Below are positions 1 through 36,791 of a DNA stretch of 36,791 bases, piece by piece. The position numbers and the translations under genes are program-made. Below the pieces are notes generated by a model that saw only the letters and a program-made list of their open reading frames with translations, made no database searches and was not told where the DNA came from. How positions within the stretch are numbered: the stretch's first letter is position 1; every line of letters starts with the position of its first letter. This DNA is from Bacteroidales bacterium (GTDB taxonomy: Bacteria; Bacteroidota; Bacteroidia; Bacteroidales; UBA932), in the NCBI GenBank assembly GCA_012798805.1, contig JAAZMM010000040.1:1-36791 (forward strand). Reading direction: 5' to 3'.

Positions 1-161
1 GCTGCGAAATAGTAATTCCCGACCCAATCATCATCGAATACAAAGAAGCCCTTATTTTCGCTCTTTTAGGAGCATTATATATGGCAGACCAACCAAGCTG
101 CCTCTCCTCCGTCACCGGAGCCTCCCGTGACAACATCGGCGGAATGCTATTTAAGGTATAG
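1..161 (+). CDS. anmK: anhydro-N-acetylmuramic acid kinase, 3' end only
   Basis: Only the last 52 codons are in the window, in the frame starting at base 3 and ending at the TAG at 159-161. The peptide contains IIEYKEALIFALLG followed by SVTGASRDNIGG, which matches the conserved C-terminal end of AnmK proteins of Bacteroidota. AnmK phosphorylates and opens 1,6-anhydro-MurNAc released during peptidoglycan turnover, producing MurNAc-6-phosphate in the cytoplasm. The gene starts outside the window. The call rests on a short tail, so it is good but not certain. Confidence 0.75.
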   Translation, partial: CEIVIPDPIIIEYKEALIFALLGALYMADQPSCLSSVTGASRDNIGGMLFKV

Positions 162-254
162 CTTTTTCATTTCAGACTCTAAGCTATGCAACGTTTTGCC
201 CGTTTTTTGCATCTTATATATAGTTACTTGGTTTATTAGCAACAATATAGCACT

Positions 255-716
255 ATGAAGGCGAGAATAATCATATTAGGTCTCATTTCCCTATTTCTAC
301 TTTGTGGGGCGGGTTGTGTGAAAGAATCATGCTGCAGGGGCAACGTGCCCTATGGTGAGTGCGATTGTCCGAAATTAAAAAAATCCGACTTCAATGTTAC
401 AAAAAAAGAAGCAGTGTTGTACATGGTTGCCTCAGAGGAGGAAGCGTGGAGACTGCAAGCCCAAATGCAAGATGGGAGTTATATAATAACTTACAATCAT
501 CAGACAGATGTAGCTCAGATATTTAGTACTGTCGATAACTTCGTAAATGTTTTCAGAATTTGCAACTTTCCTGATTTTGCAAAAAAATGGGCAGCACCTC
601 GTATAGGTCAAAAGGTCTATTTCGAAGGAGTTACGTATGATTATTGCGAACCGGTCTATGGCATACCTGAAATAGGCTATTCTAATTATATACTCACTAC
701 TCTTATCAAGAAATAG
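255..716 (+). CDS. small Cys-rich lipoprotein of unknown function
   Basis: A 153-residue product starts with a lipoprotein signal peptide: MKAR, then a hydrophobic stretch, then the lipobox LCGAGC, with the lipidated Cys at about residue 21. The mature N-terminus is rich in Cys (five more within about 17 residues), followed by a soluble domain without a motif I recognise. The product is probably anchored in the outer or inner membrane. There is no Shine-Dalgarno sequence and no clear promoter in the 93 bp upstream; a weak hairpin (767-785, arms TGCCC/GGGCA) and the shared terminator at 799-831 lie downstream. It stands alone between anmK and the end of the lysine operon, and nothing in the context gives it a function. 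Confidence 0.7.
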   Translation: MKARIIILGLISLFLLCGAGCVKESCCRGNVPYGECDCPKLKKSDFNVTKKEAVLYMVASEEEAWRLQAQMQDGSYIITYNHQTDVAQIFSTVDNFVNVFRICNFPDFAKKWAAPRIGQKVYFEGVTYDYCEPVYGIPEIGYSNYILTTLIKK

Positions 717-798
717 TCATGAGAACCAAGTCGGTTATATTTCTGATGATTGCTGTCCTATAAATATGCCCGCAGAGCTTGGGCACTTTAACATTGTT

Positions 799-831
799 AA
801 AAAAACAGAGCCTGGTGTTGCACCGGGCTCT
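799..831. terminator. Rho-independent terminator of the etfA-end operon
   Basis: The stem AGAGCCTGGTG / CACCGGGCTCT (807-831) has 11 pairs with one G-T wobble and a 3-nt TTG loop. Read on the minus strand it is followed directly by a run of seven T (799-805 on the plus strand are A). It therefore terminates the leftward lysine/butyrate operon 39 bp after the etfA stop. It may also stop rightward transcription from the lipoprotein gene, but the T run on that side is interrupted. Confidence 0.85.
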
Positions 832-869
832 ATTCTTCTAATATAATATACCTTAGAATCCGCTAAGGA

Positions 870-1877
870 TTATTTCGCCATCTCTTTTTTGAGGCGTTCG
901 GTGAGTAGCGGTACGACAGCATTTAGGTCGCAAACGATACCCAGATCCGCTACAGCAAAAATGGGGGCAAATTTGTCTTTGTTAATTGCAATTATGCATT
1001 CCGACTCCTCCATACCTGCAAGGTGCTGTATGGCACCCGAAATACCGAGAGCAAAATAGAGATCGGGGCGGACAGTTTTACCTGTCTGGCCTACCTGACG
1101 ATCGTGTGGCATGTGACCTGCATCAACCATTGAACGTGAGGATGAAACTTCTCCACCGACTACCTTAGCCAATTCGCGTAGCTTATCGAATCCTTCCACA
1201 CAGCCCACTCCCCTACCGCCGGAAACGAGGATTTTAGCTTCAGAGATATCCACGCTGGCCTTCTCCTCTTTCACGGTTTCAACGAGTTTAACTGCAAACC
1301 TGGATGCATCAAACTTAGGTGCAAAATTGATTATTTCACCCTTACGTGAAGCGTCAGGGGAACATTTCTGCATTACACCGGGACGAACCGTTGACATCTG
1401 GGGTCTGTGATTGGGACACATAATAGTGGCCATAAGGTTGCCTCCAAATGCCGGACGCGTCATCTGAAATTCCTTGGTATCTTCTGAAATTTCAAGTTTG
1501 GTACAGTCTGCAGTAAGACCGGTACCAAGGCGTGCAGCAATGCGGGGAGCCAGGTCACGACCTATGGTTGTGGCACCAAACAATATTATTGAGGGCTTAT
1601 ACTCCACAGCCACTTGATACATTGCCTGTGTATATTGTTCGGTTATATAATCCTTTAGATTGTCGTTATCAACAACAATCACCTTATCGGCTCCGTATTC
1701 TATAAGAGTCTTTGCGGAATCGGCAATACCTTTGCCAAGAAGCACGGCAAATACTTGCTCATCGAGATCGGCTGCAAGGTCACGGGCCTTGCCGATAAGT
1801 TCAAGAGCAACAGATTGTACTACTCCGTCTCTTTGCTCTGCAAAGACAAAAACATTTTTATATTGTGTATTATCCAT
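870..1877 (-). CDS. etfA: electron transfer flavoprotein, alpha subunit
   Basis: This 335-residue EtfA has the N-terminal Rossmann-like ETF domain (about 1-190) and the C-terminal FAD-binding domain with GGRGVGCVEGF, then SSSRSMVDAGHMPHDRQVGQTGK and GISGAIQH, the flavin-binding signature. With EtfB it carries electrons to and from the acyl-CoA dehydrogenase encoded two genes upstream. In anaerobic butyrate formers such Bcd-Etf complexes often bifurcate electrons from NADH to crotonyl-CoA and ferredoxin; that role is inferred here. It is the last gene of the operon, 20 bp after etfB, and is followed by a strong terminator. Confidence 0.95.
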   Translation of the reverse strand: MDNTQYKNVFVFAEQRDGVVQSVALELIGKARDLAADLDEQVFAVLLGKGIADSAKTLIEYGADKVIVVDNDNLKDYITEQYTQAMYQVAVEYKPSIILFGATTIGRDLAPRIAARLGTGLTADCTKLEISEDTKEFQMTRPAFGGNLMATIMCPNHRPQMSTVRPGVMQKCSPDASRKGEIINFAPKFDASRFAVKLVETVKEEKASVDISEAKILVSGGRGVGCVEGFDKLRELAKVVGGEVSSSRSMVDAGHMPHDRQVGQTGKTVRPDLYFALGISGAIQHLAGMEESECIIAINKDKFAPIFAVADLGIVCDLNAVVPLLTERLKKEMAK

Positions 1878-1897
1878 ATTCAGTCAAATTTAACGGG

Positions 1898-2677
1898 TTA
1901 GATGATATGTTTCTCCTTAAGTTTATTTATAATCAGCTCTACTGCCGCCTCGGCATCCACTTCATGTATGACACCGGGTTGCTTCAGCTCCTTCGCAAAT
2001 GATTTGACAACCTTTGTCGGAGAGCCTTTAAGACCGAGTCGGGACTCATCATAGTCAATCTTGTCAGCAGGCCAGATTTCAACTTCCTTGTCGTAAGCAT
2101 CCACGATACCGCCGACAGTCATATAACGTGATTTGAAAGCTGAAGCGAGAACCGTGAGAAGACCTTTGCCCTCGAACTGTAAGATCTGATATCCATCTTC
2201 AGTCTGTTTCTTTACAGTGAAAGATTTGCCATCATACTCAAGACCTGCAACATAGGAAACCTGAGGAAGGCCAAGGTGCTCCGCCATTTCAGGGCCTACC
2301 TGAGCGGTATCACCGTCAATAGCTTGACGACCTGTGATTATAAGATCCCATTCAAGAGTCCTGGCCGCACCGGCAAGAGCATAAGAAGTTGCAAGTGTAT
2401 CTGCACCTGCAAACTTACGGTCAGTAAGAAGAATGGCTCTGTCCGCTCCCATTGCAAAAGCTTCACGGAGCATAAGATCAGCCTGGGGAGGCCCCATTGT
2501 GATTACAGTTACCTCAGCGCCAAACTTGTCCTTAAGCTGTAAAGCCAACTCAAGACCCCCTTTGTCATCGGGATTCATAATAGAAGGAACGCCTTCACGC
2601 ATCAGGGTTTTTGTAACCGGATCAATCCTTATCTCTGTGGTATCCGGAACCTGTTTTATACATACCAATATCTTCAT
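1898..2677 (-). CDS. etfB: electron transfer flavoprotein, beta subunit
   Basis: EtfB of 259 residues begins MKILVCIKQVPDTTEI, the canonical N-terminus, and carries the ITGRQAIDGDTAQVGP nucleotide-binding region near residues 120-135. The ATG at 2677 is chosen over an in-frame TTG 18 bp upstream because a perfect AGGAGG lies 7 nt before it and the family alignment starts here. It works as a heterodimer with EtfA as electron partner of the acyl-CoA dehydrogenase upstream. Its start codon lies 14 bp after the stop of that dehydrogenase gene. Confidence 0.95.
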   Translation of the reverse strand: MKILVCIKQVPDTTEIRIDPVTKTLMREGVPSIMNPDDKGGLELALQLKDKFGAEVTVITMGPPQADLMLREAFAMGADRAILLTDRKFAGADTLATSYALAGAARTLEWDLIITGRQAIDGDTAQVGPEMAEHLGLPQVSYVAGLEYDGKSFTVKKQTEDGYQILQFEGKGLLTVLASAFKSRYMTVGGIVDAYDKEVEIWPADKIDYDESRLGLKGSPTKVVKSFAKELKQPGVIHEVDAEAAVELIINKLKEKHII

Positions 2678-2684
2678 ATCTATT

Positions 2685-2690
2685 CCTCCT
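2685..2690 (-). promoter_or_regulatory. strong Shine-Dalgarno of etfB
   Basis: On the minus strand AGGAGG lies 7 nt upstream of the etfB ATG at 2677. Most genes in this window have A/T-rich leaders without a purine-rich site, so this site stands out and it decides the etfB start. It falls just after the stop codon of the upstream dehydrogenase gene (2692-2694). Confidence 0.8.
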
Positions 2691-2691
2691 G

Positions 2692-3852
2692 TCAAATTTT
2701 ACCAAACAAATTGCCTGCGATTACCATACGCTGAACCTCGGATGTACCTTCGTAGATCTCGGTGATCTTCGCGTCACGCATCATCCTCTCAACGGGGTAC
2801 TCACGGGTATAACCATAACCGCCGTGGAATTGAACAGCTTTTGTAGTAACCTCCATAGCCACTTCGGAAGCATAGAGCTTCGCCATAGCGGAATCGGCAG
2901 AGTAATTGATCCTGTCATTTTTAATAGCCTCGTCCTTCTTAAAGGCAGCACTGCGAACCAGCAGACGGGCAGCCTCGATCTTTGTCTGCAAATCGGCCAT
3001 CTGGAACTGCGTGTTCTGGAATTTGGCGATAGCGCGACCAAACTGCTTTCTCTCTTTGGTGTATTTTACAGTCTCGTCCAAAGCACCCTGTGCAATGCCA
3101 AGGGCCTGTGCAGCAATACCGATACGGCCTCCGTCAAGGGTTTTCATTGCAATCCTGAAGCCTCTGCCCACCTGTCCCAAGAGATTTTCCTTGGGAATAC
3201 GGCAGTTGTCGAAGATAAGTTCTGCTGTAGAACTACCCCTGATGCCCATTTTGAGCTCTTGTTTGCCTACTGAAAATCCGGGAGTATCTGCCTCCACGAG
3301 AAATGCAGAGATGCCTCTATTGCCCTGCGACTTGTCGGTCATTGCAATAATCACGTACAGCCCTGCCTGGCCTGCATTTGTAATAAATATTTTGTTACCG
3401 TTGAGTACCCATTCGTCCCCATCGAGAACAGCTGTAGTCTGCTGAGCCGAAGAGTCAGTACCGGCATTGGGCTCTGTAAGTCCAAATGCGCCTATCCACT
3501 CACCTGAGGCGAGTTTGGGCAGATACTTTTTCTTTTGTTCCTCTGTGCCGAATTCCAAAATGGGAACCATGCAGAGAGAAGTGTGCGCGGAAACCACAAC
3601 CCCGGTTGTGGCGCAGTAACGTGACAACTCTTCCACAGCTATGGAATACATTATATTGTCACCTCCCGCACCGCCATATTCTTTGGGTACCGGAATACCG
3701 AAAATGCCAAGTTTAGCCATTTTCTTTACAGTCTCTTCAGGAAAACGCTCCTGCTCATCGATCTCCGCTGCCAGAGGCTTGACCTCTTTTTCAGCGAACT
3801 CGTGAATCATCTGTCTGAAGAGTTCTTGAGTCTTTGTCAGATTGAAATTCAT
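2692..3852 (-). CDS. acyl-CoA dehydrogenase, probably butyryl-CoA dehydrogenase
   Basis: The 386-residue length is typical of short-chain acyl-CoA dehydrogenases. Visible motifs are FGLTEPNAGTDSS (flavin/substrate binding, about 125-140), ITNAG, the KERKQFGR segment and the C-terminal HGGYGYTREYPVERMMRDAKITEIYEGTSE, where the Glu of YEGTSE (about residue 369) is the expected catalytic base. In this operon it should reduce crotonyl-CoA from Kal to butyryl-CoA, using EtfAB encoded directly downstream. Chain-length preference cannot be read from sequence, so the butyryl-CoA assignment is from context. Confidence 0.92.
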   Translation of the reverse strand: MNFNLTKTQELFRQMIHEFAEKEVKPLAAEIDEQERFPEETVKKMAKLGIFGIPVPKEYGGAGGDNIMYSIAVEELSRYCATTGVVVSAHTSLCMVPILEFGTEEQKKKYLPKLASGEWIGAFGLTEPNAGTDSSAQQTTAVLDGDEWVLNGNKIFITNAGQAGLYVIIAMTDKSQGNRGISAFLVEADTPGFSVGKQELKMGIRGSSTAELIFDNCRIPKENLLGQVGRGFRIAMKTLDGGRIGIAAQALGIAQGALDETVKYTKERKQFGRAIAKFQNTQFQMADLQTKIEAARLLVRSAAFKKDEAIKNDRINYSADSAMAKLYASEVAMEVTTKAVQFHGGYGYTREYPVERMMRDAKITEIYEGTSEVQRMVIAGNLFGKI

Positions 3853-3872
3853 AATATATGTTATGTTATTTA

Positions 3873-5081
3873 CTATTTACAGTTACGTAAAATAATTGCT
3901 GTTCCCATACCGCCACCGATACAGAGTGATGCAAGGCCAAGTTTCTTGCCGCTTGTCATCATTTCGTGAATGAGGGTCACGATAATACGGTTACCGGATG
4001 CTCCGATAGGGTGACCGAGAGCTATGGCACCGCCGTTGATGTTGGTGCGCTCATTTATCCACTCTCTGGTAACACCGTGCTCCTTGATAAGCTCACGAAT
4101 AACACCGAGAGACTGAGCTGCAAATGCCTCGTTAAGCTCGATAAGCTCCATATCCTGAAGTTTCTTACCGGCTTTCTTGAGTACGCTGCGGATAGCGGGA
4201 ACAGGACCAAGACCCATTACGGAAGGATCCACACCACCCTGACCTGTTGCAACTATTTCTACCATAGGGGTAAGGCCGAGTTCTTTCATTTTATCCTCAG
4301 ACATGAGCATAACGAATGAAGCACCGTCATTGATACCTGAAGCATTTCCGGCTGTTACCGTACCATCCTTCTTAAATGCGGGTCTGAGTCTCGCCATTTT
4401 CTCCGGAGTTGAGGTCCTGTTGGGATATTCATCATCTTTGAAAATAATAGTCTCTTTTCTGGTTACAACTTCAACAGGAACAATTTCCTTTGCAAATACG
4501 CCGGCATCAACAGCCTTGATGGCTTTCTGCTGTGAAGCAAAACCAAATTCATCCTGCTCTTCACGCGTAATGCCATATTTTTCAGCTATGTTTTCAGCAG
4601 TGATACCCATATGGTATTTGTTGAAAGCATCTGTAAGACCATCACAAACCATATGGTCAACAGCCTGAAGGTCGCCCATCTTAGCTCCTGCGCGAAGATT
4701 TGCACCAAGGATAAAGCCTGCATTGGACATAACCTCGGTACCTCCTGCGATAACAATATCTGCATCTCCGACAAGAATATCATTGTATCCATTCATAACT
4801 GCCTTCATGCCGCTACCGCATACCATATTGATACCATACGCCGGAACTTCAGCAGGGATGCCTGCCTTGATCGATGCCTGACGGATAACACCCTGGAACT
4901 GTCCTCCTGAAAGCACGTTACCACCGATTACCTCATCAATCTCTTCAGGTTTGACGCCGGTCTCTTCGAGTAAACTTTTAATAACGATTGCACCCAGATC
5001 ACCAGGTGTAAAATTAGCTACTGAGCCTAAAAATTTACCTATTGCAGTCCTTTTGGCTGCTACGATATATACTTTTTTCAT
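3873..5081 (-). CDS. atoB: acetyl-CoA acetyltransferase (thiolase)
   Basis: This 402-residue thiolase has the nucleophilic Cys in NMVCGSGMKA (residue 88), the His in GGAIALGHPIGASG (about 357) and the second catalytic Cys in SLCIGGGMG (about 388). In this pathway it cleaves the acetoacetyl-CoA formed by the CoA-transferase into two acetyl-CoA, one of which is recycled by Kce. It lies between atoA and the dehydrogenase gene in the same orientation with about 20-bp gaps. The direction of the reaction is inferred from the pathway. Confidence 0.93.
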   Translation of the reverse strand: MKKVYIVAAKRTAIGKFLGSVANFTPGDLGAIVIKSLLEETGVKPEEIDEVIGGNVLSGGQFQGVIRQASIKAGIPAEVPAYGINMVCGSGMKAVMNGYNDILVGDADIVIAGGTEVMSNAGFILGANLRAGAKMGDLQAVDHMVCDGLTDAFNKYHMGITAENIAEKYGITREEQDEFGFASQQKAIKAVDAGVFAKEIVPVEVVTRKETIIFKDDEYPNRTSTPEKMARLRPAFKKDGTVTAGNASGINDGASFVMLMSEDKMKELGLTPMVEIVATGQGGVDPSVMGLGPVPAIRSVLKKAGKKLQDMELIELNEAFAAQSLGVIRELIKEHGVTREWINERTNINGGAIALGHPIGASGNRIIVTLIHEMMTSGKKLGLASLCIGGGMGTAIILRNCK

Positions 5082-5100
5082 TTCTATATAAATTTAAAGT

Positions 5101-5760
5101 TTAACACATTGGTTTCAGATCATCAGCTATAATAAGCTTAGCCTCTGTGGCTTCCTGTACCTGTTCTACTGTAAACAGGGGGTTGATCTCTGTAAGAAGA
5201 AGGCCTTTTGGGGTTACTTTCATTACCCCCATTTCGGTAATAATCATATTTACCTGACCGGCAGCGGTCAGTGGTAGTGTACACTCCTTCATAATCTTAT
5301 GATTACCTCTGGCAGTATGTTCCATTGTAACAATCACATGATTGGCACCCACAATAAGGTCCATCGCACCGCCCATACCGGGAGTCTTCTTGCCCGGAAT
5401 CATCCAGTTGGCAAGGTTGCCCTTCTCGTCCACCTGCATTGCACCAAGGAAAGTCGCATTTACATGACCTCCCCGGATAACAAGAAACGAATCAGCCGAG
5501 GAGCAGGCATAAGCACCGGGATTGTAGGTGATATAGCCACCACCGGCGTTGATATAATCCTTGTCCTCTTGTCCCTCTTCGGGAGCAGGGCCCATACCTA
5601 CAAGACCATTCTCGGACTGAAGCGTCACATTGACGCCTTCCGGGAGAAAAGTGGGAATTGCGGTCGGAATACCAATACCCAAATTTACAACGTCACCATC
5701 TTTAAGTTCGAGAGCTGCTCTTTTGGCAATAATCTCTCTCATTTGCTTTCTGTCCATCAT
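5101..5760 (-). CDS. atoA: butyryl-CoA:acetoacetate CoA-transferase, beta subunit
   Basis: A family I CoA-transferase beta subunit of 219 residues. LGIGIPTAIP is followed by LQSENGLVGMG, whose Glu (residue 50) is the expected catalytic glutamate that forms the acyl-CoA thioester intermediate. Its partner alpha subunit (atoD) is not adjacent but is the first gene of the operon, about 8.3 kb upstream. In lysine fermentation the enzyme moves CoA from butyryl-CoA to acetoacetate, releasing butyrate. Two ATG codons occur in tandem at the start; the first is used here. Confidence 0.92.
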   Translation of the reverse strand: MMDRKQMREIIAKRAALELKDGDVVNLGIGIPTAIPTFLPEGVNVTLQSENGLVGMGPAPEEGQEDKDYINAGGGYITYNPGAYACSSADSFLVIRGGHVNATFLGAMQVDEKGNLANWMIPGKKTPGMGGAMDLIVGANHVIVTMEHTARGNHKIMKECTLPLTAAGQVNMIITEMGVMKVTPKGLLLTEINPLFTVEQVQEATEAKLIIADDLKPMC

Positions 5761-5789
5761 ATCTGAATATAGTTTATTTAATTAATTAT

Positions 5790-6581
5790 TTATTTTACTG
5801 ACATTCTTTTAACAAATTCCTGTACAATGAATGAGGCAACATCATCTGCATAAGTGTTCATACCGAATCCGGCATCATATCCCAGTTCTTTAGCAAGTTC
5901 ATGGGAAATACGGGGACCGCCGCATACAAGTATCATCTTGTCACGCAGGCCCTCCGCCTCCATCAGCTCTACAAGCTCGGTCATATTCTTAATGTGAATA
6001 TCTTTCTGGGTAACAGTCTGCGAGACCAGTAGTGCGTCTGCGTTGAGTTCAATTGCCTTTGCCAGGAAATCCTCGTTGGGAACCTGGCTGCCTAGATTAT
6101 AGGCTTCCAGCATTTCGTAACGCTCAAGACCAAAATGTCCGGCATAACCCTTCATATTCATTATTGCATCAATACCCACAGTATGAGCATCAGTACCTGT
6201 AGATGCACCCACAACCACCAGCTTACGCCCAATATTCTCACGAATATAGTCATCAGTCTGGTTCATATCCATCACATTTGACTCCACTTTTGGAACATAG
6301 ATGGATGAGAAATCAACTGTATGGATTGTACTACCATAGCAATTGAAGAATGTATATCCCGGAGTAAGTTCCCGGTAATATACCACTAGAGGGTTCTCAA
6401 ACCCCATACTCTTTAGAAGCTGTTTTGCTGCCTCCGTAGCCTCAGCGCTGGCCGGAACGGGAAGGGTAAAACTAAGTTGTACCTTACCGTCGTTCATCGT
6501 ATCACCGTAGGGCTTTACTTTTGTCAAATCAAGGGTCTTATCGAACTCCTTGGCAGACATTGAATATAATCCACCGCTCAT
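5790..6581 (-). CDS. kamE: lysine 5,6-aminomutase, beta subunit (B12-binding)
   Basis: The 263-residue product has an N-terminal dimerisation part and a C-terminal Rossmann-like cobalamin domain. GTDAHTVGID contains the DxHxxG motif with His133 as the expected lower axial cobalt ligand, and NMKGYAG places Lys144 where the family has the PLP-binding lysine; both positions match the numbering known for the Clostridium sticklandii enzyme. With KamD it converts beta-lysine to 3,5-diaminohexanoate through adenosylcobalamin radicals. A purine-rich AAAGGAG lies about 10 nt before the ATG, inside the kamD 3' end; one base separates the genes. Confidence 0.97.
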   Translation of the reverse strand: MSGGLYSMSAKEFDKTLDLTKVKPYGDTMNDGKVQLSFTLPVPASAEATEAAKQLLKSMGFENPLVVYYRELTPGYTFFNCYGSTIHTVDFSSIYVPKVESNVMDMNQTDDYIRENIGRKLVVVGASTGTDAHTVGIDAIMNMKGYAGHFGLERYEMLEAYNLGSQVPNEDFLAKAIELNADALLVSQTVTQKDIHIKNMTELVELMEAEGLRDKMILVCGGPRISHELAKELGYDAGFGMNTYADDVASFIVQEFVKRMSVK

Positions 6582-6582
6582 A

Positions 6583-8136
6583 CTATTTTACTCCTTTCAT
6601 TAATTTTACAAATGGATTCATATAATTCTCGCCCTTCCGGACTACTCCGTCAAGGCCTTTACCACCATTCTTAGGGCGTTTCACATCACCGAAAATACCC
6701 TTTTCGAGAGCATTGAAAAGTCCCTCGGCTACAATTTTTTCCAACAATTCCACTGCATTATTAAGTACTTTAGCAGCTCTATTGCGGATAATACCCCCCT
6801 CCTTAAACTCAACTTCATCGCCTATATCCTTCATATTGTTGAAGATATATTTGGCATTCTCAATGGCGAGATAGCGATCGCTCATAAATGGGGTGTGAAC
6901 AGCCTCAGTCGGCATACCAAGTAGCTGGATTCCCTGATTGGTCCAGATACCGATCATATTGAAAAGAGCATCCTGAATATGTCCCTTAAAGATGTTTCCG
7001 GTCATAAACTTGGTAGGAGGCATATATTTCAAAGGTGCCTTCGGGAAAATCTCACGGGTCATCTGAGCTTGTGCCAGTTCATAAAGGAAGCCATTTTCCA
7101 GCTCCGGATCCATCTCAAAAGCATGCCCCAAGCCCATTTGCTCTTCCGGAATACCGGCAAGAAGTGCAAGCTGCTCATTTATTAGATCGGAGACAAGTAC
7201 CGTGTGGGCAGCCTCGACTGCATCTGAAGTGGTAAGATAGTTATCCTCACCGGTATTTATGATAACACCTGCAAATCCGTTGATTACACGTGAGAAGAAT
7301 TGATCCACAAAAGTCCTCTGCATATTGATGTCCCTGAAGAGAATTCCATAAAGAGCATCATTGAGCATAACGTCGAGGCCTTCAAAAGCCCCCATGATGG
7401 CGATTTCAGGCATACAGAGTCCTGAACAGTAGTTGCAGAGGCGGATATAACGTCCCAGCTCCTCTCCCACCTTGTCAAGAGCTTCGCGCATAATGCGGAA
7501 ATTCTCCTGTGTGGCAAATGTACCTCCAAAACCTTCAGTCGTGGCTCCATAAGGCACATAATCGAGGAGTGATTGTCCGGTAGTGCGGATAACGGCTATA
7601 ATATCGGCACCCTGACGCGCCGCTGCTTCTGCCTGTACCACGTCTTCATAGATATTACCGGTGGCTACAATCACATATATATATGGTTTAGGGCCCTCGC
7701 CGATGGTATGAAGGTAGTGTTCACGGCGCTCGCGTCTTGCACGGATACGGTCAACCGAAGCATTCATGATCGGCTGAAGAACCTCATCAATTTTCTTTTT
7801 ATCAACTACTTCTATTCTAACTAAGTCAATGGTACCGCCGGCAACGGCTTCTGCAATCTGTTGAGGCGAAAGTCCGGTCTGAACCATAGAGTTACCTATG
7901 TAAAACAGTGCACCTTGACTCAAAACACCTTTGACCTTAAGTTCATCTACAACGACATTGGGGAGCGGTACCTGATTCTCATCAACACCATCAATACCCA
8001 AAAGTCGGCATAGAGTCCTTTCCACGGCCACTGTCGTGTAGGACTCTGCGAAAGCCTGCACATCATCGGCGATATTCTTCGCTAAAGAACGCGCATAGTC
8101 AACTTTCTTGAAATCCAATCCTAATTTGCTTTGCAT
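6583..8136 (-). CDS. kamD: lysine 5,6-aminomutase, alpha subunit
   Basis: This 517-residue protein matches KamD in length and in recognisable stretches such as SKLGLDFKKVDYARSLAKNIA at the N-terminus, VIRTTGQSLLDYVPYGATTEGFGGTFATQENF in the centre of the TIM-barrel and the C-terminal FGDVKRPKNGGKGLDGVV segment. The alpha subunit provides the PLP/substrate barrel and pairs with KamE. The reaction moves the terminal amino group of beta-lysine to carbon 5. There is no Shine-Dalgarno sequence; instead the ATG is preceded, 4 nt upstream, by a heptamer tandem repeat (8141-8197). Confidence 0.96.
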   Translation of the reverse strand: MQSKLGLDFKKVDYARSLAKNIADDVQAFAESYTTVAVERTLCRLLGIDGVDENQVPLPNVVVDELKVKGVLSQGALFYIGNSMVQTGLSPQQIAEAVAGGTIDLVRIEVVDKKKIDEVLQPIMNASVDRIRARRERREHYLHTIGEGPKPYIYVIVATGNIYEDVVQAEAAARQGADIIAVIRTTGQSLLDYVPYGATTEGFGGTFATQENFRIMREALDKVGEELGRYIRLCNYCSGLCMPEIAIMGAFEGLDVMLNDALYGILFRDINMQRTFVDQFFSRVINGFAGVIINTGEDNYLTTSDAVEAAHTVLVSDLINEQLALLAGIPEEQMGLGHAFEMDPELENGFLYELAQAQMTREIFPKAPLKYMPPTKFMTGNIFKGHIQDALFNMIGIWTNQGIQLLGMPTEAVHTPFMSDRYLAIENAKYIFNNMKDIGDEVEFKEGGIIRNRAAKVLNNAVELLEKIVAEGLFNALEKGIFGDVKRPKNGGKGLDGVVRKGENYMNPFVKLMKGVK

Positions 8137-8140
8137 AATT

Positions 8141-8197
8141 AAATAGTGTGTAGTGTGTAGTGTGTAGTTAGTAAATAGTGTGTAGTATGTAGTTAGT
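8141..8197. repeat. heptanucleotide tandem repeat in the kamD leader
   Basis: Two blocks follow one another on the plus strand. Block 1 (8141-8172) is AAATAGT, three GTGTAGT units and TAGT. Block 2 (8173-8197) is AAATAGT, GTGTAGT, ATGTAGT and TAGT. On the coding (minus) strand the unit reads ACTACAC. The array fills almost the whole 67-bp gap between the kamC stop and the kamD ATG and ends 4 nt before the ATG, in the position of a ribosome-binding region. Slippage here would change leader length or structure. Confidence 0.9.
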
Positions 8198-8203
8198 GGT
8201 TTA

Positions 8204-9550
8204 TTATGTGTCGAGGATTTTTGCTGCCGCGTCCAGCCATTTTGGACTTACACCCAGTTTACGGGCAATATTGAGGGCCTCGTGAGGCACCTCATTATCA
8301 GCTGACTCAGTCAGCGAATAATCCATTCTAAGCCGGTCACTGCCCTCCTCTTCCACCAGCCCTTTCACTCTCCAGCATCTGGCACTGCTATCCACATTGT
8401 AGTGGGTAGTAAGGATCAATGAAAGGTTGGGGCACTCCTCAAGTATTTTGAGCAGAGAAGAGACAAGTGCACTACCTTCGGTTGGATTGGTGGTACGTGC
8501 AGGTTCATCTATGATTGCAAGCGTCTTGGCACCACTCTCTGCCAATGTAATCATCCTGTCAATGCGTACCATTTCAGCAGCAAAAGACGACAATCCTTTC
8601 TGGTAATCCTGTTCGTCACCAAAACAGAAAACTATATTTTCCACCGGTACCATTTCAGCCTTCAGCGCAGGAACCGCAAAACCAAACTGGAAAAGATATT
8701 GACAGAGACAGAGGCTCTTGAGGGCCACTGTCTTGCCTCCCATATTGGCTCCTATGATAATACCGGGCTCTCCAGATTTGTAGCAGAAAGAGAGTGTCTG
8801 GAAGAGTTTTCCCTTTTGTGCGAGAATGGATTTGACCTCAGGATGAAACAACCCTTCAAAAGAGGAACTATTTCCCAATGCAGGTATGGTAAAGGACTCC
8901 TTTTTATGCTGGATTGCTTTTGAAATGAGAATATCCAACTCAGCCAAAGAGTGTAATAATTTTTTTAATTCCGTAGAATAAGGGCGGAGCAGATTGCAAA
9001 GAACTCTTTTTATCCTCTCCTCCTCATTATAAAGCTTATCCTTGACCTCTTCATTATCAGGATCACTCTCAAGCTCCCTTCTCAGCTTACGCAACTCCAT
9101 TGAATAAGAGTCATAGACATAGAAAGTGCCTATTTTGAGACCGTCAGGGTCCAAAATGCGGATAATATTGTCAAGGTCGAAATTACTCCACACATCGGTA
9201 ATCTCCGTCTTGGAAAATAATTGTTGAACATCATCTCCCAACAGAGCAAGATGTTTGATTTCAAAAAACTCGATATCCTCAAGCGCGGATCCCTCCTCCA
9301 ATGAAACGAGAGTATTAGAGATATTGCGCAACCCCTGAAGTCTGAATTGCAGATTCTGCACAAGGCTCGGCTCTCTTTCAAGCAATAAAGTAAATCTTTC
9401 CAAAGAGGCATAGGCTTCCTCTATCTCTTCGGCAGTTGTCATCATCTCACTGTCGAGAAGATATTTACGGGCATAACCGGACTGCAATTCCAGTAAATCA
9501 AAGCAGTAGCGGATACCGCAGGGAGAGTCTATTATCTCTTTAAATGTCAT
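8204..9550 (-). CDS. kamC: MutS-family ATPase KamC of the lysine fermentation operon
   Basis: This 448-residue protein has the MutS core and ATPase domains but no mismatch-recognition domain. The helical lever-like part spans about 1-215. Walker A is GANMGGKT (267-274), the signature-like loop is GLSSFAAEMVRI (about 319-330), Walker B is LAIIDEPARTTNPTEG (about 344-359) and the switch His is in TTHY (381-384). The C-terminus VPHEALNIARKLGVSPKWLDAAAKIL resembles the MutS dimerisation helices. There is no Smr domain, so it is not MutS2. Its place between kamB and kamD points to a role in the aminomutase steps, perhaps as an ATP-driven maintenance factor, not in DNA repair. It overlaps the kamB 3' end by 11 bp, so the two are probably translationally coupled. 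Confidence 0.88.
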   Translation of the reverse strand: MTFKEIIDSPCGIRYCFDLLELQSGYARKYLLDSEMMTTAEEIEEAYASLERFTLLLEREPSLVQNLQFRLQGLRNISNTLVSLEEGSALEDIEFFEIKHLALLGDDVQQLFSKTEITDVWSNFDLDNIIRILDPDGLKIGTFYVYDSYSMELRKLRRELESDPDNEEVKDKLYNEEERIKRVLCNLLRPYSTELKKLLHSLAELDILISKAIQHKKESFTIPALGNSSSFEGLFHPEVKSILAQKGKLFQTLSFCYKSGEPGIIIGANMGGKTVALKSLCLCQYLFQFGFAVPALKAEMVPVENIVFCFGDEQDYQKGLSSFAAEMVRIDRMITLAESGAKTLAIIDEPARTTNPTEGSALVSSLLKILEECPNLSLILTTHYNVDSSARCWRVKGLVEEEGSDRLRMDYSLTESADNEVPHEALNIARKLGVSPKWLDAAAKILDT

Positions 9551-10496
9551 ATTTTTCTCTGTTCTTCACTATATCATATACGGGCAGACCTATGGCAGCG
9601 GAAAGCGTGTCGCACAGGAGGTCGGAATCGAGCACAATACCGTTGGGGGCCACCGGATTGACGCAGATAGCTATCAGTTTGCTCTTCATGCGCACGGAGA
9701 TCCTGCCTCCCCTCCTGATAAAGGATCTGTAGAGGTCCGAAGTGACGAAAATACGGGTAAAATCATTGACCACCAGCTCTTTTTCGCCCCTGGGAAGTTC
9801 TTTTTTGACCGCTTGTAGCAATCTGTTCGTCAGTGCACCCTCTACCCCTATCACAGAGTGGTTTCTGATCAAATCAGTGCTCAGGTCGGAAAAGGAGGAT
9901 ATTTCTATTTCCGTTTCCTTACCGGTAAATAGAGGAAGATTGATTAAATCAACTACAAACGATGTGCGGGCCACCAGATCCTTGATATTGGCCGAAAAAG
10001 CGGCTCCGGTCGAAAGTACCATCGCCTCGCTTATAGCGGGGGATGCCGTACTAAGCCTCGAAAGAGCTCCATCTACCAGTATCAGGTCTATACCGAAATT
10101 ATTCAATGAACTCATCCATCTTTTTAATGCACTTCCGGAAGATGGACCGGAAAGAAGGACTTTGCCCTCCTGAAGTGCTTTTGCAGTTACCACACGCCCC
10201 AATGCCGTGGTCACATCACTCACATCATACAATTCTGAAAGTATCGTTCTTTCGCGATAATGTTTTTCGCTTGTACCGAAAAACATTCCTTCTCTTATTG
10301 TAATCTCGGGTTTGGCGGTGGAAGTCACCTGATCCAGTGACTCCCCGTCAAGTCCGATTGAGGTTACCGCCACCGAAAAATAATCGGTTGGCAGTTTGCT
10401 GATAATATAGTTGAGAGACTCAGTCTTACCTGTATTCTTCTCAAGTCCGACAATAGATACACTACGGTATTTGAGTATCTCATCTATAAAGGGCAT
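9540..10496 (-). CDS. kamB: P-loop protein KamB of the lysine fermentation operon
   Basis: The start is set at the ATG at 10496, 4 nt after the kamA stop; an in-frame TTG 48 bp upstream lies inside kamA and is unlikely. The 318-residue product begins with a nucleotide-binding loop, SIVGLEKNTGKTES (about 14-27), which has one extra residue compared with the usual GxxxxGKT. Further in are TSIGLDGE and ILVDGALSRLS, the latter resembling a Walker B strand. The C-terminal part (LIAICVNPVAPNGIVLDSD) has no function I can name. It matches the position and type of the gene called kamB in known lysine clusters. The protein is cytoplasmic by sequence. Its 3' end overlaps kamC by 11 bp, which suggests paired action. 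Confidence 0.82.
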   Translation of the reverse strand: MPFIDEILKYRSVSIVGLEKNTGKTESLNYIISKLPTDYFSVAVTSIGLDGESLDQVTSTAKPEITIREGMFFGTSEKHYRERTILSELYDVSDVTTALGRVVTAKALQEGKVLLSGPSSGSALKRWMSSLNNFGIDLILVDGALSRLSTASPAISEAMVLSTGAAFSANIKDLVARTSFVVDLINLPLFTGKETEIEISSFSDLSTDLIRNHSVIGVEGALTNRLLQAVKKELPRGEKELVVNDFTRIFVTSDLYRSFIRRGGRISVRMKSKLIAICVNPVAPNGIVLDSDLLCDTLSAAIGLPVYDIVKNREKYDI

Positions 10497-10500
10497 AATC

Positions 10501-11751
10501 CTAGTGCTTACTGCGCTCTTTGCGCTCCAGGAATGCAGGCTCAATTGCCATTTTCTGGCCTTCCAGCAGAGCAGCTACCCCTTCCAGAGGTTTCTTGGGC
10601 TCTTTGCGGCACTCCTCACAGTTACACTCGAAATGATACTCTTCAGGCTCGGTATAGGTAGTAATTACGCCTTCAAAATTGCGAAGAACCACTTTACCGG
10701 GAGCATGAGAGATCACATACTGGGGCATAACGGGAGTCTTGCCACCACCACCGGGAGCGTCCACGACAAAAGTAGGTACGGCATAACCTGAGGTGTGGCC
10801 TCTTAAAGCCTCGATAATCTCGATACCCTTTGAAACAGGAGTGCGGAAATGCTCAAGACCCATTGAGAGGTCGCACTGATAGATGTAGTAGGGACGTACC
10901 CTAATCTTCACAAGTTCGTGTACAAGTTTCTTCATCACGTGAACACAATCATTGATGCCACGAAGAAGCACGGACTGGTTTCCGAGAGGAACACCTGCAT
11001 CTGCAAGTCTGGCACAAGCCTGTGCAGACTCTTCAGTAACCTCATTGGGATGATTGAAGTGCGTATTGAGCCAAATCGGATGATACTTCTTGAGCATATT
11101 CACGAGGTCATCAGTTATACGCTGGGGACAAACCACCGGCACCCTTGAGCCAATGCGAATAATCTCCACATGAGGAATAGCACGAAGTCTCTTGATAATA
11201 TCCTCAAGTTTCGCATCACTAACCATTAAGGCATCACCTCCCGAAAGGAGCACATCCCTCACCTGAGGGGTGCGGGCAATATATTCTATAGCCTTGTCTA
11301 TCCTTTCTGAAGGGCTTTCGGCATCCTTCTGTCCTGCAAAACGCCTTCTGGTGCAATGGCGGCAATACATCGAGCACATGTCGGTAATAAGGAGCAGTAC
11401 TCTGTCAGGATATCTGTGAGTAAGACCGGGAGTCGGGGAATCCTCATCCTCGTGGAGAGGATCGAGAAGATCTGCTGCCGACTGATGGGTCTCTGCACCT
11501 GTAGGAATTGCCTGCTTGCGAACGGGGTCATGTGGATCATCAGGATTGATGAGTGAAATGTAGTAGGGAGTAATGGCCATCCTGAGAGTTGAGAGTGTCT
11601 TTTTGACACCCTCTTCCTCTTCAGGAGTAAGTTTGACATATTTCTTGAGTTGGTCCAAAGTCTCAATCCTGTGTTTTACCTGCCATTTCCAGTCATTCCA
11701 CTGGGCATCGGTAACCTCAGGAAAGAGTTCTTTTCTTCTTGATACATTCAT
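10501..11751 (-). CDS. kamA: L-lysine 2,3-aminomutase
   Basis: A radical-SAM, PLP-dependent enzyme of 416 residues. The iron-sulfur motif CSMYCRHC gives Cys126, Cys130 and Cys133. The PLP lysine lies in DAPGGGGKTP (Lys338). The zinc-binding cysteines Cys269 and the C-terminal CNCEEC cluster (376, 378, 381) are present, as in the Clostridium subterminale enzyme with a one-residue offset. It catalyses the first step, L-lysine to L-beta-lysine. The product is full length with no missing key residue. It is followed by kamB after 4 bp and preceded by kdd with 9 bp. Confidence 0.98.
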   Translation of the reverse strand: MNVSRRKELFPEVTDAQWNDWKWQVKHRIETLDQLKKYVKLTPEEEEGVKKTLSTLRMAITPYYISLINPDDPHDPVRKQAIPTGAETHQSAADLLDPLHEDEDSPTPGLTHRYPDRVLLLITDMCSMYCRHCTRRRFAGQKDAESPSERIDKAIEYIARTPQVRDVLLSGGDALMVSDAKLEDIIKRLRAIPHVEIIRIGSRVPVVCPQRITDDLVNMLKKYHPIWLNTHFNHPNEVTEESAQACARLADAGVPLGNQSVLLRGINDCVHVMKKLVHELVKIRVRPYYIYQCDLSMGLEHFRTPVSKGIEIIEALRGHTSGYAVPTFVVDAPGGGGKTPVMPQYVISHAPGKVVLRNFEGVITTYTEPEEYHFECNCEECRKEPKKPLEGVAALLEGQKMAIEPAFLERKERSKH

Positions 11752-11760
11752 ATCTTTGAT

Positions 11761-12801
11761 TTATGCATAAAGGTCGGTAAATACTTTTCTCAATTTGTCG
11801 CTCTCTCTGAGTATCTGCAGGGTAATTTCTGCGTGCCCCTTGGTGTAACCGTTACCGATAATCATAGTAACGTCACTGCCTACACCTTCTGCACCGAGAG
11901 CAGCTTTTGTGAAACTGGTTGCCATAGAGAAGAAATAGATAATACCGTCATTCTTGGTGCATAAGATTGAAGTCATCTCCGTATCGGGAACATTTACGTT
12001 GTTGATGGTCACATCAGCCATTTTTCCGCCGGTGAGCTCATGAACTTTCTCGTACATAGCTATGGGATCGTTTGCATTACCTGCAAATACAACATCGCAA
12101 AAACCGAGGTCCTGCATACGTTTGGTTGACCTTTCGCTATGAGTCATACCGATGACTTTACCTGTAACACCAACACGTTTCTTTGCTTCGTAGCAGCAAA
12201 GCATACCTGATTTTCCACCTGCACCAATTATAAGCACAGTATCACCAGGCCTGCAAAGCTTCGCTGTCTGTGCAGGTGCACCTGCAACGTCCAAAGCCGA
12301 AAGAGCCAGTTTTTCAGGCATATCAGTAGGCATTTTGGCATAGATGCCACTCTCAAAGAGAATGGCCTTACCCTTGATATCCACCTGATCTACATCTTCG
12401 CGGATCTCAAGGATCTCGTCGATGCGCAGGGGAGTCAATGAGAGTGACACAAGTGTGGCAATCTTGTCACCAACCTTTAGATCAGTCTTGCCCACAAGTG
12501 CATCACCAATCTTTTCAACAGTACCAAGGAGCATACCGCCCGAACCTGTACGACGGTTGCGATGCTTACCCTGGAGTTCTACATTAAGAAGAATCTCCTT
12601 CTTCATCTCTTCCTTGTCGTGGTTGCAGAAGTTAGCTATATCGGTAAATGAAGCCGAGTCGATATTTAAAGTCTGAACATCGATTAAGATCTCGTTGTCA
12701 TAGATCTCGTCCATGTTGTTGTCAATCTTATCTGCCGGCTGGGGAAGAACGCCTTTAGGTTCTATTACACGGTGCGTTCCATACTTATTACCTTTTTTCA
12801 T
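11761..12801 (-). CDS. kdd: L-erythro-3,5-diaminohexanoate dehydrogenase
   Basis: The 346-residue protein has the features of Kdd: the N-terminal KYGTHRVIEPKGVLPQPA segment and a Rossmann fold with VLIIGAGGKSGML (about residues 188-200) for NAD(P) binding, in a medium-chain-dehydrogenase-like layout. It oxidatively deaminates 3,5-diaminohexanoate to 3-keto-5-aminohexanoate, releasing ammonia. It lies between kce and kamA in the same orientation, with 44 bp and 9 bp gaps. The A/T-rich leader carries no Shine-Dalgarno sequence. Confidence 0.96.
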   Translation of the reverse strand: MKKGNKYGTHRVIEPKGVLPQPADKIDNNMDEIYDNEILIDVQTLNIDSASFTDIANFCNHDKEEMKKEILLNVELQGKHRNRRTGSGGMLLGTVEKIGDALVGKTDLKVGDKIATLVSLSLTPLRIDEILEIREDVDQVDIKGKAILFESGIYAKMPTDMPEKLALSALDVAGAPAQTAKLCRPGDTVLIIGAGGKSGMLCCYEAKKRVGVTGKVIGMTHSERSTKRMQDLGFCDVVFAGNANDPIAMYEKVHELTGGKMADVTINNVNVPDTEMTSILCTKNDGIIYFFSMATSFTKAALGAEGVGSDVTMIIGNGYTKGHAEITLQILRESDKLRKVFTDLYA

Positions 12802-12845
12802 CGTTTATTTATTGCTGTATTTTATAAGATTATTATTTAAAATGA

Positions 12846-13673
12846 TTACTGTCTTGGAGCCAAACCAAGGATTTCGCGAGCTTCAGCAGAAGTTGCAACT
12901 TCACGACCGAGTTCTTTGGCCAATCTCACAACTTTTGCAACAAGTTCACCGTTGGATTGTGCAAGGACTCCCCTTGCAAGATAGAGGCTGTCTTCAAAAC
13001 CAACTCTCACATGACCACCCATGGAAATTGCAGGAGCAACAAGGGTAAAATTGTGACGACCGATACCGGTAGCACACCAGGTACTGCCTGCGGGAATAGC
13101 ATTCACTAGCCAGCAGAGGTTAGGAATGGTAGCAGAAGTACAACCGGGTACGCCAAGGACAAAGTTGAAGTGCATCGGATGTCCGGGTACTTCGCCTCTA
13201 CGAGCCATGTTGACTATCGTATCGAGATGACCCATTTCAAAGCACTCATATTCGGGCTTAATGTTGTTTTCTATCATTCTTTTACCGAATTCACGCATCA
13301 TCGGAATCGTATTTTCAAAGACCTCATCACCGAAATTACATGTACCGCAATCGAGAGTAGCCATTTCAGGGAAAAGCTCCGTGGGCTGAAGTCTCTCTTC
13401 CGCCGTCATGCCTACTGCACCTCCGGTAGAAGGTATTAGAATAACATCGGGGCAAGCTTTGTAGATGGCATCAATGCACTCTTTAAAGCGTGCTTTACTC
13501 TGTGTGGGAGTGCCGTCATCTTCACGTACATGGAGATGAACGATTGCTGCACCGGCATCAACAGCCGATTTGGCCTCACGTACAATTTCATAAACAGTAT
13601 AGGGAACCGCAGGGTTCTGCTCCTTAGTAACCTCTGCACCGCAAATGGCGGCTGTAATAATTAGCTTATCCAT
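12846..13673 (-). CDS. kce: 3-keto-5-aminohexanoate cleavage enzyme
   Basis: The product of 275 residues belongs to the BKACE (DUF849) family. The start is placed at the ATG at 13673, giving MDKLIITAAICGAEVTKEQNP, the typical N-terminus; an in-frame TTG 18 bp upstream overlaps kal. The zinc-binding HLHVRE motif (His-x-His, about 47-49) and the later GHLDTI and GIGRHNF segments are present. The enzyme uses acetyl-CoA to cleave 3-keto-5-aminohexanoate into acetoacetate and 3-aminobutyryl-CoA. Two bases separate it from the kal stop. Confidence 0.96.
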   Translation of the reverse strand: MDKLIITAAICGAEVTKEQNPAVPYTVYEIVREAKSAVDAGAAIVHLHVREDDGTPTQSKARFKECIDAIYKACPDVILIPSTGGAVGMTAEERLQPTELFPEMATLDCGTCNFGDEVFENTIPMMREFGKRMIENNIKPEYECFEMGHLDTIVNMARRGEVPGHPMHFNFVLGVPGCTSATIPNLCWLVNAIPAGSTWCATGIGRHNFTLVAPAISMGGHVRVGFEDSLYLARGVLAQSNGELVAKVVRLAKELGREVATSAEAREILGLAPRQ

Positions 13674-13675
13674 AT

Positions 13676-14062
13676 TTATTTTCTCTGGCAAGATTTAGGG
13701 GTTACACAAGTACCGCTTGCACGGCATACAACGATGGGCTCTTCAAGAAAATCAGCAGCTGAATCGCTGATATCCGGACGGGGAACAATCACCTTGCGAG
13801 CCTCGAACACCATTTTTCTGGAAGAATTACCTTCAGAAACGATCTCACCCACAGCCTCGATAAATTCACCGGCGTAAACGGGAGCGAAATATTCAACCAT
13901 ATCATATGCTTTGAAGAGACCTTCATCACCATCGCGTTTAATCAAAAGTTCGGTAGCGACATCACCGAAAAGCTGAAGCATTTTTGCTCCATCAACCAAA
14001 TTACCGCCGTAGTGAGCATCCTGAGAGCTCATACGTACTCTAATCATTGCTTTGTTTGCCAT
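13676..14062 (-). CDS. kal: 3-aminobutyryl-CoA ammonia lyase
   Basis: A small hot-dog-fold protein of 128 residues. [45 protein letters not shown] is the recognisable N-terminal half of Kal, and [10 protein letters not shown] follows in the fold. It eliminates ammonia from L-3-aminobutyryl-CoA to give crotonyl-CoA. Position between atoD and kce supports the call. The C-terminus contains two Cys ([11 protein letters not shown]) that I do not assign a role. Confidence 0.94.
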
Positions 14063-14096
14063 AAATAGTTTCTTTAAATATCTGTTTTATAAAAAA

Positions 14097-14750
14097 TTAT
14101 TGTTTCACATAGATGTAATCAACGAAAATAAAAGGAGTGTGTATTGCCTCCGGAGCAAGTTCGCCCACAGGAACCACCTTTTCTGCTTCCACAATAACAA
14201 CATCGGCAGCTTGAGCCATAGTAGGATTGAAGTTGCGTGTAGTGCCTCTGTAGAAAACATTACCGGACTCATCTACGATTGAACCTCCAATAAGTGCGAA
14301 ATCAGCACCGAGAGGCTTCTCCAGAAGATAATCCTTTCCATCAATAGTAACTCTCTCCTTGCCTTGCTCAACCACTGTGTCAAGACCCGTAGGTGTCAAT
14401 ACGCCGCCAAGACCTGCACCTTTAGCACGTATGCGCTCTGCAAGAGTGCCCTGTGGAACGAACTCAACCTCAGTTTCACCCGAATTCATCTGGTCGATAG
14501 ATGCAGCGTTGCCGCCAATATATGAGGCTATGATCTTCTTTACCTGGCGATTCTCAATCAACCTGCCCCAGCCCTTGCCGTCAAATACGGTATCATTTGC
14601 TATGACTGTAAGATCCTTGACTCCGCTCTCTACAAGAGCATCAACCAATTGCGCGGGAGCTCCGGTACCGAGAAAGCCCCCAATCATAATTGTAGAGCCG
14701 TCTTTTACCATTGCAACGGCATCCTTAAGAGAAATATTTTTTTTCTTCAT
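14097..14750 (-). CDS. atoD: butyryl-CoA:acetoacetate CoA-transferase, alpha subunit
   Basis: The first gene of the operon encodes a 217-residue family I CoA-transferase alpha subunit. IMIGGFLGTGAPAQLVDAL near the N-terminus is the CoA-binding glycine-rich signature, and TGLDTVVEQGKERVTIDGKDYLLEKPLGADFALI is typical of the family. It should pair with AtoA, encoded about 8.3 kb downstream. Together they form butyrate and acetoacetyl-CoA. The leader from the predicted start site is about 65 nt and includes half of a palindrome. Confidence 0.93.
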   Translation of the reverse strand: MKKKNISLKDAVAMVKDGSTIMIGGFLGTGAPAQLVDALVESGVKDLTVIANDTVFDGKGWGRLIENRQVKKIIASYIGGNAASIDQMNSGETEVEFVPQGTLAERIRAKGAGLGGVLTPTGLDTVVEQGKERVTIDGKDYLLEKPLGADFALIGGSIVDESGNVFYRGTTRNFNPTMAQAADVVIVEAEKVVPVGELAPEAIHTPFIFVDYIYVKQ

Positions 14751-14784
14751 ACTATAGATAGTTTATTTTGTATTAATTAAAAAC

Positions 14785-14829
14785 AATTTTGTGGACCTGT
14801 TAAACTAGTTTAACCCAATCCACAAAATT
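14785..14829. promoter_or_regulatory. nested 45-bp palindrome, candidate operator of the lysine operon
   Basis: The outer arms AATTTTGTGGA (14785-14795) and TCCACAAAATT (14819-14829) are perfect 11-bp inverted repeats. Inside lies the perfect 14-bp palindrome TTAAACTAGTTTAA (14800-14813), almost concentric with them. The right arm overlaps the predicted -7 box and the inner palindrome falls around the expected transcription start, a position suited to a repressor. It could instead act as a terminator hairpin for the gene upstream, since TTGTTTTTAATT follows on the minus strand. Confidence 0.65.
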
Positions 14830-14854
14830 AATCAAATTCATTACGATTTCCAAG
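14823..14854 (-). promoter_or_regulatory. predicted promoter of the lysine fermentation operon
   Basis: On the minus strand TAATTTTG (14830-14823) matches the Bacteroidota -7 element TAnnTTTG exactly. CTTG (14854-14851) stands 20 nt upstream, within the expected 19-21 nt spacing, with one mismatch to TTTG. The start site would lie near 14815, giving a leader of about 65 nt before atoD. The promoter sits directly after the stop of the GIN-domain lipoprotein gene (14862). Confidence 0.6.
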
Positions 14855-14861
14855 AATTATT

Positions 14862-15569
14862 TCATTCTTTAATAAGCACAGAGCCCCCACTGAGCTTTTT
14901 TGACTGCACGTAGGCATAGCCTCTGTAGGTAAAAATACTTCCTCCTCTCAAATCTGCATTTATTGTATTGTTTACAGTGAGTTCTGCTCTGCTGGCACCG
15001 GACATATAGATGTATAGATCATGTATTGTCAAGTTGAAATCCATAACGGAAGCCCCTGAATAGCATTTTATATCTGCCTTATGAGCCTTACCCTTAAGCA
15101 CTGCCCCGCCTCCTGTGGCATTGATGGTCAAATGATCCAAATCAAGGGAGTTGCACCTGACATTACTATGGCCTTTCAAGTTGAGTTCAAGATCACCGGT
15201 AATATCTCCGTAGAGGCCTACGGGTGTGTTGTTGTCAACTTCAAGATAACTCAGAGAGTCAGTATATATCCTGACCTCCATATCCACACTCGCTCCCGGT
15301 ATGACATTACTTCTTACGCCAAAATGCAAAACTCCATTTATTATCTTGCCATAGAGATAATTACGGATACTTTCATCACAAGTGATCTCCATGCCGGACT
15401 TCCCTTTCTGCACATAAATTCTGGTAAAGACATCATCCCCCACTTTTACCCCGGTAAAGGAGTCTAAAGGGTAGAAATATGTCCCATCACTCCTTCCCGT
15501 GTTAATTCTCGTGCAAGAAGTAAGGAGAAGTAAGAATATTAATGTTATTCTTGGAAAAAGAGATTTCAT
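14862..15569 (-). CDS. GIN-domain (DUF2807) lipoprotein
   Basis: The 235-residue product starts at the ATG at 15569 (a GTG immediately precedes it). A signal peptide ending in the lipobox LLTSC puts the lipidated Cys near residue 19. The mature part begins with YFYPLDSFTGVKVGDDVFTRIYVQKG, then short beta-rungs containing VDNNTPV, LKGHSNV, ATGGGAV, YSGASV and MSGASR, the pattern of the putative auto-transporter adhesin head GIN domain. It is likely surface or periplasm exposed; function is unknown. It is the last gene of a run with the two OmpA lipoproteins, 5 bp after the first. Confidence 0.8.
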   Translation of the reverse strand: MKSLFPRITLIFLLLLTSCTRINTGRSDGTYFYPLDSFTGVKVGDDVFTRIYVQKGKSGMEITCDESIRNYLYGKIINGVLHFGVRSNVIPGASVDMEVRIYTDSLSYLEVDNNTPVGLYGDITGDLELNLKGHSNVRCNSLDLDHLTINATGGGAVLKGKAHKADIKCYSGASVMDFNLTIHDLYIYMSGASRAELTVNNTINADLRGGSIFTYRGYAYVQSKKLSGGSVLIKE

Positions 15570-15574
15570 CACTT

Positions 15575-16258
15575 TTATAGAGTTCCTTCTTCAGCCTGCT
15601 TGATCATAGTTTCGTTTGCAGAGATAAATACCTCCACACGACGATTTAGTCTACGACCTTCAACAGTGGAGTTGTCTGCCACGGGCTCAGTATAGGATTT
15701 GCCCTCATAAACCATTCTTTCAGCTGCAATGCCAAGACTTTTAAGATAATCAGAAACAGCCTGTGCGCGCTGAAGTGAGAGTCTTTCGTTAACTGCAGCC
15801 GAACCGGTATTATCGGTATGACCATAGATAGTAATGTCGGTTTCGGGAAGATCCCTCATTTCTACTGCAAACTTTGAGAGAGATACCTTTGAAGCTTCAG
15901 TGAGAGCATATTTACCGGTTTCAAAGAGAATACCGCTATCAAAAGTTACTTTAATGGCATCCAAGCCATTTACATCAGTAACGGTTTCAACCTGAACACC
16001 TTCAATTTCAGCCATTTTAGCTGCCTTTTTGTCCATAACGTCACCGATAACGGCGCCTACTGCAGCACCAACGGCCGTACCTACAGCTCCACCGATGGCA
16101 GCGCTCTTACCATCTTTGCCGATAATCGCTCCCAATCCGGCTCCGGCTGCAGCACCACTACCGGCACCTATTAATGCACCTTTACCTGCTCTGGACATAT
16201 TACCGCATCCGGTCAATAAGAATGATGTGCAAAGTAAAATAGTTAGAATTTTTTTCAT
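15575..16258 (-). CDS. OmpA-family lipoprotein with glycine zipper
   Basis: The ATG at 16258 is preferred to an upstream in-frame TTG because it begins a clean lipoprotein signal peptide with lipobox LLTGC (Cys at about 17 of 227). Residues about 22-72 form a Gly/Ala-rich glycine zipper (GAGSGAAAGAGLGAIIG, then GGAVGTAVGAAVGAVIG), which may insert in or lie on a membrane. The C-terminal OmpA domain (about 95-220) shows TFDSGILFETG, IYGHTDNTGS, NERLSLQRAQAV and GRRLNRRVEV, the peptidoglycan-binding signature. It is a tandem paralogue of the next gene upstream and probably tethers the outer membrane to peptidoglycan. Confidence 0.9.
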   Translation of the reverse strand: MKKILTILLCTSFLLTGCGNMSRAGKGALIGAGSGAAAGAGLGAIIGKDGKSAAIGGAVGTAVGAAVGAVIGDVMDKKAAKMAEIEGVQVETVTDVNGLDAIKVTFDSGILFETGKYALTEASKVSLSKFAVEMRDLPETDITIYGHTDNTGSAAVNERLSLQRAQAVSDYLKSLGIAAERMVYEGKSYTEPVADNSTVEGRRLNRRVEVFISANETMIKQAEEGTL

Positions 16259-16290
16259 GTTATAAATATTAAATAATTCTTTCAATAACT

Positions 16291-17055
16291 TTAAAGATTT
16301 CCTTCTCTTGCCTGTCTTATCATTCTGTCATTGGCGAAAACAAACACTTCTACGCGACGATTGAGTTTACGACCTGCCGCAGTTGAATTATCTGCTATCG
16401 GCTCTCTGAAAGATTTACCCTCATAAACTATCCTGTCGCCTGCAATACCTTCCCTTTTAAGGTAGTCTGCTACAGATTTTGCACGCTGGAGAGAGACTCT
16501 TTCATTTGCTGCTGCAGATCCCGTGTTGTCTGTGTGGCCATAAACAGTTATGTTGGTTTCCGGAAGATCTCTCATCTCTTCTACAAAATCGGAGAGAGCC
16601 GCTCTTGCATACTCATTAAGTGAGTATTTACCGGTTTCAAAGAGAATACCGCTATCAAAAGTCACCTTTATGGCCTCATTTCCCCTGCTGTCTTTAACAG
16701 TTTCAACCCGAACTCCATCAATTCTTGCCATATCTGCTGCCTTCATCTCCATAATATCACCGATAGTGGATCCTGATGCTCTTCTGGTAGGTGTACTCTT
16801 TTGAGTATCTCTGGTATCTCTGGTATCCTTTGAAGCCGTACTCTGGGTCTTCTTGGTATCCTTTGTCTTGGATTTCTTGGTGGATTTGCTTTTAGTTGTT
16901 TTCTTAGTTGATTTAGAGCCAGGTCCGGGTGCTTCTATCCCGGCCCCTATTCCGCCGCCGCCTCCCATGATTTCACTTTTGGAAGTCTTTGACGAACTGC
17001 CGCATCCGGTGCATAGGAAAGCTGCACAGATGAAAATCGTAACAATCTTTTTCAT
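16291..17055 (-). CDS. OmpA-family lipoprotein with Lys/Ser/Thr-rich linker
   Basis: This 254-residue product is a paralogue of the neighbouring OmpA lipoprotein. The signal peptide ends in LCTGC. In place of the glycine zipper it has a Gly-rich patch and then a low-complexity linker (about 47-95) built from KSTKK, KSKTKD and DTRDTRDTQ units. The OmpA C-terminus is highly similar to its neighbour: TFDSGILFETG, VYGHTDNTGSAAANERVSLQRAKSV and GRKLNRRVEV. The basic linker could span to, or bind, peptidoglycan or another acidic polymer, but that is conjecture. It lies 31 bp downstream of the acyltransferase gene. Confidence 0.9.
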   Translation of the reverse strand: MKKIVTIFICAAFLCTGCGSSSKTSKSEIMGGGGGIGAGIEAPGPGSKSTKKTTKSKSTKKSKTKDTKKTQSTASKDTRDTRDTQKSTPTRRASGSTIGDIMEMKAADMARIDGVRVETVKDSRGNEAIKVTFDSGILFETGKYSLNEYARAALSDFVEEMRDLPETNITVYGHTDNTGSAAANERVSLQRAKSVADYLKREGIAGDRIVYEGKSFREPIADNSTAAGRKLNRRVEVFVFANDRMIRQAREGNL

Positions 17056-17086
17056 GTTTTTAAAGTATTATAGTTAATAAAATATT

Positions 17087-18208
17087 TCAATAGCTATATT
17101 TCCTAAATACGGGGTTGGCATAAATATGAAGGAGATTATCCATAACCGCATCATAGTCAACCGAGTCCGAAATAGCAGACATTTCCCCCTCGAGATAGGT
17201 TATAAAGGCATTTTTCTGATTCTCGGTATAACTCTCCGGAAACCTCTCCTCCGATCTTAGCATATCGGCAGCAATGTAATGAGAGGGATAAAGTTTAAAT
17301 CCGTCAAGGATCTTTTTATCAATAATGGTTGCAAGACGCTGAAACTTTTCATTTCTTGAAAATGAATCTGCCTCTTCCAGCTCTGCTAGCGTCAACGGCT
17401 CGCAAAATGAGATATGCACCGCTCCCTTCTGCTCTTTTATGCCCTTCAAAATACTCTCGGTATCCTCTCCCGGAAGCTTTTTGTAACTGCCCGTACTATC
17501 TTTTATCCAATTCTCCATCGCTTTTTCCACTCCACAAGTCTCCTTTTCATATGAAATGGAAACCGGCAAAATATTCAGCTCAGAAAAGTTTGAGATAAAG
17601 TCTCCTTTACCGCTCATATCAAGCATTTTAAGCACTCCTTGCTCAGTTGTGTCCACTCCATCCTTCGCGCGTCCGTTGCGCTGTGCCAGCCAAATAGTTG
17701 AGGCACTGCTTCTGATATATTGTGAGAATATTTGCGAACTGGTGTAAACCTCGCGTGGGTTTTCGCTACGAATTACCTTAATCATTCGATTGGAACGAAT
17801 AATATCCTCAATATAACTATCTGCAACAAGGTTGTCCCCTACCGCAATTTCTGTCAAAGGCAGATTATGATCCTCAAGCACAAATTGTATAAATGCCGAG
17901 TCCAGGACAATGTCACGATGGTTGGAGAGCAAAAGAAAGGTACTATTCTTTCCTGAAGTAAAGTGCTCCAGACCTGAAAATGTGACACCATCAGTCGTAC
18001 CACGTATCACAGTACCAATAATATGGTACATCACCCTCGCCTGAAAATCACAAGTGCCCGTAATACTCCTGAGAAGCTCTCCAAGATATCCTCTCTCCTT
18101 GTCGGGATAGAAATATTCGGATATGCTTCCGGTCAGTGGGTGATCCGCCACCCTTGCAAGTGCTTCAACTGTTTCACGGTCATTGTATGGCCTTATATTC
18201 TCAAACAC
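17087..18208 (-). CDS. glycerolipid-type acyltransferase (PlsC-like)
   Basis: The 373-residue product starts with GTG at 18208, which gives FENIRPYNDRE, an N-terminus I recognise from Bacteroidota homologues; a TGA in the same frame just upstream excludes a longer start. The motif SNHRDIVLDSAF (about 93-104) corresponds to the catalytic His/Asp motif of lysophosphatidate acyltransferases, although here five residues separate His and Asp instead of four. WLAQRNGRAKDGVD and LPVSISYE correspond to later acyltransferase blocks. It probably acylates a lipid at the cytoplasmic membrane. It starts 9 bp after the peptidase gene and follows an acyl-CoA synthetase, which fits lipid work. Confidence 0.75.
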   Translation of the reverse strand: MFENIRPYNDRETVEALARVADHPLTGSISEYFYPDKERGYLGELLRSITGTCDFQARVMYHIIGTVIRGTTDGVTFSGLEHFTSGKNSTFLLLSNHRDIVLDSAFIQFVLEDHNLPLTEIAVGDNLVADSYIEDIIRSNRMIKVIRSENPREVYTSSQIFSQYIRSSASTIWLAQRNGRAKDGVDTTEQGVLKMLDMSGKGDFISNFSELNILPVSISYEKETCGVEKAMENWIKDSTGSYKKLPGEDTESILKGIKEQKGAVHISFCEPLTLAELEEADSFSRNEKFQRLATIIDKKILDGFKLYPSHYIAADMLRSEERFPESYTENQKNAFITYLEGEMSAISDSVDYDAVMDNLLHIYANPVFRKYSY

Positions 18209-18217
18209 TATATAATA

Positions 18218-19936
18218 TCAGATGGTTTTCTCTTTGCGGGTATAAAAGTCGGCAAGCGGCAAAAGCAATGCCAGGTAAATAAGTATAAAAAACGGCAGCA
18301 CTCCCAGAGCTCCCATCGTAAGTGCGATGATAACTATATAAAGGAATGAAAATGCATGTAACAAAGTTATTACAATCGCTACCAGGAGCCAACCGCGCCA
18401 GGTTGTTACCCTCCATAGGAACATTGAGGCAGCAGCAAGGGCCAGAGGCAATACAAAGAAGAAATTTTCACCTATGATAAGTAACAATATTGCCGATAAT
18501 AGCAGGAGAAGCAACATCGAACCATAGAGAAGATTATAGGAATACTTTGTAGCACCACTGGCGGCAGCACTCTTCCGAATTGCCGTGGCTGAAATGCGGT
18601 CTGCAGACCTTTTTCTGCCGGTAATGAAGCAAAATAAAACTATTAATGCAGTAATGACCGCCGTGCCTATCATTACCCACTCATCAAACTGCACTCCACG
18701 CACAATACCCATAAAAGAGAACTTCGCGCCTGTAATCAAACATATCAGCCAGGCTATAAGTTCACCAATACCAAAAGCCACAATGGCCCATAAAAAGAGT
18801 TTTGCGGAAGCAATAAGCACCTTTATAGGTCTGATTCTGCCACTTATCACCGCAAAAACGAAGATCAGGCAGAAAAGTGCCAAAACTATGGAGTTGGCCA
18901 GCAAATATCCTCCCTTTGAGAAAGAGAGCAAACCTATGGCAGGAATTGTAAAAGCAACCGACGACTTGTCGGAAACTAAAGCCTTTGGGTCACGATACTC
19001 ATGATTTGTGAGGTATTCCTCTATTATGGGTTCCAGTTGTGCGCCAAAATGTTGTATTGTGTGTAGAGAAATATTGTCGTAGTTGTCCAGATCGGTATGA
19101 TAGTGGTTGATGTCATCAAGGTTGGAGAAATTCATACCCGGATACTTATTCTTCAAGGGCGTAAAGTCCGTAAAATTAGGCATATGCTCATATACAACTG
19201 AAGTAAAAGTGTAGGTATATGGAGCTTTTGCCTTTTTATAGAGCGAAAAGACCTTCGAGTTGTTTTTACCGGTCTCAAAGAGAAGTACGGGCCCTTTGTT
19301 GCCGCGACTCTCAAGATTGATTATAAGGCCGACATCGTCAAATATCTCAGGGTTATGCTCCAATGCGGAATTGATACCGGCAAGTTTCCACTCTTCAGAG
19401 TCGGTAAAGAGGATTTTAACACCCTGTCTCCACACCCTACGATATCGCAAAGCCTGTTTTAGAGACTCCAGAGCTACACCACAACCGTAACCATCATCTG
19501 CCGCACCATAAGATAGTACTGTCTTATCGAGCACTTTTTGGGGGTACCTTGAGTCATAATGAGCAATCAGCATCAGATATGAAGGATCCGGGTGGTCCGG
19601 ATCATCTATGACAGGGTCCACTTGTGCATAAATATTGGCAATATCAATCGATTTGCCCTCATATTCGACAGCATTTTCGTAAGGATAAAGTACAGCGGAA
19701 GAGTCTGTAAGAGCTGTCAACCGATCATATAAGTAATTTCTGACCTCAGCCCTCTCCACAGGATGGATGACGGAATGGGGTTTACGGCTGATAACCTTGA
19801 TGTCAGCAGCCACTCGTTCAGCGGAAAAATGGTCTGAATCGGAAGGTTTAACTCGGGGAGCTGTAAAAACACCGTATGCAGCAAGTGCCGCAAGTACTAC
19901 GGCAACGGAGAGTATCAGTATCCTGTATTTTCTCAT
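18218..19936 (-). CDS. M28-family metallopeptidase with polytopic membrane tail
   Basis: Residues 5-25 form a membrane anchor. The peptidase domain (about 35-310) has the paired-zinc ligands of M28: His126 in IAHYDSR, Asp148 in GAADDGYG, Glu181/182 in DSEEWKLAG, Glu209 in INLESRG and His280 in NHYHTDLD. From about 325 to the end there are several hydrophobic segments (roughly eight), so the layout resembles Fxna/ERMP1-type peptidases with a C-terminal membrane domain. The catalytic domain is expected on the periplasmic side. It may cleave aminopeptides; substrate unknown. It follows the acyl-CoA synthetase gene by 18 bp. Confidence 0.88.
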   Translation of the reverse strand: MRKYRILILSVAVVLAALAAYGVFTAPRVKPSDSDHFSAERVAADIKVISRKPHSVIHPVERAEVRNYLYDRLTALTDSSAVLYPYENAVEYEGKSIDIANIYAQVDPVIDDPDHPDPSYLMLIAHYDSRYPQKVLDKTVLSYGAADDGYGCGVALESLKQALRYRRVWRQGVKILFTDSEEWKLAGINSALEHNPEIFDDVGLIINLESRGNKGPVLLFETGKNNSKVFSLYKKAKAPYTYTFTSVVYEHMPNFTDFTPLKNKYPGMNFSNLDDINHYHTDLDNYDNISLHTIQHFGAQLEPIIEEYLTNHEYRDPKALVSDKSSVAFTIPAIGLLSFSKGGYLLANSIVLALFCLIFVFAVISGRIRPIKVLIASAKLFLWAIVAFGIGELIAWLICLITGAKFSFMGIVRGVQFDEWVMIGTAVITALIVLFCFITGRKRSADRISATAIRKSAAASGATKYSYNLLYGSMLLLLLLSAILLLIIGENFFFVLPLALAAASMFLWRVTTWRGWLLVAIVITLLHAFSFLYIVIIALTMGALGVLPFFILIYLALLLPLADFYTRKEKTI

Positions 19937-19954
19937 AAATGCTTTTTAATTGTG

Positions 19955-21817
19955 TTAGTTCATGTTTGCAAGGGCAGCAAGATTGGCTTCGTTTACAGGA
20001 TTTCTGCCTTCTGCGGTAAACGCAAAATCAATTCTCTCAGCATAAGCCTTCTCAACTACATTTCTTACAAGTTTCATTGTACTGTTAATCATCTTGTTGG
20101 CCTCACTAAAAGGCTCGTCTGCGATGATGAATGTGGTGGGAAGCCACCTTTCGGGGAATGTCCCCTCAAACTGACCTCCTGCACGATATTTGTCAAACTC
20201 CGCTTTGATAGCCATAACACCTGCCTCACCTTGTGGCAAGGCCTTTTTGTCCACCTGGACAACACAGATGGTATAAGGATTCTGGTTGTTGTGGAGCATT
20301 ATATTTTGAATAATCTTCGAATTTTCAACAATCGACTCTTCAATGCCTTCAGGTGCATATTTCTCACCGTCACTTGAAATAAGAAGGGATTTGAAGCGAC
20401 CCAGTACGTAGAGAAATTCGGAGTTATGCATATAGCCGATATCACCCGTATAAAGCCATCCGTCCCTAACGGTTTCGGCAGTTGAAGTGGGATTTTTCCA
20501 ATAACCGGCCATCACATTTTCTCCACGGATAACAATTTCTCCGGTTACTCCATCGGGAACCTCATTGCCATCTTCGTCGCAGATCTTGAGATCCATCGGC
20601 CTCACCAAGATGCCTGAAGAGCCCAGACGATGCCTTTTAGGGGTATTTGTGGAAATAACGGGAGTGGCCTCAGAAAGACCGTAGCCCTGGAACATGGGAA
20701 TGCCTAGTGCATAGTAAAACCTTTGAATATCAATATCCAGAAGTGCTCCCCCGCCAATAAAGAAATCGAGTTCACCACCCATAGCCATGCGTACTTTGCT
20801 GAATATCAGTTTATCGAATAGCCTGACCAGCGGTGCTGCAAAGATTCTCAGCCCTCTGCCCCTATTCCACCCCTCCTGATTGTACCATATGGCGAGTTTG
20901 AGAGCAAAATCAAAGATTTTTTTCTTGCCGCTCTTTGCTACCGAACTTTCGATATTTTTCTTGAAGTTCTTGGCAAGTGCAGGTACTGAGAGCATTACGT
21001 TGGGTTTGACCGCTGCAATGCTCATAGGTATATTACGGAGGGTCTCCATAGCAGTTTTACCAACTGGCACGGTAGCTATTTTAGCTCCTCTTGCCATCAT
21101 GGCATACATTCCAACCACATGTGCAAAGCAGTGATCCAGAGGCAGTATGATCAACATCTTGACATTCTCGTCAATATTGATGCAAGAAAGTGACTGCTCC
21201 ACATTTGCAGTATAATTACGGTGCGTCAGAACCACTCCTTTAGGGTCTGCGGTCGTGCCCGATGTGTAGGTGATGGTGGCAATATCTTCATTTTGTATGG
21301 ATTGTCCTATTTTTAGGAATTCTTCCATATTGGTCTCCAGATATTTAGCACCACGCTCCATAAGGTCCTCAGCAGCAATTTCTCCGGGTTCGTAGCTCTC
21401 TATGGGGTCAAGGATAAAGACTTTCTTCACAAGAGGAAGCTGATCTCTTATCAGACGTATCTTATTTAGTTGTCGGGAACTGGTAATGATATATTTTACA
21501 TCACCGTGAATCAATCGGAATAGCAAATCGTTGGATTCCTCAAGTTTAACCGAGAGAGGTACGCTTACACCACCGGCGTAAAACATACCCAACTCACTGA
21601 TTATCCACATATTGCAACCTTCCGCAAGAATAGCTACATTATCCTTTGGTTTGACACCTTCAAGTACAAGTCCTGCCCCGAATTTATAGGCTGCATCCCT
21701 TGTCTGTTTATAAGTAGTGGGCTCAAAAGTCCCTGTTTTGTTCTCTAGTAAGTAGGTGTTGTCAGGAAACTGTGCAACAGCCTGCTCAAAATGGTCAATA
21801 ATGGTTTTTTTGATCAT
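19955..21817 (-). CDS. long-chain fatty acid--CoA ligase (AMP-forming)
   Basis: The ATG at 21817 is used; a TTG 27 bp upstream is in frame but less likely. The 620-residue protein has the adenylate-forming motifs: TITYTSGTTADPKGVVLTH (A3), FQGYGLSEATPVIS (A5), GEIVIRGENVMAGYW, then DGWLYTGDIGY (A7) and GRFKSLLISSDGEKYAPEGIE (A8). The C-terminal STMKLVRN carries the expected A10 lysine. Size and motif set fit the long-chain FadD/ACSL type. It activates fatty acids with ATP and CoA at the membrane; the adjacent acyltransferase could use the product. It starts 44 bp after the queA stop. Confidence 0.9.
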   Translation of the reverse strand: MIKKTIIDHFEQAVAQFPDNTYLLENKTGTFEPTTYKQTRDAAYKFGAGLVLEGVKPKDNVAILAEGCNMWIISELGMFYAGGVSVPLSVKLEESNDLLFRLIHGDVKYIITSSRQLNKIRLIRDQLPLVKKVFILDPIESYEPGEIAAEDLMERGAKYLETNMEEFLKIGQSIQNEDIATITYTSGTTADPKGVVLTHRNYTANVEQSLSCINIDENVKMLIILPLDHCFAHVVGMYAMMARGAKIATVPVGKTAMETLRNIPMSIAAVKPNVMLSVPALAKNFKKNIESSVAKSGKKKIFDFALKLAIWYNQEGWNRGRGLRIFAAPLVRLFDKLIFSKVRMAMGGELDFFIGGGALLDIDIQRFYYALGIPMFQGYGLSEATPVISTNTPKRHRLGSSGILVRPMDLKICDEDGNEVPDGVTGEIVIRGENVMAGYWKNPTSTAETVRDGWLYTGDIGYMHNSEFLYVLGRFKSLLISSDGEKYAPEGIEESIVENSKIIQNIMLHNNQNPYTICVVQVDKKALPQGEAGVMAIKAEFDKYRAGGQFEGTFPERWLPTTFIIADEPFSEANKMINSTMKLVRNVVEKAYAERIDFAFTAEGRNPVNEANLAALANMN

Positions 21818-21861
21818 ATTATTATAGGATTTACTCGCTTTCAATCTACAAATATATGTTT

Positions 21862-23091
21862 TTATTTTCTTATTTCCAATAAGGAAGAGTCGCCATAACT
21901 AAGGAAACGAAAGCCATTATTAAGTGCGAAACTATAGATATCTTTCCATGCTTCTCCGGTAAAAGCTGAAATCAACAATAAAAGGGTGCTTTTGGGCTGG
22001 TGAAAGTTGGTAATCAGATGGTCTATAACCCTGAAATGATACCCGGGTACTATAATTATCTCCGTACGGGAGAGCAAATGATCGAGAGAATTAGCCTCCA
22101 GGTAACCTATAAGGGCATCCAGAGCCTCTTCCACGGCATAATCGAAACCCTGCTCGCGATATGGCTCCCATTGTGAAACGTAGGAGGGAGTTTTGTTTTC
22201 AATGGTCTGAACTCCAAGAAAATAGAGTGACTCAAGGCAACGGGTTGAGGTGGTACCGACAGCTATAATATGCTTTGAGGCGTACTCTCGCAGTGATTTT
22301 ATCAATTCAAGGGAGATAGAAAAGGACTCACTATGCATATTGTGCTCAGAAATATATTCACTTTTGACCGGCAGAAAGGTGCCGGCACCAACGTGGAGAG
22401 AGAGATAGCCCGATTTTATCCCTTTATCGGAGATATTTTGAAGCACTTTGTCAGTAAAGTGCAGTCCCGCAGTAGGTGCAGCTACAGAGCCCTCTATACG
22501 AGCGTAACAGGTCTGGTAGCGTATTCTATCGAGTGGTACGGAATCACGCTTTAAATAGGGAGGAATAGGCATTTTGCCACATATTTCGAGTACTTTGGAG
22601 AAAGAATCGCCCCCTTTCCAGTTAAATTCTACAACAATCCTGTTACTTTTTCGTTCCACCAGTTCAGCCGTCAGATCCAATCCCGCAATATCTGGATCAT
22701 CAGAAGTATTGAGAAATGTAACCGGACCTTGCTTCCATCTCCTTATATTTCCTGCAATAACTTTCCAACGACAATTTTCCGTACAAGCAAAATTGAGCTG
22801 ATAATCCTGTGGATCAACGGGTTCCAAACAAAATATCTCGATAATGGCTCCGGAATCACGCTTAAAAAGGAGTCTTGCGGGGATTACACGGGTATTATTG
22901 AAGATTATTAACGAATCATCGGGCAAAAATTTATCTATTTCTGAAAATTTCTCATCACCCGGAACAAAATCGTTATGTTTTGTATAAAGGAGAAGCTTAG
23001 AGGAGTCTCTCTCCGGAAGAGGGAATTTGGCAATTTTCTCTTCAGGCAGGGAATAGTCGTACTCTTCAATTCTAATCTTATCTGTAATCAT
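21862..23091 (-). CDS. queA: S-adenosylmethionine:tRNA ribosyltransferase-isomerase
   Basis: QueA builds epoxyqueuosine in tRNA wobble positions by transferring ribose from SAM. Motifs seen are FNNTRVIPARL (about 66-76), GSVAAPTAGLHFT, LHVGAGTFLPVK, VGTTSTRCLESL and ITNFHQPKSTLLLLISAF. The start is the ATG at 23091; the upstream TTG overlaps the predicted promoter. At 409 residues it is clearly longer than the usual 340-355, so it may be the longer paralogue found in Bacteroidota, and a second, canonical queA elsewhere in the genome is possible. It is the first gene of the leftward envelope/lipid run. Confidence 0.88.
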   Translation of the reverse strand: MITDKIRIEEYDYSLPEEKIAKFPLPERDSSKLLLYTKHNDFVPGDEKFSEIDKFLPDDSLIIFNNTRVIPARLLFKRDSGAIIEIFCLEPVDPQDYQLNFACTENCRWKVIAGNIRRWKQGPVTFLNTSDDPDIAGLDLTAELVERKSNRIVVEFNWKGGDSFSKVLEICGKMPIPPYLKRDSVPLDRIRYQTCYARIEGSVAAPTAGLHFTDKVLQNISDKGIKSGYLSLHVGAGTFLPVKSEYISEHNMHSESFSISLELIKSLREYASKHIIAVGTTSTRCLESLYFLGVQTIENKTPSYVSQWEPYREQGFDYAVEEALDALIGYLEANSLDHLLSRTEIIIVPGYHFRVIDHLITNFHQPKSTLLLLISAFTGEAWKDIYSFALNNGFRFLSYGDSSLLEIRK

Positions 23092-23109
23092 ATTAACACA
23101 AGTCTTATA

Positions 23110-23117
23110 CAAAGGTA
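23110..23117 (-). promoter_or_regulatory. predicted -7 element of queA
   Basis: TACCTTTG on the minus strand is an exact TAnnTTTG match about 19 nt before the queA ATG at 23091. No good TTTG lies at the expected -33 distance, so the assignment is tentative. It favours the ATG start over the in-frame TTG at 23112, which would lie inside the promoter. Confidence 0.4.
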
Positions 23118-23225
23118 AATCATTAGATTCAAATAAAGGCCATTTTTAAGCGATTTAAGCAGTTTACTTATCGAGGTATATCAAACACTTAACTTGTAAG
23201 AGATGTCACGTTGTAGAGAATAGAG

Positions 23226-23340
23226 TTACAAGTGTGAATCTTTAGATTGTTTACAAATGTTTGCAAAATGAGTTTTGTTGTTTTACAAGTGTAATCAAAT
23301 GAAAGTTTAATCGAGTAATTGTGGTTGTTTACAAGTGTGT
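23226..23340. repeat. four copies of TTACAAnTGTnn motif (queA-proximal cluster)
   Basis: The copies are TTACAAGTGTGA (23226-23237), TTACAAATGTTT (23251-23262), TTACAAGTGTAA (23283-23294, both arms perfect) and TTACAAGTGTGT (23329-23340). Start-to-start distances are 25, 32 and 46 bp. All are in the same orientation, with AG or AA in the centre. They look like binding sites for a dimeric regulator. Confidence 0.65.
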
Positions 23341-23418
23341 AGTCCTAACTCTTAGAAGTTATCAACAGTGGTAAATAACTAAAAGTTATTTCAAAATATT
23401 TTATTAGTTATCTAATTG

Positions 23419-23550
23419 AAACCCAGTAGTTTATGTATATTTACCTAAAGTAAACTATAGTACACAACTCTATAAAACAGTGCTTTTAACCTCTTTTAAG
23501 GCTTAAAAAAGATATTTGTTATATATAACACTAAGAAACCCAGTACTTTA
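23419..23550. repeat. 15-nt direct repeat pair in the intergenic region
   Basis: AAACCCAGTAGTTTA (23419-23433) and AAACCCAGTACTTTA (23536-23550) differ by one base and are 117 bp apart in the same orientation. They are distinct from the TTACA-type motif and their role is not apparent. Confidence 0.6.
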
Positions 23551-23623
23551 GTTAAATTATCTGAAATAAGACTTTAATTAAAATAGCCATTCAGCGTGTT
23601 ATTATACGGTTTATTAATGTAAT

Positions 23624-23693
23624 TCACATTTGTAACTTAATAAATATCTTCATTTAGTTACATTTGTAATCAAAATAAGTATTACATTTGTAG
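23624..23693. promoter_or_regulatory. three palindromic motif copies over the XRE gene promoter
   Basis: The copies are TCACATTTGTAA (23624-23635), TTACATTTGTAA (23658-23669, perfect arms) and TTACATTTGTAG (23682-23693). The last two contain TACATTTG, an exact match to the TAnnTTTG -7 element; the copy at 23683-23690 is the best-placed -7 box, with transcription starting near 23697 and the ATG at 23714. A protein bound to these sites would block that promoter, which suggests autoregulation by the XRE protein. Confidence 0.55.
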
Positions 23694-23713
23694 CAAATTA
23701 AGTTTACAAGATT

Positions 23714-24355
23714 ATGGATAAGCGTTTACAACAATTTTTGGAACTTGAGGACCTCACTCCATCAAAACTTGCTGACATATTACAGATCCAGCGCTCAGGA
23801 ATATCACATCTACTCTCCGGCCGTAATAAACCAAGTTTTGATTTCATCGAAGGACTACTAACTAATTTTCCCCAGATCAATCCGGAATGGTTGATTCTCG
23901 GAAAAGGAAAACCATACAAGAGTCAGATCTCTCTTCCCCCATCTGAGCCGGCGCCTTCACCAACTCCTGCACCGGACTACTCATCAACTCATACGACTGC
24001 TTCTCCTTCGGCGACTTCTTCTCCATCTTCCCCCGCTACACTATTTGACACAATTCCCGGACAAAGAAGTGAATCACTCTTTGATTTGGATCAATCAGCT
24101 GCGGAAATGGAAGTTGAAAGGCCAACTCGCGTCATAACCATTCCAAGTGCTCTTAATCCCGTACAAGAGGAAGAAGAGCCAACACCTACTGTAGCTCAGC
24201 CGGTTACGAGGGTTTATGAGCCTGCACAACCCTCTGAGAATCGAATAGTTGAACCTATTCCTACCCCCACCCCGAATATTTCGGCTGTAAAAAGGGATAA
24301 ACACATAGTTCGTATTACCGTTTTCTATAGCGATGGTACATTTGAGGAAAAATGA
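23714..24355 (+). CDS. XRE-type helix-turn-helix regulator with Pro/Ser/Thr-rich linker
   Basis: The 213-residue product begins with a Cro/CI-like helix-turn-helix (about 5-60): LTPSKLADILQIQRSGISHLLSGRNKPS. Residues about 72-115 are a low-complexity Pro/Ser/Thr/Ala linker, 120-190 are acidic and Pro/Thr-rich, and the last 19 residues (KHIVRITVFYSDGTFEEK) form a short beta-like end that I have seen in Bacteroidota XRE proteins. It is a DNA-binding regulator of unknown target. Palindromic motif copies overlap its own promoter. pyrD starts 30 bp after it. Confidence 0.8.
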   Translation: MDKRLQQFLELEDLTPSKLADILQIQRSGISHLLSGRNKPSFDFIEGLLTNFPQINPEWLILGKGKPYKSQISLPPSEPAPSPTPAPDYSSTHTTASPSATSSPSSPATLFDTIPGQRSESLFDLDQSAAEMEVERPTRVITIPSALNPVQEEEEPTPTVAQPVTRVYEPAQPSENRIVEPIPTPTPNISAVKRDKHIVRITVFYSDGTFEEK

Positions 24356-24360
24356 CTATT

Positions 24361-24383
24361 TTTGTAATGCAATCCATTACAAA
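24361..24383. promoter_or_regulatory. perfect 9-bp inverted repeat before pyrD
   Basis: TTTGTAATG (24361-24369) and CATTACAAA (24375-24383) are perfect inverted repeats around a 5-nt centre. They end two bases before the pyrD ATG. An exact TAnnTTTG match (TATTTTTG, 24357-24364) overlaps the left arm, so pyrD could have its own controlled promoter here. The arms share TTTGTAAT/ATTACA with the motif array upstream of the XRE gene. Confidence 0.5.
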
Positions 24384-24385
24384 TT

Positions 24386-25474
24386 ATGTACAAGTTTCTG
24401 ATAAGACCTATTCTCTTTCTTTTCAATCCGGAAAGGGCACATAAAATAATATTCTCCTTACTGAAATTTTCCCGCTATATTCCGGGACTCCACTCTTTGC
24501 TACGGCTCATCTATAAAGTCAAGACTCCAAATCTGGAACGTAACCTCTTCGGTCTTCATTTCAAGAATCCCGTAGGCATTGCCGGAGGTCTCGATAAAAA
24601 TGGCGAATGTTACAATGAACTTGCCTGCTTCGGGTTTAGTTTCATAGAAATAGGATCTCTTACTCCCAAGCCCCAGAGCGGAAATCCTAAACCGCGATGC
24701 TTCCGCCTTGTTAAAGACAATGCCATCATCAACAGAATGGGTATAAATAATCTTGGAGTCAGGAATGCTATTGATAATCTGCGCAAAAATCCTCCCCGCG
24801 ATATTATTATTGCAGCCAACATCAGCAAAAATTCCACCACCTCCAATGAAGATGCGGCAGAAGATTATGAAAGAGCATTCACATTGATGTATGATTTCTC
24901 TGATCTTACCGTACTAAACATCTCCTGCCCCAATGTCAAGGATCTCACTGAACTACAGGACATTGAGATGCTCGCTAACATAATTGACAAAATTGTCACC
25001 ATCCGCAGATTCAATGATGAATATCACCCCATACTATTAAAGCTCTCCCCTGATATCCCTCTGGAGCAGATTGACGAAATCATCGACCTTGTACAGACGA
25101 CAGGCATTGACGGCATTGTAGCCACCAACACCACACGCAATCGTGAGGGACTTACAACTCCTTTAGATGATCTGAATGATATTGGTCAAGGTGGGCTCAG
25201 CGGAGCCCCTCTCTTCGAGAGATCGCTTAAAATGATAAAACACATCCACAGCAGAACAGGAGGATCCATTCCAATAATAGGAGTCGGCGGTATTATGACC
25301 CCGGAACAGGCACAGGAGATGCTGGATGCCGGTGCTTCACTGATAGAAGTCTATACAGGATTTATTTATAACGGCCCGGGCTACGTCAAAAAAATATTAA
25401 AACATCTTTCTAATGTGGAGAAAGAGAGGTCCCTGGCGGCCACACAACCAAACACCCTTTCAAGCAGAGAATGA
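24386..25474 (+). CDS. pyrD: dihydroorotate dehydrogenase, class 2-like
   Basis: The 362-residue protein has the N-terminal membrane-associating helices of quinone-linked enzymes (LIRPILFLFNPERAHKIIFSLLK, 5-27), the FMN-binding VGIAGGLDKNGE (63-74), GSLTPKPQSGNPKPR and NRMGINNLGV segments, and the C-terminal IPIIGVGGI and LIEVYTGFIYNGPG. It oxidises dihydroorotate to orotate in pyrimidine synthesis. The catalytic-loop sequence is NISCPN, with Cys181 where class 2 enzymes normally have Ser. The last four bases overlap the cinA start. Confidence 0.93.
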   Translation: MYKFLIRPILFLFNPERAHKIIFSLLKFSRYIPGLHSLLRLIYKVKTPNLERNLFGLHFKNPVGIAGGLDKNGECYNELACFGFSFIEIGSLTPKPQSGNPKPRCFRLVKDNAIINRMGINNLGVRNAIDNLRKNPPRDIIIAANISKNSTTSNEDAAEDYERAFTLMYDFSDLTVLNISCPNVKDLTELQDIEMLANIIDKIVTIRRFNDEYHPILLKLSPDIPLEQIDEIIDLVQTTGIDGIVATNTTRNREGLTTPLDDLNDIGQGGLSGAPLFERSLKMIKHIHSRTGGSIPIIGVGGIMTPEQAQEMLDAGASLIEVYTGFIYNGPGYVKKILKHLSNVEKERSLAATQPNTLSSRE

Positions 25475-26721
25475 CTACAGCATCAATATGTACAATTGGC
25501 GATGAAATACTCATAGGCCAGATACTAAACACAAACTCAACAGAGATTTCAAGAGCTCTCAACCGAACCGGCATAAGAGTCAGGTATCACTTCTCGATAG
25601 GCGATCAACATGAAGAGATTGTCTCGAGACTGCAAATGTGCCTTGAGCATACTGATATGGTGATTGTTACGGGGGGACTCGGACCCACCAGAGACGATAT
25701 TACAAAAAATGCTCTCAAGGAGCTCTCAGGTGCTGAATCTTTTGTCCGTTCAGAAGAGCAATATCGAATAATAGAAAGATTAATGTCGGCCAGAGGCATA
25801 CCTATGATTGAATCAAACAGAGATCAGGCAATCGTTCCCGATACCTGCGAGGTCATCCCCAACGAACTGGGGACCGCTCCATGTATGGTCTTTCGCGGAT
25901 TGGGCTCCAAGGGCACTTCCACGCTCTATTCGCTTCCTGGAGTCCCTTTTGAAACAAGAGGTTTGCTGCCGAAGGTAATTGAGGATATACGCACACATTT
26001 CAATCTTGAGAAGATAACACATCACACCATTGTTACATTCGGAATACCTGAGTCCACACTTGCCAGCCAGATAGAGAGTTGGGAAGATGCTCTTCCGGAG
26101 AATATAAAACTCGCCTATCTGCCCAATCCTACCATTGGAGTACGGTTGAGACTCTCCCACTTTGGAGAGGGAGAACCTGACTTCTCCCCTTATATCTCCT
26201 CCTTGAGGGAAATTATCGGTGATGCTATATATGGTGAAGGTGAAGATAACTTACAAACGGTTATCGGGCGCAAGTTAAGAAATATGGGGAGAACGCTTGC
26301 AGTGGCTGAATCCTGTACCGGAGGCCGGATATCGGAGCTTATAACTCAGGTAGCCGGCTGCTCCGACTATTACAAGGGGGCGGTTATATCTTATGCCAAT
26401 GAGGTCAAGATCAATCTTTTAAAAGTGCCTGCAGAGACCATCGCGACCTACGGAGCGGTGAGTGAAGAGACTGTCACATCGATGTCAACAGGATTGATAA
26501 GGCTACTTGATACCGATTATGCAATAGCTACGACCGGCATTGCCGGGCCGGGTGGAGGCACCCCGACCCTACCCGTAGGCACTGCCTGGCTGGCAGTTGC
26601 CACAAAAGAGCGTGTAGTAACCAAAATGGTAAAATTTTCGGCGGACAGGATGACGAATATCGAGAGATTTGCATCAAATGCGCTCAATCTCCTCCGTCTG
26701 GAAATAGAGAAAGATGAATAA
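25471..26721 (+). CDS. cinA: CinA-family protein / nicotinamide-nucleotide amidohydrolase
   Basis: The 416-residue protein has an N-terminal MoCF-like domain (CTIGDEILIGQILNTNS, then VIVTGGLGPTRDDIT at about 68-82) and a C-terminal PncC/CinA domain from about 265 on (VAESCTGGRISELITQVAGCSDYYKGAVISYAN, later TTGIAGPGGGTPTLPVG). The family cleaves NMN or related pyridine nucleotides and recycles NAD by-products; its link to competence in some bacteria is indirect. The ATG overlaps the pyrD stop (ATGA), so the two are translationally coupled. Confidence 0.93.
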   Translation: MTTASICTIGDEILIGQILNTNSTEISRALNRTGIRVRYHFSIGDQHEEIVSRLQMCLEHTDMVIVTGGLGPTRDDITKNALKELSGAESFVRSEEQYRIIERLMSARGIPMIESNRDQAIVPDTCEVIPNELGTAPCMVFRGLGSKGTSTLYSLPGVPFETRGLLPKVIEDIRTHFNLEKITHHTIVTFGIPESTLASQIESWEDALPENIKLAYLPNPTIGVRLRLSHFGEGEPDFSPYISSLREIIGDAIYGEGEDNLQTVIGRKLRNMGRTLAVAESCTGGRISELITQVAGCSDYYKGAVISYANEVKINLLKVPAETIATYGAVSEETVTSMSTGLIRLLDTDYAIATTGIAGPGGGTPTLPVGTAWLAVATKERVVTKMVKFSADRMTNIERFASNALNLLRLEIEKDE

Positions 26722-26738
26722 ACAAAACAAAAAATATT

Positions 26739-27902
26739 ATGAAAAGAACAATTCTGTTTATTATGGCAGTAACATTTATCGCGGCCTGTTCCCCCAATCC
26801 CAAGGATGAGGCAGCCACTAAGATCGATTCGATCTGTTCGGAGCTATTTCCGGCAGATGAGCCCGGTGCGGCACTACTTGTCCTTCAGGGTGATGAGATT
26901 ATTATTGACAAAGGTTACGGCATTGCCGACCTTGAGAGCGGTAGTGCTATAGATGGCAATACTTCCTTCTGTGTCGCCTCAATATCAAAGCAGTTTACCG
27001 CAGTAGCCATCCTGCAACTTGCAGAGCAAGGCAAACTTTCACTGGAAGACAACATCAAGAATTATTTCCCGGAATACAAGGCCGATTTTTATGAGAAAAT
27101 TCAGATTAAACACCTCCTCTCCCATTCCTCAGGCATTCCTGATGCACGTGACAGGAGCAATGAAGAGCGTAGCATTTTTGCCAATGAAGAGTATGTGATG
27201 CAATATCTGCCAGACCTGGAGGTCATAAACTTTGAGCCCGGAACCGAGTATGAATACATCAATCCGACATTTTTGATGCTTGGATCCATTGTAGAAAAGG
27301 TCTCCGGAATGCCATTTACCGAATATGTAAAAGAAAATATTTTCATTCCTGCAGGAATGGAGCACTCTCTCTTCTTTGAGGCAGATAAAGAGCATCTTAT
27401 CCCAAACATGGCCCATGGATACAGATATGAAGTTGTTTCAGATAATGCCGGAGAGCCTGCTGCAAATGAGGGTGATAAAAAGATCATAAAAGAGTGGCGC
27501 GAGTATGACTATGGGGAGGCAACCTTTTTTGCAACAAAAGCAGACGGTGGCCTCTATACTTCAACACACCAGTTTGTAATTTGGGAGAAAGCACTTCGCA
27601 ACCACACGGTGCTTGGCGAAGAGATGTTGAGTGCAGCACATTCACCCCAAATAGAGGTAAGCAACAGCAGATTCAGCAGTTATCAGAAGCGCCCCAATAC
27701 CTGGTATGGATATGGCTGGTTTATCGAACCTGCCAAAGAGTCATCACCTTTAAAGATTTACCATACCGGCAGCAACGGTGGTTTCAAATCAATCGCCGCA
27801 CGTTATCCGGAGAGTGAAACTCTTATTTTACTATTTTCCAACCGGAATGAACTGGACCCCTACGCTGCAATAAAGCCAATTGAAAAAGTATTAGGGTTAT
27901 AG
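26739..27902 (+). CDS. serine hydrolase lipoprotein, beta-lactamase class C fold
   Basis: The 387-residue product begins with a lipoprotein signal peptide (lipobox IAAC, Cys at about 17). The catalytic motifs of the class C/penicillin-binding fold are visible: SISKQ (SxxK, Ser at about 80), YEYINPTF (YxN, about 169-176) and HTGSNGGF (about 346-353). It is a periplasmic hydrolase or peptidase; a resistance role is not implied by the motifs. It starts 17 bp after cinA, probably in the same unit, and converges with guaD. Confidence 0.88.
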   Translation: MKRTILFIMAVTFIAACSPNPKDEAATKIDSICSELFPADEPGAALLVLQGDEIIIDKGYGIADLESGSAIDGNTSFCVASISKQFTAVAILQLAEQGKLSLEDNIKNYFPEYKADFYEKIQIKHLLSHSSGIPDARDRSNEERSIFANEEYVMQYLPDLEVINFEPGTEYEYINPTFLMLGSIVEKVSGMPFTEYVKENIFIPAGMEHSLFFEADKEHLIPNMAHGYRYEVVSDNAGEPAANEGDKKIIKEWREYDYGEATFFATKADGGLYTSTHQFVIWEKALRNHTVLGEEMLSAAHSPQIEVSNSRFSSYQKRPNTWYGYGWFIEPAKESSPLKIYHTGSNGGFKSIAARYPESETLILLFSNRNELDPYAAIKPIEKVLGL

Positions 27903-27915
27903 TGTTGCGAGTATC

Positions 27916-28398
27916 TCAATACTCCACTTTATCTTCCATAGCCTTCCAGGATTCAAAAACCCGGAGGGCTTCTTTTTCCAATAGAATCTCAGCTTTGAGA
28001 CGGCGTTCTTCAGGTTTTAGTTCAAGCTCCTTATATATAAAGGAGTCATCAAAGCCTGCATCGGCAGCATCGTGCTTGTTGCAGGCATAGTAAAGTTTAT
28101 CGATATGAGCCCAATAAATAGCCCCGAGACACATCGGACAGGGCTCACATGAAGAGTAAATTTCACATCCCTCAAGGACAAAAGTATTCAGAGCCTTACA
28201 GGCGGCACGAATGGCACTAACCTCAGCATGGGCGGTAGGATCATTGGAGGCAGTTACACGGTTACATCCCGTAGCGACTACCTTTCCATCCTTTACGATC
28301 ACCGCCCCAAAAGGACCTCCCCCATTTTTAATATTCCCGGCGGCCAGGTCAATTGCCAGGCGCATGAATTTTTCCTGATCTTCACGAATCTTAACCAT
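27916..28398 (-). CDS. guaD: guanine deaminase of the small CDA-fold type
   Basis: The 160-residue protein has the zinc motifs HAEVSAIRAA (His/Glu) and PCPMCLGAIYWA (two Cys). The downstream segment DAADAGFDDSFIYKEL closely resembles Bacillus subtilis GuaD and separates it from the tRNA-specific TadA enzymes. It deaminates guanine to xanthine in the cytoplasm; other nucleobases or nucleosides are possible. It shares one base with the stop of the aldolase gene upstream. The 3' end meets the serine hydrolase gene with 13 bp between, where GAGTAT/ATACTC could form a small hairpin. Confidence 0.88.
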   Translation of the reverse strand: MVKIREDQEKFMRLAIDLAAGNIKNGGGPFGAVIVKDGKVVATGCNRVTASNDPTAHAEVSAIRAACKALNTFVLEGCEIYSSCEPCPMCLGAIYWAHIDKLYYACNKHDAADAGFDDSFIYKELELKPEERRLKAEILLEKEALRVFESWKAMEDKVEY

Positions 28399-29054
28399 CA
28401 GCCCTCCATTTTCTTGGCGTCAGCCACGAATATCTCTACACCTTTATCTGTCAAAGGGTGGTTGAGAAGACCTAGAATCGCTTTGAGAGGACAGGTGGCC
28501 ACATCAGCACCTGCTTTCATACAGTCAATTATATGCTGTGTGTGTCGAATTGAAGCTGCAAGAACCTGTGTCTGATAGCCATAGTAGTTGAAAACATCTA
28601 CAATTTCCTTTATCAGAGCAACTCCGTTGCTCGAAATGTCATCCAGACGTCCCACAAAAGGTGAAACATAGGTTGCTCCGGCCTTTGCTGCGAGCAATGC
28701 CTGACCCACAGTAAAAACAAGGGTACAATTGGTCTTGACACCCTTTTCAGAGAAATACTTCACGGCACGAATGCCATCTTTTGTACAGGGAAGCTTAATG
28801 GTAATCTGAGGATGAAGTGCCGCAAGTTCTTCACCCTGACGAATCATATCGTCATACTCCGTGCCGAATACTTCTGCACTTACATCACCATCGACAATGT
28901 CGCAAATCTTTTTGTAATGTTCATTAATTGCAGCATCGCCTTTGATACCCTCCTTTGCCATAAGTGAAGGATTGGTAGTAACTCCATCCAGGACTCCAAG
29001 TTCCTGAGCCTCTTTGATCTGCTCCAGATTGGCAGTATCTATGAAAAATCTCAT
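28398..29054 (-). CDS. transaldolase / fructose-6-phosphate aldolase-type enzyme
   Basis: The 218-residue length and motifs belong to the short transaldolase subfamily that includes FSA: MRFFIDTANLEQI, GVTTNPSLMAKEG, ITIKLPCT with the Schiff-base lysine (Lys87), NCTLVFTVGQALLAAKAGATYVSPFVGRLDD and AASIRHTQHI. Whether it is a true transaldolase or an FSA-type aldolase cannot be settled from sequence alone. The leader has no Shine-Dalgarno sequence and carries a tandem 8-mer repeat just before the ATG. Confidence 0.92.
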   Translation of the reverse strand: MRFFIDTANLEQIKEAQELGVLDGVTTNPSLMAKEGIKGDAAINEHYKKICDIVDGDVSAEVFGTEYDDMIRQGEELAALHPQITIKLPCTKDGIRAVKYFSEKGVKTNCTLVFTVGQALLAAKAGATYVSPFVGRLDDISSNGVALIKEIVDVFNYYGYQTQVLAASIRHTQHIIDCMKAGADVATCPLKAILGLLNHPLTDKGVEIFVADAKKMEG

Positions 29055-29059
29055 GTTAG

Positions 29060-29083
29060 TTTATGTGTTTATGTGTTTATATG
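29060..29083. repeat. three-unit 8-mer tandem repeat in the aldolase leader
   Basis: On the plus strand TTTATGTG occurs twice and is followed by TTTATATG, giving 3 x 8 bp. On the coding strand the unit is CACATAAA. It ends 5 nt upstream of the ATG at 29054, the same placement as the heptamer array in front of kamD. Confidence 0.85.
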
Positions 29084-29097
29084 ATTTGTTTCAAACA

Positions 29098-30213
29098 TTA
29101 TTCGTTGGCAAAAGCCTGCACTTTGTCCATGACACGGAAAAAATTGCCTCCGGCAATCATCTTTATTTCGTGCTCTTTGTAGCCACGCCTGCGAAGTTCA
29201 ATTATTATACGCTTTATCTTGCTAATGTCCTCCAGACCTTTGGGGCAAGTATTTATGCCGTCAAAATCACTTCCAAGTCCGACATGTTTTACGCCAACCA
29301 GCTTGACGACATGGTCAATGTGGTCAACGACTCTCTTATATGAAGGCTTTTTGATGGCATTCATATTTATGACGGACTTTTCAAGCTCCTTCTGAAGCTC
29401 TACATTGGACTTATCTTTTTGCCAGGCCTTGTCTGCAGCATCAAATATATCCTCAAGATCCCAGATCTCTGAATTGGCGTAATCATTATCGAGAAAGGCA
29501 GGGTAAAAGTTGATTTGTATCACTCCCCCTTTATTTGCAAGAGCTACGATCATCTCGTCTGACATATTTCTGGGATGCGATGCGAGCGCTCTGCAACAGG
29601 AGTGTGTAGCCACTACCGGTGCCTTTGAATATTTGATGACATCCCAAAAGGCATCATCTGAGATATGTGAAACGTCGATAAGCATTCCCAAACGGTTGCA
29701 CTCTTCAATTACCTCTCTTCCAAAGGGACTGACACCTCCCCAACGTTTCTCCTTTGTAGCACAGGAGTCACAAATCTCATTATTGCCGGCGTGTGTCAAT
29801 GTAAGATATCTAACTCCCAGGCGGTAAAACATCCTCAGCATGGAGAGATCCTTCTGTATCGGATCCCCATTTTCCATACCGAGGAAAATAGAGATCAATC
29901 CATTTTTTTTATTACGTTTGGCCTGCGATGGAGTGGTGGCAAAAGCTACCTTGTCAGGATTTTGCTCTACAGCATCGTAAACCTTGGATATCAGTTCAAA
30001 AGCCCTGCGGGTGGACTCATCGGGAGAAAGAGAATTTGAGGTGTAAATCGCGAAAAAAGAGCCATTGACCCCACCCTTCTTCATTTTGGCAAAGTCCACA
30101 TGTGTCACAGGAAACTTACCCGGAGTATATCCCTGCTGCACAGCCTGTCCAAAATCTGCTCCTTTAGCCAGCATCAGAGGTGAGTCACAGTGGGAATCCA
30201 ACAAGAATATCAT
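29098..30213 (-). CDS. membrane dipeptidase, peptidase family M19
   Basis: The start is the ATG at 30213; an in-frame TTG 9 bp upstream is less likely. The 371-residue protein begins with LLDSHCDSPLML, the first metal-binding His-x-Asp, and continues with FLGMENGDPI (bridging Glu), THAGNNEICDS, LIDVSHISDDAF, PVVATHSCCRAL and HVGLGSDFDGI, the M19 zinc-site pattern. There is no obvious signal peptide, unlike many dipeptidases of this family. It hydrolyses dipeptides, including D-amino acid forms in some relatives. It heads a minus-strand unit with the aldolase and guaD and is divergent from the ECF locus. Confidence 0.92.
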   Translation of the reverse strand: MIFLLDSHCDSPLMLAKGADFGQAVQQGYTPGKFPVTHVDFAKMKKGGVNGSFFAIYTSNSLSPDESTRRAFELISKVYDAVEQNPDKVAFATTPSQAKRNKKNGLISIFLGMENGDPIQKDLSMLRMFYRLGVRYLTLTHAGNNEICDSCATKEKRWGGVSPFGREVIEECNRLGMLIDVSHISDDAFWDVIKYSKAPVVATHSCCRALASHPRNMSDEMIVALANKGGVIQINFYPAFLDNDYANSEIWDLEDIFDAADKAWQKDKSNVELQKELEKSVINMNAIKKPSYKRVVDHIDHVVKLVGVKHVGLGSDFDGINTCPKGLEDISKIKRIIIELRRRGYKEHEIKMIAGGNFFRVMDKVQAFANE

Positions 30214-30251
30214 AAAAATCAACTATATTTTAGAATTAGACAATTAATGTT

Positions 30252-30283
30252 CAAATTTACAAATTATCGATAAATTGTGCAAC
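30252..30283 (-). promoter_or_regulatory. predicted promoter of the M19 dipeptidase unit
   Basis: TAAATTTG on the minus strand (30259-30252) is an exact TAnnTTTG match. GTTG (30283-30280) lies 20 nt upstream in the -33 position, with one mismatch to TTTG. The start site would fall near 30244, about 30 nt before the ATG. The -33 element lies inside the palindrome shared with the divergent ECF promoter. Confidence 0.5.
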
Positions 30284-30290
30284 AGTTGCA
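30278..30290. promoter_or_regulatory. TGCAACAGTTGCA palindrome between divergent promoters
   Basis: Six-base arms TGCAAC and GTTGCA flank one central A. The site overlaps the -33 element of the dipeptidase promoter and the first base pairs of the ECF -35 element. A second small inverted repeat, GGAGC-AAC-GCTCC, follows at 30297-30309. Either could host a regulator. Confidence 0.5.
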
Positions 30291-30312
30291 ACAATTGGAG
30301 CAACGCTCCGTC
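30288..30312 (+). promoter_or_regulatory. predicted ECF-type promoter of the sigma factor gene
   Basis: GCAACA (30288-30293) and CGTC (30309-30312, continuing CTTAT) are separated by 15 nt, the arrangement of -35 AAC-type and -10 CGTC-type elements used by ECF sigma factors. Further GCAAC copies occur at 30279-30283 and 30300-30304. The position 22 nt before the sigma gene ATG suggests that the sigma factor drives its own transcription. No TAnnTTTG element is found in this direction. Confidence 0.5.
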
Positions 30313-30334
30313 TTATAGTTAGAAAAGGAGACCA

Positions 30335-30832
30335 ATGACACAGAAAGAGATCAAAAAGCTTTACGACACTCATTACAGGCGACTTTTCAATGCGAGTTAC
30401 AGGATAGTAGGTAATGGCGCAGATGCTGAAGAGATAATGCATGATACACTGCTGCGGTTTCTGCAGATGGAAGACCCTCCCGTAGTACCTGCCCAGATCT
30501 CTGCCTGGCTCATACGAACCTGCATCAGGAGATCGATTGACAGATTGAGAGTCATCAAAAGAGAGGCTGTTTTTAAAGATAACTATGAGGAGCCTGAAAG
30601 TCTCTCAATCGAGGAGAGTGCAGAAATAGAGATCTCTACAAGAAAACAGGTTGAACGCATTAGAGAGGCACTTGGAACAATGAAAGATCCTTATAGACTG
30701 GTAATGACGCTCTCACTTTTTGAAGGAATGGATTATCAGGAGATAGCCCAAATCACCGGGCAAAAAGAGGTGACGATACGATCTCAATTTTGTAGAGGAA
30801 AAGCCAAACTTTTAAAATTACTGGAACAATGA
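30335..30832 (+). CDS. ECF-family RNA polymerase sigma factor
   Basis: The 165-residue protein has sigma-70 region 2 (about 8-75: YDTHYRRLFNASYRIVGNGADAEEIMHDTLLRFL, then ISAWLIRTCIRRSIDRLR) and region 4 (about 108-162: LVMTLSLFEGMDYQEIAQITGQKEVTIRSQFCRGKAKL). There is no region 1 or 3, which defines the ECF type. A strong AAAGGAG precedes the ATG by 4 nt. The ATGA overlap with the next gene and the ECF-like promoter indicate a classical sigma/anti-sigma locus. The signal it senses is unknown. Confidence 0.93.
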   Translation: MTQKEIKKLYDTHYRRLFNASYRIVGNGADAEEIMHDTLLRFLQMEDPPVVPAQISAWLIRTCIRRSIDRLRVIKREAVFKDNYEEPESLSIEESAEIEISTRKQVERIREALGTMKDPYRLVMTLSLFEGMDYQEIAQITGQKEVTIRSQFCRGKAKLLKLLEQ

Positions 30833-31356
30833 AAAAAAATGACGATATCAGGAAAATTTTGGACGACATGGAGCCTGCAGAGGGCCATTTCGACAGGTTT
30901 TTAGAAAAGGCAAATCCCCCCAAGAGAATAGAATTCCGCAGAAATGCTCCCCGTAAAAGAGTCTTCTGGAAGGCAGTACTCTTCCCCGTAGCTGCATCCT
31001 TGATGCTTATTTGGGGCGCTAATCTGATACTAAAGACTCTTGACACAAAAGATGTGAGTTTTTCTGACAAAGTAGCATTGATGGATAATCCTTATGATGT
31101 TTACAACGCTTATATGGATGTGGTTAAAGAAAGTTTTGAGCATCTCTCCTCCTTAACGGCTCATAACCCTCATAATGAAGTAAGTGAGCATTTCAACACC
31201 CTGGAAAACATCACATTGGAATATGTTCCTTTATTAGATGCTCTTCCGGTGGAAATGAGCGAACGGGAAAAGGCCGAAATACTTAAAGAATACTACAACC
31301 GAAGGGTTGCAAGTGCAATGGAACTACGCAAATATGTCACATCTCTTGTGAAATGA
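30829..31356 (+). CDS. single-pass membrane protein, probable anti-sigma factor
   Basis: The 175-residue protein has an N-terminal cytoplasmic part of about 48 residues (IRKILDDMEPAEGHFDRFLEK, an anti-sigma-like start), one transmembrane helix at about 49-68 (AVLFPVAASLMLIWGANLIL) and a periplasmic alpha-helical part. No zinc-binding His/Cys motif of the ZAS type is seen. The call as anti-sigma factor rests on topology and on the 4-bp overlap with the sigma gene. The periplasmic helices could sense the envelope signal. Confidence 0.7.
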   Translation: MKKNDDIRKILDDMEPAEGHFDRFLEKANPPKRIEFRRNAPRKRVFWKAVLFPVAASLMLIWGANLILKTLDTKDVSFSDKVALMDNPYDVYNAYMDVVKESFEHLSSLTAHNPHNEVSEHFNTLENITLEYVPLLDALPVEMSEREKAEILKEYYNRRVASAMELRKYVTSLVK

Positions 31357-31413
31357 CATATCTACGACTTATAATGAACAATAAACAAAATAATATCAAC
31401 AAAAACAACTGAA

Positions 31414-32298
31414 ATGAAACGTATCATTCTAACATTTGCCGCAATTTTGGGTTTTGTGCTTTCAAGCGGCGCACAAACTGTCAAAAGTTTTGATTATCAA
31501 GGTTTTGAAGGACTTGACATTTCCCACTGGTTTGATGTCGAGGTTGTAAAGGACAACAATTATTCGATTGTTATAACTATCAGTGAAGATATTGATAAAT
31601 ATCTTGAAGTGGAGAATAAAAACGGGATCCTTTATATAGGACTTGACAATCCCAGCAGAAGAGTTTTAAGAAAGGACGACAAAATAGCGAAGGCAACAAT
31701 TACAATGCCGGTTCTCAACAGACTCACGCTTTCCGGAGCTTCCAAATTCAATACTGAAGATACATTTGACTGTGGAAAAGAGAAGTTTGTATTGAAAATC
31801 AGCGGTACAAGCGTTGTTTACAAATTGGGTGTCATCGCAAAGAACTCGCAAATTAACATTAGCGGTGCATCCAACATAAGGAATCTGAAAGGTGATTTTG
31901 GGGAAATTGACGTCAAGATTTCCGGAGCCAGCAAAATTGATGCGGAACTCATCGCAGAGGAGCTTGATATAGAGATCTCAGGTGCATCAAAAGCTGAAAT
32001 AAATGGAGAGTTTGAAAAAATTGAGCTTGAATGCAGCGGTGCTTCCAAGGCAATACTTTCCGGCACTGGTGATGAAGTAGAGCTTGAAGGTAGTGGCGCC
32101 TGCAGCATTGTGGCTGACAACCTGAAAGCCAAAGATGCTAAAGTTGATCTTTCCGGCGCAGCCAAAGCAAGCATCTATGTGACAAGAAAACTTGATGCAG
32201 AGTGCTCAGGGGCCTCTTCCTGCTTATACCGGGCAGATAAATCCATAAGTATTACATCAGAGATCAGCAGAGGATCCCGTATCCGCCGCATTGATTAG
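31414..32298 (+). CDS. secreted GIN-domain (DUF2807) beta-helix protein
   Basis: The 294-residue product has a cleavable signal peptide (FAAILGFVLSSGAQT, about 8-22) and no lipobox Cys. The body is a ladder of about nine short rungs, each marked by SGAS, SGTS, SGAC or SGAA at spacings of roughly 16-22 residues, typical of the putative adhesin head GIN domain. Acidic residues are frequent between rungs. It probably folds as a right-handed parallel beta-helix at or outside the cell surface. It lies 57 bp after the anti-sigma gene and is likely a target of the same sigma factor. Confidence 0.85.
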   Translation: MKRIILTFAAILGFVLSSGAQTVKSFDYQGFEGLDISHWFDVEVVKDNNYSIVITISEDIDKYLEVENKNGILYIGLDNPSRRVLRKDDKIAKATITMPVLNRLTLSGASKFNTEDTFDCGKEKFVLKISGTSVVYKLGVIAKNSQINISGASNIRNLKGDFGEIDVKISGASKIDAELIAEELDIEISGASKAEINGEFEKIELECSGASKAILSGTGDEVELEGSGACSIVADNLKAKDAKVDLSGAAKASIYVTRKLDAECSGASSCLYRADKSISITSEISRGSRIRRID

Positions 32299-32300
32299 AT

Positions 32301-33044
32301 TTAAGGCATTCTCTGCCTTACTGCTTCAAATAGCACTATGGCAGTAGCTACGGAGACATTTAGGGAACCGATTTGACCTACCATGGGAATCGCTGCTTCC
32401 ACATTGCAAAGCGAAAGAACAGACCCGGAAATACCCTTACCCTCCGAACCCATGACGATAACGGTCGGCTGTGTGAAATCTATATCATAGATTGAACCGC
32501 CGGCCTTTTCTGATGCACCTACAACCTGAAATCCGGCATCAATCATATAATACAACGGGATACGCAGGTTGGGAACTCTACTGACAGGCACTCTGAGCAG
32601 GGCTCCAGCCGATGTTTTAATAGCATCTGCATTGATGGCAGCTCCACCTTTGGCCGGGAGGATCACGCCACTAACTCCTGCACACTCGGCACTTCTGACT
32701 ATTGCACCGAAATTGCGCACGTCACTTACACCGTCAAGCATAAGAAAAATGGGGTTTGGAGACTCCGCAAGTGCTTTTTCAACAACATCTTCGAATGGCA
32801 GGTAGTCTATCTGCGAGATATAGCCGATAACTCCCTGATGCGAGCCCCGGCAGATACGATTCATTTTTTCTCCGGGCACAAACTGGAAAGGAATCTCATT
32901 TTGCTTAACCAGATCAAAAAGAGCCCTGAATCGTTCACCTTCAAGGCCTTGTTTGAATAATATTTTTTCAAATTTTCTACCCGTTTGTATTGCCTCATGC
33001 ACCGGGTGCATCCCAAAGAGGTAGTGTTGTTTCTTTTCTTCCAT
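32301..33044 (-). CDS. rlmB: 23S rRNA (guanosine-2'-O-)-methyltransferase, TrmH/SpoU family
   Basis: The 247-residue protein has the SpoU substrate-binding N-terminal domain (YLFGMHPVHEAIQTGRKFEKILF) and the knotted methyltransferase domain with motif 1 DGVSDVRNFGAIVRSAECAGVSGVI, motif 2 IVMGSEGKGIS and motif 3 IPMVGQIGSLNVSVATAIVLFEAVRQ. RlmB methylates G2251 in the peptidyl-transferase loop; the exact rRNA target is inferred from family. It ends 2 bp from the converging GIN gene and starts 4 bp after the ABC-F stop. Confidence 0.92.
   Translation of the reverse strand: MEEKKQHYLFGMHPVHEAIQTGRKFEKILFKQGLEGERFRALFDLVKQNEIPFQFVPGEKMNRICRGSHQGVIGYISQIDYLPFEDVVEKALAESPNPIFLMLDGVSDVRNFGAIVRSAECAGVSGVILPAKGGAAINADAIKTSAGALLRVPVSRVPNLRIPLYYMIDAGFQVVGASEKAGGSIYDIDFTQPTVIVMGSEGKGISGSVLSLCNVEAAIPMVGQIGSLNVSVATAIVLFEAVRQRMP
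32302..32320. terminator. small hairpin at the convergent GIN/rlmB ends
   Basis: TAAGGCA (32302-32308) and TGCCTTA (32314-32320) form a perfect 7-bp stem with a 5-nt loop, directly after the GIN stop and inside the rlmB 3' end. No T run follows on either strand, so termination is only a possibility. Confidence 0.25.
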
Positions 33045-33048
33045 TTTT

Positions 33049-34974
33049 TTAATCTATTGTAATGGATGCCCATTCATCCATTTTATTTTCAAGATCTTCC
33101 CGGAGATCCTGATACTTATTTGTGAGTTCTATTATATCATCTTCGGGAGATGGCGATTCCAGAATGCTCTCTATAGCCGACATCTCTTCTTCAAGCGATG
33201 AAATTTCTTTTTCCAGCCGTTGCTGACGATTTTTCATTCTACGCTGCTCCCTTGAGAGAGATTTCTGTTCCTCGTATTCTGAGGATTTTTCTTTTTTCGA
33301 CTCTGAAACGGCCTGAGACTGAAGTTGTTGTTTAACCTCAATCTCCCTGAGAGAACTTATTTTTTTCCGGTAGAGGAAATCATCTACACCTCCGAGGTGT
33401 TCCTTCACCTGCCCATCGGTAAACTCATAGATTTTCTCCACCAATCCGTCGAGAAAATCCCTGTCGTGTGATACTATTATCAAAGTGCCGTCATACTTCT
33501 GTAACGCTTGCTTTAGCACATCTTTGGAACGAATATCCATATGGTTTGTCGGCTCATCAAGCGCCAGCAGGTTATAGGGATGTAGAATGAGCTTGGCCAT
33601 AGCCAGACGGGAGCGCTCACCTCCGCTGAGCACCGCCACCTTCTTATCTATATCCTCACCCCGGAAGAGGAAAGCGCCCAGAATATCCCGAAGCCTGGTC
33701 CTGACATCTCCTACTGCAATCTTATCCAGAGTATCATAGACGGTATCATTCTTGTCAAGTAATCCCTCCTGGTTCTGAGCATAGTAACCGGTACTTACAT
33801 TATATCCGATCATAGCCTCACCTTCGAAGGGCTTTAGTTGACCTGTGAGCAGACGCATAAGTGTGGTTTTACCCTCGCCATTACGCCCTACGAAAGCCAC
33901 CTTCTCCCCTCTTCTGATGGTGAGGTTGGCCCCCCTAAGCACAATCTTCTTTTTAGGTTTGGAATATCCAATGGTGGCATCCTTTACGGAAAACACCACA
34001 TCTCCGGAGCGCGGTGCAGAGGGAAATCTGACAGTGATCGTGCTCAGATCCTCTTCATCTATCTCGATTCGCTCCAATTTTTCCAACTGCTTGATTCTGG
34101 ATTGTACCTGGTTGCTCTTGGTGGGCTTATAGCGAAATTTTTCAATAAACTCCTCACTCTTCTCGATCATTCGCTGCTGATTGTCGTAGGCAGCCCGCTG
34201 TTGGGCTATTCTCTCTTTTCGAAGCTCCACAAATTGAGAGTATGGTACTTTATAATCGTGGATTCTGCCCAATATGATCTCCACTGTACGAGTGGTACAG
34301 TTATCAAGGAACCTGCGATCGTGGGAAATGAGCACCAATGCACCGGAAAAGCTCTTGAGGTACTCTTCAAGCCATTGAATGGATTCTATATCAAGGTGGT
34401 TTGTAGGCTCGTCCAACAGCAGTATATCGGGTTTGCGCAAGAGGATTTTTGCCAATTCGATACGCATATTCCAACCGTGACTAAATGTACTGGTCATCCT
34501 GTCGAGTTCGTTTTCGCGGAAGCCCAGTCCTATGAGAGTTTTTTCTGCCTGCACATGGGGTGCTTCACCGGAGTAAATTAGGAGCCTGTCATGTATGTCG
34601 TTTAGTTCAACTATTAAGTCGTGGTACTCTTTCGATTCGTAGTCGGTGCGTTTTGCAAGCTCGTGCGATATCCGGTCCAGGCGTGTGTTGAGCTCTTTAT
34701 GCTCCACAAATGCCGTCATAGTTTCCTCAATTACACTTTTATCGCGTGCATGCTTCATTATCTGGGGAAGATACCCTATTTTCTTGTCAGAGGGTATAGA
34801 AACATTGCCCGAAGTGGGCGATTGCAGTCCCATTATGAGTTTGAGAATTGTGGACTTGCCTGCTCCATTCTTACCGACAAGTCCTATTTTCTCTTTGTCA
34901 CTTATATGAAAGTTAATACTGTCCAGAAGAGTAAATCCTCCATATGAGACAGTGAGATCGTTGATCGATATCAC
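33049..34974 (-). CDS. ABC-F family ATPase
   Basis: A 641-residue protein with two ABC domains and no membrane part. The first Walker A is GLVGKNGAGKST (about 32-43) with Walker B LLLDEPTNHLD; the second is AFVGRNGEGKTT (about 353-364) with signature LSGGERSRLAMAK and LALDEPTNHMD. The first signature reads FSHGWNMR, with His in place of the usual first Gly. A charged coiled-coil tail (about 540-640) ends the protein. The inter-domain linker has the basic FRYKPTKSNQVQSRIKQLEKLE typical of ABC-F factors that act on ribosomes. The start is a GTG overlapping the tatC stop. Confidence 0.92.
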   Translation of the reverse strand: MISINDLTVSYGGFTLLDSINFHISDKEKIGLVGKNGAGKSTILKLIMGLQSPTSGNVSIPSDKKIGYLPQIMKHARDKSVIEETMTAFVEHKELNTRLDRISHELAKRTDYESKEYHDLIVELNDIHDRLLIYSGEAPHVQAEKTLIGLGFRENELDRMTSTFSHGWNMRIELAKILLRKPDILLLDEPTNHLDIESIQWLEEYLKSFSGALVLISHDRRFLDNCTTRTVEIILGRIHDYKVPYSQFVELRKERIAQQRAAYDNQQRMIEKSEEFIEKFRYKPTKSNQVQSRIKQLEKLERIEIDEEDLSTITVRFPSAPRSGDVVFSVKDATIGYSKPKKKIVLRGANLTIRRGEKVAFVGRNGEGKTTLMRLLTGQLKPFEGEAMIGYNVSTGYYAQNQEGLLDKNDTVYDTLDKIAVGDVRTRLRDILGAFLFRGEDIDKKVAVLSGGERSRLAMAKLILHPYNLLALDEPTNHMDIRSKDVLKQALQKYDGTLIIVSHDRDFLDGLVEKIYEFTDGQVKEHLGGVDDFLYRKKISSLREIEVKQQLQSQAVSESKKEKSSEYEEQKSLSREQRRMKNRQQRLEKEISSLEEEMSAIESILESPSPEDDIIELTNKYQDLREDLENKMDEWASITID

Positions 34975-35792
34975 GCTTCACCTCCTGAGGCATCGGCCTC
35001 ATTTTCATCTTCAGCGGATTTGCCCGACCGGCAAACAAGGATACTTACTTCATAAAGGAAATAGAGAGGAATAGCGACAAAGAAGAGCGTCACAGCATCT
35101 CCTGAAGGCGTTATGAGTGCAGCGAGAACCAGAAGTATCACAATGGCATGTTTGCGATATTTTTTCAAAAACTCTTTGGTTATGATTCCAAATTTTGATA
35201 GCACGGCGGCCAGAGCCGGCATCTCAAATACAATTCCCATAATAAGGATCAATGAGAGAAACATCCCTATATAGGAGTTTAGCGAAATCTGGTTTGGCAC
35301 ATCAGCGGAAACCTGATAGGTGCCCAGAAATCTCACGGTAAGCGGAAAGACCAAGAGATAGCCTACAATGATCCCAACATAAAAAAGAATACCCGCGAAC
35401 CCAAAGGCACGTTTTACGACCCTTTTTTCATTCTCGTAAAGTGCAGGACGCACAAATGTCCAGAGTTGATAGAAGATAAATGGCATAGCTATAATCAAAG
35501 CCACATAAAGGGAAACCCTTATATGTGTAAAAAATTGAGCTGCCATTTCGATATTGATCAACTCTATGGAAAATTCTCCGGTTGGCGCCATGCCCATCAA
35601 AACCAGCAAGGCGTCCATCCATCGGTAGAGACAGAAATCGGAAGTTAAGGGCGCAAATATGATATCACCGAAAATCGTCTCCTTAAAAAAGAAAGCGACG
35701 ATCATCAGTACTACAAGCACTGCGACTGAGCGGAAAATCACTTTTCGCAACTCATCGAGGTGCTCCCAAAAGGACATATTGCTGCTTCCCAT
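34971..35792 (-). CDS. tatC: Sec-independent (twin-arginine) translocase subunit TatC
   Basis: The 273-residue protein has six hydrophobic segments and the family signatures SFWEHLDELRKVIFRS at the N-terminus, YVALIIAMPFIFYQLWTFVRPALYENEKR in the middle and LAALITPSGDAVTLFFVAIPLYFLYEVSI at the end. TatC binds twin-arginine signal peptides and works with TatA at the inner membrane. The acidic tail AEDENEADASGGEA is a simple extension. The gene follows tatA by 21 bp. Confidence 0.95.
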   Translation of the reverse strand: MGSSNMSFWEHLDELRKVIFRSVAVLVVLMIVAFFFKETIFGDIIFAPLTSDFCLYRWMDALLVLMGMAPTGEFSIELINIEMAAQFFTHIRVSLYVALIIAMPFIFYQLWTFVRPALYENEKRVVKRAFGFAGILFYVGIIVGYLLVFPLTVRFLGTYQVSADVPNQISLNSYIGMFLSLILIMGIVFEMPALAAVLSKFGIITKEFLKKYRKHAIVILLVLAALITPSGDAVTLFFVAIPLYFLYEVSILVCRSGKSAEDENEADASGGEA

Positions 35793-35813
35793 CAGAAAAT
35801 CGGCCCTGATCTG

Positions 35814-36026
35814 TTATTTCTGCTCTTTTTTCTCCTCCTTGGGGTCATCTATGCTCTTGACTTCATCTTCTACATCCTTCATCCCCTCTTTGAAACTGCG
35901 GACACCTTTTCCAAGTCCTTTCATAAGCTCGGGGATCTTCTTGCCTCCAAATAGAAGAAGTACGATAAAGGCAATGATCAGAATTTCCTGCCAGCCAAAT
36001 GATCCGAATAATAGTAAATTTCTCAT
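35814..36026 (-). CDS. tatA: twin-arginine translocase subunit TatA/E
   Basis: A 70-residue protein with one N-terminal transmembrane helix ([23 protein letters not shown], about 10-32), the [24 protein letters not shown] amphipathic helix and a charged tail. This is the standard TatA/E plan; it assembles the pore with TatC. It lies 29 bp after valS. Confidence 0.93.
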
Positions 36027-36055
36027 TTTATGTGGTATTACATTAATATATCACA

Positions 36056-36791
36056 CTATTTCATAGTGGCCAGGCGTGCCTGGAGTGTCTCTATTTTGGT
36101 GGTTGTATCTGAGAGTTTTTTACGCTCCAGAGCCACTACCTTAGCAGGTGCATTGGCAATGAATGCGGCATTGGCCAGTTTGGCATTCACTCCTTTGAGG
36201 AAGCCTTGATAGCGTTTTATCTCAGCTTCGATCTTTGCAATCTCTTCCTCAAGATTGATCATATCCGCAAGTGGTACGAAATACTCGATAGTGCCTACCA
36301 TAAATGCTTGTCCTGCCAATGTAGTATCAAACTCTTCCACAACCTGCAAGTCCGGTACATTTGCCATCTTGGCAATTACCGGAGTGACTATTGTAGGATA
36401 ATAAGTACTCTTGACCTGCACTTTTAGGGGCTCTTTGGGGGAGATATTTTTTGACTGCCTAAGCGCCCTGATCGATACAACTGTCTCAATGGCCTTATCA
36501 AAGGCAGCTATAAGTTTCTCATCATGGCCGGAAGAACGAGGCATCTGCTGAAGCATGATGGTTTCCCCTTCCTGGCGCTCCTCAATATTTTGCCACAGTT
36601 CTTCGGTAATGAAAGGCATAATGGGATGAAGTATCTTGAGCAGCGAGTCAAAAAATGAAATAGTAGCATCATAAGTGCTCTTATCGATACTCTCCTGCAC
36701 GCCATCGTTGAATGAAGGCTTGATAATTTCAAGATACCAGGAACAAAAATCATCCCAGAAGAGTTTATAAACGGTCATGACGGCATCCGAA
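36056..36791 (-). CDS. valS: valyl-tRNA synthetase, C-terminal part
   Basis: The last 245 codons are in the window; the gene begins beyond base 36791. TVYKLFWDDFCSWYLEIIKP and ILHPIMPFITEELWQNI are the typical anticodon-binding domain segments of ValRS, and the C-terminal MINLEEEIAKIEAEIKRYQGFLKGVNAKLANAAFIANAPAKVVALERKKL is the ValRS coiled-coil tail that contacts tRNA. The frame runs open to the window end without a stop. Confidence 0.96.
   Translation of the reverse strand, partial: SDAVMTVYKLFWDDFCSWYLEIIKPSFNDGVQESIDKSTYDATISFFDSLLKILHPIMPFITEELWQNIEERQEGETIMLQQMPRSSGHDEKLIAAFDKAIETVVSIRALRQSKNISPKEPLKVQVKSTYYPTIVTPVIAKMANVPDLQVVEEFDTTLAGQAFMVGTIEYFVPLADMINLEEEIAKIEAEIKRYQGFLKGVNAKLANAAFIANAPAKVVALERKKLSDTTTKIETLQARLATMK

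Follow-up and report, generated by a model that had tools for sequence, protein, structure and literature searches.

The kamB-kamC locus and its existing annotation

The window, by which we mean the whole stretch of 36,791 nucleotides that was analysed, carries on its minus strand a lysine-fermentation operon in which NCBIfam identifies, in order, a CoA-transferase subunit, kal, kce, kdd, kamA, kamB, kamC, kamD, kamE and a CoA-transferase subunit; the last of these is followed by thiolase- (assigned by eye), acyl-CoA dehydrogenase- and ETF-type genes. Upstream lie kal, for 3-aminobutyryl-CoA ammonia lyase (13676..14062; NF052388, 188.9 bits, cut-off 160), kce (12846..13691; NF052387, 417.5 bits, cut-off 382), kdd, for 3,5-diaminohexanoate dehydrogenase (11761..12801; NF052381, 257.8 bits, cut-off 200), and kamA, for the radical-SAM enzyme lysine 2,3-aminomutase (10501..11751; TIGR03820, 626.2 bits, cut-off 525.4). 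Downstream are kamD (6583..8136; NF052384, 930.9 bits, cut-off 600) and kamE (5790..6581; NF052385, 413.9 bits, cut-off 280), the latter with a Lys at position 144. Between these two groups stand kamB (9540..10496; 318 aa, ATG to TAA; NF052386, 304.6 bits, cut-off 210, E 6.7e-91) and kamC (8204..9550; 448 aa, ATG to TAA; NF052383, 367.6 bits, cut-off 300, E 1.1e-109). The kamB gene is 4 bp from kamA and overlaps kamC by 11 bp, so the overlap and the position between kamA and kamDE given in the first-pass annotation are both borne out by the coordinates and the NCBIfam neighbours.

NCBIfam (2026) gives NF052383 the curated name “lysine 5,6-aminomutase reactivase ATPase KamC” and NF052386 the name “reactivase subunit KamB”. 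As both of our proteins pass these cut-offs, and match the other members in family and operon context with no family-level difference, the reading of KamBC as a reactivase is not new but is already in use as annotation. The earlier suspicion that published work might address KamBC therefore holds for the name; in the literature searched we found no experiment on KamB or KamC, though one may exist beyond that search, and no paper joining kamB, kamC and an aminomutase. The terms kamB, kamC and MutS were not found in passages of PMC10790702, PMC9403272 and PMC3091704, and the passages found for a reactivase together with an aminomutase deal with diol dehydratase. For lysine clusters drawn in 2011, the figure legend already labels one gene “mutS” and others as coding for hypothetical proteins (PMC3149608). 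What is new here is the domain make-up of KamC, the finding that KamB and KamC are separable, and a second, KamB-linked, B12-binding protein.

KamC as a clamp-less MutS2-like ATPase and KamB as a predicted SIMIBI-like NTPase

KamC is a MutS2-like ATPase composed of lever helices, an ATPase domain and C-terminal helices. The complete MutS ATPase core and helical levers first read from its sequence are confirmed by the motifs GANMGGKT at 267, DEPARTTNPTEG at 348 and TTHY at 381, which supply the Walker A, Walker B and conserved His of a MutS-type ATPase, by a Pfam MutS_V match of 70.9 bits, and by an AlphaFold model (pLDDT 90) whose best fold matches are MutS2 cores. KamC has its ATPase domain, lever helices and C-terminal helices in common with MutS2, whereas the clamp segment and the KOW/Smr C-terminal part of MutS2 are absent from it, as are the mismatch and connector parts; against the MutS2-type model TIGR01069 it scores 145 bits, the cut-off being 400. 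The stretch between the levers, which in MutS2 we take to be the clamp domain, has 49-66 residues in 33/33 KamC rows and 119-120 in 4/4 MutS2-like rows, so that it is 53-71 residues shorter in KamC. The C-terminus stops 145-317 residues short of MutS2-like proteins and has no KOW or Smr domain, in agreement with the earlier description of KamC as lacking a mismatch-recognition or Smr domain. The accompanying idea of a “MutS clamp” reused on a protein was wrongly worded, because it is the between-lever clamp itself that is missing from every KamC row. If KamC does act on a protein, this would be a striking reuse of an ATPase of the DNA-repair type.

The genome from which the window comes holds two more genes of the MutS type, whose open frames run to 840 and 921 residues. 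A further MutS2-like gene of A. noterae (L106, 199174-202719), with a 680-aa frame, has the clamp segment together with a short C-terminal tail reaching 145 residues beyond the KamC end.

The P-loop ascribed to KamB is indeed present (KNTGKT at 20), and a second motif, N-P-x-x-P-x-G at 280-286, does not vary in its N, P, P and G across 35 rows. The predicted fold of KamB appears to be that of a SIMIBI-like P-loop NTPase, the structural match of the predicted model spanning a broad class in which MeaB ranks level with SRP GTPases and ParA. A Foldseek search gave no match at E <= 0.001, the KamB sequence had no match in the PDB up to E 1, and no Pfam family scored above its cut-off. Inspection by eye did not find an NKxD motif, the motif of guanine specificity, and KamB need not therefore use GTP.

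Distribution of KamB, KamC and a second B12-binding protein

The co-occurrence of kamB and kamC with kamD, named in the first-pass annotation as a check on its idea, was followed in 99 genomes of the window's family with one search each at the KamD, KamB and KamC cut-offs. KamD passed in 56, KamB in 56 and KamC in 49. By visual comparison the genomes with KamB are exactly those with KamD, and all genomes with KamC are among them. In the genus to which the window belongs, neither KamB nor KamD is present in G015 and G080, and the other five genomes, our own included, have both. The probability that two sets of 56/99 coincide at random is 5e-29, a figure that overstates the case because the genomes are related; all of the co-occurrence is correlational and phylogenetically dependent.

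Among 77 named KamC loci, KamB is on the same strand in all 74 with enough flank and KamD in all 72 with enough flank, lying 1.4-3.7 kb away in seven, and the order kdd-kamA-B-C-D-E is common to the window, A. noterae (Bacillota) and F. vincentii (Fusobacteriota). The earlier proposal of a partnership between KamBC and lysine 5,6-aminomutase is supported, within the limits of such correlational evidence, by the identical KamB and KamD distributions, the same-strand loci, the synteny in three phyla and the NCBIfam name.

The A. noterae and F. vincentii records (NZ_CP154629.1 and NZ_CP084075.1; L101, L102) are filed as plasmids but resemble chromosomes, at 2.1-2.6 Mb and with several MutS-type genes and lysine operons. 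The kamC-kamD junction resembles an insertion spot (L093:2236-3303; gaps in L031, L034, L037, L051, L052, L056 and L059). Duplication of KamC was considered as the source of the seven 1.4-3.7 kb gaps and rejected, each locus having one KamC and the gaps containing unrelated genes that are DUF1016- or KilA-N-like (by eye) or of other kinds.

Seven of the 56 kamB-kamD genomes show no KamC above its cut-off. One of these (G094) is uninformative, its locus being broken at contig ends; the remaining six (G017, G036, G054, G078, G090 and G023) have an assembled KamB-KamD region. KamB directly precedes KamD in five of them, and in G023 a YhcG/DUF1016 nuclease gene (Pfam) occupies the place of kamC. 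A tblastn search with three KamC proteins found no remnant at E <= 1 in the six loci; for the 99 genomes as a whole KamC was taken from the matches listed, of at least 199 bits, and a short KamC fragment elsewhere is possible. A midpoint-rooted KamB tree, built without the contig-cut KamB of G017, places the five complete KamB proteins of these genomes on a single branch, with support of 100/100 in the table of groups and 99/98 at the fork as drawn. A single loss of KamC fits these data, since one KamB branch is without it while the Bacillota and Fusobacteriota records have it. The two proteins are therefore not an obligate pair: KamB tracks KamD in 56 of the 99 genomes and KamC is missing from six assembled loci, so KamB looks like the core and KamC like a dispensable component. 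This clade offers a clean way to ask which half, KamB or KamC, does the work.

Relatives of KamB were also sought more widely, in 247 genomes of the phylum. Only the window's own genome passed the KamB cut-off, and five others hold relatives at 171-196 bits, one of them truncated at a contig end. A KamD at E <= 0.001 is absent from all five; KamC was over its cut-off in 0/6 genomes (these five and G254), all matches lying in frames of at least 783 residues. The first-pass annotation had counted the frequent finding of KamBC without kamDE against its idea; KamB relatives do occur without kamDE in these five genomes, and no KamC over its cut-off is present there.

In 5/5 the KamB relative lies directly 3′ of a gene for a protein of about 600 residues. 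The two members scanned against Pfam have an N-terminal PF02310 B12-binding domain, at 39.6 and 49.1 bits against a cut-off of 32.1, and match Lys-AminoMut_A below its threshold (16.3 and 18.0 bits, cut-off 25). A search for this protein in the 247 genomes matched 18, at full length only in the five (62-100% identity, query included); the remainder show partial stretches, mostly of the B12 domain. All five loci share a six-gene cluster encoding a GntR-type protein, a diaminopimelate-dehydrogenase-like protein (TIGR01921, 334 bits in L123), a DUF6917 protein, a PLP-type enzyme of about 490 aa, the B12-binding protein and the KamB-like protein, the family names being taken from single members and GntR by eye. 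The cluster (L122-L126, from G338, G341, G314, G191 and G112; for example L123:2563-9477) belongs to four other families of the same phylum. We found no name for it, and no mention of DUF6917 in the literature searched. At the position of KamE Lys144 (626 in A. noterae OraE), presumably the lysine that holds PLP, the second B12-binding protein has Leu in 5/5, and for this reason it may not depend on PLP and may not be an aminomutase. Our assignment of the PLP-holding lysine agrees with Lys629 as given in PMC4256349. The KamB relatives thus hint at a possible new B12 enzyme and pathway, open to direct characterisation.

A proposed role for KamB and KamC in aminomutase maintenance

An old biochemical finding gives these genes a context. 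Passages of PMC3958899 describe native lysine 5,6-aminomutase as a core, E1, with an activating protein, E2, of ~80 kDa, which acted with ATP, had AdoCbl synthetase activity and was reported to transfer label from ATP to E1; passages of a review add that E2 may exchange cobalamin (PMC9081730). No passage tying E2 to a gene was found in the literature searched. KamB and KamC are natural candidates for the genes of E2, and we propose that E2 may be KamB, with or without KamC. Mass is compatible with this but does not discriminate: KamB plus KamC amount to 85.3 kDa for the window's proteins and to 94.4 kDa (37.4 + 57.0) for those of A. noterae, the latter sum lying above the 80 kDa of E2, and a KamB dimer of A. 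noterae would have about 75 kDa. Another reading of E2 follows from the report, also in passages of PMC3958899, that OraS alone restored the ATP effect on KamDE.

We consider it probable that KamB and KamC together are an NTP-driven maintenance factor of the AdoCbl- and PLP-dependent lysine 5,6-aminomutase KamDE. The ATP-driven helper first suggested for this locus retains its partnership with KamDE, its NCBIfam “reactivase” name and the precedent of E2 acting with ATP (passages of PMC3958899 and PMC9081730), but has neither a MutS clamp nor an obligate pair of subunits.

It is unlikely, though it deserves the most weight among the alternatives, that KamB (with KamC) instead loads AdoCbl or PLP into new apo-KamDE, or assembles it. 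The co-occurrence of KamB with KamD and the same-strand context fit loading as well as repair, and MeaB does both (passages of PMC10481361). However, recombinant KamDE, which was cobalamin-depleted E1 alone, was active and then suicide-inactivated with formation of cob(III)alamin and without an ATP effect (passages of PMC3958899); since it was active without KamBC, assembly of KamDE seems independent of them. The AdoCbl synthetase activity of E2 and its transfer of ATP label to E1 (same passages), together with the P-loop of KamB, could also suggest that KamB is an adenosyltransferase that re-adenosylates bound cobalamin. We reject this as very improbable: KamB belongs to no such family in NCBIfam or Pfam (PF01923 and PF02572 gave no match at E <= 1 in Pfam), the closest matches to its predicted fold are SIMIBI NTPases, a different class, and a PduO-type adenosyltransferase gene is already present in 46/46 genomes (41 of the 56 with kamD and the five with KamB relatives).

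Some SIMIBI NTPases handle metal centres, and KamB and KamC could conceivably serve the adjacent radical-SAM enzyme KamA, whose gene is 4 bp from kamB, for example in iron-sulfur cluster maintenance. This we think marginally less probable still, for in the five kamD-less genomes the KamB relatives adjoin a B12-binding protein, and tblastn with the window's KamA gave no match (E <= 1) in the 12-18 kb stretches around them. Finally, MutS2 proteins are the nearest relatives of KamC in sequence and fold outside its own family, but we find it scarcely credible that KamC is a MutS2 paralogue working on DNA or the ribosome, whose place in the operon is accidental or regulatory, given the absence of clamp, KOW and Smr parts, the two other MutS-type genes (840 and 921 residues) kept in the genome and the synteny across three phyla.

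For the maintenance of KamDE by KamB and KamC we propose the following course. KamDE would trap inactive cob(III)alamin during turnover; KamB, as a putative SIMIBI-class NTPase, would bind it at the interface of cobalamin domain and barrel and, in its NTP state, wedge this interface open, much as MeaB/MMAA does for methylmalonyl-CoA mutase. Damaged cobalamin could then leave and fresh AdoCbl, made by the cell's PduO-type adenosyltransferase, could enter. KamC, a putatively MutS2-derived ATPase without a clamp, might use lever-arm motion with ATP to drive or reset the opening, acting on KamB or on KamDE; KamB would be the core, and KamC would raise efficiency and could be lost. An opener, KamB, with an auxiliary lever, KamC, is the simplest reading because KamB accompanies kamD throughout the family sample and KamC is optional, and because of the KamB relatives that adjoin a B12-binding protein without KamC, the predicted SIMIBI-like fold, the loss of the clamp and the resident adenosyltransferase.

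More broadly, and with rather less assurance, we lean towards regarding KamB as defining its own class of SIMIBI NTPases that act as chaperones of B12 enzymes, separate from MeaB and not needing KamC. Its branches would serve KamDE with KamC, KamDE after KamC loss, and an undescribed single-chain B12-binding enzyme with an N-terminal B12 domain and a faint lysine-aminomutase barrel, lacking the PLP lysine and encoded in the conserved six-gene, probably catabolic, cluster; KamC would be a clamp-stripped MutS2 recruited to a protein.

Among known systems, we propose by analogy that KamB may have a role like that of MeaB/MMAA, the repair chaperone class of methylmalonyl-CoA mutase. KamB may resemble MeaB, MMAA and IcmF in its predicted SIMIBI-like fold, and like them it is associated with an AdoCbl mutase in which the B12 domain has to open; it differs in that no common sequence family was found (MeaB was absent among KamB matches in NCBIfam at E <= 0.01 and Pfam at E <= 1), in lacking NKxD and in having the MutS-like partner KamC. 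We know of no counterpart of such a partner in MeaB systems. In MeaB/IcmF, according to passages of PMC10481361, a wedge opens the mutase for both loading and removal of cobalamin.

The diol and glycerol dehydratase reactivases DdrAB and GdrAB carry out an ATP-driven exchange of damaged cobalamin, and the same task is assumed here for KamBC; their families were not among the KamB and KamC matches in NCBIfam or Pfam. GlmL and Or-4 accompany glutamate mutase and ornithine aminomutase as accessory proteins; GlmL has an ASKHA fold, and KamB and KamC have no NCBIfam match to the GlmL/Or-4 families NF040744, NF040745 or TIGR01319. Ornithine aminomutase clusters (L110:89-4073 and L127:6396-9945) have a GlmL-related gene directly downstream of oraE, assigned by eye in L127; in A. 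noterae it scores 752 bits against NF040744 and comes after oraS and oraE, in that order. A MutS-like partner for ornithine aminomutase was rejected, as 0/4 MutS_V genes of the A. noterae record lie in the ora cluster. In both systems the gene adjoins aminomutase genes; however, GlmL/Or-4 is one protein encoded downstream of oraE, whereas KamB and KamC are two proteins of another sequence family encoded upstream of kamDE. With a GlmL-related gene at oraSE and KamB-KamC at kamDE, A. noterae thus has, next to each of two homologous aminomutases, a candidate helper unrelated to that of the other.
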